Shown here: piece after piece, positions 1 to 64,000 of the stretch
How positions within the stretch are numbered: position 1 is the first letter of the stretch
Layout of the letters: each line of letters opens with the position of its first letter
Assembly: GCF_009602705.1 (NCBI RefSeq)
Contig: NZ_VSWH01000001.1
Span: 4,637,001 to 4,701,000, forward strand
Source: Chryseobacterium vaccae
Lineage (GTDB): Bacteria; Bacteroidota; Bacteroidia; Flavobacteriales; Weeksellaceae
Reading direction: 5' to 3'
DNA: 64,000 nucleotides
Translations under genes and position numbers: made by a program
Notes under the pieces: model-generated
Seen by the model: the letters and a program-made list of their open reading frames with translations, nothing else
The model's database searches: none
What the model was told of the DNA's origin: nothing

Positions 1-1423
1 CCTTGGCGACACGCTCTCTTTCTCTTTCTTCTCCTTCAAGAATTGCTTTGGTAAGGGCTAGTTCTTCCTTTTGTTTAATATCTTCTATTTTCTGCTGAAG
101 ATTGATCTCTTTCTGCTCAGAAAGCTTTTTACTGTTGGTGTAAATAACAAATAAAAAGGTTAGCAGGCTTATGAGAAATAATAAGGCGAGGCTTAATACC
201 CATAGATAGTAATTCTTTTTATTAACTTCCAGTTGTTTCTGCTTCTTCTCGGCATTAAGAAGCGCTATTTTTTTCTCTTTTTCAGATGCATTAAATTTAG
301 CTTCCAGTTTATTGATTTCCAGTTTTACATTTTCAGTATGCAAGCTGTCGCTCAGTTTTGAATACTTCTTTTCCCAGGCCAAGGCCTGAACCGGATCACC
401 CATGAATTCATTGAGGCTGGATAAATGACTGTAGATGGTTTTCCTGTTGTTAAGGTCCATGCCCAGGGTTTTCTCGGCGAGAACATATTCCAGCAGTTCT
501 TTGGCTTCTTTATATTTTTTAAGCTTTTTATAAGTATCATACTTCTGGAAATAAAACATCTGCATCAGCAGTTTCATATTGAACTTTTTAGTGTAAGACA
601 ATCCTCTTTCTACAGCTTCCAGTGCCTTTTTATTTTCCTGCTGGGTGATAAAATATAAAGCTTTGTGATAAAAGTAAGAAGCATTGGCAGAAGATTCAGG
701 ATAGGGAAGAATCATTTTCTCTGCCTGATCCAGAAATTTTTTCCCAACACTGCCTTTAGCCTGGTAGGAGTAATTTCCTGACCTGCTGAGATAGGCATAA
801 AACAATTCGGTGGAATGAGGGGCTTTTTTTTCAAGAATATGAATGGCTTGGGTATTATAACTTTCTGCTTTTTCAAATTCAGCATTATAGGTCAGCATCA
901 GAGACAGCTGGGTATATAAATAGCCAAGCATTTGGGTCTCTCCATACGGTTCAGCTGCCGGAATGCTCTTTTCAAGCATTATTTTAATACAATAAGGATA
1001 GCCTTCTTTATTTTTCAGGGTAATTCCGTAGCTGTACCAGGATAAAGCTTTATAAAAGTCAGATTTTTTTCCTTTGAATTTTGATAGCGCCTCTATTGCT
1101 TTTTGGTAAGAAACTGCTGCTTTCTCTTTATCCAGGTCAAAATAATACTGACCTTCATAATAAGAATACAAAGCAGCGGTAATAGGATCTTTTTCTCCAG
1201 ATTTTCTGCCGTTTTCCAGATATTTTTTACTTAATGGGGGGGCTGTATTTCTGTAATAATCAGATAAAATAAAATAAGCATCTCTTTTAGAAAGACTGTT
1301 CGTGTTTCCTTTGATTACCTGTTGAAGACTATCTGTATATTTTTTTTCATTAAGAGGAAACAGTTCCTGTGAATACAACGGGAAACAGTTCAAAAAACAT
1401 AAGAAATACAGTATTCTCCTCAT
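1..1423 (-). CDS. TPR-containing sensor histidine kinase, C-terminal part beyond window
   Basis: This gene enters from the left edge and is open without a stop from the ATG at 1421-1423 down to base 1. The protein starts with a signal-like hydrophobic stretch, followed by about 300 residues of TPR-like helical repeats, a coiled-coil, a membrane helix (around NYYLWVLSLALLFL) and a second coiled-coil. It ends in the window with GEERERERVAK, the start of the HisKA_3 dimerisation box; the phosphoacceptor histidine would lie just off the edge. Such proteins are NarL-type hybrid-periplasmic sensor kinases common in Bacteroidota. The ligand is unknown. Because it is truncated, the ATPase domain cannot be checked. 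Confidence 0.85.
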   Translation of the reverse strand, partial: MRRILYFLCFLNCFPLYSQELFPLNEKKYTDSLQQVIKGNTNSLSKRDAYFILSDYYRNTAPPLSKKYLENGRKSGEKDPITAALYSYYEGQYYFDLDKEKAAVSYQKAIEALSKFKGKKSDFYKALSWYSYGITLKNKEGYPYCIKIMLEKSIPAAEPYGETQMLGYLYTQLSLMLTYNAEFEKAESYNTQAIHILEKKAPHSTELFYAYLSRSGNYSYQAKGSVGKKFLDQAEKMILPYPESSANASYFYHKALYFITQQENKKALEAVERGLSYTKKFNMKLLMQMFYFQKYDTYKKLKKYKEAKELLEYVLAEKTLGMDLNNRKTIYSHLSSLNEFMGDPVQALAWEKKYSKLSDSLHTENVKLEINKLEAKFNASEKEKKIALLNAEKKQKQLEVNKKNYYLWVLSLALLFLISLLTFLFVIYTNSKKLSEQKEINLQQKIEDIKQKEELALTKAILEGEERERERVAK

Positions 1424-1609
1424 TATTAGTTCAATTCGAATTTCAAGGGTTGAATATAATTAAAAATCCATCTATTAAAAATACCTAAAAAAAGGTAGAA
1501 AAAATTACATTTTTTTAAGGATTGTATTGTGCTCTTTCCTCTGATAGTTTTGCAGAGGTCTTCAAAGGCAGATTGAAATAACACATAAATTTTAATATCA
1601 ATAAAAAAA

Positions 1610-2102
1610 ATGTTTTTACTGGGGGCTTATTTCCATGTTTGGGATGATGAATGCACAAAGAGTACAGAAAGGAGAGGCACAGGTGAACGTAGACCTTGGT
1701 GTTGCAAATGGATGGGGAATGCCGGTTTATGCAGGATTAGATTATGGTATCCATAACGACATTACTGTAGGGCAGAGTTTAGCTTAGCTTCAGAGAAATA
1801 CTCAGGAGATATCAAAGGAAGATGGATAGGAGCCGGAATTAACGGGAACTATCATTTATACCCTTTTTAAAACCCCCAATAAATGGGATGTGTATGCAGC
1901 AGCAACACTGGCTTACAACTCATTTTCTTATTGCTACAACGGATCAGATTATGATTATATCAGTGATGAATCTTCAGGTGTAGGATTTGCAGGACAGGCA
2001 GGTGCCAGATATTATTTCACCGATCATTTAGCTGTTAATGTGGAAGTAGGAGGTGGAACATTTGCTTCAGGAGGGAAAATCGGACTTTCTTACAAGTTTT
2101 AG
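1610..2102 (+). pseudogene. Outer-membrane beta-barrel protein, broken by frameshifts
   Basis: Reading the three forward frames in turn gives one continuous protein: a signal-peptide-like start ending in MNAQ, alternating barrel strands, and a C-terminal aromatic residue in GLSYKF typical of outer-membrane barrels. The frame breaks near 1626-1634 (two bases short in a T run), near 1769-1773 (a G missing in the GGG run before CAG) and near 1855-1870 (around T/A/C runs). An in-frame TAG at about 1785 and a TAA at about 1868 result. The longest intact piece is 1890-2102. All lesions sit at homopolymers, so sequencing error is an alternative to true decay. The exact barrel family is not recognised. 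Confidence 0.7.
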
Positions 2103-2217
2103 GATTCCAAAAAAATATAAGATACATCATACACAAACATATATAACAAACTTTTCATCTTTTTACCTATAAAGCCTTATGACGACAGAGCTTTAAAAGT
2201 GATACTTTCTCATGAAT

Positions 2218-2245
2218 ACCACGGAATTATCCGTGGTTTTCTTTT
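2218..2245 (+). terminator. Intrinsic terminator after the barrel gene
   Basis: A perfect 8-bp stem ACCACGGA/TCCGTGGT with an ATTA loop is followed by a T-rich run. It lies about 115 bases after the end of the broken barrel gene. Confidence 0.65.
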
Positions 2246-2257
2246 GATTTGATTAAA

Positions 2258-2290
2258 CAAAAAAAGACTGTTATGCACAGTCTTTTTAAT
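2258..2290 (-). terminator. Intrinsic terminator of tyrS
   Basis: The inverted repeat AAAAAGACTG/CAGTCTTTTT with a 7-base loop lies just past the tyrS stop codon. The A and T tracts on both sides would let it work in either direction. Confidence 0.75.
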
Positions 2291-2308
2291 TGTATTTGTA
2301 TAGCCTTT

Positions 2309-3604
2309 TTACTGAACTTTTACAATAAAATAGCTTTTCTTACCTTTTTGTAACAACAGGAATTTACTGTCAATAAGGTCAGTTTCATTGGCTGTATAGG
2401 TATCGTTTACTTTTTGCTTGTTCACAGAAATGGAGTTTCCTTTCATTTCTCTCTGGGCCTCACTTTTAGACTTAAGAAATCCTGATTTTTCAGAAAGAAG
2501 ATCAATAATGTTTATTCCCAAAACGTCTGCTTTTGCAATTTCTTTTTGTGGAACGCCGTCAAAAACCTCAAGGAAAGTTTCCTCATCAAGGCTCACCAGA
2601 TCTTCAGCGGTTGAGCGTCCGAAAAGAATTTCAGAAGCTTTAAGCGCTTTTTCGTATTCCTCCCTTCCATGTACCCATACTGTAACTTCTTCGGCCAGCT
2701 TTTTCTGAAGCTTTCTTTCATGGGCCGCTGTTTTGTGCTCTTCAATTAAAGCTTCGATTTCTTCTTTGCTTAAGAAAGTATAGAACTTAATGAATCTTTC
2801 AGCGTCTTCATCGGTAGCATTCAGCCAGAACTGGTAGAATTTATAAGGTGAAGTTTTCTTTTTATCAAGCCAGTAGTTTTCTCCGCTCTCAGACTTTCCG
2901 AATTTAGAACCATCAGCTTTCGTGATCAAGGGAACAGTCAGTGCAAAAGCTTCTCCCTGAGCTTTTCTGCGGATAAGTTCAGTACCTGTGGTAATATTTC
3001 CCCACTGGTCAGAACCTCCCATCTGAAGTTTAACATTGTTGTTCTGATACAGGTGAAGGAAATCATATCCCTGGATCAGCTGGTAGGTAAATTCTGTAAA
3101 ACTCATTCCGTCAGCACCGCTTTCTCCGGAAAATCTTTTCTTTACAGAATCTTTGGCCATCATATAGTTTACCGTGATGTTCTTTCCTACATTTTTGGCA
3201 AAATCAAGGAAGGAAATATTCTTCATCCAGTCGTAGTTGTTCACCAGTTCAGCTTTGTTAGGACCGCTTCCTTCAAAATCTAAAAATCGTGAAAGCTGAT
3301 TCTTCAGACAGTCTACGTAATGAAGAAGGGTTTCTTCATCCAGAAGATTTCTCTCTGCGGATTTTCCGGACGGATCTCCAATCATTCCTGTAGCACCACC
3401 TACCAATGCAACAGGCTTATGCCCGTGCTGTTGAAAATGTGCCAGTATTTTTATCTGGATAAGACTTCCGATATGCAAAGAATCTGCAGTCGGGTCAAAA
3501 CCAATATATGCAGTAGTTACCTCTTTATTCAGCTGTTCATCGGTTCCCGGCATCATATCGGCAAAAAGACCACGCCATTTTAGTTCTTCTATAAAGGAAT
3601 TCAT
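2309..3604 (-). CDS. tyrS: Tyrosyl-tRNA synthetase
   Basis: Class I aminoacyl-tRNA synthetase that charges tRNA-Tyr with tyrosine in the cytosol. The 431 residues match the usual bacterial TyrRS length. The HIGH-class motif appears as HIGS (residues 44-47) and the KMSKS-class motif as KFGKS near residue 235. The C-terminal part, around residues 355-431, is the S4-like RNA-binding domain ([12 protein letters not shown] onward). It is monocistronic, with its own -7 promoter box at 3634-3641 and a terminator at 2258-2290. Confidence 0.97.
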
Positions 3605-3633
3605 CTCTATTTTCTGTTTAAAATTTTACGGTG

Positions 3634-3641
3634 CAAAGATA
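3634..3641 (-). promoter_or_regulatory. -7 promoter box of tyrS
   Basis: On the minus strand the sequence is TATCTTTG followed by CACC, an exact match to the Bacteroidota -7 consensus TAnnTTTG, about 30 bases before the tyrS start. I see no convincing -33 TTTG at the ideal spacing. Confidence 0.7.
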
Positions 3642-3700
3642 ATAAATTCAGAAGTATGATCATGAAAGGCAAAAAGAGGAATTTCAAATTGAATCTGCTC

Positions 3701-3731
3701 TTTGCAAATTCAGCCTAAAAAGCTATATTTG
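3701..3731 (+). promoter_or_regulatory. -33/-7 promoter of ECF sigma gene
   Basis: TTTG at 3701-3704 and TATATTTG at 3724-3731 are separated by 19 bases, matching the Bacteroidota -33/-7 consensus. The -7 box ends only six bases before the ATG at 3738, so the transcript may be almost leaderless. This placement rules out an upstream in-frame start at 3702. Confidence 0.75.
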
Positions 3732-3737
3732 TTAGTG

Positions 3738-4298
3738 ATGAACGACGAACAGTTATTTCTGCTTATTCAGAAAGCGAAAGAAAAAGACCAGAAAGCCCAG
3801 ACTAAACTCATTAATATTTTTTGGGTGGATGTTTTCTCTTTTGTGATGAAGAAGGTAAGAGATGAAAATGATGCAGACGAAATTACAGTCAATGTTTTTT
3901 CAAAAGTGCTGTCGAAATTGGATATGTATGATCCGCATTTCCAGTTTAAAACCTGGATTCTTACTATTGCCCAGAATACCGTCATCGATTTCTGGAGGAA
4001 AAAAAGCCGTGAAAACCAGGATGCCACTGAAAATCTTGACGAGGTAAAAAATCAATATGCTAAATCTCCGGAAGAACTGATGATCTCTGATGAAGAACAG
4101 AAAAAGATCATTAAAACCATTGAGTCTCTGGATGCCAATTATCAGGATATTATCAAACTGAGATTCTTTGAAGAAAAAAGTATCAAAGAAATTTCTGAAG
4201 AGCTGGGAATTTCTGTTGCCAATACCAAAGTAAGGGTAATGCGCGCTAAAAAAGTACTGGCCGAACTGCTGAAAAATAACGAATTTGAAGACAGCTAA
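3738..4298 (+). CDS. RNA polymerase sigma-70 family (ECF-type) factor
   Basis: Cytosolic sigma factor of about 186 residues with the two-domain ECF layout. Region 2 covers roughly residues 25-90, with the DEITVNVFSKV and WILTIAQNTVIDFWRKK helices. Region 4 covers about residues 130-180, with a helix-turn-helix in SIKEISEELGISVANTKVRVMRAKK. I chose ATG 3738 because a -33/-7 promoter overlaps the region upstream. No anti-sigma gene follows; the next 620 bases are repeats, so how it is held inactive is unclear. It is divergent from tyrS. Confidence 0.92.
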   Translation: MNDEQLFLLIQKAKEKDQKAQTKLINIFWVDVFSFVMKKVRDENDADEITVNVFSKVLSKLDMYDPHFQFKTWILTIAQNTVIDFWRKKSRENQDATENLDEVKNQYAKSPEELMISDEEQKKIIKTIESLDANYQDIIKLRFFEEKSIKEISEELGISVANTKVRVMRAKKVLAELLKNNEFEDS

Positions 4299-4373
4299 AT
4301 TCGATTTCTCCCACGGATCACCTCAGATTACACTAATGTTGGCGAATATTTTTTCTCTCGCAGACGGTGTAAG

Positions 4374-4425
4374 CTTTGGCTAAAGCCAGAGAATTGATTG
4401 TTTTGATTTAGGCGGACTAAACAGA
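4374..4425 (-). repeat. GGCTTTAGCC-type intergenic repeat, copy 1
   Basis: Carries TGGCTAAAGCCA, then about 25 AT-rich bases, then GGCGGACTAAAC. The same arrangement occurs at 13211-13265 and 27362-27440 in the opposite orientation. Confidence 0.5.
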
Positions 4426-4450
4426 AGAGAAGATGTTTGTCAGTATTTTT

Positions 4451-4562
4451 TCTCTCGCAAATTTTACAGATTACGCAGATTTCTTATTGGGTTTATAAAT
4501 AAAAATCGTAGATTTTTAAAATCTCATGTATACTTCTATGCGTTAAGTTTTAAACTTAAAAA
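4451..4562 (+). repeat. CGCAGATT-type intergenic repeat, copy 1
   Basis: Starts with TCTCTCGCA and two CAGATT units, then AAAATCGTAGATTT and a conserved AT-rich tail containing a GTTAAGTTTTAAACTTAA-like end. It aligns over its full length with 48121-48232 in the same orientation. Confidence 0.55.
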
Positions 4563-4897
4563 AAACTCAAGCGTTAAAAACTTTCGTGGGTTAATATTTC
4601 CCGCAGATCTCACGAGTTCCACTGATGTTTGTGGATATTTTTCTCTCGGATTTTCAAATTAATCCAAAATCGTATACCAGTCATAAAATGGTTCCTTCCA
4701 GTTCGCAATTTTCACAGGAAAAGATCTGTGTCATCTGAGTGATCCGTGGGAAATTATTAATTTTACCTTCTACCAAGACCTTTCATATTTTGCGTTTATC
4801 CAACAATTTCAACATCTGCCATATCAGATATATATTAATATCTCCAATTATCATTTTCATCAATTTCTCCGGTAGATGGTTTCCATTAAAAATTACG

Positions 4898-4905
4898 TAA
4901 CTTTG
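4898..4905 (+). promoter_or_regulatory. -7 promoter box of lipA
   Basis: TAACTTTG matches the Bacteroidota TAnnTTTG box and ends 16 bases before the lipA start codon. Confidence 0.65.
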
Positions 4906-4921
4906 AACTTCAATTTTAGAA

Positions 4922-5788
4922 ATGGAAAATTTAGTTCAAGATACTACCGTTCAGAAACCAAAGTGGATCCGTGTGAAACTTCCTACCGGAAAGAACTACA
5001 GAGAACTTAGAACTTTGGTAGACAAATATAAATTAAATACCATATGCCAGAGCGGAAGCTGCCCGAATATGGGTGAATGCTGGGGAGAAGGTACAGCTAC
5101 CTTTATGATTTTGGGGAATATCTGTACCCGAAGCTGTGGATTTTGTGGCGTAAAAACAGGAAAACCGCTGGATGTAAACTGGGATGAGCCTGAAAAAGTA
5201 GCCCGTTCAATCAAATTAATGAAGATTAAACACGCTGTTCTTACGTCAGTAGACCGTGATGATCTGAAAGATATGGGGTCTATCCTTTGGGGCGAAACTG
5301 TAAACGCTGTAAGAAGAATCTCTCCGGGAACCACCATGGAAACACTTATTCCTGATTTTCAGGGAATCACCAAACATATTGACCGTTTGGTAGAAGTGGC
5401 TCCGGAAGTGATTTCGCACAATATGGAAACAGTAAAACGTTTAACAAGAGAAGTGAGAATTCAGGCTAAATACGAAAGAAGCCTTGAAGTACTGAGATAT
5501 TTGAAAGAAGCCGGGCAACGAAGAACCAAAACAGGAGTTATGCTTGGATTAGGCGAAACGAAAGATGAGGTTTTCCAGACTATTGAAGACATCAGAAATG
5601 CCAATGTAGACGTTATTACACTGGGGCAGTATCTTCAGCCTACCAAAAAGCATCTTCCTGTAAAGAAATTCATTACCCCGGAAGAGTTTGATGAGCTTGG
5701 AGATTTTGCGAGAAGCTTAGGTTTCAGACATGTGGAAAGTTCACCACTTGTAAGAAGCTCTTATCATGCAGAAAAGCATATTCACTAA
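4922..5788 (+). CDS. lipA: Lipoyl synthase
   Basis: Radical-SAM enzyme that inserts two sulfur atoms into octanoyl groups on lipoyl domains to form lipoate. The 288 residues fit the family. The N-terminal auxiliary cluster motif CX4CX5C is at C42, C47 and C53; the radical-SAM CX3CX2C is at C68, C72 and C75. The C-terminal RSSY motif, whose serine ligates the auxiliary cluster, is present. The gene has its own -7 box and terminator and no lipB neighbour in the window. Confidence 0.97.
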
Positions 5789-5795
5789 AAAATAA

Positions 5796-5826
5796 AAACC
5801 GTTCAGCAATGAGCGGTTTCTTTTTT
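5796..5826 (+). terminator. Terminator of lipA
   Basis: Stem AAACCG/CGGTTT, extended by TCA/TGA pairing across a bulge, followed by a T run, lies 8 bases after the lipA stop. Confidence 0.75.
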
Positions 5827-5964
5827 ATGTTGTAGAGAGAGGGAGATAATAAACGGATAGATGATAGACATTCGGGTTAATACTATAAAAATGGATCAAA
5901 ATAGGTTTTGCCTGATGATGGGTACAGAACTGCAGCCTAAAACCTTTACCACCTACTGGACCGT

Positions 5965-6864
5965 TCATTTATTACAGGCCGAATCCCTGGCAATCTCTGC
6001 AATCCGTCCATTGATTTCAATTGCTTTAAAATGTTTTTTCCTGAATTCTGACGGGGTATCTCCCGTATGCTGTTTGAAGAGCTTATTAAAATACGACAGA
6101 CTTTCAAAACCTACCTGAAAACAGACTTCCGTCACAGAATAATCTTTCAGCAGAAAAATTTTAGCCTGGTTGATCCTGTAATTATTCACAAAATCTGTAA
6201 AGGTCATATTCGTCTGCTTTTTAAAGTAACGGCAGAAAGCCGGAGTACTCAGGCTGACGATGGCTGCAATCTCGTTGACATTGGGCTTTTTATCATAATT
6301 TTCGTGAATATAATCATAGATCGTCCCCATTCTGATCTTGTCATTCAGAAACCATTTGATCCTGGTGTCTTCATTATTGAGTTCTCTTACTTCAGTAGAA
6401 TCTGCAAGGATCTGAAGAATTTCAATCAGGCCCATTAATGATTCAAAAGAATTTTTTTCTTTGATAATCTGGAGTTTTTCGACCACGATGTCTTTAGTTG
6501 TTCCAAAAAATGAAAGCCCCAGATAAGATTTTTCTAAAAGTGTTCTGATATTTTCAAATTCAGGAACAGGAAGAATGATATCCTGGAGAAAATTTTCCCG
6601 CATCTGCAATACCAGCTGCCTGCATTCTGTTTGAATACCATAATCAAAGTTGAGATGGGGAACATTGGCTCCAATCAGTAAAAGATCGCTGTCTGTAAAA
6701 CCTGAAATATCCTTTCCTACGTGGCGGATACCATTGAGAGCTTCTACGTATACAAGCTCTATTTCAGGGTGATAATGCCAGAAAAAACAATTTTTCAGCG
6801 AAGGAGAAAACAGCTTGAAAGATTTTCCTTTTTCAAACTCTATAATTTCTTTCTGAATTTTCAT
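5965..6864 (-). CDS. AraC-family transcriptional regulator
   Basis: A 299-residue DNA-binding regulator. The N-terminal half (about residues 15-110) looks like the cupin-type ligand-sensing domain, with the motif WHYHPEIELVYVEAL. The C-terminal ~100 residues (about 190-290) carry the two AraC helix-turn-helices, the second ending in VGFESLSYFNKLFKQHTGDTPSEFR. It is divergent from the MFS exporter at 7038 across 173 bases, so it probably controls that gene, itself, or both. The inducer is not evident. Confidence 0.93.
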   Translation of the reverse strand: MKIQKEIIEFEKGKSFKLFSPSLKNCFFWHYHPEIELVYVEALNGIRHVGKDISGFTDSDLLLIGANVPHLNFDYGIQTECRQLVLQMRENFLQDIILPVPEFENIRTLLEKSYLGLSFFGTTKDIVVEKLQIIKEKNSFESLMGLIEILQILADSTEVRELNNEDTRIKWFLNDKIRMGTIYDYIHENYDKKPNVNEIAAIVSLSTPAFCRYFKKQTNMTFTDFVNNYRINQAKIFLLKDYSVTEVCFQVGFESLSYFNKLFKQHTGDTPSEFRKKHFKAIEINGRIAEIARDSACNK

Positions 6865-7037
6865 TTTGTTCTCATTTGATTGTTTACAGATTTAAAATTA
6901 AATAAAAAGGTTAATATGGAGCAAATTTTTATCATTTCAAGAGAGGTGAAAGTCAATCTTTCTTTCGATTTTTGCACTGTCAAAATAAGATAGGAATCAT
7001 ACTTACTATTGACCAGTTAATTTAAAAAGAATATACA

Positions 7038-8237
7038 ATGAAGATTGATAAAAGGATCATCCCGCTGGCTATCGGCGGTTTGGGAATAGGAACAACGGAG
7101 TTTACCGTCATGGGACTGCTGCCGGATATTGCTAAAACATTACAGATCACCATTCCGCAGGCGGGTCACATGATTTCTGCTTACGCAATGGGAGTCGTAA
7201 TCGGAGCGCCGATTCTGATCGGTTATTCCGTGAAATTCCCGCCGAAAAAAGTACTGATGGTTTTAATGGTTCTTTTCACCTTATTTAACGGATTATCTGC
7301 AATCGCTCCCGATTATACCACCATGCTGATCATCAGATTTATGTCCGGACTTCCACACGGGGCATTTTTCGGAGTGGGAACGGTTGTAGCATCCAGGATG
7401 GCAGGAAAAGGGAAGGAAGCATTCTATATATCCCTGATGTTTACGGGACTTACGGTCGCGAATCTGATCATGGTTCCATTGGTCACGTACATTGGTCACG
7501 TGTATCACTGGAGACTATACTTTGCTATTGTGGCTTTGATCGGTATTTTTGCCTTATTGTTCCTGAAGTTATGGCTTCCGGCTATAGAGGCCAATCAGGA
7601 TACCCATTTCCTTGAAGAGTTGAAATTTCTGAAAAAGAAACAGGCATGGCTGGTGCTGGCTATTACAGCGATCGGATTTGGAGGTCTTTTTACGTGGTTC
7701 AGTTATATTACCCCTTTAATGACGGTGGTAGCAGGTATTGAAAGCAGCCGGATGGCCTATGTAATGATTCTTGCAGGCGGGGGAATGGTAGTAGGAAACC
7801 TTGCCGGTGGTTTTGTTTCTGACCGATTGGGCCCGGAAAAAACATGTGCGCTTCTGATTTTTCTGATGATGATTTCTTTGGCAGGTGTATTTTTCCTTTC
7901 GGAGCATCAGAATATCGCACTTATTCTGACATTTGTGTGCGGGGCACTGTCTATGTCGGTGGCAGCACCTATCAACATTATGATGATGAAGGCAGCACCT
8001 AAAAGTGAAATGATGGCCGCCGCATTTATGCAGGCAGCTTTTAATATTGCCAATGCGATGGGAGCATTTTTAGGAGGAATTCCTCTGGAATACAAGCTGC
8101 CCTACAATTACCCGTCACTGGTAGGGGTGGGAATGACCTTTATCGGGCTTGCTGTCAGCGTGCGCTATATGTATCTGTACAGATCAGAAACGCTGGTAGA
8201 AGAGCCTTCTGCAGAATGTGTATCTTGTGATAAATAA
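7038..8237 (+). CDS. MFS transporter, AraJ/sugar-efflux type
   Basis: Inner-membrane major facilitator of 399 residues with about 12 hydrophobic helices. The start IPLAIGGLGIGTTEFTVMG and the motif LPDIAKTLQITIPQAGHMIS are typical of the AraJ/YdhP/PbuE branch, which exports arabinose-like sugars, nucleosides or drugs. Substrate cannot be read from sequence. Neighbouring divergent AraC regulator suggests inducible expression. The tail is rich in Glu and Cys (EEPSAECVSC), which is unusual but short. Confidence 0.92.
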   Translation: MKIDKRIIPLAIGGLGIGTTEFTVMGLLPDIAKTLQITIPQAGHMISAYAMGVVIGAPILIGYSVKFPPKKVLMVLMVLFTLFNGLSAIAPDYTTMLIIRFMSGLPHGAFFGVGTVVASRMAGKGKEAFYISLMFTGLTVANLIMVPLVTYIGHVYHWRLYFAIVALIGIFALLFLKLWLPAIEANQDTHFLEELKFLKKKQAWLVLAITAIGFGGLFTWFSYITPLMTVVAGIESSRMAYVMILAGGGMVVGNLAGGFVSDRLGPEKTCALLIFLMMISLAGVFFLSEHQNIALILTFVCGALSMSVAAPINIMMMKAAPKSEMMAAAFMQAAFNIANAMGAFLGGIPLEYKLPYNYPSLVGVGMTFIGLAVSVRYMYLYRSETLVEEPSAECVSCDK

Positions 8238-8275
8238 ATCATGAAAAAAAAATTACGGTAAAAAAATGTAAAAGA

Positions 8276-8315
8276 AAACCGGGTTGTATTCTCTATTGAT
8301 ACAACCCGTTTTTTA
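8276..8315. terminator. Bidirectional terminator
   Basis: A perfect 10-bp stem CGGGTTGTAT/ATACAACCCG with a 9-base loop and flanking A and T tracts lies between the convergent MFS gene and the SpoIIAA-like gene. Confidence 0.85.
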
Positions 8316-8330
8316 TGGGTATGAAATAGT

Positions 8331-8711
8331 TTATGCTTCTACTTCATTACCGTTTTTGCACCAGTAGAGTGCATTGTATAAATTTTCTTTCGGGAAAGAT
8401 TTAAATTCTCCCGGCATCAGGACGCTGAAAATGTCCGTAAAGTTCTGTACCCCTTCTTTATCCGTAACAATAGCAGTACGGTTCCATTTAGCAAGATTTT
8501 TCAACCCCAAAAGCACATCTTCAAACCATGCTCCCATGGTAAACTTATCCAAATCGGTATCCAGATAAAATAAGTAATTCAGCTCCCCAAACTGGTCCAC
8601 TTTTTCTTTAACATGTGGAAATACCAGATTTTCAAAATCCTCTTTCGTTACTTCTCCCGTTGCATTAAATGCTGCAACATTTTCAGGAGCTTCTGGAATA
8701 ATCGTTATCAT
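8331..8711 (-). CDS. SpoIIAA-like STAS/SpoIIAA family protein
   Basis: A 126-residue cytosolic protein without signal or membrane segment. The pattern FNATGEVTKEDFENLVFP at the start, the ASP-rich LDTDLDKFTMGAWFEDVLLG middle and the ending with FPKENLYNALYW fit the SpoIIAA-like (PF11964) family, whose molecular role is largely unknown. It stands alone, convergent with the MFS gene. Assignment is by overall pattern only. Confidence 0.75.
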   Translation of the reverse strand: MITIIPEAPENVAAFNATGEVTKEDFENLVFPHVKEKVDQFGELNYLFYLDTDLDKFTMGAWFEDVLLGLKNLAKWNRTAIVTDKEGVQNFTDIFSVLMPGEFKSFPKENLYNALYWCKNGNEVEA

Positions 8712-8826
8712 AATGAATATTTTAATGTGGTTTAGTTTTAGTCAGAGAACAATAATTGCACCATAAATCAATTATTAATAGTTAAAATACTTATAAATAT
8801 TGCTATTTTTATTGTAAAATATTAAT

Positions 8827-10032
8827 ATGGATCTTAAATCAAATGAACCATTCTGGCTTATAAAAAATGGGCTGATCACTTCATATCCCTCACTGAAATC
8901 AGATGAAAAATGTGAAGTTTTAATTATTGGCGGAGGGATTACGGGAAGTCTTATTGCTCATCAGATGATACAGGACGGCTATAATACCATCCTTATTGAT
9001 AAAAGGGAGATCTGCAATGGAAGTACCTCAGCAACTACCTCAATGTTGCAGTATGAAATAGATGTTCCGCTTTTTGAATTATCAGAGAAAATCGGTGGGA
9101 AGGCAGCGGCTAGAAGCTATAAAGCCTGTTCAGATGCAATACATACTCTTGAAAAACTCTCCGGATACATCAGATCTGCTGCGGGTTTTAAACGTAAAAA
9201 ATCTTTGTACTTCGCTTCGAAGAAAAAAGATGTTGTCTGGCTCAAAAAAGAATATGAGGCGAGAAAAAAGGCTGGATTTGATGTGAAATGGCTGGATGAA
9301 GACCAAATTTTAAAACAGTTCGGATTTGAAAATACTTATGGCGGAATTCTGTCGAAACAGGGAGCCAGTATTGATGCTTTTCAGTTTGCCCATGAGCTGT
9401 TTACCCATAATGTGAAAAAAGGTCTGAGAATTTTTGATAAAACAGAAATGACCCATGTGGAATATCATAAAGGCTTTAATATAGCAACTACCCTGAACGG
9501 TTATCAGATCAAAGCGAAAAAAATAATCTACTGCATAGGATATGAAAGCAAAAACCTGCTGAAGGAAAACTTTGTGAATTTAAAAAGCACTTATGCTATT
9601 GTTTCGGAAATAGATGAGGATAAGTTTAAAAATATCAGCAGTACATTGGTTTGGAATACCGATGATCCTTATCTCTATATGCGGACAACAGATGACGGAC
9701 GGATTCTGATTGGGGGCGGTGATGAAGATTTTTATGATGCTAAAAAACGGGATGCTCTGCTGGAAAAAAAAGAAAAAGAAATTTTGAAAAACCTGAAAAA
9801 AATAAAACCGGATTACCATTTTTATACAGATTTTGTGTGGGCGGGAACTTTCGGGGAAACTAAAGACGGACTTCCCTATATCGGGGAGCATAAGAAGTTC
9901 AGAAATTCTTATTTTGTCTTAGGTTTCGGAGGTAACGGGATTACATTTTCAATAACCGGTATGGAAATGGCTTCTTTGTTTATGAAAAATAAAAAACATC
10001 CATTATCACAGTACTTCAAATTCGGAAGATAA
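8827..10032 (+). CDS. FAD-dependent oxidoreductase, DAO family
   Basis: A 401-residue flavoenzyme. The dinucleotide-binding motif IIGGGITGSLIAHQM lies near residues 33-47, followed by the acidic end LIDKRE of the beta-alpha-beta fold. The C-terminal part has GLPYIGEH and FGGNGITFSITG, the second FAD contact seen in D-amino-acid/glycine oxidase-like proteins of the DAO superfamily. Substrate is unknown. There is no signal peptide. It is monocistronic and ends at the shared terminator at 10079-10113. Confidence 0.9.
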   Translation: MDLKSNEPFWLIKNGLITSYPSLKSDEKCEVLIIGGGITGSLIAHQMIQDGYNTILIDKREICNGSTSATTSMLQYEIDVPLFELSEKIGGKAAARSYKACSDAIHTLEKLSGYIRSAAGFKRKKSLYFASKKKDVVWLKKEYEARKKAGFDVKWLDEDQILKQFGFENTYGGILSKQGASIDAFQFAHELFTHNVKKGLRIFDKTEMTHVEYHKGFNIATTLNGYQIKAKKIIYCIGYESKNLLKENFVNLKSTYAIVSEIDEDKFKNISSTLVWNTDDPYLYMRTTDDGRILIGGGDEDFYDAKKRDALLEKKEKEILKNLKKIKPDYHFYTDFVWAGTFGETKDGLPYIGEHKKFRNSYFVLGFGGNGITFSITGMEMASLFMKNKKHPLSQYFKFGR

Positions 10033-10078
10033 AAGCATTACTCGTTACCGATTACTCATAATTAATACTCTTATCAAT

Positions 10079-10113
10079 AAAAAATGCTGCCCAAGAACCT
10101 GAGCAGCATTTTA
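10079..10113. terminator. Bidirectional terminator
   Basis: AAAATGCTGC/GCAGCATTTT with a 12-base loop lies between the convergent oxidoreductase and VWA genes. Confidence 0.8.
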
Positions 10114-10122
10114 CCATAACAA

Positions 10123-11319
10123 TTACAAACTGTATCCGTTCTTTTTTGCCTGTTCCAGAATAGATTTTTCTATTGCTTTTCCCAGGTCGTCGGAATCATT
10201 GTTTCCCCGTTTTTTCATTTCGGCATCAATATACTTCTGGCGTTTTCTGGAGAGTTCTTCAATTTCTTTCTGGATCTTTCCACGCTCGGCAGATTTGGCT
10301 GCAACGGCTTTTTTAATTTCCTCTTTGCTTTTGCCTTTCAGTTCAGCCGGAAGTTCTTCTTCTTTAACGGATGAAATAAAACCTGCGTCTTTTTCGGCTT
10401 TGTCCACCAAATCCCAGTGATCATTTTTATAGGCGTTCTTTTTGGATTTGGCAACGGTTCTTTCCACAAAGTTGGCTGCAGATTGTACTTCCGCATTTTT
10501 ATCCTGCATGATCTGCTTGTTTTTATATTCAGAGCCGTGGCTTCCGTAATAGATATAAGTACTGTTCAGCCTTGAATTGCATTCCGAAATCCTTACATCG
10601 TATGGCGTTTCAATATAAATCACCTTTCTGTCGCTGTCGATATTGAAATATTTACCGCCGCCAAGAGAAGCTCCGTTCTGCCAGAAGGTTTGAATGCCCT
10701 CGTTTCGGTCTCCACAGAAAATAGTGCTGGTGTAAATATTTTTATTCTTAGCCTTCGAGATCACCTCTTTGTAATCTACTCTTCCCTGATTAAAGCCTTC
10801 ATTTCCTGCAATATAAATCAGTTTCATGCTTTTTTCATCCTTGTCCCAGTTCAGGTTGGCAGAGGCGTCACGGATTACGGCCCCGCAATATTCACTTCCG
10901 CCGTTGGTTCGTAGGGCAAATAGCTTTTCAGAAACCAGATCCAGGTCCTGCGTAAGCGGAGTAACCTGCCGGATGTAATTATCATCCCGGATTCCGTCAT
11001 TTCCGTATTCATACAAAGCGATCTCTATCTGTGGAGCCTGACCGTTATACTTCAGGGTGGTAAGGGTATTCACAATATTCCAGAGCCTTGATTTGGCCTG
11101 ATCAATCAGTCCGTCCATACTGTTGGAAGTGTCCAGTAGCAAAGCCACCTGGATTTTATTGTCTTTTGCGGTTGTATTTACCAGAGGTAAAGAGGCGTTC
11201 TGTACAATGGGATCTCTGCCGGATGTATTGTCTTTTGAACATTGGATTCCTGAAATGCTGCCGGAGCTTAAAAAAGCTACACCTGCTGCCAGTGTTAAAA
11301 TTTTAAAAGAAGTCATCAT
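10123..11319 (-). CDS. Exported von Willebrand factor A domain protein
   Basis: A 398-residue protein with an N-terminal hydrophobic signal, then a VWA domain from about residue 50 whose metal site begins with DTSNSMDG (the DxSxS MIDAS motif). The last 110 residues are highly charged and probably helical. A cysteine follows the signal (GIQC), but Gln before Cys is a poor lipobox, so lipidation is uncertain. It lies 16 bases after the DUF4139 gene, almost certainly in one operon and under the same direct-repeat site at 12998-13027. VWA domains usually mediate metal-dependent protein contacts. Confidence 0.88.
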   Translation of the reverse strand: MMTSFKILTLAAGVAFLSSGSISGIQCSKDNTSGRDPIVQNASLPLVNTTAKDNKIQVALLLDTSNSMDGLIDQAKSRLWNIVNTLTTLKYNGQAPQIEIALYEYGNDGIRDDNYIRQVTPLTQDLDLVSEKLFALRTNGGSEYCGAVIRDASANLNWDKDEKSMKLIYIAGNEGFNQGRVDYKEVISKAKNKNIYTSTIFCGDRNEGIQTFWQNGASLGGGKYFNIDSDRKVIYIETPYDVRISECNSRLNSTYIYYGSHGSEYKNKQIMQDKNAEVQSAANFVERTVAKSKKNAYKNDHWDLVDKAEKDAGFISSVKEEELPAELKGKSKEEIKKAVAAKSAERGKIQKEIEELSRKRQKYIDAEMKKRGNNDSDDLGKAIEKSILEQAKKNGYSL

Positions 11320-11335
11320 AATATATTTTTTTGGG

Positions 11336-12937
11336 TTATCTGCTGTAATATTGGATCTGCATATCTTTCGGAAATTTCACTTCATAAGAGAAGTTTATCT
11401 TGTCTGAACCTCCGCTGCTGATGTTTCTGTTCCACAGGATGCTTCCTGTTTTTTCATCATAACTTCCGCCGCCGGTTTCTAAAGCTTTTACCAGAATTTT
11501 GGAGTTCTCACTGATCGGAAGCTGGTCAAGCACTTCCAGTTCAATATTCTCTTTCGTATTGTTTCTGATGCTGATCTGGTAAGATTCTGTGTTCCATTTA
11601 TTAGAATTCATGGTCTTTTGAGACGTTTTATCTTCCAGTTTTATTCTTTTTACAGTAATTCTTTCATCTACACCCAGTGAGATCGGGAATTCGTCTTTCA
11701 CATAATTGCTGGTAATATTCGTTTTTCCGATATAATTATCTTCAAAATAAATATTAGCTTCTCCTGAAATAAGGTTGAGGTTCTGCCAGTTTTTCACAAA
11801 AGCCATCAGGAATACCTGGTTGTTAAGCTTCGGAACTGTATGGTATTTGTAGGCGGCATCAATTTGTTTTTTATCAAGAATTACATACTGCTCTTTCTCC
11901 TGGCTCAGTATCGTTTGATTGTAGTTGAGTTCATAAATCACATTCATCTGGCTATCAGAAACAGAGGCAATAGGGACCTGACTAGGTGATACAACTTCAT
12001 CGGCTCTTACCTGATAAGAATTTACTGCTGAAGTTTCCTTTTTCAGTTTATAGTAGGCCACTTCTCTCATAGGGTTGTGAGGAGTATATTCTGCTACGTA
12101 CAATGGAGAGAGGATAGGGCGGTCCTGATTGTAGGATGGGCGGTAGGTAGAAACAAAAAGCTTGATATTTTTCCAGTCCTGTCCGGTTCTCTGATAGATC
12201 TTTCCTTTATAAACCATTTCAAGCGGCTTCTTTACAGATTCTGCACGTAAATCGTAAGAAGGAATCCATCCTGCATCCGAAACAATATAACTTACTCCCA
12301 GATTCAGGCTGGTATCGTGATCTGCAAGGATTTCCAGAAGCAGCTCTTTTCTGTTGGTATTTTTATGGGTTTGTTCTTCAGCAGACTGTTTATTGATTTT
12401 GGCTATGCTTTCATCCAAAGCCGACTTCTGTTCGTTTAAAAGAAAAACCTGGTTGTCGATTTCCAGCATTCTTTTGCGGTAAAAATCGGTAAGTTTGATC
12501 AGCTGTTCCTGTGGGGTTGATTTATCATTCACGGAAACCTTCAGATTGTCATTGATGATGTTCTGCTCTCCGGTCAGGTTTTTAATCTGGATATTCAGAA
12601 GGTTTACCTGTCTCTGAAATTTTTTTCTTTCATCTTCAAGCTTTCTTTCCCCTTCAGACAGCTGGCCGTTATCCAGAAAATTGTTCTGCGGGGTAATGGA
12701 CAGAAGGGTAGTATTCTTTTCAAGGTTGATTTTATACGTGTTCTCATCCAGATTATTGGGGAGGTTGATAATTCTTACCATATTTCTTCCTTTCTGCAGG
12801 CTTACGCTGGTATTTCCGAAGACCTTGGCTCCCTGAAGGAATACCGTTGCCTGTTTTACCTCAATTTCTTTTTTTATTTCCTGAGCGCTGATTAGAGCTG
12901 CCGAAAATATGATGAGTATTAAAAAATAACGTTTCAT
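11336..12937 (-). CDS. DUF4139 / MuiA-like exported protein
   Basis: A 533-residue secreted or periplasmic protein with a cleavable signal ending in ALISAQ. The N-terminal region (KQATVFLQGAKVFGNTSVSLQKG) is the DUF4140-type domain, followed by a coiled-coil of about 100 residues. The C-terminal ~300 residues (VSYIVSDAGWIPSYDLRAES onward) are DUF4139. The family includes the so-called mucoidy inhibitor A proteins; the biochemical role is unknown. It is the first gene of a two-gene operon with the VWA protein. Confidence 0.88.
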   Translation of the reverse strand: MKRYFLILIIFSAALISAQEIKKEIEVKQATVFLQGAKVFGNTSVSLQKGRNMVRIINLPNNLDENTYKINLEKNTTLLSITPQNNFLDNGQLSEGERKLEDERKKFQRQVNLLNIQIKNLTGEQNIINDNLKVSVNDKSTPQEQLIKLTDFYRKRMLEIDNQVFLLNEQKSALDESIAKINKQSAEEQTHKNTNRKELLLEILADHDTSLNLGVSYIVSDAGWIPSYDLRAESVKKPLEMVYKGKIYQRTGQDWKNIKLFVSTYRPSYNQDRPILSPLYVAEYTPHNPMREVAYYKLKKETSAVNSYQVRADEVVSPSQVPIASVSDSQMNVIYELNYNQTILSQEKEQYVILDKKQIDAAYKYHTVPKLNNQVFLMAFVKNWQNLNLISGEANIYFEDNYIGKTNITSNYVKDEFPISLGVDERITVKRIKLEDKTSQKTMNSNKWNTESYQISIRNNTKENIELEVLDQLPISENSKILVKALETGGGSYDEKTGSILWNRNISSGGSDKINFSYEVKFPKDMQIQYYSR

Positions 12938-12962
12938 AGTTTATTGCTTTAAATTCCTGAAG

Positions 12963-12970
12963 TAAAATTA
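12963..12970 (-). promoter_or_regulatory. Predicted -7 box, DUF4139-VWA operon
   Basis: On the minus strand the box reads TAATTTTA, one base off TAnnTTTG, followed by CTTCAGGAATTTAAA. The same box and downstream bases occur upstream of the SIMPL gene, and in both cases the box lies exactly 27 bases from the ACTTGGTGA repeat. Confidence 0.5.
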
Positions 12971-12997
12971 TCAGTATTTAAGACCGGAAATCCGCAG

Positions 12998-13027
12998 ACT
13001 TGGTGAAATGGGACTTTGGCTTGGTGA
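12998..13027 (+). promoter_or_regulatory. Direct-repeat operator candidate A
   Basis: ACTTGGTGA at 12998-13006 and GCTTGGTGA at 13019-13027 are spaced exactly 21 bases, start to start. They lie 61 bases upstream of the DUF4139 start codon. The 9+12+9 layout is that of LytTR-family binding sites. See sites B and C. Confidence 0.6.
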
Positions 13028-13039
13028 AGCGAAAATATC

Positions 13040-13200
13040 TATGTTAGTTTTGTTGCAGATATGGCAGATGATGCAGATTTTTTGCTCAGTTAGATTTGAT
13101 AAAATTGAGAGAAATAAAATTCCAGCATCTATCAATATTCGGTAAAGTTTTAAATCTGCGCAATCTGTCGGATCTGAGAAAATACAAAAGAGACAGAATT
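13040..13200. repeat. CGCAGATT-like degenerate repeat region
   Basis: Contains TGCAGAT units spaced about 9-10 bases at 13052-13082 and, about 80 bases on, the reversed form AAATCTGCGCAATCTGTC. This resembles the AT-rich CGCAGATT family elsewhere in the window. The 12938-13360 gap otherwise holds only the operator, a GGCTTTAGCC repeat and a terminator. Confidence 0.4.
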
Positions 13201-13210
13201 TATTCAATAG

Positions 13211-13265
13211 GGGTGTACTTTAGTCCGCCCAAATAATAAGAAACAATCCATCGGCTTTAGCCTAA
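13211..13265 (+). repeat. GGCTTTAGCC-type intergenic repeat, copy 2
   Basis: Reads TACTTTAGTCCGCCC, an AT-rich middle, then CGGCTTTAGCCT. It is homologous to the reverse complement of 4374-4425. Confidence 0.5.
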
Positions 13266-13299
13266 ATCTATACAGCTAATACCTTTCGGAAACTGTATC

Positions 13300-13335
13300 T
13301 AAAAAATAAAAAAAACAGCCCTTTCGGACTGTTTC
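13300..13335 (-). terminator. Terminator of SIMPL gene
   Basis: Stem AAACAG/CTGTTT extended by GG/CC pairs around CTTTCGG, followed on the minus strand by a T tract, lies 25 bases past the stop codon. Confidence 0.75.
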
Positions 13336-13360
13336 CTTAAATCTGTTATTGTAGTCTATT

Positions 13361-14032
13361 TTAAAGGATTTCGTATCGTGTTTTGATACTGTATTTTAGT
13401 TTGATATTTTCTATGTTCTCAAAAGAGTTTCCTGCCGCTGCATCTGCCATTTCCATTATGCTGTTCATTTTTCCTCTGTAAGCTACCGGAAGAACCGTAT
13501 CGCTGGTATAATCTTCAATTTCTACGATTTCAAGAGGGCTTCCTGCTTTTTTGCCCATACTTTCCAACAGGTAATCTGCTTTTTCTTTAGCTGCTTTCAG
13601 GGCATTGATCTTAACTGTTTTTCTGAAATCTGCGATTTTGGTATTCTTAATTTCTGCAATATTCAGATTACTTACCCATTTTTGATTCAGATCTTCAAAT
13701 ATTTTACCGAGATCTGCCTTTGCATTGGCTTTAAACTGATAATTCTTGGTGAATTTTCCGGTTTTGGCATACGTATTCTGATACATGGATTTGAATTTGA
13801 TGTCTTCGTTCTTAATTCCGGCATTCTTTAATGTTTCAAATAGTTTCTTTTCCGTGTCTGCCAGTTCATTTTTGTTGTCTGCCTTTATACCGATGCTGAA
13901 GATGATTTCATCCGGTTCTATTTCCATTTCGGCAACCCCTGTTACTTCAATTGCATTTTTCTTTACTTCCTGTGCATTCATAAAACTTCCCAGTGTAAAG
14001 ATTCCGATCAATAAAAAATGTCTTAATTTCAT
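13361..14032 (-). CDS. SIMPL domain (DUF541) exported protein
   Basis: A 223-residue protein with signal peptide (LLIGIFTLGSFMNAQ) and the SIMPL/DUF541 pattern IEVTGVAEMEIEPDEIIFSIGI at the mature start, continuing to a C-terminal KLKYSIKTRYEI. Family members sit in the periplasm or outer membrane and are linked to stress responses; no enzymatic role is known. Its promoter region duplicates that of the DUF4139 gene: operator B 60 bases before the start and the TAATTTTA box 27 bases from it. Confidence 0.88.
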   Translation of the reverse strand: MKLRHFLLIGIFTLGSFMNAQEVKKNAIEVTGVAEMEIEPDEIIFSIGIKADNKNELADTEKKLFETLKNAGIKNEDIKFKSMYQNTYAKTGKFTKNYQFKANAKADLGKIFEDLNQKWVSNLNIAEIKNTKIADFRKTVKINALKAAKEKADYLLESMGKKAGSPLEIVEIEDYTSDTVLPVAYRGKMNSIMEMADAAAGNSFENIENIKLKYSIKTRYEIL

Positions 14033-14056
14033 AATTTCTTGTTTTAAATTCTGGAG

Positions 14057-14064
14057 TAAAATTA
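14057..14064 (-). promoter_or_regulatory. Predicted -7 box, SIMPL gene
   Basis: Minus-strand TAATTTTA with the same downstream bases as the box at 12963-12970, and the same 27-base spacing to the direct repeat. Confidence 0.5.
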
Positions 14065-14091
14065 CGGAGGTTCAGAAAGGAAATTCCGGAG

Positions 14092-14121
14092 ACTTGGTGA
14101 AATGAGGTTTTCACTTGGTGA
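14092..14121 (+). promoter_or_regulatory. Direct-repeat operator candidate B
   Basis: ACTTGGTGA at 14092-14100 and again at 14113-14121, 21 bases apart, upstream of the SIMPL gene. The 12-base spacer AATGAGGTTTTC is close to that of site C (AATAAGGTTTTG). Confidence 0.65.
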
Positions 14122-14141
14122 ATTATTGAATGTCCGTTATC

Positions 14142-14168
14142 ATAGGTAATAGGTAATAGGTAATAGGT
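14142..14168 (+). repeat. Heptamer tandem repeat AATAGGT
   Basis: Three full AATAGGT units plus a partial one. A related heptamer, ATTAGGT, is repeated after two of the M13 peptidase genes. Confidence 0.7.
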
Positions 14169-14204
14169 GAGCTGGGATAAAAGAGATCAGGAGTTTATTT
14201 TAAT

Positions 14205-14409
14205 CTGAGTTCGGGTTAAGGAGTTTAAATGTAAAAGGCTGGAAGCTGGAAGAAGGAGGTTAGAAGTTAATTTTAGTTTTACGTATTGAAAGCCACCTGA
14301 AAATCAAATTAAATATAATCAGATCAATATTTGCTGTTAATGACTTTCATAACTTCCATCATCCAGCTTCAAAGCTGCATCCATCATATATTCTTATCCC
14401 GAACTGAAG
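14205..14409 (+). repeat. 205-bp element with terminal inverted repeats, copy 1
   Basis: The ends CTGAGTTCGGGTTAAG (14205-14220) and CTTATCCCGAACTGAAG (14393-14409) are near-perfect inverted repeats. Inside, GCTGGAAGCTGGAAG near the left and CATCCAGCTTC near the right form subterminal inverted repeats. The reverse complement of 40535-40729 aligns with it along almost the full length. The 14033-14519 gap contains this element, operators B and C, the heptamer repeat and a promoter. Confidence 0.65.
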
Positions 14410-14433
14410 TTATTTAATAGCATCACAATTGTG

Positions 14434-14463
14434 ACTTGGTGAAATAAGGTTTTGACTTGGTAA
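14434..14463 (+). promoter_or_regulatory. Direct-repeat operator candidate C
   Basis: ACTTGGTGA at 14434-14442 and ACTTGGTAA at 14455-14463, 21 bases apart, 57 bases before the kinase start. The motif points toward the gene, unlike sites A and B, which read away from theirs. Confidence 0.6.
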
Positions 14464-14492
14464 AGAATGAAGGAGCATAGATAAAGTTTTAG

Positions 14493-14500
14493 TTACTTTG
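14493..14500 (+). promoter_or_regulatory. Predicted -7 box of TPR/LytS kinase gene
   Basis: TTACTTTG, one mismatch from TAnnTTTG, lies 29 bases after the operator and 19 bases before the GTG start. Confidence 0.5.
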
Positions 14501-14519
14501 CACTAAACATCTGAAATCC

Positions 14520-16301
14520 GTGAAATTAGTTTTTAAAATATTGTTCATTTTTAGTCTTGCCGCAGGTAATCTCTGCCTGGCACAGGATTCTACACGGGTT
14601 AACAAAGCTTCCAAATCAGTTTCTAAACTGAGGAAAGCAGTTGATAATAATGATAATAAAGGGGTTGCTGACAGTTATGTAGGCATTGCCAATGATTATT
14701 ATAATCAGGGAAATTATGCCAAGAGTGAAGAATTTTTGACCAAGGCCAGAAATCTCTATAAAGATCTTAACGATAAAAAGAATCTCGAAATTGTAACCAG
14801 AAAAATTGCCCAGTCACAGGAAAAACAGAAAAAAATAGTCCCTGCGATCAGCAATTACAGCATGGCAGCTGAAATGAGTTTTGATGAAAAAAGCAGGACT
14901 GTCAATTCAAATGATGCGGCAAGACTGTCTGCACCTTCAGTAGAAAGGAAGGCAGATGCTATCCAGAGTAATATCAATATCAGTCTGAAAGAAAAAGATA
15001 AAAGTGCTGTGGCGGAAGGGTACAGCCAGATGGCAGAAGTTAATATTCAGCAGAATAATATTCCCAAGGCAGAAGAAAACCTGAATAATGCCTATGTTTT
15101 TTCGAAAAAAGAAGCTCCCCAGCAGGCCTTGGAAATCAATCAGAAGCTTACCAATTTCTATGTTGAAAACAGGAAGTTTGATAAAGCCATTGAAGCGAAA
15201 AAAGAGGTCTTGAAAGAAGATTTTGTAAAAGAAAACTCACAGGAAAAAGTGAACCAGATCCAGGAACTTGCCGATATTTATATTAAAAAAAATGATCCTG
15301 AAGAAGCCATTACTCTCTTGAAAAATGCCTACGGAATTGCTTTGGATAAAGGACATACACTGGAAGCCCAGAAAAGCGTGAAAAGGCTGGACAGCCTTTA
15401 TAATATATCAGGAAATACCGATGCTTCGGTAACATTGTACCGTGATTTCCTAGGAAAACTTCCGGATCTTGTTTCCAAAGACAGAAGCCTGATTGATAAT
15501 AAGATTCTTGAAGATACAGAACAGAGAATATCACAGCTGGAAAAAGAAAAACAGCTTAAAGATGAACTGATCCGTAAGAAAAATGTTTTTAATTACGGCC
15601 TGATCGGAGCGTTAATCCTGCTTACAGGTCTGGTATTCTTCATTTTCAGAACCCTGAAGAAAGTTCAGATCAAAAATAAAAAGATCGCCCTGCAGTCGCT
15701 GAGACGCGAAATGAATCCCCATTTTATTTTCAACAGCTTAAACAGTGTCAATCATTTTATTGCAACGAATAATGAACTGGAAGCCAATCAGTATCTGACC
15801 AAATTTTCAAAGCTGATGCGGGGTGTAATGGAAAATTCTGCTGAAGATTTTATTCCTTTTCAACAGGAACTCGACCTGCTTCAGAACTATCTGGCCCTGG
15901 AAAAGACCCGTTTTTCAGATAAATTCGATTATGAAATCGATACAGATGACAATTTAAATGTACAGAGCCTTAAGATTCCGGGAATGCTGGTTCAGCCGTT
16001 CCTTGAAAATGCAGTATGGCACGGTCTCCGCTACAGAACCGAAAAAGGATTTTTAAAATTAAGTTTCCAAAAAGAAGAAGCTCATTTAAAGATCACCATT
16101 GAAGACAACGGAATCGGTATTGAAGAAAGCAAAAAGCAGAAAACCGAGCACCAGAAGACCAGGGAAGGCCGCGGAATGAAAAATACACTCGAAAGAATAA
16201 GGCTTCTGAATGATCTTTATAAAAAAGACATTACCTGCTCCATCAAAGACAAAGAAAATAGCAGTGGAGTAGTGGTGACTATTAAAATCAACCTTATTTA
16301 A
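14520..16301 (+). CDS. TPR-containing LytS-type sensor histidine kinase
   Basis: A 593-residue membrane kinase starting at GTG. A signal peptide (LAAGNLCLAQ) is followed by about 300 residues of TPR-like repeats (SYVGIANDYYNQGNYAKSEE and similar), a coiled-coil, and one membrane helix near residues 360-378. The cytosolic part has the His_kinase (PF06580) motif NPHFIFNSLNSVNHFI with the phosphoacceptor H401, then an HATPase domain with LVQPFLENAVWHG, DNGIGI and GRGMKNTLERI. These proteins pair with LytTR regulators; the one at 18340 is the obvious partner. It may be autoregulated through operator C. Confidence 0.93.
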   Translation: MKLVFKILFIFSLAAGNLCLAQDSTRVNKASKSVSKLRKAVDNNDNKGVADSYVGIANDYYNQGNYAKSEEFLTKARNLYKDLNDKKNLEIVTRKIAQSQEKQKKIVPAISNYSMAAEMSFDEKSRTVNSNDAARLSAPSVERKADAIQSNINISLKEKDKSAVAEGYSQMAEVNIQQNNIPKAEENLNNAYVFSKKEAPQQALEINQKLTNFYVENRKFDKAIEAKKEVLKEDFVKENSQEKVNQIQELADIYIKKNDPEEAITLLKNAYGIALDKGHTLEAQKSVKRLDSLYNISGNTDASVTLYRDFLGKLPDLVSKDRSLIDNKILEDTEQRISQLEKEKQLKDELIRKKNVFNYGLIGALILLTGLVFFIFRTLKKVQIKNKKIALQSLRREMNPHFIFNSLNSVNHFIATNNELEANQYLTKFSKLMRGVMENSAEDFIPFQQELDLLQNYLALEKTRFSDKFDYEIDTDDNLNVQSLKIPGMLVQPFLENAVWHGLRYRTEKGFLKLSFQKEEAHLKITIEDNGIGIEESKKQKTEHQKTREGRGMKNTLERIRLLNDLYKKDITCSIKDKENSSGVVVTIKINLI

Positions 16302-16314
16302 AACATAAACCCCG

Positions 16315-17034
16315 ATGAAAAAAAATAGAGTATTGATATTGATCTCCTTATGGACTGGAATCTTATACGGACAGCAAATTGACGATACCCGGTATGAAAA
16401 TATTGTAAAAAGCCTGAAGCTGGATAAAACCAAAATCAAAGAAGAACTCTGCACAGAAAAGAAAATGCCGAATGCCGAAAATTCTTACATTGTGGTTGTC
16501 CCGGTTGTGGTGGAACAGGATGAAGAAGACTATGTTTTTACAGTACAGAACTATATTTTAATTACTGATGAAAAAGGGGTTATAAAAAATAAATATTTAG
16601 ATCCTGAGGAAATTTCTTCTGATGCTATATACTTAAGAAATTTTGGGATAGATACGGGATTGTATAATCTCAATACCAATATCCGTGCGTTTGGAGTGAT
16701 AGCCGATTTTGCAGGCAGCAGCAAACCGAATCCATATGCTTCAGGAAGAATGTCAATGTATTATCCCGAAGGAAAAACGCTTAAAAAAGTTCTCAATCAG
16801 TTTGAAATGTATTCCACCCATGGGGAATGGGATACCCGATGCAATGGTGAATTTGAAGATAATCACTCGTTTATTGTTCTTGATAAAGCAAAGACCAATA
16901 ATTTCACAGACCTGAAAATTAAAACTATTTCCGTGAAGACCGTTAATACAGATGTCAACGGAGAATGTAATGAAAAGGAAACCTCCAGAACAACTTATAA
17001 AATTTTAAAGTTGAGGGGTGGGAAATACCAATAG
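16315..17034 (+). CDS. Exported protein of unknown function
   Basis: A 239-residue protein with a signal ending in GILYGQ and no recognised domain. The mature part is a mixed sequence with a central run of hydrophobic beta strands (YIVVVPVVVEQDEEDYVF) and three cysteines. It follows the kinase gene by only 13 bases, so it is probably in the same transcript. A sensory or accessory role for the kinase is a guess from position alone. Confidence 0.6.
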   Translation: MKKNRVLILISLWTGILYGQQIDDTRYENIVKSLKLDKTKIKEELCTEKKMPNAENSYIVVVPVVVEQDEEDYVFTVQNYILITDEKGVIKNKYLDPEEISSDAIYLRNFGIDTGLYNLNTNIRAFGVIADFAGSSKPNPYASGRMSMYYPEGKTLKKVLNQFEMYSTHGEWDTRCNGEFEDNHSFIVLDKAKTNNFTDLKIKTISVKTVNTDVNGECNEKETSRTTYKILKLRGGKYQ

Positions 17035-17126
17035 AAAAACTTTATTTCAGGGTCGATTTTTTATAATCTGATTTTTTCTGTAACCAAATGGAAACAGAAA
17101 TTGTCTATATATAAAACTTGATCCCA

Positions 17127-17813
17127 ATGAACACCCCTAACAAAACAGCCCGGCTGGCAGGATTTATTTATCTTATAGTAATGGCAGCCGGTTTCTTCAG
17201 TTTAATGTATGTTCCGTCTCAGCTTATAAACTGGGAAGATTCCCGGATTACATTTCAGAATATTTCTTCCTCTCCGCAACTGTTCAGATTAGGAATTGCA
17301 GGAAGTATGATCTGCTATATTGCGTTTATGCTCTTACCTCTGGTTTTATACAGATTATTAAAAAATGTAAATGAAACCCACGCCCGGCTGATGGTTATTT
17401 TTGCATTGATGAGTGTTCCCATATCATTTCTCAATCTGCAAAGCCGGTTTTCTGTGCTTACCATTATTGAAGGTGCTGATTATCTTAAAGGAGTTAATGC
17501 AGAACAGCTCCAGTCCCAGGTAATGCTCCTTCTTAACAGCTATAACAAAGGGATCTTAATTGTCCAGATGTTTTGGGGGCTTTGGCTTTTGCCATTTGGC
17601 TATCTGGTCTACAAATCTGGTTTTCTGCCAAAATTTTTAGGAGTTTTCTTAATACTGGGATGTGTGGGATATGTTGCCAATGTTTTTGCCAGAACCTTAA
17701 TTCCGGATTTTTCTGCTTATCCTGTATCCAGTTATATTACTCTCCCCGCTTCCATAGGGGAAATAGGAACTGGATTATGGCTGCTGATCTTAGGCGTGAG
17801 GAATAAAAATTAA
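17127..17813 (+). CDS. DUF4386 membrane protein
   Basis: A 228-residue integral membrane protein with about six hydrophobic helices. The start NKTARLAGFIYLIVMAAGFF and the ending SIGEIGTGLWLLILGVR match the DUF4386 family, whose function is unknown. I chose ATG 17127 rather than the TTG nine bases upstream. It lies 92 bases after the exported protein and 22 before the next membrane gene. Confidence 0.85.
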   Translation: MNTPNKTARLAGFIYLIVMAAGFFSLMYVPSQLINWEDSRITFQNISSSPQLFRLGIAGSMICYIAFMLLPLVLYRLLKNVNETHARLMVIFALMSVPISFLNLQSRFSVLTIIEGADYLKGVNAEQLQSQVMLLLNSYNKGILIVQMFWGLWLLPFGYLVYKSGFLPKFLGVFLILGCVGYVANVFARTLIPDFSAYPVSSYITLPASIGEIGTGLWLLILGVRNKN

Positions 17814-17835
17814 CTAACTGATAAAACAATCGATC

Positions 17836-18252
17836 ATGAATAACTCCATACATTTTGAAGAAACCTCTGTCAATATAAAAATTATTCTTGCCGGGCTCTG
17901 GACTTCTGCCACCCTGTGTTATCTTTATGGAGACTATTTTGAACTCTATATTCCCGGGAAGGCAAAGGGCTTAGTTGAAGGAACGAATCTACTGGATAGT
18001 CCTGTAAAGCTGTTTATGGCCGCTGTTGTACTGGCACTTCCCGCGGTAATGGTTTTTCTCTCTCTGATGTTGAAGGCAAAAATCAACAGGATATTCAACA
18101 TTATTCTGGGAATATTTTTTACCGCCATAATGCTGCTTATTGCTGCGACTTCATTAACAGCCTGGCGCGCATTCTATGTTTTTCTGGCCTTATTGGAAAG
18201 TTTCATCACTATCCTGATTGTATGGAAGGCATGGAAATGGAAAAAAATATAG
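17836..18252 (+). CDS. Small four-helix membrane protein (DUF6326-like)
   Basis: A 138-residue membrane protein with four hydrophobic stretches. The pattern LWTSATLCYLYGDYFELYIPG is like DUF6326; that match is from memory and should be searched. The gene is co-directional with DUF4386 with a 22-base gap. Role unknown; it and its neighbour lie between the kinase and the response regulator. Confidence 0.65.
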   Translation: MNNSIHFEETSVNIKIILAGLWTSATLCYLYGDYFELYIPGKAKGLVEGTNLLDSPVKLFMAAVVLALPAVMVFLSLMLKAKINRIFNIILGIFFTAIMLLIAATSLTAWRAFYVFLALLESFITILIVWKAWKWKKI

Positions 18253-18339
18253 GTTTCTGTGGTGATTTTTGTTGACAGATTGTGTGACTGGCCAAATATT
18301 CCTAATTTTACTTTAAACAAATCCTTTAGGCCTGTTTAA

Positions 18340-19074
18340 ATGAAAATAAAAGCTGTAATTGTAGACGACGAAATCATTGCACGAGAAGTTCTGAGAAGCT
18401 ATCTCACCAAATATTGTCCGCAGGTGGAAATTCTCGGGGAAGCTGAAAATATAAAAGAAGCCGTTCCGCTGATTACAGAAACGCAGCCACAACTCGTGTT
18501 CCTGGATGTTGAAATGCCTTTCGGAAACGCTTTTGATGTACTGGAGGCTACCAAAGAATTTTCCTACGAAACCATATTTATTACTGCATTTTCACAATAT
18601 TCACTGCAGGCCCTTAATAAATCGGCGAGCTATTACATTTTAAAACCCATCGATATTCAGGAGCTCATTCTGGCTGTCAACAAAGTTGTAGAAAGTCTTG
18701 AAAAGAAAGAAGAGCTCAACCGGAATAAAATTCTCCTCGAAAACTTAAAATTGAAACCGGAAAAACAACAGCTTATCCTGCCGACCCTTCAGGGGTTCGA
18801 TGTGGTAAAAACAGAAGATATTGTAAGACTACAGGCAGACGGAAACTTTACCCAGGTTTATCTTACCGACGGTTCAAAGAAAATGGTTTGCAGATTCCTG
18901 AAGCATTTTGACGATCTGCTGGAAAGCCCGTTTGTAAGAGTTCATCGTTCTCATATCATCAATACCGGTTTTGTAAAATCTTATCATAAAAGTGGAACTG
19001 TAATGCTTGCTGACCATACTGAAATTGAGGTCTCCGGAAGCTTTAAAGATAACTTTCTAAAGGTGTTTTCCTAG
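18340..19074 (+). CDS. LytTR-family response regulator
   Basis: A 244-residue cytosolic transcription factor. The receiver domain covers about residues 3-120, with acidic residues DDE near the start, phosphoacceptor D56 in LVFLDVEMP and the lysine in YYILKPID. A LytTR DNA-binding domain covers about residues 145-244 (DIVRLQADGNFTQVYLTDG and VRVHRSHIINTGFVK). LytTR proteins bind two 9-bp direct repeats separated by 12-13 bp, which is what sites A-C show. A TAATTTTA box like that of the SIMPL gene lies at 18303-18310. Confidence 0.95.
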   Translation: MKIKAVIVDDEIIAREVLRSYLTKYCPQVEILGEAENIKEAVPLITETQPQLVFLDVEMPFGNAFDVLEATKEFSYETIFITAFSQYSLQALNKSASYYILKPIDIQELILAVNKVVESLEKKEELNRNKILLENLKLKPEKQQLILPTLQGFDVVKTEDIVRLQADGNFTQVYLTDGSKKMVCRFLKHFDDLLESPFVRVHRSHIINTGFVKSYHKSGTVMLADHTEIEVSGSFKDNFLKVFS

Positions 19075-19105
19075 AATTTACCGTTTTTTAACAGCCTGAA
19101 GGCAT

Positions 19106-19113
19106 TATTTTTG
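19106..19113 (+). promoter_or_regulatory. -7 promoter box of lipocalin gene
   Basis: TATTTTTG matches TAnnTTTG, 34 bases before the start codon. Confidence 0.5.
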
Positions 19114-19147
19114 AAGGTTTTTTCGTAACAACACAAAATTTCTGATT

Positions 19148-19690
19148 ATGAAAACGCTTCACAAGATTGCCGTTCCCGTTTCGCTGGGTGTTTTGGGACT
19201 GATTATTTTCACTTCCTATTCGGTAGGAATTCCGAAAGGAGCAGCGGCTGTTAAAAATTTTGATGCCAAAAAATACCTCGGAAGATGGTATGAAATAGCC
19301 CGTTTCGATTACCGATTTGAAAAAAATATGGACAACGTTACGGCAGAATATTCAGAAAACCCTAATGGCAGTATCAGCGTAAGAAATAAAGGCTATAATT
19401 ATCTTAAAAAAGAATGGAAAGAATCCGTTGGAGAAGCCCGTTTTGTAAAAGATAAAACCGAAGCCCGGCTGAAAGTCTCATTTTTCAAACCAATCTGGGC
19501 CGGTTATAACGTCATAGACATTGATGAAGACTATCAATATGCATTAGTGGCAGGAAGCAGCCTCAAATACCTTTGGATTCTGTCCAGAACCACTACAATC
19601 CCGGAAAGCATCAGACAGCGTTTCATAGAAAAAGCAAAAAGAATAGGATATAATACTGATGAACTCATCTGGGTAAAGCATAACCAATAG
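19148..19690 (+). CDS. Lipocalin family protein (Blc-like)
   Basis: A 180-residue exported or membrane-anchored lipocalin. The start has a hydrophobic signal/anchor of about 20 residues. The mature part opens with the lipocalin signature GRWYEIARFDYRFEKNM (GxW motif), continues with eight predicted strands and the second motif in WILSRTTTIPES. Blc-like proteins bind fatty acids or lysophospholipids at the outer membrane. No lipobox cysteine is present, so it is probably not lipidated. Confidence 0.92.
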   Translation: MKTLHKIAVPVSLGVLGLIIFTSYSVGIPKGAAAVKNFDAKKYLGRWYEIARFDYRFEKNMDNVTAEYSENPNGSISVRNKGYNYLKKEWKESVGEARFVKDKTEARLKVSFFKPIWAGYNVIDIDEDYQYALVAGSSLKYLWILSRTTTIPESIRQRFIEKAKRIGYNTDELIWVKHNQ

Positions 19691-19692
19691 TT

Positions 19693-19721
19693 AAAAAAGC
19701 TGAGGTCTCTCAGCTTTTTTT
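19693..19721. terminator. Bidirectional terminator
   Basis: AAAAAAGCTGAG/CTCAGCTTTTTT with a 4-base loop sits between the convergent lipocalin and acidic-protein genes. Confidence 0.8.
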
Positions 19722-19725
19722 GTTT

Positions 19726-20199
19726 TTATTTTCCGATATATTCTTTCCATTCTTCAAAACGGTGATCGATAACCTGCTTCATCAGATCATAGTTTTCGTA
19801 GGTATCTTCAATGTGATAAAACGTTTCATATTCGTAATCATTTTCCTCTGCCTTGGTATCAAAAAGATTAACGTAGTCATCCGCAAATGAGCTGTATTGA
19901 TTTCCGAAATCCGTATCATCGGCATAATAATCTTTTGCAAAGAGATTTCCAAGGTCATTCAGGTCGTGTTCAGAAAATTTCCCGTCGCAGGAATCCATAA
20001 TAAATTCAGCTCCGGTGATCTCTCTGCGTTTTACCTTTTCAATTTCCTCTTTTCCATCTTCTTTCAGTTCATCAGAGATCAGATCGTTGTTAATGCACCA
20101 GTTCAGGAACATTCCTGTATGTGTTGCTCCGTTTTTCTCAGGAAGACCTTCCGGAAAATCACCGCCGTAATGCCATGAAGCATCATCGTATTTTGACAT
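19726..20199 (-). CDS. Acidic cytosolic protein with WHYGGDFPEGLP motif
   Basis: A 157-residue, strongly acidic, soluble protein starting KYDDASWHYGGDFPEGLPEK and continuing ATHTGMFLNWCINNDL. This N-terminal signature recurs in a family of uncharacterised bacterial proteins, which I recall as DUF7832 (needs a search). It could belong to a stress or immunity-type protein, but nothing in the neighbourhood proves this. A TATTTTTG promoter box lies 33 bases upstream. Confidence 0.7.
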   Translation of the reverse strand: MSKYDDASWHYGGDFPEGLPEKNGATHTGMFLNWCINNDLISDELKEDGKEEIEKVKRREITGAEFIMDSCDGKFSEHDLNDLGNLFAKDYYADDTDFGNQYSSFADDYVNLFDTKAEENDYEYETFYHIEDTYENYDLMKQVIDHRFEEWKEYIGK

Positions 20200-20231
20200 A
20201 GTCTTTAATTATAGTTATAACCAATTTTCGT

Positions 20232-20239
20232 CAAAAATA
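20232..20239 (-). promoter_or_regulatory. -7 promoter box of the acidic-protein gene
   Basis: Minus-strand TATTTTTG, matching TAnnTTTG. Confidence 0.5.
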
Positions 20240-20316
20240 GAAAAAATCAATTTATATTGCTGCAGCCGCAGATTTTTCCGTCATTTGCAGAACAATTTTT
20301 CTCAAGAATATACGAT

Positions 20317-21567
20317 ATGCAAAAAGCTGTTCTGATCACCATCGGCGATGAAATCCTTTCCGGAAACACGGTAGATACCAATTCTAATTTTATCGCTGCA
20401 GAACTCAAAAATATAGGAATTCAGGTTTCACAGATCTTTACGATTTCCGATGAAATTGATACTATTAAAAATACATTAAGCACTGCTTTTGACCTGGGTG
20501 AACTTATCATTACAACAGGTGGTTTAGGTCCTACAAGAGATGATAAGACCAAAAAAGCACTGGCAGAATTTTTCAATGACGAAATTGCACTGGATGAGGT
20601 AACATTTGAGCACCTTAAAGCCTATATGGAAAAACGTGGCCGTATTGATATTCTTGAACGCAATAAAGAACAGGCCTTTGTCCCTACAAAATCCGTTGTT
20701 TTTCAAAACCATTTCGGAACGGCTTCCTGTATGATGATGGAGCAGGATGGAAAGCTGTGTTTCAGTCTTCCCGGAGTTCCTTATGAAGTAAAACCGCTGA
20801 TCAAAGACCAGATTATTCCTTATTTGAAAGAGAAATTCAATCTTGACTATATCCATACAAGAATTGTTTCTGTGGTGGGAATTCCCGAGAGCATCCTTGC
20901 AGACATGATTGAAGATTGGGAATTGGCCCTTCCTGAAAACCTTTCTTTATCTTATTTACCTGTAGGAACCCGTGTAAAACTGAGACTGACGGCTTCCGGA
21001 AGTGATGAAGAAGTCTTAAAACAGCAGACCGAAAATGAAATTCAGAAACTTCTACCTTTGGTGGGAGATCATGTAATTGCTGTTTCAGAAGATAAGATTG
21101 AAAAAATCCTGGCAGAAATTCTTACTGAAAGAAAACTGACCATCTCCACCGCAGAAAGCTGTACAGGAGGAGAGCTGGCAAAGATGATCACATCCAATCC
21201 GGGAAGCTCAGCCTATTTCCCAGGCGGAATCGTTACCTATGCCACAGAAAAGAAGATTGAGATCTTAAATGTTTCAAAGGTTACCGTAGATCAGTTCACA
21301 GTGGTAAGTGAGCAGGTAGCACAGGAAATGGCGAAAGGATGTCAGCAGTTATTCAATACAGATATTGCCTTATCTACAACAGGGGTGGCAGGTCCCGGAA
21401 AGGGAGAGGATGGCAAAGAAATTGGAACGGTTTATTATACTATTCAGCTTCATGATCAGCAGGTAACTTCCAGGCTGTATATGCCTCATCTGGAAAGACT
21501 TGATTTTATGAATTTTGTTTCCCAGAAGATTATTCAGGATCTGGTGGGACTTTTGATAGAACATTAA
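20317..21567 (+). CDS. cinA: CinA family nicotinamide-nucleotide amidohydrolase
   Basis: A 416-residue cytosolic protein with the standard two-domain layout. The N-terminal MoCF-type domain has TIGDEILSGNTVDTN and TTGGLGPTRDD; the C-terminal CinA domain has STAESCTGGELAKMI and GPGKGEDG. The C-terminal domain of this family deamidates NMN in pyridine nucleotide salvage. I took ATG 20317 because the family starts near this point; an upstream start at 20257 would add 20 atypical residues. Confidence 0.95.
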   Translation: MQKAVLITIGDEILSGNTVDTNSNFIAAELKNIGIQVSQIFTISDEIDTIKNTLSTAFDLGELIITTGGLGPTRDDKTKKALAEFFNDEIALDEVTFEHLKAYMEKRGRIDILERNKEQAFVPTKSVVFQNHFGTASCMMMEQDGKLCFSLPGVPYEVKPLIKDQIIPYLKEKFNLDYIHTRIVSVVGIPESILADMIEDWELALPENLSLSYLPVGTRVKLRLTASGSDEEVLKQQTENEIQKLLPLVGDHVIAVSEDKIEKILAEILTERKLTISTAESCTGGELAKMITSNPGSSAYFPGGIVTYATEKKIEILNVSKVTVDQFTVVSEQVAQEMAKGCQQLFNTDIALSTTGVAGPGKGEDGKEIGTVYYTIQLHDQQVTSRLYMPHLERLDFMNFVSQKIIQDLVGLLIEH

Positions 21568-21642
21568 ATTTTTAATTTTTTTTTAATTAAAATAAATATC
21601 ATTTTTCACGCTTTTTGAGCTCTGTTTTATAAATTTCAAAAC

Positions 21643-24600
21643 GTGGAAAACTCAAAACAGATTTTTCAGACCGACAGTAAAAAACGCTGGAAAAGCGTAC
21701 AGTGGGGAAGTCGTATTTTTATCTTCATTGCGGTATTGCTTTTTCTTGCTTTAGGGCTGATGATGAAACTGGATAAAAGCCCAAAACTTCCTTTTAAAGA
21801 AGATTATAAAGCAGTAATTACTGCCAGTAAACCTTATCTCCAGGAAAACAGAATTTCTAAAGAATACAAAGGGTTCAGAAGCTTTATTTTTGAAAAAACA
21901 ATGCATACCAGCCTTGCCAAAATTGAAAAGGCGCGTGCAGAAAGACGTAAAAATCAAAATCTCAGCTGGTCCCGGTTTCCGGGAGGAATCCGTTCTGCGT
22001 TTTATGTTGCCTGGGATCCGCAGTCGCTGATGTCTTTAAAAAGAAACATTAGACATATCAATCTGGTATTTCCGGAATGGTTTTTCCTCGATCCTAAAAC
22101 GGGAGATTTAAAAACCAATGTCGATCCGGAGGGCTACAAAGTCATCAGAAGAACCAGTGTGGCGGCTATGCCTATTCTGAGTAACAACTTCCAGCAGGAA
22201 TTTCATTCTGAAGGATTGGGCAAAGTTCTGAAAGACCCTCGGAAAAGAAGCCAGCTGATCCGGAAAATAACGCAGCAGTGTCTGAAACTTCATTTCAAAG
22301 GAATTAATATTGACTTTGAAGATATGAATCTGGATTCTGATGAGCCGCTTATTGCCTTTATGAAAGAGCTGTCAGAAACTTTCAAAAAAAACGGACTGCT
22401 TGTTACCATGGATATTATGACGGATAATGACGATTATAATATTCAGAAACTGAATCCTTACGTAGATTATTTCGTCCTGATGGCTTATGATGAATATTCA
22501 GCTGATAGTGATGCCGGTCCTGTTTCTTCACAGAAATGGATTGAAGCGCAGACTGATAAGATCTTAAAGAAAACATCTCCCGACAAAATTATCCTCGGAT
22601 TGGGAGCTTACGGCTACGACTGGAGTACAAATAAAGATGACAACACCTCTGTTACTTATATGCAGGCAATCACCAAAGCCAGCGCAAGTAAGGCTGTGAT
22701 GAACTTTGGCGACAATACTTTTAATCTCAATTATTCCTATACCGATTCTAAAAATAATACCCACACTGTATTTTTCAACGATGCAGCTTCTATTTTCAAT
22801 ACGATGCGTTATTCCTCAGAATATCCGTTGGCTGGAACAGCACTCTGGAGACTGGGAAGTGAAGACAGCAGAGTTTGGAATTTTTATGATAAGAACCTTA
22901 CCCTTTCCGGGCTCTCAACATTAAATTTAAAAACACTGGAAAATGTAAAAGGGCAGACTATGGTAGACTATATTGGTGACGGGGAAGTACTGGATGTTCT
23001 GAATACCCCTCACGACGGAAAGATCGCCCTTGAAATTGATCCGAAAGAAAAGATCATCACCGATGAAAATTATGTAACCTATCCAAGTTCCTACGAAGTG
23101 AAAAAATATGGTGAAGCGCCCCAGAAAGAGCTTGTTCTCACCTTTGATGATGGCCCGGATGAAACGTATACTCCTCAGATACTTGATGTTTTATCCAAAT
23201 ACCATGTCCCTGCAGCCTTCTTTCTTGTAGGTCTGAATGCCGAAAAGAATCTTCCACTCGTTAAAAGAATCTATCGCGAAGGTCATGAGATCGGGAATCA
23301 TACCTTTACCCATGAAAATGTGGCTAAAGTAAGCCCTGAGCGAGCCCTGCTTGAACTTAAGCTCACCAGACTTCTGATAGAATGTGTGACAGGTCACAGC
23401 ACCATCTTATTCAGAGCACCTTATAATGCAGATTCCGAACCTACTACACCGGAAGAGATTATTCCTGTTGCCTTGGCAAGACAGCAAAACTATCTGGATA
23501 TAGGCGAAAATATAGACCCCGAAGATTGGCAGCCGGGAATAAAAGCAAATGAAATTATACAAAGAGTAATGACAGGATTAAAACAGCAGCGGGGAAATAT
23601 TGTGCTGCTTCATGATGCGGGAGGAGAAACCAGAGAAGAAACCGTAAAAGCTCTTAAAATTTTAATTCCGACATTACAAAAGCAAGGATATCATTTCACC
23701 AATCTTGCCAGTATTTTACATAAAAGCAAAAGCGAACTGATGCCAGAAATTCCTAAAACTAAATCCTATTACATCATGCAGCTCAATCTCGTACTGGCAA
23801 CTGTAATCTACGGAATAAGCCATTTTCTGGTAGCGCTTTTCACCATCTTTATTATTCTGGGGCTTATCAGACTGATTTTGATGGCTTATTGGGCCCTTAA
23901 AGAACGAAAAAAAGAAAAAAAACTAGGTGGATTCCCTGTATTGGATTCTTATCCTAAAGTATCCATCATTGTTCCAGCCTACAACGAAGAAGTGAATATT
24001 GTTTCTTCCCTGAACAGCCTGTTAAAGCAAACCTACCCGAATTTCAATATTATTATGGTAGATGATGGAAGTAAGGATTCAACCTATGAAAGAGCAAAAG
24101 AAGCGTTTCCGGATCATCCGCAGCTGAAAATTTTTGCCAAAACAAACGGAGGAAAAGCTACCGCCCTTAATTTTGGAATTGCACAGACCAATGCTGAATA
24201 TGTAGTCTGCATTGATGCAGATACCAAATTACAGAAGGATGCCGTAAAATATATGATCGCAAGATTCCTTAATTCAGCTCCTGAAGAAAAAATTGCAGCC
24301 GTAGCGGGGAATGTAAAGGTGGGAAATAAAGTAAACTGGCTGACCAGATGGCAATCGATAGAATATACTACCAGTCAGAATTTTGACAGGCTGGCGTATG
24401 CGAACATTAATGCCATTACCGTAATCCCCGGAGCTATTGGCGCATTTAAAAAGTCGGTGATAGCAGAGATCGGAGGATATTCTTCAGATACTTTGGCTGA
24501 AGATTGCGATCTAACGGTGAAAATTCTGAAAGCCGGATATACCGTAGCCAATGAAAACAGAGCCTTTGCTGTGACGGAAGCTCCTGAAACCGTAAAACAG

Positions 24601-25041
24601 TTTTTAAAACAGCGTTTCAGATGGACCTACGGAATTATGCAGATGTTCTGGAAACAGCGCCAGACTTTCCTTAATCCGAAATATAAAGGACTAGGATTGT
24701 GGGCGATGCCTAATATTCTGCTGTTCCAGTATATTATTCCGTTCTTTTCGCCTTTGGCTGATCTGATGATGTTTTTCGGAATTCTCTCCGGAAATGGAGA
24801 GAAAATCTTTACCTACTATCTGATTTTCCTTTTGGTGGATGCTTCGTTAGCTTTAATAGCATTTATCATGCAGCGGGAAAAATTAACCGGGCTGTTGTAT
24901 GTAATTCCGCAGCGCTTCGGATACAGATGGCTGATGTATATTGTCTTATTTCGAAGCTTAAGAAAAGCATTGAAAGGAGAAATGCAGTCGTGGGGATTCC
25001 TGAAAAGAACCGGAAACGTAAAAGAGGTGGTTACTTCGTGA
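21643..25041 (+). CDS. GH18-like / polysaccharide deacetylase / GT2 fusion protein
   Basis: A single 1132-residue reading frame from GTG. Residues about 24-42 form a membrane anchor. Residues about 110-430 are a GH18-like domain with the motif GINIDFED: D224 and E226 are kept, but the first two Asp of the classic DxxDxDxE are Lys and Asn. Residues about 490-680 are a NodB deacetylase with TFDDGPD (D502, D503) and NHTFTH (H553, H557). After a membrane pair near 708-745 comes a family 2 glycosyltransferase with SIIVPAYNEE, DAD at 858-860, EDCD near 953 and QRFRW at 990-994, then more membrane helices. It probably makes, deacetylates and trims an N-acetylhexosamine polymer at the cell surface. 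Confidence 0.93.
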   Translation: MENSKQIFQTDSKKRWKSVQWGSRIFIFIAVLLFLALGLMMKLDKSPKLPFKEDYKAVITASKPYLQENRISKEYKGFRSFIFEKTMHTSLAKIEKARAERRKNQNLSWSRFPGGIRSAFYVAWDPQSLMSLKRNIRHINLVFPEWFFLDPKTGDLKTNVDPEGYKVIRRTSVAAMPILSNNFQQEFHSEGLGKVLKDPRKRSQLIRKITQQCLKLHFKGINIDFEDMNLDSDEPLIAFMKELSETFKKNGLLVTMDIMTDNDDYNIQKLNPYVDYFVLMAYDEYSADSDAGPVSSQKWIEAQTDKILKKTSPDKIILGLGAYGYDWSTNKDDNTSVTYMQAITKASASKAVMNFGDNTFNLNYSYTDSKNNTHTVFFNDAASIFNTMRYSSEYPLAGTALWRLGSEDSRVWNFYDKNLTLSGLSTLNLKTLENVKGQTMVDYIGDGEVLDVLNTPHDGKIALEIDPKEKIITDENYVTYPSSYEVKKYGEAPQKELVLTFDDGPDETYTPQILDVLSKYHVPAAFFLVGLNAEKNLPLVKRIYREGHEIGNHTFTHENVAKVSPERALLELKLTRLLIECVTGHSTILFRAPYNADSEPTTPEEIIPVALARQQNYLDIGENIDPEDWQPGIKANEIIQRVMTGLKQQRGNIVLLHDAGGETREETVKALKILIPTLQKQGYHFTNLASILHKSKSELMPEIPKTKSYYIMQLNLVLATVIYGISHFLVALFTIFIILGLIRLILMAYWALKERKKEKKLGGFPVLDSYPKVSIIVPAYNEEVNIVSSLNSLLKQTYPNFNIIMVDDGSKDSTYERAKEAFPDHPQLKIFAKTNGGKATALNFGIAQTNAEYVVCIDADTKLQKDAVKYMIARFLNSAPEEKIAAVAGNVKVGNKVNWLTRWQSIEYTTSQNFDRLAYANINAITVIPGAIGAFKKSVIAEIGGYSSDTLAEDCDLTVKILKAGYTVANENRAFAVTEAPETVKQFLKQRFRWTYGIMQMFWKQRQTFLNPKYKGLGLWAMPNILLFQYIIPFFSPLADLMMFFGILSGNGEKIFTYYLIFLLVDASLALIAFIMQREKLTGLLYVIPQRFGYRWLMYIVLFRSLRKALKGEMQSWGFLKRTGNVKEVVTS

Positions 25042-25049
25042 TATTTATT

Positions 25050-25057
25050 TAAATTTG
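25050..25057 (+). promoter_or_regulatory. -7 promoter box, first M13 peptidase
   Basis: TAAATTTG, matching TAnnTTTG, 60 bases before the start codon. The 5' leader is partly conserved in the second peptidase copy. Confidence 0.45.
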
Positions 25058-25117
25058 TTTCACATATAAGTAACAAACTTTAAAAAAAATATACTTATAG
25101 CATAAATTGTTATCATA

Positions 25118-27175
25118 ATGAAAAAATTAACGCTTTCTTTGTTTTTACTGGCGGGCGTGTGTTCACAGACTACGCTGAATGCACAGGCAAAAGCCGTTAA
25201 AACAGCAGCAAACAGCACTGATAAAGGCTTAGACATCAGCCTTATGGATACTTCAGTTCGTCCGCAGGATGATTTTTACAACTATGTGAGCGGAACCTGG
25301 ATGAAAACCGCTAAAATCCCTTCCGATAAACCAACCTGGGGAAGTTTCAACAAATTGGGTGAAGATACGGATAACAATTCCATGACGATCCTGAACTCTC
25401 TTCTGAAAGATAAATTTGCAGAAGGAAGCGAAGGGAAGAAAATCCAGGATCTGTATGCAAGCTACATGAATATGCAGAAGAGAAATGCAGACGGAATCAA
25501 GCCTATTCAGGAATATCTGAGTAAAATTGATGCAGTTAAGAATATGTCAGATCTTCAGAATTACCTGGCATCTGCTACAAAAGAGGGCGAAAATCTTTTC
25601 TACGGATGGGGAGTATATGCAGATTTGAAAGACTCTAATATGAACGCTGTTTACTTAGGCGAAGCTTCTCTTGGTTTAGGAAGAGACTACTATCAGAAAG
25701 TAAACGAAAAAAATACAGAAGCTATTGCTGAATATCAGAAATATGTAGCTTCTATGCTGAAAGAATTAGGCTATAAAAATGCTGATGCTACCGCAAAAGG
25801 AATCGTTGATTATGAAAAAAGCATTGCAAAAACCTATCTGACAAACGAGCAGAGCCGTGATAATACCCTTCAGTACAATCCTCAGACGATGGCTGAACTT
25901 TCAACACTGGTAAAGGGAGTTGATCTTCCTTCTTATCTTAAAAAAGTAGGGGTAAATACAGACAGAGTAATCATTGGGGAATTAGGATATTATAAAAACT
26001 TTGATAAACTGGTAAATGCACAGAACCTTCAGGTTATTAAAGACTACCTTAAGTTCCACATGATCAGCGGAAATGCTTCTTATCTGAGTGAGAAACTGGG
26101 CGACATGAAATTTGCTTTCTATGGCAAATATTTAAGAGGCCAGCAGGAACAAAGAGCATTGAATAAAAGAGGTTTTGAGCTGATTAACGGTAATCTGGGA
26201 GAAGCATTCGGTAAACTGTATGTAGAGAAATACTTCCCTGCAGAAGCTAAAGCCCAAATGGTAGAACTTATCGATTACTTAAAGAAAAGCTTTGTAGTTC
26301 ACATCAACAACTTAGCCTGGATGTCATCAACAACCAAGGAAAAAGCCCTTAAGAAGCTGAACAAATTTACCGTGAAAGTTGCTTATCCAGATAAATGGAA
26401 AGACTATTCAAAATTAGAAATCATTCCTGAATCAAAAGGAGGTACTCTATATAAAAACCTTCAGAGCATCAGCAAATGGCAGTATAACAGAGAGCTGGCT
26501 AAAGTAGGAAAACCTGTAGATAAAACAGAATGGGGAATGACTCCGCAAACTGTAAATGCTTACTACAACCCGGTATACAACGAGATCGTATTCCCTGCCG
26601 CTATCCTTCAGCCGCCATTCTTCAACCCTAAAGCAGATGCAGCTGTGAATTTTGGTGGAATCGGTGCAGTAATCGGACACGAAATGAGCCACGGATTTGA
26701 TGATTCAGGCGCTCAGTTTGATGCAGACGGTAACCTTGTTGACTGGTGGACCCCTGAAGATAAGGCAAACTTTGAAAAAGCAACAAAAGCTCTTGCTGCT
26801 CAATACGACAAATATGAGCCTGTAAAAGGAACTTTTGTAAACGGTACTTTCACCAACGGTGAAAATATTGCAGACTTAGGTGGGGTAAACATCGCTTACG
26901 ACGCCCTTCAGATGTATCTGAAAGATAAAGGAACCCCGGGAAAAATCAGTGGATTCACTCAGGATCAGAGATTCTTCCTGAGCTGGGCTACTGTATGGAG
27001 AACATTATCCAGCGAGAAATACCTGATTAATCAGGTGAAAACTGACCCACACTCTCCGGGATATTTCAGAAGCTTTGGTCCGCTAATTAATGTTGATGCT
27101 TTCTACAAAGCATTCGATGTGAAAAAAGGAGATAAATTATATAAAACTCCGGAAGACAGAATCAAAATCTGGTAA
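25118..27175 (+). CDS. M13 family metallopeptidase, copy 1
   Basis: A 685-residue exported zinc endopeptidase (neprilysin/PepO type). A signal peptide precedes the mature start. The M13 N-terminal signature VRPQDDFYNYVSGTWM and NAYYNPVYNEIVFPA are present. Zinc ligands are H521 and H525 in HEMSH with the catalytic E522, plus E582 in ENIADLGG. It ends in the family-typical DRIKIW. Substrate peptides are unknown. It is the first of three tandem paralogues and most like the second. Confidence 0.95.
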   Translation: MKKLTLSLFLLAGVCSQTTLNAQAKAVKTAANSTDKGLDISLMDTSVRPQDDFYNYVSGTWMKTAKIPSDKPTWGSFNKLGEDTDNNSMTILNSLLKDKFAEGSEGKKIQDLYASYMNMQKRNADGIKPIQEYLSKIDAVKNMSDLQNYLASATKEGENLFYGWGVYADLKDSNMNAVYLGEASLGLGRDYYQKVNEKNTEAIAEYQKYVASMLKELGYKNADATAKGIVDYEKSIAKTYLTNEQSRDNTLQYNPQTMAELSTLVKGVDLPSYLKKVGVNTDRVIIGELGYYKNFDKLVNAQNLQVIKDYLKFHMISGNASYLSEKLGDMKFAFYGKYLRGQQEQRALNKRGFELINGNLGEAFGKLYVEKYFPAEAKAQMVELIDYLKKSFVVHINNLAWMSSTTKEKALKKLNKFTVKVAYPDKWKDYSKLEIIPESKGGTLYKNLQSISKWQYNRELAKVGKPVDKTEWGMTPQTVNAYYNPVYNEIVFPAAILQPPFFNPKADAAVNFGGIGAVIGHEMSHGFDDSGAQFDADGNLVDWWTPEDKANFEKATKALAAQYDKYEPVKGTFVNGTFTNGENIADLGGVNIAYDALQMYLKDKGTPGKISGFTQDQRFFLSWATVWRTLSSEKYLINQVKTDPHSPGYFRSFGPLINVDAFYKAFDVKKGDKLYKTPEDRIKIW

Positions 27176-27183
27176 ACATACTC

Positions 27184-27212
27184 AACCGCTCAGTAATGGG
27201 CGGTTTTTGTTT
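27184..27212 (+). terminator. Terminator, M13 copy 1
   Basis: AACCGCTCA/TGGGCGGTT hairpin with a GTAA loop and a T run. An almost identical one follows copy 2. Confidence 0.8.
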
Positions 27213-27215
27213 TTT

Positions 27216-27250
27216 TAGGTATTAGGTATTAGGTATTAGGTATTAGGTGG
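27216..27250 (+). repeat. Heptamer tandem repeat ATTAGGT (4 full units)
   Basis: Four complete ATTAGGT units plus a partial one directly follow the terminator, then GGGGGCTAATTTGTAA. The same array with three units follows M13 copy 2. The rest of the 27176-27551 gap holds a GGCTTTAGCC repeat and the leader of the next gene. Confidence 0.8.
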
Positions 27251-27361
27251 GGGCTAATTTGTAATAAACGTTTCTTATTTAAATTAACTAATGAATTTGA
27301 AACTACAAACTTGCTTTTCTGTCATTTACTATTATAAATTGAAGGGTTGCTATATTCAAGA

Positions 27362-27440
27362 GGAGTGGGCTTTAGTCCGCTCACCTTATATTGTATTATT
27401 GATCCTATTCTGGGCTTTAGCCCACTTTTTCAATAAATAT
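27362..27440 (+). repeat. GGCTTTAGCC-type intergenic repeat, copy 3
   Basis: GGGCTTTAGTCCGCTC, about 40 AT-rich bases, then GGGCTTTAGCCCAC, in the same orientation as copy 2. The two CTTTAG arms could pair as part of a stem. Confidence 0.5.
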
Positions 27441-27551
27441 TCCATTCCATCGACCTTATCCAGGATTTAAAAATATTGATTTTAGAAGTGAATTTACATC
27501 ATCATGTAACAAACTATAAATCAGGATATACCTATTAAGAAATGGATACCA

Positions 27552-29603
27552 ATGAAAAAGCTGATATTTTCTTTATCTCTGATAACAGGGATCTCTGCAC
27601 AGAATACAATGAATGCACAAACTAAAACGGCTAAAACAGCAGTTAATCATACAGAGAAAGGTTTAGATCTCGCAGCAATAGATCCTTCGGTTCGCCCACA
27701 GGATGATTTTTATAATTATGTGAACGGAACATGGATGAAAACAGCGAAAGTTCCTGCCGATAAACCGGCTTGGGGAAGTTTTGACAAATTAGCAGAGGAT
27801 ACGGATAATAATTCCATGATAATTCTGAACTCTCTTCTGACAGATAAGTTTGCTGAAGGAAGTGAAGGTAAGAAAATTCAGGACCTGTATGCCAGTTACA
27901 TGAATATGCAGAAGAGAAATGCGGATGGAATTAAACCTATTCAGGAAAAGCTTAATAAAATTGATGCCATCAAAAATCTTACTGATCTTCAGAACTATCT
28001 GGCTTCTGTTACAAAAAGTGGAGAAAACAATTTCTATGGATGGTCTGTAAGTGCAGATCGTAAAAATTCTAAAATGAATGCTGTTTATTTGGGAGTTCCA
28101 TCTTTAGGGCTTCTAGGAAGGGATTATTACCAGAAAATCAATGAAAAAAATACAGAAGCTCTTACTGAATACCAGAAGTATGTCGCATTGATGTTAAAAG
28201 AATTAGGATATACCAATCCGGATGCCGCTGCAAAAGGAATCGTTGATTATGAAAAAAGCATTGCAAAAACCTATTTAACAAACGAGCAGAGCCGTGATAA
28301 TACCCTTCAGTACAATCCTCAGACGATGGCTGAGCTTTCAGCACTGGTAAAAGGAATTGATATTCCTGCCTATCTTAAAAAAGCAGGCGTAAATACAGAT
28401 AAAGTTATTATTGGAGAACTGAATTACTACAAAAATCTGGATCAGTTAATAAATGCCCCAAATATTCAGGTGATTAAAGATTACATGAAATTTCATCTGA
28501 TTAATGGGAATGCAACTTATCTAAGTGAAAAGCTGGATACTATTAATTTTAACTTTTATGGAAAATACTTATTCGGTCAGCAGGAACAGAGAGCATTGGA
28601 TAAAAGAGGACTTGAATTGATTAACAGAAATATAGGAGAAGCTTTCGGTAAATTATATGTTGAAAAATATTTTCCGGCCGAATCTAAAGCCCAGATGGTT
28701 GAACTGATTGATTATTTAAAGAAAAGTTTTGCGGTTCACATCAAAAACTTGACATGGATGTCAGCCGCCACCAAAGAGAGAGCCATGGATAAGCTCAATA
28801 AGTTTAGTGTAAAAGTGGGCTATCCGGATCAATGGAAAGACTATTCAGCATTAGAAATTATTCCGGGAAGTACCTTGTATAAAAATCTTCAGAATATTGC
28901 TGAATGGAATTATAATAAGAAACTGGAAAAAATAGGAAAACCCGTTGACAAATCAGAATGGGGAATGACACCGCAAACTGTAAATGCCTATTATAGAGCT
29001 GTAAACAATGAAATTGTATTTCCTGCAGCCATTCTTCAACCTCCGTTCTTTAATCCTAAAGCTGATGCAGCAGTAAATTTTGGTGGGATAGGAGCCGTTA
29101 TCGGTCACGAAATAAGCCATGGGTTTGATGATTCAGGAGCTCAGTTCGATGGAGACGGAAATCTGGTAGACTGGTGGATGCCTGAAGATAAAGCCAATTT
29201 TGAGAAAGCTACAAAAGCACTTGTCGCCCAATATGACAAGTATGAGCCTGTGAAAGGATCTTTCATCAACGGAACCCACACTAACGGAGAAAACATTGCC
29301 GATCTAGGTGGTGTAAATATTGCTTACGATGCCTTACAAATGTATTTAAACGATAAAGGGAATCCCGGAAAAATCAGTGGGTTTACCCCTGAACAAAGAT
29401 TTTTTATGAGCTGGGCTACCATCTGGAAAACCAAAGCACCAGAAAAATACCTGCTTCTTCAGATAAAGATTGATAAACATTCTCCTGGATACCTTAGAAG
29501 CTTTGCCCCGTTGATTAATATTGATGCTTTCTACAAAGCCTTCGATGTGAAAAAAGGAGATCAGCTATATAAAGCTCCTGAAGATCGAATCAAAATCTGG
29601 TAA
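27552..29603 (+). CDS. M13 family metallopeptidase, copy 2
   Basis: A 683-residue exported zinc peptidase, closely similar to copy 1 across the whole length, including identical stretches such as YEKSIAKTYLTNEQSRDNTL. Zinc site HEISH is at residues 519-523, followed by ENIADLGG. It is two residues shorter, with a small gap near residue 445 where copy 1 has SKG. The signal peptide has diverged more than the catalytic half. It is probably an own transcription unit, as copy 1 ends in a terminator. Confidence 0.95.
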   Translation: MKKLIFSLSLITGISAQNTMNAQTKTAKTAVNHTEKGLDLAAIDPSVRPQDDFYNYVNGTWMKTAKVPADKPAWGSFDKLAEDTDNNSMIILNSLLTDKFAEGSEGKKIQDLYASYMNMQKRNADGIKPIQEKLNKIDAIKNLTDLQNYLASVTKSGENNFYGWSVSADRKNSKMNAVYLGVPSLGLLGRDYYQKINEKNTEALTEYQKYVALMLKELGYTNPDAAAKGIVDYEKSIAKTYLTNEQSRDNTLQYNPQTMAELSALVKGIDIPAYLKKAGVNTDKVIIGELNYYKNLDQLINAPNIQVIKDYMKFHLINGNATYLSEKLDTINFNFYGKYLFGQQEQRALDKRGLELINRNIGEAFGKLYVEKYFPAESKAQMVELIDYLKKSFAVHIKNLTWMSAATKERAMDKLNKFSVKVGYPDQWKDYSALEIIPGSTLYKNLQNIAEWNYNKKLEKIGKPVDKSEWGMTPQTVNAYYRAVNNEIVFPAAILQPPFFNPKADAAVNFGGIGAVIGHEISHGFDDSGAQFDGDGNLVDWWMPEDKANFEKATKALVAQYDKYEPVKGSFINGTHTNGENIADLGGVNIAYDALQMYLNDKGNPGKISGFTPEQRFFMSWATIWKTKAPEKYLLLQIKIDKHSPGYLRSFAPLINIDAFYKAFDVKKGDQLYKAPEDRIKIW

Positions 29604-29611
29604 ACATACCC

Positions 29612-29640
29612 AACCGCTCATTAATGGGCGGTTTTTGTTT
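29612..29640 (+). terminator. Terminator, M13 copy 2
   Basis: AACCGCTCA/TGGGCGGTT hairpin with a TTAA loop and a T run, a duplicate of the one at 27184-27212. Confidence 0.8.
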
Positions 29641-29643
29641 TTT

Positions 29644-29670
29644 TAGGTATTAGGTATTAGGTATTAGGTG
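29644..29670 (+). repeat. Heptamer tandem repeat ATTAGGT (3 full units)
   Basis: Three complete ATTAGGT units plus a partial one, followed by GGGAGCTAATTTGTAA. One unit fewer than after copy 1. Confidence 0.8.
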
Positions 29671-29827
29671 GGAGCTAATTTGTAATCATTTCATCAGCTT
29701 TAACCAAAATGAACATTCACATCAATCTCCATAATATTTTTATCTCTATACCCATAAATCTTCAAACTCAAGATGTAGACTTGTTATCATTTATGAATTA
29801 TCGCTCATTATTTATTATTAAAGTTCG

Positions 29828-29835
29828 TATATTTG
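29828..29835 (+). promoter_or_regulatory. -7 promoter box, M13 copy 3
   Basis: TATATTTG, an exact TAnnTTTG, 32 bases before ATG 29868. It lies inside the upstream extension of the reading frame and so supports the downstream start. Confidence 0.65.
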
Positions 29836-29867
29836 ATCAGTTTGTGTACAATCAAAAATTATCTTTA

Positions 29868-31964
29868 ATGAAAAAGCTAAATATTGGAATACTGGCCCTT
29901 TCGGGTATTGTATTTTTAAATTCGTGCGGTACGGCTAAAACGGCTGGAACAGAAAACAAAACTGAAACTACAGCTGCCGTTGCAGAACCGGTAAAAGGAA
30001 AAATGAAAGAGGAAGGGATTAATTTATCTTATATGGATAAAAGTATCCGCCCGCAGGATGACTTTTTTAGCTATGTGAACGGAAATTGGGTGAAAACTAC
30101 TCAGATTCCTTCAGATAAAGCAAGTTGGGGGTCTTTCAATGCGTTGAGAGAAAATGTGGATGATGCTTCCCTTGATATTCTGAACAAAATTTTATCCGAA
30201 ACTTACACAGAAGGATCAGAAGGACAGAAAATTCAGAATCTGTACGCATCTTTTATGGATGTAAATAAAAGAAATGCAGACGGGCTGGCTCCGATTAAAG
30301 CAGATCTGGCAAAGATTGATGCCATTAAAAACCTTAATGACCTTCAGAAATATCTTCTTGAAGCTACAAAATTGGGAGACAACTCTTTCTATGGATGGAG
30401 AGTAAGTGCGGATATGAAGAATTCTACCATGAATGCAGTATATCTTGGCGGTCCTGATCTAGGATTGGGAAGAGATTATTACCAAAAAGTAAATGATGCC
30501 AATACAAAAACATTAGCAGAATACCAGACCTACGTAGGAAAGCTGTTTGATGTTTTGGAAAATAAGAATTCCGCACAATCGGCTCAGAATGTGGTGGCTT
30601 TTGAAAAGCAGCTTGCCAATTATTTGCTGACTTTGGAGCAGAACAGAGATGCCAACCTTAGATATAACCCTAAAAATGTATCCGAACTGTCAGGTATCGT
30701 TAAGAACATCAACCTTGCACAATACCTGAAAGATGCTGGAGTAAATACAGATCGTGTTATCATTGGTGAACTGAAATATTATCAGAATATGGATCAGTTC
30801 CTGACAGAGAAAAATCTTCCGCTATTAAAAGACTACCTGAAATATCACCTGATCAACGGGAATGCCAGCAATCTTGATGACAAACTTGAACAGATCAGAT
30901 TTGATTTCTATTCCAAATATCTTCAGGGGCAGAAAGAACAGCGCCCGATGAACAAAAGGGGGCTTGCTCTTGTGAATAGTGTGCTGGGAGAAGCTTTCGG
31001 GAAATTATATGTTGAAAAATACTTTACTCCTGAAGCAAAAGCTCAGATGGAAACCTATATTGACTACCTTTTAAAATCATTCAAAACGCATATTAATGAT
31101 ATAGACTGGATGTCTCCGGCTACCAAAGTAAAAGCTCAGGAAAAACTTTCTAAATTTACGGTTAAGATCGCCTATCCTGACAAATGGAAGGATTACACAA
31201 AGTTAAAAGTGGAGTCTCCAAAACAGGGAGCTACATTATATTCAAACCTGCAGAATGTTTCGGCATGGCAGTATCAGAGAAGCTTAGATAAAGTAGGAAA
31301 ACCTGTTGATAAAACAGAGTGGGGAATGTCTCCGCAAACGGTAAATGCTTACTATAGCGGATCAAACAACGAAATTGTATTCCCTGCAGCAATCCTTCAG
31401 CCTCCTTTCTATAACCCGAAGGCAGATGCCGCAGTTAATTTCGGAGGAATCGGAGCAGTAATCGGTCACGAAATCTCCCACGGATTTGATGACAGCGGCT
31501 CCCGATTTGATGGCGACGGAAACCTGAATAACTGGTGGACAGATCAGGACCGTAAAAACTTTGATGCAAAAGTAGGACAGCTGGCAGCCCAATACAGCGC
31601 TTATGAACCCGTAAAAGGAAGTTTCGTGAACGGTAAATTCACAAGCGGTGAAAATATTGGTGACCTGGGTGGAGTAGCGGTTGCATACGACGCCCTTCAG
31701 ATGTATCTTAAAGATAAAGGAAATCCGGGCAAGATCAGCGGATTTACTCAGGATCAGAGATTCTTTATGAGTTGGGCAACCGTATGGAGAACAAAAGCTA
31801 CAGATCAGTTTATGATCAATCAGGTGAAGACAGATCCTCACTCTCCGGGAGTTTTCAGAGCATTTGGGCCGCTGGTTAATCAGGATGCATTTATCAAAGC
31901 ATTTGATATTAAACCTGGAGACAAAATGTACAAAGCCCCACAGGACAGAATAAAAATTTGGTAA
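29868..31964 (+). CDS. M13 family metallopeptidase lipoprotein, copy 3
   Basis: A 698-residue zinc peptidase with the same M13 layout but a lipoprotein signal: ALSGIVFLNSCGTA, with cysteine at residue 24 or so after LNS. The mature part begins with a short Thr/Glu/Lys-rich linker. The zinc site HEISH is at residues 534-538, followed by ENIGDLGG. It is more distant from copies 1 and 2 than they are from each other. Start chosen at ATG 29868 because of the lipobox and the promoter box upstream. Confidence 0.95.
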   Translation: MKKLNIGILALSGIVFLNSCGTAKTAGTENKTETTAAVAEPVKGKMKEEGINLSYMDKSIRPQDDFFSYVNGNWVKTTQIPSDKASWGSFNALRENVDDASLDILNKILSETYTEGSEGQKIQNLYASFMDVNKRNADGLAPIKADLAKIDAIKNLNDLQKYLLEATKLGDNSFYGWRVSADMKNSTMNAVYLGGPDLGLGRDYYQKVNDANTKTLAEYQTYVGKLFDVLENKNSAQSAQNVVAFEKQLANYLLTLEQNRDANLRYNPKNVSELSGIVKNINLAQYLKDAGVNTDRVIIGELKYYQNMDQFLTEKNLPLLKDYLKYHLINGNASNLDDKLEQIRFDFYSKYLQGQKEQRPMNKRGLALVNSVLGEAFGKLYVEKYFTPEAKAQMETYIDYLLKSFKTHINDIDWMSPATKVKAQEKLSKFTVKIAYPDKWKDYTKLKVESPKQGATLYSNLQNVSAWQYQRSLDKVGKPVDKTEWGMSPQTVNAYYSGSNNEIVFPAAILQPPFYNPKADAAVNFGGIGAVIGHEISHGFDDSGSRFDGDGNLNNWWTDQDRKNFDAKVGQLAAQYSAYEPVKGSFVNGKFTSGENIGDLGGVAVAYDALQMYLKDKGNPGKISGFTQDQRFFMSWATVWRTKATDQFMINQVKTDPHSPGVFRAFGPLVNQDAFIKAFDIKPGDKMYKAPQDRIKIW

Positions 31965-31990
31965 GACCTGCCAAAAAATTGTTAGAAAAT

Positions 31991-32020
31991 AAAAACGCAT
32001 CAGAAATGGTGCGTTTTTAT
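31991..32020 (+). terminator. Terminator, M13 copy 3
   Basis: AAAAACGCA/TGCGTTTTT stem, extended by TCA/TGG bases around a GAAA loop, followed by a T-rich stretch. Confidence 0.8.
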
Positions 32021-32235
32021 TTTATTTTTCATAGTTTAGTGACAACATAACAAGATGATATTCCGTTATAATATAATTGGTTAAATTAAATATTTCAAGA
32101 AAAATCTTGACAAAATTTTGTATGTTACAGTTTTTTTTTAAATTTAAACATTGGATTAGTAATTTATTGAGTATATCAGTAAATTGCTCTTAGACAGATC
32201 CTAATCAAAATCAGAAATCTCAAAATAATAATAAT

Positions 32236-32682
32236 ATGGCAATGTTTAATTATGGTGTTGGCGGAAACGAGGTAAAAGTAGACGCTAATGAAGCTATCCA
32301 GGAAATACAGGAAAATAAATCACTGATAGTAAGCCAGCTTACAACAGAAGAATCGTATACCCCTGAAATTGTAACAGGATTAAAAACCGTAGAAGATGTC
32401 TTCAGACATTTCCAGCCTTCTGTAGCGGTACAGCATGAAACAGAGGATGGCGGTATGGTAGAAGAAGAATTCCGTTTTCAGAATCTTGGGGACTTTACAC
32501 CCAAAAGTCTTACCCAAAAATCAGATTATCTACAGCAGCTTAGCATGGAACAGGAGCAGTACAATAAAATCGTACGCCAGCTGAAAACCAATAAGATACT
32601 GCGTAATATGCTGGAGAACGATCAGACAAGAGCTGCGTTCATTGAAGTATTGAAAGAAGTGGCACAAGAACTTGAAAAATAA
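32236..32682 (+). CDS. tssB: T6SS contractile sheath small subunit (Bacteroidetes type)
   Basis: A 148-residue cytosolic protein matching the small sheath subunit of the Bacteroidota-type (T6SSiii) secretion system. Recognisable parts are VDANEAIQEIQENKSLIVSQL, VEDVFRHFQPSVAV and the C-terminal helix ending DQTRAAFIEVLKEVAQELE. TssB pairs with TssC to build the contractile tube. The gene is followed after 17 bases by tssC. No other T6SS gene is within the window. Confidence 0.88.
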   Translation: MAMFNYGVGGNEVKVDANEAIQEIQENKSLIVSQLTTEESYTPEIVTGLKTVEDVFRHFQPSVAVQHETEDGGMVEEEFRFQNLGDFTPKSLTQKSDYLQQLSMEQEQYNKIVRQLKTNKILRNMLENDQTRAAFIEVLKEVAQELEK

Positions 32683-32699
32683 TTACATTAAATCAAATC

Positions 32700-34064
32700 A
32701 TGGATAGCAAATTACAAGCACAAGAAAGCCAGCAGCAGGGACAACAGCAGCAGCACTCCGGGCAGCCGAAGGGCAACCCGCTTGCAGAGCTTAATAAAAT
32801 GGGAGGTTTTGGCTTTGTTGAATCCGTTGTAGACGGTATCGCCAATATGAACCCAACAAGAAAGGCAAGAAAAGAAATCTTCCTGAACGACTCCAATAAA
32901 GCAGAGGAAAGAAAAGAACTTCTCCAGAAAATTAACCTGTGGGTTAGCCTGTTGGAAGGAAACGAATCTGCAGATAAAATGGCCGATACTTGCAAGACAA
33001 AAGCTCAGGCCGCAGATCAGAATTTAAAAACCAATCTGAAAAATACACTCGATGCAGTCCGTATGCTGGAAACCAACTACAGAACAGTAGCTCAATTCTA
33101 TAAAAATACAGAACTGGATAAAGTAGATAACGTAAGCATCGTTAACGCCAGCCTTGAACAGGTTTCAGATCTGGATAATCCACTGTTCATTGATGCTATT
33201 TCTGAAGAATTCAAAAATTACTATGACCGTTTAGACCTTAGAGATAACTACTCACTTCTTGCGATTCCTGGATATTTAGGATCCAATAAAGTGATTGAAA
33301 AATGGGCTAAGATCTGTAACGAGAACAAAGTAATGATGGTTACAGATTTCGCCAACCTTGATAAGCCGGATGATGTGGTAGATTTATTCCACTCTGCCAA
33401 CCTTACAGGTGGTGAGCTTCACAGAAGTAACGTGATCATGACATGTAACTGGTTAGTGGGTAGAGGAAAAGCTGAAGAAGTAGGAGAAGAGGAAAACGTA
33501 GAACTTCCGCCTTCCACTTCATTAGCTGGAAAAATCCACAAAACACTGATGTCTCAGGTTGCAGCAGGTAAAAAACACGGTAACATCAACGAGGTAGATG
33601 CTGTAAAATTCGAATTGAAGAAAAGTGAAATTTCTCAGTTGGAAAAAATGGGACTTGTACCAATGGTTAATGAATATGGAAAGATCATGGCTTTCTCTGC
33701 GAAAACATTATTCACAGGAGATAACATTGGTCTTCAGACCTATTCCGTAGTTCGTGTATTCGACTATGTAACCAAAGTATTACTGGACTTCCTGAACAGA
33801 AGAGCTTTTGAAAACTGGAATGCCAAGAATGAAGATGATCTGAGAAGACAGATTGTAACATTCCTGGACAACATCAAAGGCCCGGATAAACTGATCGAAA
33901 AGTTCAAAATTGTTCGTTTTGAACAGGACAGAGTAAACAAAGACAGAGTATGGCTTGACATCCGTATGACGCCTTATTTCCCTACAAAAAGTTTCGTTAT
34001 CAAACTAGACGGACACAAGGGTGATGATGGTAACGAATGGGATGCACAGTATACTCAGGAATAA
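32700..34064 (+). CDS. tssC: T6SS contractile sheath large subunit (DUF5458/TssC)
   Basis: A 454-residue cytosolic protein of the DUF5458/TssC family. The first ~30 residues are a Gln-rich low-complexity leader (QESQQQGQQQQH). The rest shows the sheath pattern, with NPTRKARKEIFL, LEGNESADKMAD, YDRLDLRDNYSLLAIPGYLG and a C-terminal DIRMTPYFPTKSFVIKLDG. It forms the outer tube with TssB. The pair lies alone between the M13 peptidases and a lipoprotein gene, with a terminator after it. Confidence 0.9.
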   Translation: MDSKLQAQESQQQGQQQQHSGQPKGNPLAELNKMGGFGFVESVVDGIANMNPTRKARKEIFLNDSNKAEERKELLQKINLWVSLLEGNESADKMADTCKTKAQAADQNLKTNLKNTLDAVRMLETNYRTVAQFYKNTELDKVDNVSIVNASLEQVSDLDNPLFIDAISEEFKNYYDRLDLRDNYSLLAIPGYLGSNKVIEKWAKICNENKVMMVTDFANLDKPDDVVDLFHSANLTGGELHRSNVIMTCNWLVGRGKAEEVGEEENVELPPSTSLAGKIHKTLMSQVAAGKKHGNINEVDAVKFELKKSEISQLEKMGLVPMVNEYGKIMAFSAKTLFTGDNIGLQTYSVVRVFDYVTKVLLDFLNRRAFENWNAKNEDDLRRQIVTFLDNIKGPDKLIEKFKIVRFEQDRVNKDRVWLDIRMTPYFPTKSFVIKLDGHKGDDGNEWDAQYTQE

Positions 34065-34086
34065 TTACAACCCAACTTTTAATAAT

Positions 34087-34119
34087 AAAAACCGATGCAT
34101 TTTTTACATCGGTTTTTTA
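34087..34119 (+). terminator. Terminator of tssBC
   Basis: AAAACCGATG/CATCGGTTTT stem with a 9-base loop and a T run, 23 bases after the tssC stop. Confidence 0.85.
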
Positions 34120-34131
34120 CTGCCAAATCAC

Positions 34132-34599
34132 ATGAAAATTAATATAACCTTAAAAACATATGCTCTCCCGGTAGCTGTAATGCTTGTTCTGACAGGCTGT
34201 GAAAAGAAATATCAAAGCCCTGATCATTATAAAATAGACTATTTTAAAAACGAACGCCAGGAAGGGAAAGCTTATATCATGAATGAAGAAGAATGTTTTG
34301 ACGCCAGTGAACTGGTGGTCGGAAGTTCCTCTGTAAAACTGGTAGACAGTTCATCAGGGAGAGGAAAGCCGTTCTTTCTTTACCAGGTGAGAAACGGAAA
34401 AATCCTGAAAACAGTGAGAGATTCTGTCATGAACTATCCTTTCATGTTTTTATCTCACCAGAGGCTTAAGCTTAAAAATGATTCCATGTACGTCTATCTT
34501 AAGAGACTCGAAGGGTATACTCTGATCAGAAAAGACAGAAACCTTAACTACCAATGGCTGAAGGCAGCTCCGGTATATTCCATTAAAAAAGATAAATAA
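34132..34599 (+). CDS. Lipoprotein of unknown function
   Basis: A 155-residue predicted lipoprotein; the signal ends in VMLVLTGC, a good lipobox. The mature part is basic with no recognised domain. An in-frame start upstream at 34021 would lie within tssC and across its terminator, so ATG 34132 is preferred. It begins only 13 bases after the terminator, so it either has a weak promoter inside that region or is read through from tssBC. T6SS TssR/TssJ-like roles cannot be claimed from sequence. Confidence 0.7.
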   Translation: MKINITLKTYALPVAVMLVLTGCEKKYQSPDHYKIDYFKNERQEGKAYIMNEEECFDASELVVGSSSVKLVDSSSGRGKPFFLYQVRNGKILKTVRDSVMNYPFMFLSHQRLKLKNDSMYVYLKRLEGYTLIRKDRNLNYQWLKAAPVYSIKKDK

Positions 34600-34604
34600 T
34601 CAAT

Positions 34605-34745
34605 GGCTGGAAGAAGGAAGCTGGAAGTTGCTTCTGATTATAGGTATAGAAAGACATTGTAAAATCAAAATACTATAAAAAAGATAAAGATAGATCAGCA
34701 CTTATTATTGATGATATTTATAGCTCCCGGCTTCAATCCTTTATA
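34605..34745 (+). repeat. 205-bp-type element, partial copy 3
   Basis: Begins GGCTGGAAGAAGGAAGCTGG and runs through TATAGGTAT, AAAATCAAA, CAGCACTTATTATTGATGA to CCCGGCTTCAA. It follows the reverse complement of 40535-40729 in the same order but lacks the terminal inverted repeats. Confidence 0.55.
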
Positions 34746-34759
34746 AATCAAAATAAGTT

Positions 34760-34767
34760 TATCTTTG
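34760..34767 (+). promoter_or_regulatory. -7 promoter box of mutY
   Basis: TATCTTTG followed by CAT, an exact TAnnTTTG box, 66 bases before the mutY start. Confidence 0.65.
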
Positions 34768-34833
34768 CATAACGGGAGTGTAGTTGTATATTAAGCTAAG
34801 CATTCCTTCAATTATTTAAACAGACTGAGGTTT

Positions 34834-35868
34834 TTGGAAAAAGATCATAAAAGTTCAGGCTTTCTCCATATTGGAAACAAGCTTTTAAACTGGTACAAGA
34901 AGAATGCAAGAGACCTGCCGTTCAGGCAGACGAAAGACCCTTACAAAATCTGGATCTGCGAAATTGTTTTTCAGCAGACGAGGATCAGTCAGGGGCTGGG
35001 TCATTATAATAGCTTTATTAAAAGATTTCCCGATGTAAAAACTTTAGCTGAAGCTGAAGAAGATGAGGTTCTGTTATACTGGAAAGGATTGGGATATTAC
35101 TCAAGAGCAATCAATATCCATAAGGCCGCTCAGCAGATTATGAATGATTATCAAGGTACATTTCCGGAACAGTATGAAGAGATTTTAAAACTGAAAGGGG
35201 TGGGAAAATATACCGCCGCCGCTATTTCAAGTATTTGTTTTGGAGGAAGAATGCCAGCAGTTGACGGCAACTTTTACAGAGTATTGAGCCGTATTTTTGC
35301 AGATGATTTCGATATTTCCAGTTCAAAAGCCTTTACCTATTTTTCTGAACTGGCCTTCCTGATAATGCCTGAAAGTGCAGGCGACTTTAATCAGGCTATG
35401 ATGGACATAGGTTCCGAAGTTTGTAAACCCAAGAATCCTCTTTGTGGGGAATGTCCTGTGAATGAAGACTGTCTAGCATTCTCTTTACAGAAAGTTTCTG
35501 ATTTTCCGGTGAAGACCAAAAAAGTAAAAGCAGAAGACCTTGCTCTACAATACTATTTTGTGCACAGAAACGGACAGTTTTTAATTCAGCAGAGAAAAGA
35601 GGATTTTATCTGGAAGAAATTATTTGAGTTTTTACCAGAGCTCCCAGCGGAACTCAAACCCTTTATCAGAAACACAAAAACAATTTCCCATAAGCTGACC
35701 CACAAGAACCTGACCATTGAAATTACCGATGTAGAAGTAGTGTCTGAGGCGGCCTGGAATAGCTTTACAGAGCAGAATCAGTACATTGTCACAGACTTTG
35801 AAGCCTTTCATGAAAGGTCTTTTCCGAAGCCTTTGGAAAACTACATTCAAAACTCACTGAAAGACTGA
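34834..35868 (+). CDS. mutY: A/G-specific adenine DNA glycosylase
   Basis: Removes adenine mispaired with 8-oxoguanine in the cytosol. The 344 residues fit the family. The glycosylase domain has ICEIVFQQTR with catalytic E43, the helix-hairpin-helix LKGVGKYTAAA, and VDGNFYRVLSR with catalytic D144. The iron-sulfur cluster motif CX6CX2CX5C is C197, C204, C207, C213. The C-terminal third is the NUDIX-like 8-oxoG recognition part. Start is TTG; no better in-frame start follows the promoter box. Confidence 0.96.
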   Translation: MEKDHKSSGFLHIGNKLLNWYKKNARDLPFRQTKDPYKIWICEIVFQQTRISQGLGHYNSFIKRFPDVKTLAEAEEDEVLLYWKGLGYYSRAINIHKAAQQIMNDYQGTFPEQYEEILKLKGVGKYTAAAISSICFGGRMPAVDGNFYRVLSRIFADDFDISSSKAFTYFSELAFLIMPESAGDFNQAMMDIGSEVCKPKNPLCGECPVNEDCLAFSLQKVSDFPVKTKKVKAEDLALQYYFVHRNGQFLIQQRKEDFIWKKLFEFLPELPAELKPFIRNTKTISHKLTHKNLTIEITDVEVVSEAAWNSFTEQNQYIVTDFEAFHERSFPKPLENYIQNSLKD

Positions 35869-35900
35869 AATTTGTCTTCCTAAATCTGAAATCTAATTTG

Positions 35901-35908
35901 TACTTTTG
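35901..35908 (+). promoter_or_regulatory. Possible -7 promoter box of gldD
   Basis: TACTTTTG matches TAnnTTTG and ends four bases before ATG 35913, so the transcript could be nearly leaderless. A TTTG at 35871-35874 is 26 bases upstream, longer than the ideal 19, so the pairing is not certain. Confidence 0.45.
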
Positions 35909-35912
35909 CAAA

Positions 35913-36470
35913 ATGATTAAAAACGTCATTTTTATTTTCATCACGCTGCTTGTTGTTTCATGTGGGAAAGATTCGGTTCCCAAACCTTACGGAGAACTTC
36001 GTCTGGAATATCCTGCACCGAAATACCAGAAATTTGAAAGCAGCTGTGCTTATACCTTTGAATATTCAGACTTTGCATCATTAACACCCGCCAAAAAGCC
36101 GTGCTGGTATTATCTGAACTATCCGCAAATGAAGGCTAAGGTATTCGTAACCTATTACCCGATACAAAACGATTTCGCAGATCATATCAAGGAAGCCGAA
36201 AAAATGGTATACGAACATACCGTGAAAGCCAGTTCCATAGAAACCAAATCTTTTGAATACCCTGAAAAAAAGGTATACGGAAACTTCTATGAATTGAAAG
36301 GGCAGAGTGCTTCCAATCTTCAGTTTTACATTACAGACAGCACAAAACATTTTGTGACTGCTTATTTATACTTTAATACAAGACCAAAGCCGGATTCTCT
36401 GGCTCCCGCAGTGAACTATATCAAAAATGATATGAAGCACCTGCTGGATACTTTTGAATGGAAAAAATAA
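35913..36470 (+). CDS. gldD: Gliding motility lipoprotein GldD
   Basis: A 185-residue lipoprotein (lipobox VVSC near residue 15-18) with the GldD start PKPYGELRLEYPAPKYQ and the CWYYLNYPQMKAKVFVTYYP core. GldD is a membrane lipoprotein required for gliding in Flavobacterium, tied to the type IX secretion/gliding apparatus. Chryseobacterium species often keep it while not gliding. It lies just after mutY; gldE and ssb, which I recall between them in Flavobacterium, are not here. ATG 35913 preferred over 35898. Confidence 0.88.
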   Translation: MIKNVIFIFITLLVVSCGKDSVPKPYGELRLEYPAPKYQKFESSCAYTFEYSDFASLTPAKKPCWYYLNYPQMKAKVFVTYYPIQNDFADHIKEAEKMVYEHTVKASSIETKSFEYPEKKVYGNFYELKGQSASNLQFYITDSTKHFVTAYLYFNTRPKPDSLAPAVNYIKNDMKHLLDTFEWKK

Positions 36471-36498
36471 ATTACTTTTAAAATACATTGAAAAATAT

Positions 36499-37422
36499 AT
36501 GAAACTTTTAGTTGTAGGAAGTGTTGCATTTGATGCAATCGAGACGCCATTTGGTAAAACAGATAAAATTTTAGGAGGTGCTGCCACATACATCAGCATT
36601 ACTTCATCTATTTTAGGCGTTAAATCTGGTATTGTTTCTGTAGTAGGAGGAGATTTTCCACAGGAACATCTTGATATGTTCTCCGGAAGAGATGTGAACA
36701 TCGAAGGAATTGAGATCGTAAAAGAAGGAAAAACGTTCTTCTGGTCCGGAAAATATCACAACGATCTGAACACAAGAGATACTTTAGCTACAGAAGTGAA
36801 TGTTTTGGAAAACTTTGATCCGAAAATTCCAGATTCGATGCAGAATGCAGAGATCTTGCTGCTTGGAAACCTGCACCCGGGTGTTCAGCTTTCCGTATTG
36901 GAAAAAATGAATGAACGTCCTAAACTTGTGATCCTGGATACCATGAATTTCTGGATGGATACGGCTTGGGATATTCTGATGGATATGATTGCTAAAACAG
37001 ATGTGATCACCATCAATGATGAGGAAGCAAGACAGCTTTCAGGAGAATATTCCTTAGTAAAAGCGGCTAAAAAGATCCACGAAATGGGACCTCAATATGT
37101 CATTATCAAAAAAGGAGAGCACGGAGCCCTTCTTTTCCACGACAGCAAAGTATTCGCTATTCCTGCGCTTCCGTTAGAAGAAGTTTTCGATCCAACCGGA
37201 GCCGGAGATACTTTCGCAGGAGGCTTTGCCGCTTATCTTGCTAAAAAAGGAAAATTTGATTTTGAGACCATGAAATCTGCATTAATCGTAGGTTCTGCCA
37301 TGGCTTCTTTCACCGTTGAAAAATTCGGAACAGAAAGAATTCAGGAAGTAAATGAATCTGATATGTTCAGCAGATTGAGACAATTCAAAGAATTAACGAC
37401 ATTTGATGTTGAACTGCAATAA
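36499..37422 (+). CDS. PfkB family carbohydrate/nucleoside kinase
   Basis: A 307-residue cytosolic kinase. The start MKLLVVGSVAFDAIETP and GGAATYISITSSILG are the first PfkB-type glycine loop; DPTGAGDTFAGGF (near residue 240-250) is the PfkB signature 2 with catalytic Asp. The sequence is of the ribokinase/adenosine-kinase branch; substrate cannot be fixed. I chose ATG 36499, 28 bases after gldD, because an upstream in-frame start would overlap gldD. Confidence 0.92.
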   Translation: MKLLVVGSVAFDAIETPFGKTDKILGGAATYISITSSILGVKSGIVSVVGGDFPQEHLDMFSGRDVNIEGIEIVKEGKTFFWSGKYHNDLNTRDTLATEVNVLENFDPKIPDSMQNAEILLLGNLHPGVQLSVLEKMNERPKLVILDTMNFWMDTAWDILMDMIAKTDVITINDEEARQLSGEYSLVKAAKKIHEMGPQYVIIKKGEHGALLFHDSKVFAIPALPLEEVFDPTGAGDTFAGGFAAYLAKKGKFDFETMKSALIVGSAMASFTVEKFGTERIQEVNESDMFSRLRQFKELTTFDVELQ

Positions 37423-37480
37423 ATAAGTCTTTTTAAGAAATATTTATAATAAAAAATTTAGTGTAATTCATTAAGAATTC

Positions 37481-37488
37481 TAAATTTG
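37481..37488 (+). promoter_or_regulatory. -7 promoter box of SurA-like gene
   Basis: TAAATTTG followed by CAAC, matching TAnnTTTG, 21 bases before the start codon. Confidence 0.6.
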
Positions 37489-37509
37489 CAACTTGTTTAA
37501 AATAGTAAA

Positions 37510-38877
37510 ATGACAAATAAACTAAAAATCACTTTTCTCCTTGGGATTTTCATGATGATATTCTCTTCAAACATGATAAATGCCCAGCTAAAACCAGGAG
37601 AATTAGTGGATGGTATTGCGGCTGTAATCGGAGATGAAATTGTTCTGGAATCTGATGTAAACGAACAGATGCACTACGCAAAACAGCAGGGAGCTTCTAA
37701 TACGGATAAGTGTGAGTTCCTGGAAAATCTGATCAGCAATAAGCTTTTGGTATACGAAGCAAAAAAAGATACATTAATTGAAAACCGTTCTGCTGCCATT
37801 AAAGAGCAGGCGAATGCGAAATACCGTCAGCTTCTTTCTCAGTTCCCGGACGAAAAAACAATGTTAGCTGCCTATAAGTTCAGAAACGGATATGAAATGA
37901 AAAATGCGATCGAGAAGATCGATACTGACCAGTACTACGGGCAGGCAAAATATCAGCGTGTTACAGAAAAAGCAGACGTTACTCCTAATGAAGTAACAGA
38001 CTTTTATAACCTATATAAAATGCAGCTTCCTGAGGTAAAAGATGAAATTTCTATGGCTCAGATTGTCATGTATCCTAAACTGACTGAAGCGCATAAAGAT
38101 GACCTTATTAAACGTCTTAAGAAAATCAAACAGGATATCCTGGGCGGTGAAACTTTTGAAAGCCAGGCAAGAATTTATTCCGAGGATGAAGGATCTGCTG
38201 CCACCGGAGGTCTGTATAAAAATATCTACAAAGGACAAATGGTAAAACCATTTGAAGCGGCTGCGCTGAATCTTCAGGAAAATGAAATTTCAGAACCGAT
38301 TGAGTCTGAATTCGGATATCATATTATTCAGTTACTGAAGAAGTCAGGTAAAGTATATGATGCACGCCACATTCTTTTAAAGGCTACTCCTACTGATGAT
38401 GAAATCAAGACTGCTAAAGCTAAGCTTGATAGCATCAAAGGATTGATCCAGGATGGGAAAATGACATTTAAAGATGCTGCGTTTAAATTTTCAGATGATA
38501 AAAGAACCAAGTTCAATGCTGGGGTTATTCCCGGAGCAGATGGTTCTGATAAAATTGAAAGAGAAAGCATTCCAGGAACAATCAGCTATGAATTGGCAGG
38601 GCTGAATAAAGGAGATATCACTCCCGCTTTTGAAGAAGAGGAAAACAAAAGAAAGCTGGTGAAGATCATCAAAATTGAAGATGTAATTCCTGCTCACCAG
38701 ATTACGCTGGAAACAGATTATAACAGAATCAAGCAAATGGCACTCAATAAGAAAAAGAACGAGATGGTTGAGAAGTTCGTTAATTCTAAACTTCCTACAA
38801 TCTTTATGTCGATAGACGGCCGTTATGACAGTTGTAATTTCAAAGCCAACTGGAAAAAAGAATCACTCAAAAAATAA
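37510..38877 (+). CDS. SurA-like periplasmic peptidyl-prolyl isomerase
   Basis: A 455-residue periplasmic chaperone with a signal peptide ending near NMINAQ. The N-terminal helical domain has the SurA start LVDGIAAVIGDEIVLESDV. Two parvulin PpiC domains follow, about residues 170-275 (with the ending SEFGYHIIQLL) and 280-380 (DARHILLKATPTDDE). SurA helps outer-membrane proteins fold. No bam gene adjoins it. Confidence 0.92.
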   Translation: MTNKLKITFLLGIFMMIFSSNMINAQLKPGELVDGIAAVIGDEIVLESDVNEQMHYAKQQGASNTDKCEFLENLISNKLLVYEAKKDTLIENRSAAIKEQANAKYRQLLSQFPDEKTMLAAYKFRNGYEMKNAIEKIDTDQYYGQAKYQRVTEKADVTPNEVTDFYNLYKMQLPEVKDEISMAQIVMYPKLTEAHKDDLIKRLKKIKQDILGGETFESQARIYSEDEGSAATGGLYKNIYKGQMVKPFEAAALNLQENEISEPIESEFGYHIIQLLKKSGKVYDARHILLKATPTDDEIKTAKAKLDSIKGLIQDGKMTFKDAAFKFSDDKRTKFNAGVIPGADGSDKIERESIPGTISYELAGLNKGDITPAFEEEENKRKLVKIIKIEDVIPAHQITLETDYNRIKQMALNKKKNEMVEKFVNSKLPTIFMSIDGRYDSCNFKANWKKESLKK

Positions 38878-38882
38878 AATAT

Positions 38883-38913
38883 AAACCTTCAGAATTTCTG
38901 GAGGTTTTTTTTG
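38883..38913 (+). terminator. Terminator of SurA-like gene
   Basis: Stem AAACCTTCAG/CTGGAGGTTT with one G-T pair, ATT(T) loop and a T run, 6 bases past the stop. Confidence 0.75.
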
Positions 38914-38970
38914 TCTCAATACTATTTCCTTTCTGAAAAATTCTATCTTTAAACGATCAACTTTAAAGTA

Positions 38971-39475
38971 ATGGATGAAGATTTTTACAGACAGAAGTTT
39001 CAGGAAGCAGTGGATATTATTTCCGGAAAAGAGTTTTGTGACGCAGGCCTCCGGGTATCTGTGGATGATGTCCTTGAATCTGTTGCATTAAAAATATACA
39101 AGCCGGAATGGTCCAGTACTCCCGAATCTCCTCTGAATGCTCCGGGGAAGGATCTTTTTTTCAGCCTGGGTTAATGAAAAAACAGTTGAGAAAAGAAAAT
39201 TGTACTATAATATTCATGCTCTCTAACTGAGAGCACTTAAAGAGTACAAAATCCCGGCTCGAAGCTTTGCAGAAGACTTTAGAAAGCAATTTGCAGATGA
39301 TCAGGGAAACTGGGAGAATGTCAGTGTAAGATACGGCCCTCTTACCCTGATGGAAGGCTGGATAGAACTTACTCCTGACCGTATTCAGAATGATCTGTGT
39401 ATAATGGCTCATAAATTTCTTAATCTAAGCCCGGTAATAGATGCTGTTTTGTATAACTATCGATTGAAATCATAG
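38971..39475 (+). pseudogene. Broken gene for an unknown ~165-residue protein
   Basis: The frame begins MDEDFYRQKFQEAVDII at 38971 and halts at the TAA after 67 codons. It continues in the next frame from AWVNEK after an apparent extra T in the run near 39158, through KLYYNIHAL and an in-frame TAA, to LKEYKIPARSFAEDFRK and ENVSVRYGPLTLMEGWIEL, ending VLYNYRLKS at 39475. Two separate lesions, an indel and a nonsense codon, suggest real decay. I do not recognise the family. Confidence 0.65.
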
Positions 39476-39584
39476 TAAATATCAGTTATTTTATCCATTT
39501 TTTAATCACTGAGAATCCTTGTTTTTAGTATTTTTACGCATGAGCAATTTTATAGACTTTAATTCAGCAAAAAAATTTCATCAG

Positions 39585-40529
39585 ATGCAGACAGAGCAGA
39601 ATAGAATTACACAGCTTTTTAATATACAATATCCAATAATTCAGGCCGGAATGATCTGGCACTCCGGATGGAGGCTGGCTTCGGCGGTTTCCAATTGCGG
39701 AGGACTAGGATTAATAGGAGCGGGAAGTATGTATCCCGATATCCTGAGAGAAAACATTCAGAAATGTAAAATGGCTACAGATAAGCCGTTCGGAGTGAAT
39801 GTTCCCATGCTATATCCTAACTTGGAAGAAATCATCCAGATTATTTTAGAAGAAGGTGTAAAAATAGTTTTTACCTCCGCAGGAAATCCTAAAACATATA
39901 CAGAAACACTTCAGAAAGAAGGCCTTACCGTTGCCCACGTGGTATCTTCAACCAAATTTGCCGTAAAATGCGAAGAAGCAGGCGTAGATGCCGTTGTCGC
40001 TGAAGGTTTTGAAGCCGGAGGACATAACGGTAGAGATGAGACCACAACCTTCTGCCTGATTCCTAATGTAAAACAGCATATCTCCAAACCATTGATTGCT
40101 GCGGGCGGAATAGCATTAGGCTCACAGATGAAAGCCGCAATGATTTTAGGAGCAGACGGGGTACAGATTGGTTCCCGTTTCGCTGCCACCGTAGAAGCAA
40201 GCGCTCATGAAAACTGGAAAAAGAAAATTACAGAGCTGAATGAAGGAGATACTCACCTTACCTTAAAAGAACTGGCCCCGGTAAGGATGGTGAAAAATAA
40301 ATTCTTTAACGAATTGGAAGGTATCTACCAATCCGGAAGAAATAAAGAAGCTTTAACAGCATCTTTAGGAAGAGCCAGAGCAAAACGCGGAATGTTTGAA
40401 GGAGATATGGAAGATGGAGAACTGGAAATCGGGCAGGTATCAGCATTAATTCATGATATTCTTCCGGTAGAAACAGTGTTCAGTACACTCCTGAAAGAAT
40501 TTGAAGAAGCAAAATCACCGTCTTTGTAA
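39585..40529 (+). CDS. Nitronate monooxygenase / FabK-like flavoprotein
   Basis: A 314-residue FMN protein of the 2-nitropropane dioxygenase/FabK superfamily. The start YPIIQAGMIWHSGWRLASAVSN and the conserved GLGLIGAGSM, EGFEAGGHNG, IAAGGIALGSQM and GADGVQIGSRF segments mark the TIM-barrel and phosphate-binding loops. Members either oxidise alkyl nitronates or act as enoyl-ACP reductase II; the sequence alone does not decide. Start is ambiguous: ATG 39540 would add 15 residues. Confidence 0.88.
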   Translation: MQTEQNRITQLFNIQYPIIQAGMIWHSGWRLASAVSNCGGLGLIGAGSMYPDILRENIQKCKMATDKPFGVNVPMLYPNLEEIIQIILEEGVKIVFTSAGNPKTYTETLQKEGLTVAHVVSSTKFAVKCEEAGVDAVVAEGFEAGGHNGRDETTTFCLIPNVKQHISKPLIAAGGIALGSQMKAAMILGADGVQIGSRFAATVEASAHENWKKKITELNEGDTHLTLKELAPVRMVKNKFFNELEGIYQSGRNKEALTASLGRARAKRGMFEGDMEDGELEIGQVSALIHDILPVETVFSTLLKEFEEAKSPSL

Positions 40530-40534
40530 ATAAC

Positions 40535-40729
40535 CTCAGCTCAGGATAAGAATATCTGATGGTTGCAGGTTTGAAGCTGGGTGATGGAAGAAGGACGTTA
40601 TAAAGGTCATCGATAATAAGTGTTGACCTGTTTTTATTTAATTTGATTTTTTGGTGGCTTTCAATACCTATAACAGAAGTAACTTCCAGCCTCCTTCTTC
40701 CGTCTTCCAGCCTTTTATATTTAAACTCT
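40535..40729 (-). repeat. 205-bp element, copy 2 (inverted)
   Basis: The left end CTCAGCTCAGGATAAG (40535-40550) is the reverse complement form of the right end of 14205-14409. Inside, GGTTTGAAGCTGGGTGATGGAAGAAGG, AATTTGATTTTTTGGTGGC and CTTCCAGCCTCCTTCTTCC keep the same order in reverse. The right end AAACTCTG matches GAGTTTAAA near the left of copy 1 but lacks the outer repeat. It fills the gap before the hydrolase promoter. Confidence 0.65.
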
Positions 40730-40763
40730 GTATTTTAATATGGGAATTATTTTCATTAATTAA

Positions 40764-40771
40764 TACATTTG
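40764..40771 (+). promoter_or_regulatory. -7 promoter box of hydrolase gene
   Basis: TACATTTG, an exact TAnnTTTG, 55 bases before the start codon. Confidence 0.6.
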
Positions 40772-40826
40772 CGCGGACGTTTTATAAAAGTGATAAAACG
40801 GAATTAAACAAATTGCAGCAAAAATC

Positions 40827-41597
40827 ATGACCCAAAGCAAGCTGACAGAAATCAATGGAACTGATATTTATATAGAATACAATAATCGTTTTGAAGGCAG
40901 CCCCGTCATCGTTTTTCTCCATGATTCTTTAGGTTGTGTACAGCTTTGGAGAGATTTTCCTACTTGGTTGTCAGAAGCAACAGGGTGTAATTTTCTGGCG
41001 TATGACAGAGCGGGCTATGGAAAATCAGGTCCCATGCTTACCCATAAAAGACCTGTTAATTACATGGAGCTGGAAGCGGATTTTCTGAATGAGCTGCTGA
41101 CAAAACTTAAGATCAATAGCGCCATTTTATTCGGCCACAGTGACGGCGGGACCATTGCCCTGATCACTGCTGCAAAATACCCGGAAAAGACAAAAGCCGT
41201 AGTGTGTGAGGCAGGGCATATTTTTGTAGAAGAAATTACATTAAAAGGCGTATATGATGCCTGGGAAGCATATAAAACAACCAACCTTCCGGAACGCCTG
41301 AAAAAATACCATGGCAACAAAGTAGAAATGCTTTTCAGAGCTTGGACCGAAACCTGGACGAGAGAAGACTACAGAACCTGGAATATAGAATATCTTTTAA
41401 AAGACATTAAATGCCCATTACTATTCATTCAAGGGGAAGTCGATGAATACGGAACTTTGGATCAGGTTGAAAAAACAGTAATTCAGATAAGCGGACCAGC
41501 AGAAAAATACATCATTCCCGAAATAGGACACACTCCCCACAAAGAAACTCCGGAATTGGTTTTGAAAAAGACCACAGAATTTATTAAAAAATTATAG
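40827..41597 (+). CDS. Alpha/beta hydrolase
   Basis: A 256-residue cytosolic hydrolase. The oxyanion-hole region is VIVFLHDSLG, the nucleophile elbow is GHSDGG with S105, and the acid and base are in QGEVDEYGT and IPEIGHTPHKE. Substrate is unknown. No signal peptide. It has its own promoter box and is followed by a 212-base gap with GGGCTTCAGCCC, a short palindrome. Confidence 0.9.
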   Translation: MTQSKLTEINGTDIYIEYNNRFEGSPVIVFLHDSLGCVQLWRDFPTWLSEATGCNFLAYDRAGYGKSGPMLTHKRPVNYMELEADFLNELLTKLKINSAILFGHSDGGTIALITAAKYPEKTKAVVCEAGHIFVEEITLKGVYDAWEAYKTTNLPERLKKYHGNKVEMLFRAWTETWTREDYRTWNIEYLLKDIKCPLLFIQGEVDEYGTLDQVEKTVIQISGPAEKYIIPEIGHTPHKETPELVLKKTTEFIKKL

Positions 41598-41809
41598 ATT
41601 TTTTCTAACCCTATTAAACAATCCTGTATCATTACAAAACGGGCTTCAGCCCATTTAAAATAAAAAAAACATCATATTAACCTCCCGGTAATCCGGAATG
41701 AAATTATTCTTGATTTCTATCGAAATATTCAATCCCACACATTCCCCAATCTCAACATTTCATAAATCTTTTATTAATTTTGTATAAATCTTAATAGTCA
41801 AGAAAAAAG

Positions 41810-42718
41810 ATGCGGTTAACCGTCCCGGCAGAACCTGTTCCTATTCAGGAAATAGCTGTTAATAACAATATAAAGCTCTTCATTAAAAGGGAAGATCTTA
41901 TTCATCCCTATATCTCGGGGAATAAATACTGGAAACTATTCTATAATATCAACCGGTATCTCGATAAAAATCCTGGAAAACCTTATGTTATTACTTTTGG
42001 TGGTGCATTTTCCAATCATATTGCTGCGGTCGCGGCAGCTGGGAATGCTGCGGGAATTCCAACGTTAGGTGTGATAAGAGGTGAGGAACTCCGGGATAAA
42101 TGGAGAGATAACCCTACATTGCTTTTTGCCAAAAGAAACGGGATGAATTTGAAATTTGTAACCCGCGAAGAATATCGGCATAAAGAAAAATTAACCGAAT
42201 TTCTTCAGCTCGAATTTCCCGAAGCGCTTGTAGTACCAGAAGGAGGAACAAACAAAGAGGCTGTAGAAGGCATAAAAATGATGCTGAATGACCAAACAAA
42301 AGATTTTGATTATCTTTGCACTGCGGTAGGAACCGGAGGAACCATTGCAGGGATCTCAAAATTTTGTGAAGAAAATCAGAAAGTTATAGGATTTAAAGTG
42401 GTTGACGATGATTCACTGGAGAATAAAATAGTTGAATTAACTTCAAGACGGAATTTTGATCTAATAGATTCATGTTTTGGAGGTTATGGTAAAATAAAAG
42501 ATGAGAACATCCGTTTTATCAATGACTTCAAAGAAAAATATGGAACTCCGTTGGAACCGGTTTATACAGGAAAGATGATGCAGAAGGTTTTCGAACTAAT
42601 TGATGAAGGATATTTTCCTGAACACAGCAGAATTTTGTGCTTTCATACAGGCGGACTGCAGGGAATTGAAGGCGCTAATCTGCTTTTAGAAAAACAGAAC
42701 AGAAATTTAATTATATAA
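41810..42718 (+). CDS. ACC deaminase / D-cysteine desulfhydrase family PLP enzyme
   Basis: A 302-residue fold-type II PLP enzyme. The PLP lysine is K39 in SGNKYWKL, followed by TFGGAFSNHIAAVAAAGN and the phosphate-binding loop TAVGTGGTIAG. This family includes ACC deaminases and D-cysteine desulfhydrases; the sequence does not separate the two with confidence. It lies 14 bases before the glucosaminidase-LysM gene, so a shared transcript is likely. Confidence 0.88.
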   Translation: MRLTVPAEPVPIQEIAVNNNIKLFIKREDLIHPYISGNKYWKLFYNINRYLDKNPGKPYVITFGGAFSNHIAAVAAAGNAAGIPTLGVIRGEELRDKWRDNPTLLFAKRNGMNLKFVTREEYRHKEKLTEFLQLEFPEALVVPEGGTNKEAVEGIKMMLNDQTKDFDYLCTAVGTGGTIAGISKFCEENQKVIGFKVVDDDSLENKIVELTSRRNFDLIDSCFGGYGKIKDENIRFINDFKEKYGTPLEPVYTGKMMQKVFELIDEGYFPEHSRILCFHTGGLQGIEGANLLLEKQNRNLII

Positions 42719-42732
42719 GTAAATTGAAAAAC

Positions 42733-43791
42733 ATGAAAAGACTTCTCTTACTAATAAGCCTTTTAGTTTTATCAAAATTTTCAGCTCAGGGCTGGGCCAC
42801 TGAAGATCAGTATATCCAAAGATTTGCTAAATACGCCGTAGAGGAAATGGAAAAATATAAAATTCCGGCTTCTATTACTTTGGCTCAGGGTCTTTTAGAG
42901 ACTGGGGGCGGACAGAGCAGACTGGCTCAGGAAGGCAAAAATCACTTCGGAATAAAATGTAAGGAAGACTGGACGGGTAAAACCATGAAACATACAGACG
43001 ATGCACCTAACGAATGTTTCCGTGTATATGATGATCCGAGACAGTCCTATGAAGACCACTCCATATTCTTAGCAACAAGAAAATACTACGCGAATCTTTT
43101 CAAATTGGATATGAAAGATTACAGAGCATGGGCGCACGGTCTTAAAAAAGCAGGTTATGCCACCAATCCGCGCTACGCTTCCATCCTGATCAGCAAAATT
43201 GAAAAATATAAGCTTTACGAATACGATAATACTACTACCAATGAAGTATTGTATGCGGTTCTTAAAATGTATCCGGACCTGAAGGATGATAGAAATTTCA
43301 TGGCTCAGCTGGAACCGTCAAAAGCAGTAAAAAAAGTTAAAGATCCTGTTACGGTAGAAGTTCCTTACAAGCAAACATCATATGCCCAGCAGCAGAAAAG
43401 GGTAGAAAGGATCAAAACAAAAGCGGAAATTCTGAATTCAATTATTATCAAAAGCCATCCGAACGAAGGCCTGAAATACATCGTTATTCCAGAAGATACC
43501 AATGTGAAATTCATTGCCAATAAATTTAAAGTAAGCGAAAGCAGACTAATGAAATGGAATGATCTGGACAGTGATGTCTTAAAGAAAAATGACATTGTCT
43601 TCCTTGAATCCAAAAATTCTGCAGGAAATACAGCCACTTATAAAGCAGAATCTGGCGAAGATATGCATGATATCGCCCAGAAATTCGGAATCAAGCTGAA
43701 TAAACTCTATGCTAAAAACCGTATGGACGAAGGCCAGCAGCCTTCTGCGGGACAGCTGATCTATTTAATAGACAAAAAACCAAGAAATTAA
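42733..43791 (+). CDS. Exported glucosaminidase with C-terminal LysM repeats
   Basis: A 352-residue protein with a signal ending LSKFSAQ. Residues about 25-165 are a FlgJ/N-acetylglucosaminidase-type domain, with ITLAQGLLETGGGQS holding the catalytic Glu and NHFGIKCKEDW. The C-terminal part has LysM-like units, LKYIVIPEDTNVKFIANKFKVSESRLMKWN and TYKAESGEDMHDIAQKFGI. It likely trims peptidoglycan. Start is ATG 42733, not the TTG upstream. Confidence 0.92.
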   Translation: MKRLLLLISLLVLSKFSAQGWATEDQYIQRFAKYAVEEMEKYKIPASITLAQGLLETGGGQSRLAQEGKNHFGIKCKEDWTGKTMKHTDDAPNECFRVYDDPRQSYEDHSIFLATRKYYANLFKLDMKDYRAWAHGLKKAGYATNPRYASILISKIEKYKLYEYDNTTTNEVLYAVLKMYPDLKDDRNFMAQLEPSKAVKKVKDPVTVEVPYKQTSYAQQQKRVERIKTKAEILNSIIIKSHPNEGLKYIVIPEDTNVKFIANKFKVSESRLMKWNDLDSDVLKKNDIVFLESKNSAGNTATYKAESGEDMHDIAQKFGIKLNKLYAKNRMDEGQQPSAGQLIYLIDKKPRN

Positions 43792-43797
43792 TTTTTT

Positions 43798-43833
43798 GTT
43801 GGTAGTTTTCAGGGGCAACCCAGAACTGCCAAC
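43798..43833 (+). terminator. Hairpin between glucosaminidase gene and hemL
   Basis: The arms GTTGGTAGTTTTCAGG and CCAGAACTGCCAAC nearly pair with a short loop, 7 bases after the stop. No clear T run follows, so it may be an attenuating or spacer hairpin rather than a terminator. Confidence 0.4.
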
Positions 43834-43846
43834 CAGCAACTAATAT

Positions 43847-45136
43847 ATGAAATACCAAAGAAGTTCGGCTTTATTTGATGAAGCTTACCAATACATTCCG
43901 GGCGGAGTAAACTCTCCCGTACGTGCATTCAAATCAGTAGGAGGAGTTCCTGTTTTTATGAAATCAGCGAAAGGGGCTTACCTTACAGATGCAGATGATA
44001 ATACCTATATCGATTACATCAATTCATGGGGACCCGCCATTTTAGGACATACTCATCCTGAAGTACTGGAAGAGCTGAAACTACAGGCCGAAAAAGGATT
44101 CTCTTTTGGTGCGCCTACAGAACTGGAAACCGAAATTGCAAAATTCATTGTAGAAAATGTTCCCAATATTGATCAGATCAGAATGGTTTCTTCCGGTACA
44201 GAAGCTTGTATGAGCGCAGTAAGGCTGGCAAGAGGCTTCACCAAAAGAGATAAAATCATCAAGTTTGAAGGCTGTTATCACGGGCATTCAGATTCATTCC
44301 TGATTAAAGCAGGAAGTGGTGCAGCTACTTTCGGGAATCCAAATTCTCCGGGAGTAACAGAAGGTACGGCAAAAGATACTCTTTTGGCCCGTTATAATGA
44401 TATAGAGCAGGTTCAGGATTTGTTCCGTCATAATCCGGGAGAAATTGCTGCTATTATCATTGAACCGGTAGCCGGAAATATGGGTTGTGTACTTCCTGAA
44501 AATAATTTCCTGCAAAACCTTAGAAAAATCTGCGACGAAAACGGGGCTTTACTGATTTTTGATGAAGTAATGACCGGTTTCAGACTGGCTTTTGGAGGAG
44601 CTCAGGAATTATTTAATGTAAAAGCAGACCTTGTGACCTACGGAAAAGTAATCGGTGGCGGACTGCCGGTAGGAGCCTTCGCAGGAAGAAATGAAATCAT
44701 GGACCATCTTGCTCCAAAAGGTGGGGTTTATCAGGCCGGAACATTAAGTGGAAATCCTTTGGCTATGAGAGCTGGATTGAAAACGCTTCAGCTGATTAAA
44801 AATGATCCGGAATTCTTCAACAGACTGGATAAAACAACAGAAACCTTAAGCATTGAGATCGGAAAAATTCTGAATGAAAAAGACATTGCTCATAAGATCA
44901 ACAGAAAAGGATCTATGATGTCTGTTTTCTTCCATACCAACAGGGTTTCTAATTTTGATGAGGCTCAGGAAGCTAATCATTCATTATTTAATAATTTCTT
45001 CCATCAGATGCTTGAGAACGGAATTTACCTTCCTCCAAGCGGCTATGAAACCTACTTCATTAGTGATGCCATCAAAGAAAAAGAAATTGATATGACACTG
45101 GAAGCAGTAAGAAAATTTGAATATTCTAATAAATAA
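43847..45136 (+). CDS. hemL: Glutamate-1-semialdehyde 2,1-aminomutase
   Basis: Converts glutamate-1-semialdehyde to 5-aminolevulinate in heme biosynthesis. The 429 residues are the normal length. The GSA-specific start [17 protein letters not shown], the [16 protein letters not shown] loop and [14 protein letters not shown] with PLP lysine K267 are present. No other hem gene is near. It is followed by a terminator. Confidence 0.97.
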
Positions 45137-45140
45137 AAAT

Positions 45141-45168
45141 AAGACCGGGTTTAAAATCCGGTTTTTTT
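45141..45168 (+). terminator. Terminator of hemL
   Basis: ACCGG/CCGGT stem around an AT-rich loop, followed by a long T run. Confidence 0.75.
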
Positions 45169-45172
45169 ATTT

Positions 45173-45475
45173 TCCACAGATTCCTAAATCTTTTTTAACA
45201 GCCAGAAATTCAATACATCACAAACATCTGCGAAATCAGTGCGATCTGTGGGAACTTTATGTAGATTGATATTTTCAAACTTTTCTCACTTTTATAAAGT
45301 AATTTCCGACAGATTCCACAGATTTTTTTAATATACAGAAGAAAAATCACATTGTTGGTTGAAACGTTATAAAGAAATAACTTTTTATATGCATCTTTTT
45401 CTTTCACCGATTACAGCGCAAACATCTGCGAAATCGGCGCGATCTGCGGGAACTTTATATAAATTATTAATGTTT
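45173..45475. repeat. CGAAATCNGYGCGATCTG repeat pair
   Basis: CAAACATCTGCGAAATC and GCGATCTG(T/C)GGGAACTTTAT occur near 45221 and again near 45419, 198 bases apart, each followed by an AT-rich stretch and TATAAAGTAA. A reversed CACAGATT unit lies before each. The 45137-45912 gap also holds the next two repeats but no gene. Confidence 0.5.
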
Positions 45476-45492
45476 TTATAAAGTAAATATAC

Positions 45493-45550
45493 CTCAGTGC
45501 AGGATAAGAAAATTATACTTATATTAAGTGTTATAATTGATGATCAATTT
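45493..45550 (-). repeat. 205-bp-type element, end fragment
   Basis: CTCAGTGCAGGATAAG at 45493-45508 matches the terminal repeat of the 205-bp element and is followed by ATTAAGTGTTATAATTGATGA. A second end, CTTCAGTCCGGGATAA, lies at 45735-45750. Confidence 0.45.
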
Positions 45551-45597
45551 ATAAATTTTTGAAAAAAAATATGATGTTATTTGAGTTTTTTTAAGTG

Positions 45598-45658
45598 CTC
45601 CGTAGGAGTACTATGTTCATAGAATTTAATACATGATCTAAGGAGAGCTCCGTAGGAG
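45598..45658 (+). repeat. CTCCGTAGGAG palindrome pair
   Basis: GCTCCGTAGGAG at 45597-45608 and at 45647-45658, 50 bases apart. Each can fold as a small hairpin with a GTA loop. They are the same orientation. Confidence 0.55.
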
Positions 45659-45734
45659 CGACCTGATAATTATAATGATTAATATGTTGTTCTGATAGAG
45701 CTTTAATACAAACAAAATTTGAAAACAATTATAA

Positions 45735-45790
45735 CTTCAGTCCGGGATAAAATATCTTATTTAGACTGGTTTGAAGTTGGGAGAAGAATA
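45735..45790 (-). repeat. 205-bp-type element, second end fragment
   Basis: CTTCAGTCCGGGATAAAATATCT followed by GGTTTGAAGTTGGGAGAAGA keeps the order of the end of copy 2 at 40535. Confidence 0.45.
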
Positions 45791-45887
45791 CCTGCTAATC
45801 TTTTCAATCTGCCTGGTAAAATTACCTGAAGCATAAATTATACAGATTTTGTAATAAACCATACACTTTCTTCACAGCTGTTCTTTT

Positions 45888-45895
45888 TAATTTTG
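45888..45895 (+). promoter_or_regulatory. -7 promoter box of exported amidohydrolase
   Basis: TAATTTTG, matching TAnnTTTG, 17 bases before the start codon. Confidence 0.6.
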
Positions 45896-45912
45896 TCAGA
45901 AAGAGATTGGAA

Positions 45913-47247
45913 ATGACGACTTCAGACAATACAATATCCCGTAAGGACTTTATCAGGAACTCAGCGCTGGCAATGGCCGGATTAACTTTAATACCCAACA
46001 TCATGACTGCATCACCTTTTTTTGATGAGAAAAATGTTTCGGCAAAAGGAAAATTAAGCCTTAAAAATGTCCGTCTGGAAACAGGTTTTACCTATGAGGA
46101 AGGCGATGTAATAGCTACGAAAACCGATCTGTTTTATATTGAAGTTGATAACGGAAAAATTACAAAAATTGCTCCGAATCAGCCCAATGCTAAAGCTGTA
46201 GATGCAAAAGGCCTGTTGATGCTTCCTGCATTTAAAGACATGCACATCCATCTGGACAAGACTTTCTACGGAGATAAATGGCAGGCGGTAAGAAAAAGAA
46301 CCGGAGGAATTAAAGGCATGATCGAACTGGAGCAGAAGATGCTTCCTGAAATGCTTAAAAACTCAACATTCAAGGCAGAAAAGATGATTGAACTGTTACA
46401 GTCCAAAGGAACATCATTTGCCCGAAGTCACGTGAATATTGAGCCTACGTCAAAACTACAGTCGTTAAAAAACTTACAGAAAGCCCTGGATAATAAAAAG
46501 AAAGGCTTTGGAGCAGAGCTGGTGGCTTTTCCTCAACATGGAGTGTTTTATACAGATTCAGTGCCTTATCTGAAAGAAGCTGCTAAGATGGATATTGATT
46601 TTATCGGTGGAGTAGATCCGTTCAATGTTGACGGAAATATTGAAAAGGTGGTCGATTTTACGGTTCAGCTGGCTTTAGATCATAAAAAAGGAATCGACAT
46701 TCACCTGCACGAAACTGCGGATTCAGGGTTGAAAACCGTGGAATATCTGATTGATAAAGTTAATGAAAACCCTTCTCTAAAAGGAAAAACGTATCTGAGC
46801 CACTGTTTTATATTGGGCAAATTGGAAGCTGCAAAACAGGAAGAAGTTGCCGAAAAACTGGGAGCTGCACAAATCGGAATTGTCTCTACAATCCCTTTCG
46901 GAAGACTGGTTATGCCAATTCCGACTCTATATAAGCATAATGTAACGGTATTAACAGGAAATGACAGTATTGTAGATCACTGGAATACTTTCGGAACGGG
47001 AAGTGTGCTTCAGAAAGCCAACCTTATGGCACAGCTTTACGGCTATTCTACAGAGCTTGCGTTATCCAGAAGCTTAAAACTGGCGACAGGAAATATACTT
47101 CCACTGGATGATAAAGGAGTTCAGCAATGGCCTAAAACAGGAGATCAGGCAGACTTTGTACTGATAAACGCAAGTTGTTCCGCCGAAGCTGTATCCCGAA
47201 TTTCAAACGTAGAATCTCTGGTTCATCAGGGAAATGTGGTCTTTTAA
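45913..47247 (+). CDS. Amidohydrolase with N-terminal signal (cytosine-deaminase-like)
   Basis: A 444-residue metal-dependent hydrolase. The N-terminus ISRKDFIRNSALAMAGLTLIP is a Tat-like signal (RK pair before a hydrophobic stretch). The catalytic part has LPAFKDMHIHLDKT, with the HxH metal site, HLHETADSG, and TGNDSIVDHW with the metal Asp. These features place it near cytosine deaminase/CodA-like amidohydrolases; substrate is unknown. It is a paralogue of the gene at 49223, which lacks the signal. Confidence 0.88.
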   Translation: MTTSDNTISRKDFIRNSALAMAGLTLIPNIMTASPFFDEKNVSAKGKLSLKNVRLETGFTYEEGDVIATKTDLFYIEVDNGKITKIAPNQPNAKAVDAKGLLMLPAFKDMHIHLDKTFYGDKWQAVRKRTGGIKGMIELEQKMLPEMLKNSTFKAEKMIELLQSKGTSFARSHVNIEPTSKLQSLKNLQKALDNKKKGFGAELVAFPQHGVFYTDSVPYLKEAAKMDIDFIGGVDPFNVDGNIEKVVDFTVQLALDHKKGIDIHLHETADSGLKTVEYLIDKVNENPSLKGKTYLSHCFILGKLEAAKQEEVAEKLGAAQIGIVSTIPFGRLVMPIPTLYKHNVTVLTGNDSIVDHWNTFGTGSVLQKANLMAQLYGYSTELALSRSLKLATGNILPLDDKGVQQWPKTGDQADFVLINASCSAEAVSRISNVESLVHQGNVVF

Positions 47248-47273
47248 ATCTCTAACCTTAAAAATGAGGCGCA

Positions 47274-47942
47274 ATGAAAGTTTTAATATTTCTACTGGCA
47301 TTCGGCAGCATGAGTGCTTGTGAGGCAAAACCCGATGGCTCTCCAAAAGAAAACAGGATGGAACAGAAAGATATAATAGGTCTGGTAAAGAAAAATGATC
47401 TGGCAGGAGTAAAATCAGCATTGGATAAAGGAGCAAATGTCAATACCAAAGATAGGATAGGGCGTTCGTTACTGCTGATCGCTACGAGAGAAAAACAGGT
47501 TGAAATGGCAAAGCTGTTGGTTTCTTATAAAGCAGATGTTAATCTTCAGGATGACCAGCTGGACAGTCCGTTTCTATATGCCGGAGCAAGCGGTCAGACA
47601 GAATTGGTGAAATTATTTTTGGAAAACGGAGCCCGTTTTGACCTGTTCAACCGGTATAATGGTACTGCATTAATTCCTGCCTGCGAAAGAGGACATGTGG
47701 AAACCGTGAAAGTATTGGTAAAGACAAAAGGATTTCCAATTAATCACGTGAACCGTTTGGGCTGGACGGCTCTTATGGAGGCCGTAATCCTTGGAAACGG
47801 AACCAAAAAATATCAGGAAATCGTAGAGATTTTAAAAGAAAATGGTGCAGATCTCAGCATTCCTGATCATTCCGGAAAAACTCCTCTGCAGCATGCCGAG
47901 GCTATGGGATTTGAACAAATTGCCCGGATATTAAGATCCTAA
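47274..47942 (+). CDS. Ankyrin-repeat lipoprotein
   Basis: A 222-residue predicted lipoprotein (lipobox MSAC) with about five ankyrin repeats: ALDKGANVNTKDRIGRSLLLIA, LLVSYKADVNLQD, LFLENGARFDLFN, LVKTKGFPINHVNRLGWTALMEAV and ENGADLSIPDHSGKTPLQHA. Ankyrins mediate protein binding. It follows the exported amidohydrolase by 26 bases and probably shares its transcript. A partner role is inferred, not shown. Confidence 0.88.
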   Translation: MKVLIFLLAFGSMSACEAKPDGSPKENRMEQKDIIGLVKKNDLAGVKSALDKGANVNTKDRIGRSLLLIATREKQVEMAKLLVSYKADVNLQDDQLDSPFLYAGASGQTELVKLFLENGARFDLFNRYNGTALIPACERGHVETVKVLVKTKGFPINHVNRLGWTALMEAVILGNGTKKYQEIVEILKENGADLSIPDHSGKTPLQHAEAMGFEQIARILRS

Positions 47943-48120
47943 GACAAAATTTGGATATATATAGTTTAGTGTTGACCACAAAAACTACAGACATTTAATC
48001 ATTTGAATCTTAGAAAAGCAATAAATCTTTTCAAAGAAATAGCCTGTGATTTTCCCGTTCTTTCGGAGTAATCACAGATATAAAAGTGTGATGGATCGTT
48101 TGTTTTTGTGGTTTTTTTAT

Positions 48121-48232
48121 TTTCTCGCAGATTCTGCAGATTGAGCAGATTTTTTATTCTGTAGTAAATAGAAATCGTAGATTTCTAAAGACTGATGTGG
48201 ACTTTTATACACTTAGCATGTAAACTTAGAAT
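48121..48232 (+). repeat. CGCAGATT-type intergenic repeat, copy 2
   Basis: TTTCTCGCAGATTCTGCAG, a third CAGATT unit, GAAATCGTAGATTTC and a GTAAACTTAGA tail align with 4451-4562 in the same order. The 47943-48296 gap holds little else besides the promoter of the AraC gene. Confidence 0.55.
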
Positions 48233-48296
48233 TTTTTGAAATAAATTGAAACAGCCTCTTATAATTTTTACTACTTTTAGGAGAAATTCAGACCGC

Positions 48297-49142
48297 GTGG
48301 GCCATCATACAGATCATTTTCCGGTTTTAGGAATTCAGGAGTTCAGTGAAAACCAGCTGAAGGGCTGTAATCTGCTGTTTAATGAACTTTACGGGGCACG
48401 TTCCATTGATGATCCCCACAAACATGATTTTTTTATCATTAATCTTTTTGAGCACGGTGTAGGTTCCCATACGATTGATTTTACAGAATATCAGGTAAAA
48501 GACCATCAGATCCACCTTGTTTTCCCCGATCAGGTACATCAATGGGTGATTGAAAAAGAAACAATAGGCTATCAGCTGATGATCAGCAGGGATTGGTTTG
48601 AAAGTTTTCTGCCGTCTTTAAGGTTTTCTGCATCTTATTATCAGAATCATCCGGTAATCAATCTTCCCGAAGATATTTTTGAAACCTTCAGATATGAATT
48701 TCAGGCCATCCGGAATGAACTGAAAGGAGAAACTGTTTTTTGGGAAATGATCCAGAAGCGCAGCGAGCTAATTGGTCTGATGGTAAGTAAATCTGTGGAA
48801 GGAGCTTTTAAAGATTTTGAAGTCTATCATTCAAACCCTATTATTTCCAAATTTTTACATCTGATCGATCAGCATTTTAAAACAGAAAGATCCGTTTCTT
48901 TCTATGCTGATAAACTGAATATTTCTGCCAATTACCTGAATATTGTCTGTAAGAAAAACCTTAATGCATCGGCTTCATCCCTTATTCAGGACCGTATTCT
49001 GCTGGAGGCTAAACGTCTGCTGAAAGTTTCCGAAATGTCTGTAAAAGATATTGTGTATGATCTTGGATTTTACGATCATGCCAGCTTTTCCAAATTCTTT
49101 AAGGCACAGACCGGAATGACCCCGTCCCAGTTCAAAGAATAA
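48297..49142 (+). CDS. AraC-family transcriptional regulator
   Basis: A 281-residue DNA-binding regulator. The N-terminal half is the cupin-type sensory region (PHKHDFFIINLFEHGVGSHTIDF and FPDQVHQWVIE). The last ~100 residues hold the two AraC helix-turn-helices, with VYDLGFYDHASFSKFFKAQTGMTPSQFK. The start is uncertain: GTG 48297 follows a TACTTTTA box at 48272-48279, while a TTG at 48246 would add 17 residues. It lies 80 bases before the second amidohydrolase and probably controls it. Confidence 0.85.
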   Translation: MGHHTDHFPVLGIQEFSENQLKGCNLLFNELYGARSIDDPHKHDFFIINLFEHGVGSHTIDFTEYQVKDHQIHLVFPDQVHQWVIEKETIGYQLMISRDWFESFLPSLRFSASYYQNHPVINLPEDIFETFRYEFQAIRNELKGETVFWEMIQKRSELIGLMVSKSVEGAFKDFEVYHSNPIISKFLHLIDQHFKTERSVSFYADKLNISANYLNIVCKKNLNASASSLIQDRILLEAKRLLKVSEMSVKDIVYDLGFYDHASFSKFFKAQTGMTPSQFKE

Positions 49143-49194
49143 TTTGTACAACACAAGAAATAATTGATACACCGGTTTTGAGCAGGAACAGGTG

Positions 49195-49202
49195 TAATTT
49201 TG
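49195..49202 (+). promoter_or_regulatory. -7 promoter box of second amidohydrolase
   Basis: TAATTTTG, the same box as before the exported paralogue, 20 bases before the start codon. Confidence 0.6.
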
Positions 49203-49222
49203 TATGGTTAAAATTTTAAATC

Positions 49223-50461
49223 ATGCAATTTCCCTATCAATTAACTGCAAAAGGAAAATATTCCCTGAAAAATGTCCGCCTGGAAACAGGTTTTGAATAT
49301 GATAATGAAGAGGTGGTTGGAACAAAAACAGGCCTTTTCAGTATTGATGTTGAGGACGGAAAGATTAAAGCGGTAAAAACCAACGATCCTGATTCCGAAG
49401 CCGTAGATGCAAAAGGATATCTCATGCTTCCTGCGTTCAGAGATATGCACGTTCACCTGGATAAAACTTTATACGGACTTCCATGGCAGGCACTATCTCC
49501 GAAAAGAAGATCTGTGAAAGATATGATCGCCTATGAACAGGAACTTATTCCAAAACTCTTAAAAACTTCAGTAGAAAGAGCGGAACAGCTGATCAGCCTT
49601 TTACAGCATTACGGAACCCATTTTGCGAGAACTCATTTTAATGTAGATACCACTTCCGGATTAAAATCACTTGAACATTTAGAAAGAGCCCTCGAAAATA
49701 AAAAAGACTCATTCAGTGCTGAGCTGGTTGCTTTTCCGCAGCACGGACTTTATTATACAGATTCTGCGCCCTTGATGAAAGAAGCTGCACAACTGAAAAG
49801 TGTAGGTTTTATCGGAGGTCTTGATCCTTTAAGCATCGACGGAAGCATTGAAAAAGTACTTGATTTTACGGTACAGCTGGCCCTGGATCATAAAAAAGGA
49901 ATTGATATTCATCTTCATGAAACCGGAGATTCGGGAATGAAAACCATCAATTACCTGATTGATAAAGCCATTGAAAATCCTCAGCTTCAGGGGAAAACAT
50001 TCGTAAGTCATGCCTTTGCTCTGGCTCTTCTTTCAACAAAAGAAGCAGAGCAGATTGCGGAGAGACTGGCAGAAGGAAAAGTAGGAATTGCTTCGTCGGT
50101 ACCGTTCGGAAAAACCATTATGCCTATTTCGTTATTAAAGAAACATGGAGTAAATGTATTGATAGGAAATGATAATGTGCAGGATTACTGGAGCACATTC
50201 GGATCCGGAAATATGCTTCAGAAAGCCAATCTTATTGCCGAATTGTATGGTTATGCTACAGAATTTGCCCTTTCAAGAGCACTACAGTTTGCTACCCAAA
50301 GTATTCTTCCGCTGGATGAAAAAGGAAAACAGCAGTGGCCTAAAGCAGGAGATGAAGCGGCAGTTGTATTCATCGACGCTTCATGTTCAGCAGAAGCTGT
50401 GTCCAGAATATCTCCAACAGAAGCCCTGATGAATGACGGGAATCTGTTCTGGAGAAGTTAA
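49223..50461 (+). CDS. Amidohydrolase without signal (cytosine-deaminase-like)
   Basis: A 412-residue paralogue of the gene at 45913 beginning directly with the beta-sandwich part (KGKYSLKNVRLETGFEY). Metal site MHVHLDKT, HLHETGDSG and IGNDNVQDYW are kept. Lack of a signal suggests a cytosolic enzyme. Substrate is unknown. It is followed by a terminator and lies 80 bases after the AraC regulator. Confidence 0.88.
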   Translation: MQFPYQLTAKGKYSLKNVRLETGFEYDNEEVVGTKTGLFSIDVEDGKIKAVKTNDPDSEAVDAKGYLMLPAFRDMHVHLDKTLYGLPWQALSPKRRSVKDMIAYEQELIPKLLKTSVERAEQLISLLQHYGTHFARTHFNVDTTSGLKSLEHLERALENKKDSFSAELVAFPQHGLYYTDSAPLMKEAAQLKSVGFIGGLDPLSIDGSIEKVLDFTVQLALDHKKGIDIHLHETGDSGMKTINYLIDKAIENPQLQGKTFVSHAFALALLSTKEAEQIAERLAEGKVGIASSVPFGKTIMPISLLKKHGVNVLIGNDNVQDYWSTFGSGNMLQKANLIAELYGYATEFALSRALQFATQSILPLDEKGKQQWPKAGDEAAVVFIDASCSAEAVSRISPTEALMNDGNLFWRS

Positions 50462-50505
50462 TAATAAACTATATATTTTTTATATACTTGTTTTTTGTGA
50501 ATCCG

Positions 50506-50533
50506 AAGCCATCAGTTTTCTGGTGGTTTTTTT
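50506..50533 (+). terminator. Terminator of second amidohydrolase gene
   Basis: CCATCAG/CTGGTGG stem, TTTT loop and a T run. Confidence 0.75.
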
Positions 50534-50617
50534 GTGCAGATGGTTTTATGTACATTTAGGAAGCTTAAAATACTTATCGTTTTTGTAAAAACAGATTTAT
50601 CCCTTAAAACAAACATA

Positions 50618-50908
50618 ATGCAAAGAATAATAAAGGAGGGGACGTGGAAATACTCCGAAACTCATTTTGAAAAGATAATTTTAGTTGAACAGGACTGGGA
50701 TCAGTTTTATGAGGAAGGGTATAGTGAAGACGAACCTTATTTAAATTCTGATGGTCTGGTCTATTACTTATATTTTGGTGATTATCAGTATAATGAACAT
50801 AGAATAATATCCTCCAGAAGTATTTCTATTCCTTTTTTATCTTCCAATGAAGCTATGATACATGCAGAAAGTGAAATGCAGGGGGTGAAATGGAATGAGG
50901 AAGACTAA
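50618..50908 (+). CDS. Small acidic protein of unknown function
   Basis: A 96-residue protein rich in Glu, Asp and Tyr, without signal or membrane helix. I see no motif I recognise; the pattern is TWKYSETHFEKIILVEQDWDQF and YYLYFGDYQY. I chose ATG 50618, 84 bases downstream of the longest in-frame start, because the extra residues are basic and hydrophobic, unlike the rest. It lies alone between two terminators. Confidence 0.6.
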   Translation: MQRIIKEGTWKYSETHFEKIILVEQDWDQFYEEGYSEDEPYLNSDGLVYYLYFGDYQYNEHRIISSRSISIPFLSSNEAMIHAESEMQGVKWNEED

Positions 50909-50916
50909 TAAAAATC

Positions 50917-50948
50917 AAAAGCCATCAGAAAAAAATCTGATGGCTTTT
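50917..50948. terminator. Bidirectional terminator
   Basis: AAAAGCCATCAGA/TCTGATGGCTTTT, a 13-bp perfect stem with a 6-base loop, sits between the convergent small acidic protein gene and the surface lipoprotein gene. Confidence 0.85.
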
Positions 50949-50974
50949 TAATTTGATATGAAGAAACTAGTTAC

Positions 50975-52195
50975 TTATTGTAATCCGGCTAAAAGGTTTA
51001 TTCCGTCTACAGTAGCCCAGGCTCCAGGAGTTAGAGATACTTTTGTAACGGTTGAAGTATTAGTGAAAACTTTTCCTCCGTTTGGTGTGAACGCATACCC
51101 CCAAACCCCAGGATTGTCAGAGTTTAAGTAAGTCATAGGAGCAACAGATACTTTGTTGGTATTTACCTGACTTGTCTCTGTAGGTGCATCCTGAATCAGA
51201 ACTGAATATGCCTTTTGAGTACCAATATTTTTATATCCGCTGATATAAACATTAGAGAAAATACCAGTTCCCTGCTTTTTAAACTGAATCGCTGAAATCT
51301 CAGGAGAGTTGGCCACTTCCGGATTAGTATTGGCATCTCTGATTAGGGTAATATTTGAAATTTTTGGGGCAACATTATCAATATTGCTGGAAGCTTCAAT
51401 CTCCATACCGAAATTTCCTACACCTGTCTGGAAAGCATACCAGTTCGTATTGTTCTGCCCGCTCCATGCATCCTGCCAGTCGAAAGAATCGTCATAATTT
51501 CCATAAGAAATAATGTTTTTAGCACTTACAGTACCTCCGAAGAATTCATAGCCATCATCAGTTCCTTTGTAAGTCACAAGGTTTTCTAATGTAGTTCCTG
51601 CTCCTACTGCATAGAAAGTCATAGAGTTGGTTTCAGAAGTACCGTCACCAATCTTTTTACCTGCATATTCTACTCTTACAAACTTCATGGTTCCTGAGTT
51701 TGAATTAGCATCGCTTCCTCCGTAGTAAACATTGTTTCCATCCTCGGACAAAGCCTGAGTGTTTCCGTTGATTGCTTTGATAGGAGCACTTCCATATAAG
51801 GTAATACCACCCCAGTCACCAGGAGTTTTAGTAGCAGTTGTAAATACGATAGGTTCAGATGCTGTTCCAACAGCATTGATCTTACCGTCCTGAAGAACTA
51901 CAAGACCACTCGTTTTAGTTGTAGAAACGTTAAAAGTAGCACCTGCTTCAATAGTAATTGTAGCATTGTTTGTTATTTTTACGATTCCGTCTAATGTATA
52001 ATTTCCTTTTTTAATTAAGATATCCTTAGTAATGGTCCCGGATAAAGTTCCGCTTCCACTTAATACGCTTTCAGTAGTTCCAGGAGTAACTGGAGTACCA
52101 TCTCCTAAGCCATCATTTACATCAATTGTACACGAATTTAAGGCTAATGTTAACACAGCAGTTAACGATAGTAATGATAAAACTCTTCTTTTCAT
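50975..52195 (-). CDS. Surface lipoprotein with repeated beta-helix-like sequence
   Basis: A 406-residue predicted lipoprotein (lipobox LNSC). After a Gly/Thr-rich linker the sequence shows recurring beta turns of the kind seen in right-handed beta-helix or hypothetical 'multidrug transporter' entries, such as ITIEAGATFNV, LVVLQDGKINAVGTASEPIVF and FVRVEYAGKKIGDGTSETNSM. It directly follows the TonB-dependent receptor with 37 bases between, so the two are probably one operon and may be a receptor-plus-binding-lipoprotein pair. Confidence 0.8.
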   Translation of the reverse strand: MKRRVLSLLSLTAVLTLALNSCTIDVNDGLGDGTPVTPGTTESVLSGSGTLSGTITKDILIKKGNYTLDGIVKITNNATITIEAGATFNVSTTKTSGLVVLQDGKINAVGTASEPIVFTTATKTPGDWGGITLYGSAPIKAINGNTQALSEDGNNVYYGGSDANSNSGTMKFVRVEYAGKKIGDGTSETNSMTFYAVGAGTTLENLVTYKGTDDGYEFFGGTVSAKNIISYGNYDDSFDWQDAWSGQNNTNWYAFQTGVGNFGMEIEASSNIDNVAPKISNITLIRDANTNPEVANSPEISAIQFKKQGTGIFSNVYISGYKNIGTQKAYSVLIQDAPTETSQVNTNKVSVAPMTYLNSDNPGVWGYAFTPNGGKVFTNTSTVTKVSLTPGAWATVDGINLLAGLQ

Positions 52196-52232
52196 TTTTA
52201 TACTTTATTTATTTTTTATTTTTATTAATTAT

Positions 52233-54863
52233 TTAGAACGTATATCCTACAGTCAGGTTAAAGTTTATTCCTCTGAAATAATCCGTATAGGTATTGGTTC
52301 CGTTGGTTTCTACATTATAGTAGCTTTTATCTCCTAAAAGAATTCTGTATCTGTTATTTAAAATATTTCGAACTCCGGCTTTTACGTTCCAGTTTTTAGT
52401 AAGTTGCTCCTGATATACGAAATCCAGCTGATGGAAAGGTTTTTCGTAGAAATTATCTGAACCGGAAGTCCCTACAGCGTAGATCTTAGATCCTGAAACA
52501 TTGTATACCAGGGATAATGTTCTGCTTAAATTATTCTTGGTTTTGGTTTCGTATTTTAAGTCTGCGTTGATGGTGTAAGGTGAAGCTCCCTGAAGTCCTC
52601 TTTTACGTAGTTTTCCCGTATAAAAGCTAGGGTTAGGTTGTTCCAGCTTTAGCTGCTCTTCGCTTCTTTCAACATTGGTATACATAAAAGTAGCATTAGC
52701 ACCTAATGTGAACTTGTCTAAAGATTCAGAAATTCTTCCCAAACTCATGATTCCTTCTAATTCGATACCAGCCAGCTCAGCTTTTTTAGCGTTGTAAAAC
52801 GTAACGGTTACCCCATTGGCATCCCCAGAAGAAACAAAAGATCTTTCGATAGCGTTGTTAATTCTTTTAGCAAATAAGTTCACAGCGAACATTTCTTTGT
52901 TGGTTGGGAAATATTCCCATTTCAAATCAAAGTTATAGTTATCACTTAATTTAATGTCCGGATTACCTTTGATCGTCTCGTTATCTGGATTGATGTATGA
53001 AATTTCCATTGTTTCAATTAATACAGGACGGGTAACAGTCTTACTGAATGAAAATCTTAGGTTATTCTTATTGTTAAGAGCCTTTTTAACAGCTAGGGAA
53101 GGGAGAAATAGATTTCTTTCCTTGTCCAGATTTGTTTTTTTCTCAGCTCCCTGCTCAGAAAAACGGATTAACGTCATATCATTTTCATATCTTCCCCCAA
53201 TAAGGATATCCCATGTTTCAGAAGGCTTGTAATTGAAATTAATATATCCGGCATTAACAAACTGATACATGCTTGTAAAGAAGTTGGACGCATCCGTTTC
53301 TTCCTGGAAGAAGAATCTGTTATTGGCAAGATCCTGATCAAATTTAGCCTGTGGAGAATTTTTATCGATGATAAAACTTTGTCCTGCTGTACCATTAGGT
53401 TTTCCGAAAATGAATCGGTATGATGTTTTTCTAAGATCTGCAAAGCCATTATATCCAATGGATAACTGCATCGGGAAATCTTTTTTATCTCCTTTTTCCC
53501 CTAAAAATACAGAGTACTCTCCGTAAGCGGAACCATAGAATCTTGAATTTACATCAAGGTACTGACGGATAATATTGTTTCCTCCATATGCCAGAAGCAG
53601 CTGGTTGTCAGGAAGCATATTTCCGTTTGAATCCAGACGGCTTCCTTCAAGAATCTTTCTGTCAGGCTGCTGATAGTTATTAATTACATAACTTCCTCCT
53701 GCTTTTACCTGATGTCTTTCTCCTATTTTTTGTGAGCCTGTCAGCTGAATGTTAAGGAATCTAGATAAATCCTGTTGGTTAGTACGGAAGAATCCAATAT
53801 CTTTATTTTGAACCTGGTTATTTTTATATCCGTAATAATCTTCAATAATATTATTAACGTTCTGAAGGTACATCGCATTTAAATTAATAACCGTACCTTT
53901 ATTTTTATATCCTAGTCCTAATAAAGCGGATGATTCTATCTGATAATTATACTGCTTTCTTTGTAATTCGTTGTTCAGGTTAATTACCCCTCCAAAATCT
54001 TTAAACTGGTTTTTTGCTCCTTCTTTATACGAATATTCCGAACTTTGATTTAATGAAAATAAGAACCCAAGATTCCCATTTTCTCCGGCTTTCATTTTTT
54101 GAACAGTGGTGAATCCGATATTAGTATTAGGTAAAGATTTCACATTATCTACATTCCAGCTGTCTTTAAACTGAGATAATGATTCACTTCCTGAAAATCT
54201 GTAATTGCTTGGCCTTGAATCTCTGATCGCTGATGGTAACTTTTTATCCCTTGAATTCAATCCAAGATAGCCCGTAAACCCGTCTGCTCCTTCTGAAACT
54301 TTAAACCCGTCTCTGAAAGTACTTACAGTATTAACACCAATCCCGAATTCAATTTTTGAAAAAGGCTTATCAATCGTCAATGTTTCAATATCAAAAGTAG
54401 CACCTGCGAAATCTCCGTAAAGGTTGGAGTTGAAGGTTTTGTAGATATTTAATTTACCTACTACATCCGTTGGAAACTGCTTTAAAGCAATAATCTTCTG
54501 GAATGGGTTGTTGGAAGGAGAGCCCAGACCGTTGATCAACAGGTAATTGTAACGCTCTTCAAGACCTCTTACGAAAAGACCTCTTCCTTCTACCGTAGTG
54601 ATTCCTGTTACCTTTGTAAGTCCCTGCTCTACGTTGGAGATCCCTTTTCTGGAAATCTCTTCAGCACTTACAGCCTGCTTTTGAATAATCGCTTTTTTCT
54701 GCTCTCCTAATACGGCAGTTTCAGTTTTCTTGTTACTGCTTCCTTGGATTACTACGCCTTCAATTTTTTTCTCCTTACTGATGGTATCCTGCTTCGTTTC
54801 CTGTGCATAAAATACAGATCCGGATAAAAATAAGACTGCAATGCTAAGTTTATTAATTTTCAT
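52233..54863 (-). CDS. TonB-dependent outer-membrane receptor
   Basis: An 876-residue outer-membrane receptor with a signal ending SVFYAQ, a plug domain from about residue 60 (ISRKGISNVEQGLTKVTGITTV, VRGLEERYNYLLINGLGSPS) and a 22-strand type barrel ending in aromatic TVGYTF. No carboxypeptidase-like SusC domain precedes the plug. Substrate is unknown. It is divergent from the PhoB-like regulator; the intergenic region is short, so control by that system is possible. Confidence 0.93.
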   Translation of the reverse strand: MKINKLSIAVLFLSGSVFYAQETKQDTISKEKKIEGVVIQGSSNKKTETAVLGEQKKAIIQKQAVSAEEISRKGISNVEQGLTKVTGITTVEGRGLFVRGLEERYNYLLINGLGSPSNNPFQKIIALKQFPTDVVGKLNIYKTFNSNLYGDFAGATFDIETLTIDKPFSKIEFGIGVNTVSTFRDGFKVSEGADGFTGYLGLNSRDKKLPSAIRDSRPSNYRFSGSESLSQFKDSWNVDNVKSLPNTNIGFTTVQKMKAGENGNLGFLFSLNQSSEYSYKEGAKNQFKDFGGVINLNNELQRKQYNYQIESSALLGLGYKNKGTVINLNAMYLQNVNNIIEDYYGYKNNQVQNKDIGFFRTNQQDLSRFLNIQLTGSQKIGERHQVKAGGSYVINNYQQPDRKILEGSRLDSNGNMLPDNQLLLAYGGNNIIRQYLDVNSRFYGSAYGEYSVFLGEKGDKKDFPMQLSIGYNGFADLRKTSYRFIFGKPNGTAGQSFIIDKNSPQAKFDQDLANNRFFFQEETDASNFFTSMYQFVNAGYINFNYKPSETWDILIGGRYENDMTLIRFSEQGAEKKTNLDKERNLFLPSLAVKKALNNKNNLRFSFSKTVTRPVLIETMEISYINPDNETIKGNPDIKLSDNYNFDLKWEYFPTNKEMFAVNLFAKRINNAIERSFVSSGDANGVTVTFYNAKKAELAGIELEGIMSLGRISESLDKFTLGANATFMYTNVERSEEQLKLEQPNPSFYTGKLRKRGLQGASPYTINADLKYETKTKNNLSRTLSLVYNVSGSKIYAVGTSGSDNFYEKPFHQLDFVYQEQLTKNWNVKAGVRNILNNRYRILLGDKSYYNVETNGTNTYTDYFRGINFNLTVGYTF

Positions 54864-55034
54864 TATTTACTTACTTTATTTACTAGATTCTTTCGGTGCA
54901 AAGGAATAAAAGTTTGATGGCGTAAGTGGTTTAGTAAAATTTAATTTTTTTTTAACTAAACATTAATAAATAGGCATTATTGTTAACTTTATGTGAACGA
55001 TAAAGGATTCGTTCATCTGTGCTTTAAAATTTAT

Positions 55035-55042
55035 TAACTTTG
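55035..55042 (+). promoter_or_regulatory. -7 promoter box of phoB-like gene
   Basis: TAACTTTG, matching TAnnTTTG, ends 18 bases before ATG 55061 and overlaps the longer in-frame extension, so the shorter start is real. Confidence 0.65.
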
Positions 55043-55060
55043 AATCAGCAAAAATTTAAA

Positions 55061-55738
55061 ATGAACCAAAAGAAAATCCTTTTAATAGACGACGAACTGG
55101 ATATTTTAGAGATTCTGTCTTACAACCTGGAAAAGGAAGGCTACGACATCCACACAGCTACCAACGGAAACGAAGGAATAGAAAAAGCCAAAGAAATTAT
55201 CCCTGATCTTATCTTATTAGATGTAATGATGCCGGAAAAAGATGGGATTGAGACCTGTCAGGAACTTCGTAAAGTGAAAGAACTTCAGAAAACACTGATT
55301 GTTTTTCTTTCCGCAAGAAGTGAAGAATTTTCTCAGTTAGCCGGTTTTCAGGCAGGAGCTAATGATTACGTTGTAAAACTAATCAAACCGAAGATCCTTA
55401 TTTCAAAAGTTAACGCATTACTGCAGCTGACTTCCCAGGTTTCTGACAACGCTAAACTTATCGAGATTGGCGACCTTGTGATTGACAAGGATAACTTCAG
55501 AGTTTCCAAAAGCGGACAGCAGTTTCTTCTTCCTAAAAAAGAATTCGATCTGCTTTATCTGTTAGCTTCAAACACGGAAAAAGTCTTTAAAAGAGAAGAA
55601 ATCCTTGAAAAAGTCTGGGGAAATGATGTAATCGTAGGTGAAAGAACCATAGATGTTCACATCAGAAGACTGAGAGAAAAACTGGGAATCAATACCATTC
55701 AGACCCTGAAAGGAATTGGCTATAAACTTATCGTTTAA
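55061..55738 (+). CDS. OmpR/PhoB-type response regulator
   Basis: A 225-residue cytosolic two-component regulator. The receiver has DD at residues 10-11, phosphoacceptor D54 in LILLDVMMPEKDG, and K106. Residue 107 after the lysine is Leu, where Pro is usual (VVKLIKP). The C-terminal winged helix-turn-helix runs from about residue 130 to 225, with VGERTIDVHIRRLREKLG. It is directly before a histidine kinase, its likely partner. Confidence 0.93.
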   Translation: MNQKKILLIDDELDILEILSYNLEKEGYDIHTATNGNEGIEKAKEIIPDLILLDVMMPEKDGIETCQELRKVKELQKTLIVFLSARSEEFSQLAGFQAGANDYVVKLIKPKILISKVNALLQLTSQVSDNAKLIEIGDLVIDKDNFRVSKSGQQFLLPKKEFDLLYLLASNTEKVFKREEILEKVWGNDVIVGERTIDVHIRRLREKLGINTIQTLKGIGYKLIV

Positions 55739-55785
55739 CGGCTTAAAATTTCTAAATTTATACCAACCTTAAAAATTTTGTAAAA

Positions 55786-56817
55786 TTGAAATTTTACAGA
55801 CTTACACTCGTCGCCTCGTGTCTTCTGACACTGGTGATGTTTCTTTTAGTAATCATCTTTGATTCGCTGAAGGACCTCTATTACCAGACACCGTTTTTTA
55901 AAATCGGACTTTTTATCTGTGTTCTCCTCATCTTTATGATCAATTATGTAGTTCTTGAACTCCTGTTCAATTACTACGGTAAAAAGCAGGTCCGCGGACT
56001 TTCTGAACTCCTTCCGCAGGAAATTGTTCATGATAATGATGAAAATATTACCATTAAAGAGCTCGGAGAAAGGTTTTCGGATCTCAATCAGCAGCAGGTA
56101 ACGGAAATTGATATGATGAAGGAAATGGAAAGCTACCGTAAAGAATACATCGGCAACGTTTCCCATGAACTTAAAACTCCACTGTTTTCCATTCAGGGGT
56201 ACGTGGAAACCTTAAGAGACGGCGGTGTGGATAATCTTACCATCCGTGATAAATATCTGGAAAGAATTGATAAATCCGTAGAAAGGCTTATTGCTATTGT
56301 TACAGATCTTGATATGATCAACAGGCTTGAAGCAGGGGAGATCAACCTTACAGTTTCTACATTTGATGTCAATCTCCTGATCAAGGAAATTTTTGATCTT
56401 CTTGAATTTGAAGCGGAGAAGCATACTACCACATTGCAGATTCAGACCTTACATCCGCAGATTTTTGTAGATGCTGACAAACAGAAAATATCGCAGGTTT
56501 TCATCAATTTAATTTCAAATGCCATTCATTATGCCAACAGACAGGAAGCAAGAGTAGTGGTAAAAACAAGTGTTCTGAAAAACAAGGTTCTTATTGAAGT
56601 TATTGATAATGGGATGGGAATAAAATCAGAGATTCTCCCCAGAATTTTTGAAAGATTCTACAGAGTAGAAACCAGCAGAAGCAGAAGGGAAGGCGGTTCC
56701 GGCCTGGGATTGGCGATTGTAAAGCATATTCTTGAGGCTCATAGTGAAAATATTACCGTAGAAAGTGTGTACCTTGAAGGAACCAAGTTCAGTTTTATGC
56801 TCGAGAAAAGTAAATAA
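55786..56817 (+). CDS. PhoR-type sensor histidine kinase
   Basis: A 343-residue membrane kinase starting at TTG. Two hydrophobic helices fall near residues 8-26 and 40-60 with little periplasmic sequence between. The H box is NVSHELKTPL with H127, followed by NLISNAIHYA (N box), DNGMGI (G1), FERFYRV (F) and GSGLGLAIVKHI (G2). The short outer loop suggests it is not a large ligand sensor, as with PhoR. It follows the response regulator by 47 bases. Confidence 0.93.
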   Translation: MKFYRLTLVASCLLTLVMFLLVIIFDSLKDLYYQTPFFKIGLFICVLLIFMINYVVLELLFNYYGKKQVRGLSELLPQEIVHDNDENITIKELGERFSDLNQQQVTEIDMMKEMESYRKEYIGNVSHELKTPLFSIQGYVETLRDGGVDNLTIRDKYLERIDKSVERLIAIVTDLDMINRLEAGEINLTVSTFDVNLLIKEIFDLLEFEAEKHTTTLQIQTLHPQIFVDADKQKISQVFINLISNAIHYANRQEARVVVKTSVLKNKVLIEVIDNGMGIKSEILPRIFERFYRVETSRSRREGGSGLGLAIVKHILEAHSENITVESVYLEGTKFSFMLEKSK

Positions 56818-56870
56818 TCCGGTCAAAATGTAAGAAAAAAAAATATTTTAAAAAATCCTGAAATATTTTT

Positions 56871-56898
56871 TTGTCACATGTCATTTATTATATATTTG
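56871..56898 (+). promoter_or_regulatory. -33/-7 promoter of acidic-protein gene
   Basis: TTG at 56871-56873 and TATATTTG at 56891-56898 are separated by 17 bases, matching the Bacteroidota consensus. The start codon lies 54 bases further on. Confidence 0.6.
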
Positions 56899-56952
56899 CA
56901 ACAGAGATTTATCATAATAATTAAGGCAAAAAAAGTAATTTAAGAAACTGAT

Positions 56953-57549
56953 ATGGTTTACAAGATCCGCGTAATATTAGATGCGAAAGAAGATGTTTTC
57001 CGAGATATTGAAGTTAAAGGAAAACAATCACTATGGAACTTACATTTGGGAATTAAAAGTGCGTTCAATCTGCAGGGAGACGAGCTTTCTACTTTTAATC
57101 TTTTGGAAGATGACGGAACAATAGTAAAAAGTGTACCGTTGGAAGATATGAGTGACGATGGTGATGGCGAAATCATGTCGGATGTATACATCGATGAGGC
57201 TTTCCAAAATGCAGGTGACAAAGCACAGTTCCAATATGGACTTCTTGATCTCTGGGAGTTCTTCTGTGAATTAATTGAAATTATTGACGAGAAAAAAGGA
57301 GTTACCTATCCTATTACAGTTTATAGATTCGGAAATGTTCCTTTAAAGGCACCTAGCAAAAGTGGAAATGGAGGAAGCTCCAAAAAGAAATCAGCAATGC
57401 CTTTAATGGATGATGATTTTGGTTTTGAAGACGATTTCGGAGGAAGTGGAAACTTCGAAGATGAAGACGACAGCTTCGATGACGAAGAAGAAGATGACTA
57501 CAACGATGATGTTTTCGATGATGAGGATGACAACGATGACGAGAGATAA
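56953..57549 (+). CDS. pRiA4b ORF-3-like protein with acidic tail
   Basis: A 198-residue cytosolic protein. The first ~125 residues resemble the plasmid pRiA4b ORF-3/IS1096-passenger family (VYKIRVILDAKEDVFRDIEVKG and LLDLWEFFCELIEIID). The last ~55 residues are almost all Asp, Glu, Gly and Phe and are probably disordered. The family name comes from mobile elements, but no transposase is here. Function is unknown. Confidence 0.75.
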   Translation: MVYKIRVILDAKEDVFRDIEVKGKQSLWNLHLGIKSAFNLQGDELSTFNLLEDDGTIVKSVPLEDMSDDGDGEIMSDVYIDEAFQNAGDKAQFQYGLLDLWEFFCELIEIIDEKKGVTYPITVYRFGNVPLKAPSKSGNGGSSKKKSAMPLMDDDFGFEDDFGGSGNFEDEDDSFDDEEEDDYNDDVFDDEDDNDDER

Positions 57550-57567
57550 CATCTGAATACAATATAA

Positions 57568-57597
57568 GACCCCGGATCAATAATCCGGGGTTTTTTG
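57568..57597 (+). terminator. Terminator of acidic-protein gene
   Basis: ACCCCGGAT/ATCCGGGGT stem, CAATA-type loop and a T run, 20 bases after the stop. Confidence 0.85.
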
Positions 57598-57637
57598 TTG
57601 AAAGCAGAACTTGTTTTATCTCGTTCTGTATGATCGA

Positions 57638-57670
57638 AAACCTGACAGGTCTCAAAGACCTGTCAGGTTT
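57638..57670. repeat. Perfect 14-bp inverted repeat
   Basis: AAACCTGACAGGTC and GACCTGTCAGGTTT are exact inverse copies with a TCAAA loop. There is no T run, so it is unlikely to be a terminator. The same hairpin core recurs as a dispersed repeat in Bacteroidota genomes, from memory. Confidence 0.7.
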
Positions 57671-57766
57671 AATAAAAAACTCCCAACCTTATCATTTTAA
57701 TTCCCTTAGACTGAATTTCTCCTTCGGCTCTTTTGGTTTTTCCTCTTCTCTCAAAAAAACATTCCT

Positions 57767-57774
57767 TACTTTTG
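57767..57774 (+). promoter_or_regulatory. -7 promoter box of GH13 gene
   Basis: TACTTTTG, matching TAnnTTTG, 14 bases before ATG 57789. It lies in the upstream extension and supports the downstream start. Confidence 0.6.
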
Positions 57775-57788
57775 CTAAAATTAGATTA

Positions 57789-59135
57789 ATGAAAAAATTA
57801 ATTTTATTCGCAATCATTGGTCTGGGAATTGTTTCCTGTACCACCCAAAATACAAAAAATACTATGGATCTGCCCAAAGAATGGAAGCATACAACCAATA
57901 TCTACGAAGTAAACATAAGACAATATACCAAAGAAGGAACTTTCAAAGCATTTGAAAAAGAAATGCCCCGCCTGAAGAATATGGGGGTGAAAACACTTTG
58001 GTTTATGCCCATAACTCCTATTGCCCAGCAGAATAAAAAAGGAAGCATGGGAAGTCCTTATGCAGCGTCAGACTATACTTCCATTAATCCGGAATTCGGA
58101 ACTCTGGACGATTTTAAACATATGGTAAATGAAGCACACAGATTAGGATTTAAAGTAATCATAGACTGGGTAGCCAACCACACGGGATGGGATCATGTAT
58201 GGACCAAAACGCATCCTGAATTTTATCTGAAAGATCCGGACGGTAAATTCCATATCGCTTCCGGAATGGATGATATCATTGAACTGGATTACAAAAACCA
58301 GGAAATGCGCCAGGCCATGATTGATGCCATGAAATTCTGGGTAAAAGAAACCAATATCGATGGCTTCAGATGTGATCTTGCTTCATGGGTAGAGGTAGAT
58401 TTCTGGGAACAGGCCCGCCCTGAAGTAGAAAAATTAAAACCTCTTTTCTGGCTGGGAGAATTTGATGAATTAGAAAGCCCTGAATATGGGAAAGTATTTG
58501 ATGCCAGCTACTCATGGAAATGGATGCACAAATCAGCAGATTATTATAAGAAAAATGAACCGCTTCAGGGGCTTAAAGATCTGTTGGTTCAGTATTCCAA
58601 TATCGGAGATAACTCAATGAGAGCATGGTTTACCAGCAATCATGATGAAAACTCATGGAACGGAACAGAATATGAAAAATATGGAGTAATCACCAAACCG
58701 ATGGCTGTTTTCTCAGCTACATGGAATGGGGTTCCTCTGCTGTATTCCGGACAGGAACTTCCCAACATGAAAAGGCTGGAGTTTTTTGAAAAAGACGTGA
58801 TCAAATGGACCAATACTTATCAGGTATCTGATTTTTATAAAACTTTGCTGGAACTGAAAACTTCCAACCCGGCTTTAAGAGGTGGAGATACCCAGGTAAC
58901 AACCTATCTTCTGAATACTACAGCCAACGATAAGATCCTCGCCTATGTAAGAAAGAATGGGAAAGATGAAGTTCTCGTAGTTTTGAATATGTCCAAAGAG
59001 CCTGTAAATTTCACCATTGAAGACGGAAACCTGTCGGGAACTTTCAAAAATGTCTTTGACAGATCCAAAAGAAACTTTGACACTGGAAAAGACTTCAGCT
59101 TCAAAGTTTCTGATTATGCGGTTTTTGAAAAATAA
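57789..59135 (+). CDS. Alpha-amylase family GH13 lipoprotein
   Basis: A 448-residue predicted lipoprotein (lipobox IVSC near residue 16). The four GH13 regions are recognised: VIIDWVANHTG, IDGFRCDLASWV with the nucleophile Asp, LGEFDE with the general acid/base Glu, and FTSNHDENSWNG with the third catalytic Asp. It probably cleaves alpha-1,4-glucans at the cell surface. No SusC/SusD genes adjoin it, unlike a classical starch locus. Start ATG 57789 follows the promoter box. Confidence 0.93.
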   Translation: MKKLILFAIIGLGIVSCTTQNTKNTMDLPKEWKHTTNIYEVNIRQYTKEGTFKAFEKEMPRLKNMGVKTLWFMPITPIAQQNKKGSMGSPYAASDYTSINPEFGTLDDFKHMVNEAHRLGFKVIIDWVANHTGWDHVWTKTHPEFYLKDPDGKFHIASGMDDIIELDYKNQEMRQAMIDAMKFWVKETNIDGFRCDLASWVEVDFWEQARPEVEKLKPLFWLGEFDELESPEYGKVFDASYSWKWMHKSADYYKKNEPLQGLKDLLVQYSNIGDNSMRAWFTSNHDENSWNGTEYEKYGVITKPMAVFSATWNGVPLLYSGQELPNMKRLEFFEKDVIKWTNTYQVSDFYKTLLELKTSNPALRGGDTQVTTYLLNTTANDKILAYVRKNGKDEVLVVLNMSKEPVNFTIEDGNLSGTFKNVFDRSKRNFDTGKDFSFKVSDYAVFEK

Positions 59136-59217
59136 TATTTTCTGAGAATCGTTAATTCTCAGATATAGTAGTAACTCTTATAAATTTCTCTCTTTTTCAG
59201 AGAAGATAAAAGCTTTC

Positions 59218-59658
59218 ATGAACAAACAAGACCTACTAAATATTCTTACAAAAAAGATTACAGATAAGATCATACATTTTGAAAGTCTGATCGCCGAAAC
59301 CCGTGCCTCCAATAATGATACTAAAAGTTCTATGGGAGATAAATATGAAACCGGACGTGAAATGCTTCAGCAGGAGATCAATAATCTTCAGCGGCAGCTT
59401 AATGAAACCCTGAGTCAGCAAGCTGTAGTTCAGAAGATATCATGCGAGCCGATGGATAAAGTAAAGAACGGAGCTTTAGTGAAAACTGATAAAGGATTAT
59501 TTTATATTACAGTATCCGCAGGTGAAATTGTTTTTGAGAAACAAAAGATCATGACGGTTTCAGCAGAATCACCCCTTGTAAAAGCAATGTACGGGAAGAA
59601 GAAAAGAGAGGTTTTTACGGTGAATAACATCAGTCAGACCATTGGAGAGATCTGGTGA
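59218..59658 (+). CDS. GreA/GreB-like protein
   Basis: A 146-residue cytosolic protein with an N-terminal coiled-coil (TGREMLQQEINNLQRQLNE) and a C-terminal FKBP-like segment with the Gre pattern VSAESPLVKAMYGKKKREVFTV. It is shorter than GreA, and the acidic tip needed for RNA cleavage is not obvious. Databases often label such Bacteroidota proteins 3-oxoacyl-ACP synthase, which is not supported by the sequence. The true role is uncertain. Confidence 0.7.
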   Translation: MNKQDLLNILTKKITDKIIHFESLIAETRASNNDTKSSMGDKYETGREMLQQEINNLQRQLNETLSQQAVVQKISCEPMDKVKNGALVKTDKGLFYITVSAGEIVFEKQKIMTVSAESPLVKAMYGKKKREVFTVNNISQTIGEIW

Positions 59659-59756
59659 TCTTGATAAAAAAGACTCTTATATTTCAATCTTCTGATTCTT
59701 TTTAGCCTAACTGAACAACAGTCATTTAATAGAAAAATAATATCGTTTCTATACAG

Positions 59757-59785
59757 GGCATTCATGAAAGTGAATGCCTTTTTAA
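59757..59785 (+). terminator. Terminator of GreA/B-like gene
   Basis: GGCATTCA/TGAATGCC stem with a 6-base loop, then a T run, about 100 bases after the stop. Confidence 0.75.
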
Positions 59786-59808
59786 TAGTTTTTTAGGGAA
59801 GTTTTTTC

Positions 59809-59816
59809 TAAATTTG
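59809..59816 (+). promoter_or_regulatory. -7 promoter box of thyA
   Basis: TAAATTTG, matching TAnnTTTG, 21 bases before ATG 59838. Confidence 0.65.
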
Positions 59817-59837
59817 GACCATAAAAATCGCTTTCAA

Positions 59838-60632
59838 ATGCAAAATTATTTAGACCTTTTACAGCATATTTTAGACAATGGAACAGACAAAACCGATAGA
59901 ACCGGAACCGGAACCAGAAGTGTTTTCGGATATCAGCTAAGGTATGATCTGTCAAAAGGTTTTCCTTTGGTAACCACCAAAAAAGTGCATCTGAAATCAA
60001 TTATTTATGAACTGCTTTGGTTCCTGAAAGGAGATACCAATATCAAATACCTGAATGATAATGGAGTTTCTATCTGGGATGAATGGGCCGACGAAAACGG
60101 TAATTTAGGACCTGTGTATGGAGCACAGTGGAGAAGCTGGCAGGGAGCAGATGGGAAAATTGTAGACCAGATCACAGAAGTGATCGATCAGATCAAGAAA
60201 AATCCGGATTCCCGCAGGCTGATCGTTTCCGCATGGAATACTGCTGAAATCCCAAATATGGCATTGGCACCTTGTCATGCATTGTTCCAGTTTTATGTAG
60301 CAGACGGAAAATTATCGCTGCAGCTGTATCAGAGAAGTGCCGATGTTTTTCTGGGTGTACCGTTCAATATTGCAAGTTATGCATTGCTTCTGATGATGGT
60401 GGCACAGGTATGTGACCTGGAAGTAGGCGATTATGTGCACAGCTTCGGTGATGTGCATATTTATAATAATCATTTTGAACAGGTGAACAGACAGCTTTCA
60501 AGAGAGCCAAGGCCACTTCCGGTAATGAAACTAAATTCAGAGATCAAAGATATTTTTGGATTTGATTTCGAAGATTTTACATTGGAAAACTATGATCCGC
60601 ATCCCGGCATTAAAGCTCCTGTGGCTATATAA
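59838..60632 (+). CDS. thyA: Thymidylate synthase
   Basis: Makes dTMP from dUMP with methylene-tetrahydrofolate in the cytosol. The protein is 264 residues, the same as the E. coli enzyme. The catalytic cysteine is C146 in [11 protein letters not shown], and [21 protein letters not shown] and the C-terminal KAPVAI are conserved. No dihydrofolate reductase gene adjoins it in this window. Start is ATG 59838, just after the promoter box. Confidence 0.98.
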
Positions 60633-60637
60633 TAATC

Positions 60638-60667
60638 AGTTCCGGAACTCCCGGAACTTTTTTTTGA
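60638..60667 (+). terminator. Terminator of thyA
   Basis: AGTTCCGG/CCGGAACT stem with a 5-base loop and a T run, just after the stop. Confidence 0.85.
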
Positions 60668-60927
60668 CGCTATTTTAACTAAAAAATAAAGAAAAGCAGC
60701 CCACAGATGAAGTCTGTCAAACCGCCAGCTTCATCGGATCAACGCAGTTGATTGCACTCTTTGCTCCCTAAAATTAACATTGCCTATAAATCATTCTTTG
60801 CGTCTATAAAAACAGCATAAAGTATGAAGGTTATTTATTTCTCATTTTATACCATCAAATGCTTCTTTCAAGGGCTTTAACTGTAACAATAGCCTTATAT
60901 TAGCTACTGATTAATAAAATTAATAGT

Positions 60928-62250
60928 ATGATGCTGAAAAAACTTTTCTTTGTAGCAGCGGCAGGATTTTCCTGCATGGCCTATTCTCAGAATACAGGCA
61001 GACAGAAACTGATGGATTATCTTGATTCCTTATCCGTTCATCATAAAGTAATGGGAAGTTTTGCCTTTGCAGACAATGATAAACCTACCTTTTTGAAAGT
61101 AACCGGATTTTCAGATGCTGCTAAAAAACAGAAAGCCAATATGAATACACAGTATCGCATAGGCTCTATTTCCAAAACATTTACGGCGGTGCTGGTGATG
61201 AAAGCAGTGGAAGACAAAAAACTTTCTCTGGATACTAAACTTTCTGCGTTTTACCCTGAAGTGGAAAATGCGGCTAAAATTACCATCAAAGACCTTTTGC
61301 AGCACAGAAGCGGTATTCATAACCTTACCAATGAAGAAGAGTACTGGACATACAATACTAAACCTCAAACGGAAATATCACTGGTATCAATCATTAAAAA
61401 ATATAAAAGCGATTTTGCCCCGGGAACAAAATATGAATATAGTAATTCGGGTTATATCCTGTTAGGTTTCATCCTGGAAAAAGTATACAAAAAAAGTTAT
61501 GCAAAACTTATTCAGGACAAAATTGCAGGACCTTTAAAATTAACACTTACGAAGGTAGGTGGTAAAATTGAACCTTCCAACAACCAGGCACTTTCTTATC
61601 AGTATGCTGATGGAAGCTACAAGCCATGGCAGGAAACAGATATGAGTGTTCCGATTGGTGCAGGAAACCTTATTTCTACGCCTACAGAATTGCTGAAGTT
61701 CATTATCGCTTTGGAAAACGGGAAATTAGTTGATAAAAACAGTCTTAAACAGATGAAAGAATTTATTGACGGGTATGGCTATGGGTTGGCTAAAGTTCCT
61801 TTTGATAAATATTGGGGATATGGCCATAACGGAGGAATAGATCAGTTCCGTTCCGTATTATATTATTTCCCTGAAGTGAAAGCAGGAGTAAGCTTCATTA
61901 CCAATCAGTCAGATTACAATAACAATGAGATTTCGATAAAAATGTTGGAAACTGCCACAGGAAAAGACTTTAAAATGCCCAGCTTTAAAGAAGTTTCCGT
62001 TGCAGGAGACCTTTTGAAAAAGTATGAAGGACTTTATAAAGCTGAAGGATTTCCTTTGGATGTCAAAATATTTTCAGAAGGAGGCAAACTAAAAGGACAG
62101 GCCACAGGGCAGGGAGCATTTCCACTGGATGCTGTTTCTGAAAGCGAGTTCAAATTTGAAACAGCAGGAATCAAAATGAAATTCAATGCCGAAAAAGGAA
62201 CAATGGATTTTTCGCAGGCAGGAAATAATTTCACTTTTAAAAAACAATAG
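60928..62250 (+). CDS. Serine hydrolase, class C beta-lactamase family
   Basis: A 440-residue exported protein with a signal ending MAYSQ. The catalytic SxxK is S80-I-S-K83, the YxN motif is in YEYSNSGY, and a C-terminal KTG-like HNGG lies near residue 300. A separate C-terminal domain of about 100 residues follows. This family includes DD-peptidases and esterases as well as beta-lactamases. The next gene begins only two bases after the stop, suggesting translational coupling. Confidence 0.9.
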   Translation: MMLKKLFFVAAAGFSCMAYSQNTGRQKLMDYLDSLSVHHKVMGSFAFADNDKPTFLKVTGFSDAAKKQKANMNTQYRIGSISKTFTAVLVMKAVEDKKLSLDTKLSAFYPEVENAAKITIKDLLQHRSGIHNLTNEEEYWTYNTKPQTEISLVSIIKKYKSDFAPGTKYEYSNSGYILLGFILEKVYKKSYAKLIQDKIAGPLKLTLTKVGGKIEPSNNQALSYQYADGSYKPWQETDMSVPIGAGNLISTPTELLKFIIALENGKLVDKNSLKQMKEFIDGYGYGLAKVPFDKYWGYGHNGGIDQFRSVLYYFPEVKAGVSFITNQSDYNNNEISIKMLETATGKDFKMPSFKEVSVAGDLLKKYEGLYKAEGFPLDVKIFSEGGKLKGQATGQGAFPLDAVSESEFKFETAGIKMKFNAEKGTMDFSQAGNNFTFKKQ

Positions 62251-62251
62251 A

Positions 62252-62482
62252 ATGAAATATTTAAAAATAAATACCGAAGAAAATGCAGATGTTGAAGCGC
62301 TTAAAAATGCTGTGCTTCAGTTGAAAGGAGTAGAGTCGGTTGAAATCATCGATGATGAAAACCCTGAAAGCGAGCTGAAAAAAGCTTTTGCCAAAACCAA
62401 AGAACAATTAAAAACTGGTGATTATGAAACTTTGGTGAACGATATTTTTGATATACTAACGAAAAATAATTCTAAAAAATAA
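62252..62482 (+). CDS. 76-residue protein of unknown function
   Basis: A small acidic cytosolic protein, with KINTEENADVEALKNAVLQL and SELKKAFAKTKEQL. It resembles small helical proteins of DUF2683-like type (from memory, unverified). It starts at the base after next from the serine hydrolase stop and ends 14 bases before the M1 peptidase start, so all three are probably one operon. An antitoxin-like role is possible but unsupported. Confidence 0.6.
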   Translation: MKYLKINTEENADVEALKNAVLQLKGVESVEIIDDENPESELKKAFAKTKEQLKTGDYETLVNDIFDILTKNNSKK

Positions 62483-62496
62483 TAAGGTAGACCATA

Positions 62497-64000
62497 ATGA
62501 AAAAGGTGATTTTATCGATTGCTGTATTGGGAATCGTATTTTCTGCAAATGTATCAGCCCAGACTGAAACCTCAGGAAGAGAAAAGGTATACAGGGCCAC
62601 TCATACCAAAATAACAGAGCTTAAACACACGAAACTTAAAGTCAGCTTCGATTATCAGAAAGAGCATATGAATGGAGAAGAATGGTTGACAGCATCTCCT
62701 TACTTTTACCCATCCAATGAACTCGTTCTGGATGCAAAAGGAATGTTGATTCATGAAGTTGCTCTGGATAATGACGGGAAAAAATCACCTCTGAAATACG
62801 ATTATAAAAACGATGTTTTAAAAATCAGTCTGGATAAAATCTATCAGAAAAATCAGGATTATACCGTTTATATCAAATACACTGCCCGCCCGAATGAAGT
62901 AAAACAGGAAGGAAGTATGGCAATTAATGATGCCAAGGGACTTTATTTCATCAATGCACAAGGTAAAGACCCTGACATGCCTACGCAGATCTGGACGCAG
63001 GGTGAAACAGAGTCTTCTTCCGCATGGTTTCCTACAATAGATAAGCCGAACCAAAAAACGACTCAGGAAATTTACATGACTGTTCCAGATAAATATGTCA
63101 CACTTTCCAACGGAGTTTTAAAAAATTCTCAAAAAGAAGGGGCTGGTCTTAGAACAGACCATTGGGTAATGGATAAGAGACATTCTACTTATCTTTTCTT
63201 CATGGGAGTAGGAGAATATGCGATCGTTAAAGACAAATGGAAAAATATTCCTGTAGATTACTATATTGAGAAAGAATATGAACCCTATGCGAAACAAATC
63301 TACGGAAACACACCGGAAATGATTGAGTTCTTTTCTAAAAAACTGAACTATGATTATCCATGGGTAAAATATGCACAGATTTCAGGAAGAGAATATGTAA
63401 GCGGTGCCATGGAAAACACAACAGCTACCCTCCACGGAAGCGATATTCTTCAGAAACCCGGGCAGCTGATTGATGAAAATAAATGGGAAGATACTATTGC
63501 CCACGAGTTATTTCATCATTGGTTTGGAGATCTTGTCACTGCGGAAAGCTGGAGTAACCTTACCGTAAACGAATCCTTTGCCAACTATTCCGAATACCTG
63601 TGGAATGATTATAAGTATGGAAAAGATCAGGCAGATTATCACCTGATGTCTGATGTAAATATGTACATCCATAATCCTTCCGATTTCAGGAAAAATCTGG
63701 TGAGATTCAACTATGATTCCCGCGAAGATGTTTTCGACCTTGTTACCTACCAGAAAGGAGGCGGAATCCTTCATATGCTGAGAAACTATCTTGGTGATGA
63801 AGCCTTTTTTGCCGGAATGAATGATTATCTTAAAACCAACGAATATCAGAACGCGGAAGCCCACCAGCTGAGACTGTCTTTTGAGAAAGTGAGCGGTAAA
63901 GATCTGAACTGGTTTTTTAATCAGTGGTATTTTGGAAACGGAAACCCAAAAATCAGTTATTCATCTACTTTTGAACCGGTTAAAAAACAGGTTACAGTCA
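62497..64000 (+). CDS. M1 family aminopeptidase, 3' part beyond window
   Basis: Open from ATG 62497 to the right edge with no stop, at least 501 residues. A signal peptide (FSANVSAQ) is followed by the M1 N-terminal domain. The exopeptidase motif is SGAMENTTATLHG; the zinc site is HELFHHW with H336, E337 and H340, and the third ligand E359 in VNESFANYSEY. It removes N-terminal residues from peptides, probably in the periplasm or at the surface. Its end lies outside the window. Confidence 0.95.
   Translation, partial: MKKVILSIAVLGIVFSANVSAQTETSGREKVYRATHTKITELKHTKLKVSFDYQKEHMNGEEWLTASPYFYPSNELVLDAKGMLIHEVALDNDGKKSPLKYDYKNDVLKISLDKIYQKNQDYTVYIKYTARPNEVKQEGSMAINDAKGLYFINAQGKDPDMPTQIWTQGETESSSAWFPTIDKPNQKTTQEIYMTVPDKYVTLSNGVLKNSQKEGAGLRTDHWVMDKRHSTYLFFMGVGEYAIVKDKWKNIPVDYYIEKEYEPYAKQIYGNTPEMIEFFSKKLNYDYPWVKYAQISGREYVSGAMENTTATLHGSDILQKPGQLIDENKWEDTIAHELFHHWFGDLVTAESWSNLTVNESFANYSEYLWNDYKYGKDQADYHLMSDVNMYIHNPSDFRKNLVRFNYDSREDVFDLVTYQKGGGILHMLRNYLGDEAFFAGMNDYLKTNEYQNAEAHQLRLSFEKVSGKDLNWFFNQWYFGNGNPKISYSSTFEPVKKQVTV

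Follow-up and report, generated by a model that had tools for sequence, protein, structure and literature searches.

Three paired direct repeats in the genome of Chryseobacterium vaccae are most likely, judging from sequence, the operator of a LytTR response regulator (gene at 18340), which would probably activate the genes of a sensor kinase and of SIMPL, DUF4139 and VWA proteins. The sites lie in a stretch of 64,000 nucleotides, here called the window and numbered from its first letter. The paired element, its geometry, its restriction to one gene module, its co-occurrence with the regulator and its conservation were observed directly. The original prediction, in which the LytTR regulator governs a small envelope regulon that includes an autoregulated kinase, is supported from four sides: the confinement of the sites to one locus, the co-occurrence of motif and regulator, the split loci of some relatives and the geometry found in a second family.

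Genes of the locus

On the minus strand, the locus contains genes for a VWA-domain protein (10123..11319, Pfam PF00092), for a DUF4140/DUF4139 protein that matches the NCBIfam "mucoidy inhibitor MuiA family" (11336..12937), and for a protein with a SIMPL (DUF541) domain (13361..14032, Pfam PF04402). The plus strand encodes a sensor kinase (14520..16301) with a hydrophobic stretch at the N terminus, followed by TPRs, one hydrophobic segment and a LytS-type core of His_kinase and HATPase_c; its domains were assigned by profile matches and its hydrophobic stretches by eye from the translation. The closest named locus by kinase is that of Chryseobacterium indologenes CI_885, with 95% identity, a comparison from which records of the window's own genome were possibly excluded.

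The proposed operator binder is encoded further along the same strand (18340..19074). It has a receiver followed by a LytTR domain, as expected of a LytTR-type response regulator (Response_reg 59.1 bits, cut-off 30.2; LytTR 43.6 bits, cut-off 22.6). Its best NCBIfam matches are BtsR (YehT) at 101 bits and LytR at 92 bits, scores far under the family cut-offs of 246 and 375 bits, respectively. No close solved LytTR structure was found for it, the best match being 3d6w (E 0.015). The linkage of a His_kinase (PF06580) plus HATPase_c kinase to a LytTR regulator is that of a LytS/LytR-type two-component system. Of the 80 named kinase loci, 79 also contain the regulator, the exception (L072) ending inside the kinase gene; in 35 of the 80, no more than 250 nt separate it from the kinase. 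Three genes separate the two in the window (16315-18252), one without a Pfam family, one of DUF4386 and one of DUF6326; relatives of these occur in 30, 14 and 17 of the 80 named loci, respectively.

Three paired sites in the window

All three sites (starting at 12998, 14092 and 14434) lie on the plus strand and follow the pattern ACTTGGTGA-N12-ACTTGGTGA. Candidate operator A (ACTTGGTGA-N12-GCTTGGTGA, 12998..13027) has one mismatch, in its second copy, and stands upstream of the minus-strand DUF4139-VWA operon. Candidate B (ACTTGGTGA-N12-ACTTGGTGA, 14092..14121) has none and precedes the minus-strand SIMPL gene, and candidate C (ACTTGGTGA-N12-ACTTGGTAA, 14434..14463) has one, again in the second copy, and precedes the plus-strand gene of the TPR/LytS-type kinase. 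A predicted -7 box, TAATTTTAC, is found on the minus strand 27 nt from site A in the DUF4139-VWA promoter (12962..12970) and likewise 27 nt from site B in the SIMPL promoter (14056..14064). In the kinase promoter, a -7-like box, TTACTTTG, lies 29 nt from site C on the plus strand (14493..14500). The start codons are 61, 60 and 56 nt away from sites A, B and C, that of the kinase being GTG. Between the promoters of the SIMPL and kinase genes, close to site B, there is a perfect tandem array of the 7-bp unit ATAGGTA (3.9 copies, 14142-14168).

It was found that 100 shuffles of the window gave a mean of 0.02 matches at up to three mismatches, with a maximum of one, against three in the real sequence. 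The three matching pairs at a 21-base spacing had been described beforehand; they are borne out, with 1, 0 and 1 mismatches and beyond shuffle expectation, and the distances given with them (27 nt to the -7 box and 61 and 60 nt to the start codons at A and B) proved exact. Taken singly, the 9-mer occurs in the window as often as chance predicts (14 observed versus 13.9 expected), which means that the signal is the pair at its 21-bp spacing. A scan of the whole genome, proposed as a check of the original prediction, was run on 5,125,723 bases. At up to two mismatches it returned three matches, all in this locus and without scatter elsewhere. Allowing three mismatches raised the count to five; the same pattern read backward gave six, so that the three-mismatch level is background. 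The two extra matches have three mismatches each and both lie inside open frames, and they were dropped as regulon targets.

Promoter geometry and orientation

The geometry was examined in the 80 named loci together with the window, which gave 214 sites at up to three mismatches (106, 85, 21 and 2 sites at 0, 1, 2 and 3 mismatches, respectively), a total that includes eight sites first classed as "other" by distance. A -7 box stands 27-29 nt away from each of the 214. On the side of minus-strand genes, 132 sites have the TAATTTTAC-type box at exactly 27 nt and three have it at 28 nt; on the kinase side, TTACTTTG or TATCTTTG is found at 29 nt for 65 sites and at 28 nt for 16. Six sites have boxes on both sides, and four have neither type and carry TAAGTTTG at 28 nt. 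Since the -7 boxes formed no part of the search pattern, they are independent evidence that the sites are promoter elements. In Bacteroidota, promoters follow a -33/-7 consensus, with the -33 element placed 19 bp before the -7. With this spacing, the operator lies just upstream of the -33 region, at a distance of about 4-6 bp; a clear -33 element is visible in one kinase promoter type only.

Each of the 80 named loci has between one and four sites, one of them on the kinase side in all 80, and their 211 sites are without exception on the coding strand of the kinase. In five loci (L073, L082, L083, L106 and L109), the SIMPL and kinase genes diverge from an interval with a single operator, which has -7 boxes 27 nt and 28-29 nt away. 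Three more (L098, L094 and L104) have a kinase-side site with a -7 box also on its other side, at 28 nt. In the window, site C shares its strand with A and B and its gene runs in the opposite direction. This had been pointed out in the original prediction as an opposite orientation. The geometry is as it was described there; it is not an anomaly, however, and is likely the trace of an operator between divergent promoters. The sites retain one strand orientation, and the apparent reversal of site C would simply reflect that its gene belongs to the opposite side of the former pair.

The element also follows its genes when they are apart. In G142, G053 and G079, the half of the locus with kinase and regulator is separated from the half with SIMPL/VWA or DUF4139/VWA genes (in G079 by about 18 kb), and both halves retain a site. 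Sites on contig fragments of G034 and G021 are again upstream of DUF4139 and SIMPL genes. Of six extra proteins scanned from the loci of these relatives, five are about 300-320 aa long, have a SIMPL domain and are encoded next to a site, which extends the predicted regulon of some relatives by a second SIMPL-like protein; the sixth belongs to ChaN/Tiki. In G079 (L198:5833-6933), the DUF4139 operator lies between the DUF4139 gene and a divergent gene of the ChaN/Tiki family (haem-binding uptake).

Co-occurrence of motif and regulator in the genus

Within a sample of 148 genomes of the genus, the motif (at most two mismatches) was found in 140 and the regulator (E≤1e-70) in 138, where G063 is counted as regulator-positive with only regulator residues 122-244 present. 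Every one of the 138 regulator-positive genomes has the motif. Among the ten regulator-negative genomes, it is absent from eight (G045, G051, G073, G087, G098, G102, G108 and G134) and present in G056 and G123. The contig of G056 ends inside the kinase gene (residues 1-546 present), so the regulator would lie past the contig end, and G123 is a 73% complete genome in 600 contigs.

All eight motif-less genomes also lack SIMPL and a close DUF4139 protein, a 30-32% identical relative of the latter occurring in G051, G098 and G102. The module is therefore present or absent as a whole, and since it is gained or lost whole, the co-occurrence cannot count as independent support for the regulator by itself. 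Relatives of the regulator (E≤1e-20, best identity 31-39%) are retained in six of the eight, for example five in G102 and four in G108; at this cut-off, none was found in G098 and G134. SIMPL is not a strict companion of the regulator, as it is absent (E≤1e-15) from five regulator-positive genomes of other genera and, within the DNA stretch examined, from five of the 80 named loci.

Relatives outside the genus

In the family sample of 246 genomes, a close regulator was found outside the genus in five, four of which have the motif at up to two mismatches (G150, G176, G181 and G211). G150 has regulator and kinase, with a site only before DUF4139 and none before the kinase at up to four mismatches, which indicates that autoregulation is not universal. 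The fifth, G224, has a regulator with 64-65% identity and is without the motif at that level; its kinase promoter carries AATGGGTAA-N12-AATGGGTAA instead, with TTACTTTA at 29 nt. By eye, the LytTR parts differ at many positions, and no usable residue change was found that tracks the change of operator in G224. In another genome, the regulator gene has an in-frame TAA (G298:C1:2877366-2878097) and a single motif match is left, which would fit decay of the regulon.

The regulator of a further family (f3/g35) is 66-69% identical, and its gene directly follows that of the kinase. Here, the intergenic DNA before the kinase was scanned, with no use of the motif, for direct repeats of 9-mers (at least eight of nine matching, at least three G/C) at offsets of 12-31. 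All 15 loci scored at an offset of 21, compared with 0-3 at each of the other offsets. The units are mostly AAATGGTGA/ACTTGGTGA. All 15 have -7 boxes at 27 nt on the VWA side and at 29 nt toward the kinase, a count that kept only sites with a -7 box at 27-29 nt and so describes the geometry and is no independent test; the best repeat pair of each locus had been found without that filter. A single operator has both boxes and faces two divergent promoters in nine of the 15. The other six have two operators flanking a gene: the first retains the 27-nt side alone, and both boxes are present in three of the six second operators. All six second operators fall below the eight-of-nine cut of the scan. 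In the six loci with a second operator (L224, L226, L228, L229, L230 and L232), the VWA and kinase genes are separated by an additional gene that encodes about 320-345 aa.

A more distant set of 17 loci (16 with regulators of 43-50% identity and that of G224) gives a weak signal, with offset 21 in six loci, that of G224 included, versus 0-2 at the other offsets; at least one of the six repeats (L236) is some 2 kb away from its kinase gene and is probably a chance match. Drift of the sequence at fixed spacing and fixed promoter distance is what would be expected of an operator that drifts along with its regulator.

Proposed mechanism and alternatives

We infer binding, phosphotransfer, activation, the signal and the history of the operator from these observations, as follows. 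The arrangement of the kinase, in which two hydrophobic stretches flank the TPRs ahead of a LytS-type core, suggests that its TPR part probably reads a signal from the envelope. The kinase (14520) would then phosphorylate the regulator (18340), a dimer of which would occupy the two 9-bp units, spaced by 21 bp or two helical turns and located immediately upstream of the -33 element. Once bound, it would most likely activate the promoters of the DUF4139-VWA operon, of SIMPL and of its own kinase. If the regulator does bind, activation is likely by analogy: known LytTR operators share this design together with positive autoregulation, which makes activation the first guess, argued from position only. 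The ancestral operator may have stood between the divergent kinase and envelope genes, serving both from mirror positions (27 and 29 nt), and in Chryseobacterium this shared operator would have multiplied into several copies as genes were added or moved apart. One shared two-way operator, later multiplied, is the simplest history that can be inferred, and the three sites of the window look like its separated copies. Whether a single head-to-tail operator lets one dimer activate two divergent promoters at mirror distances, is kept in at least two families of one order and multiplies into one-sided copies when genes separate is put at even chances. What is unusual in the proposal is that a head-to-tail dimer would serve promoters at either end from almost the same distance.

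The same regulator and operator could instead act in repression, or activate on one side and repress on the other, which is considered unlikely. One kinase promoter type has TTTTTG and TATCTTTG, near the Bacteroidota -33/-7 consensus, and may need no help, and a head-to-tail dimer shows different faces to the two promoters. However, the operator lies 27-29 nt upstream of the -7 box in all 214 sites and not over it, as it does for LytTR activators (PMC6193735, PMC4227749), and the nearly equal distance on both sides suggests a single mode of action. There is also a small chance that the sites are bound by another LytTR protein of the genome or by a non-LytTR factor encoded elsewhere. With 19 LytTR domains in the genome, the proposed pairing of this regulator with the operator rests on linkage and co-occurrence, and the module is gained or lost together. 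This explanation is countered by the presence of the motif in all 138 genomes that have this regulator, by the six of eight motif-less genomes that still hold relatives of it, and by the lack of a close site beyond the locus in the window's genome. In addition, no 21-bp repeat pair (at least eight of nine matching, at least three G/C) precedes the kinase in L248 and L249, which have regulator paralogs of 44% identity.

It is very improbable that a helix-turn-helix dimer binds the element as an inverted repeat, GTGAAA-N6-TTTCAC, with the direct repeat being incidental. The exact inverted repeat is present in 75 of the 214 sites, site B included. ACTTGG occurs in both copies of 181 of the 214, against 76 with any matching inverted arms, a count biased toward direct repeats, by which the sites had been found. 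Free of this bias are the offset-21 direct repeats in all 15 loci of f3/g35. By eye, the second unit of 12 of the 15 first-listed operators in that family is preceded by TTTTG, TTTCG or TTCTG and not by TTTTC, so that the inverted arms are broken, and the 21-bp direct repeat of G224 has another sequence and no inverted arms. The inverted-repeat reading was rejected on the direct-repeat counts, the f3/g35 loci and G224. Barely credible is a non-regulatory origin of the sites as a dispersed repeat, a chance match or a coding match. Background matches do occur: 35 genomes outside the genus have a match at up to two mismatches, 31 of them without a close regulator, and among the matches listed for these 31 genomes there are 45, all with two mismatches except two with one. 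Yet, of the 30 of these 45 that were fetched as loci, 24 lie inside open frames of at least 150 codons and six do not, compared with 30 of the 211 sites in named loci, and the true sites stand at a fixed promoter distance and are not scattered in the window's genome. Operation of the sites by the LytTR regulator at 18340 is the preferred reading.

Significance and comparison with known LytTR systems

We know of no settled function for the DUF4139, SIMPL and VWA proteins. The analysis joins them with a kinase, a regulator and an operator in a single regulon that spans a large genus and extends into another family, and a reporter could therefore be used to search for its trigger. It also supplies a candidate operator for a Bacteroidota LytTR response regulator. 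A LytTR regulator is mutated in Flavobacterium johnsoniae under antibiotic competition, with no link to this locus found (PMC10197871). The mirror placement poses the question of whether a dimer bound to direct repeats can activate RNA polymerase from either end. No published description of this operator or regulon was found in a search of the PMC literature, which takes in few subscription journals and preprints.

The formal LytTR consensus is [TA][AC][CA]GTTN[AG][TG]. Compared by eye, the units TCACCAAGT/ACTTGGTGA do not conform to it: they share only ACCA with most listed LytTR units and have no GTT. LytTR Regulatory Systems, such as HdrR/BrsR of Streptococcus mutans, bind two 9-bp direct repeats, mostly 12 bp apart; the repeats are mostly of the ACCACTTA type, in contrast to the TCACCAAGT/ACTTGGTGA units found here, and a functional repeat that diverges from the consensus is on record (PMC6193735). 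A predicted direct repeat is also listed for a Bacteroides LytTR system (PMC6193735). The 9-12-9 design (11-13 bp between the units, mostly 12) is seen here as well, with N12 at sites A, B and C and an offset of 21 in 15 of 15 f3/g35 loci. Known LytTR operators lie 4-11 bp upstream of -35 in S. mutans and mostly 10 bp upstream in others, and LytTR Regulatory Systems keep their own operon under positive feedback, HdrR/BrsR acting on bacteriocin genes as well (PMC6193735). In these systems, the partner of the LytTR protein is a membrane protein, and they are set apart from two-component systems (PMC6193735). The partner here is not a non-kinase membrane protein but a TPR histidine kinase, acting with a full response regulator, and, unlike in LytTR Regulatory Systems, the operator can also stand mirror-placed between divergent promoters.

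BtsR (YehT) and LytR have the receiver and LytTR domain in common with the regulator, whereas the kinase here has a TPR part, and their targets differ from those of this locus. The agr system is autoregulated. AgrA of Staphylococcus aureus, a response regulator with a LytTR domain, binds intergenic direct repeats upstream of P2 and P3, centred near -60 (PMC4227749). In comparison with AgrA, the targets here are envelope-type proteins. The agr repeats are described per promoter (PMC4227749), whereas here one pair can match the distance to both divergent promoters.
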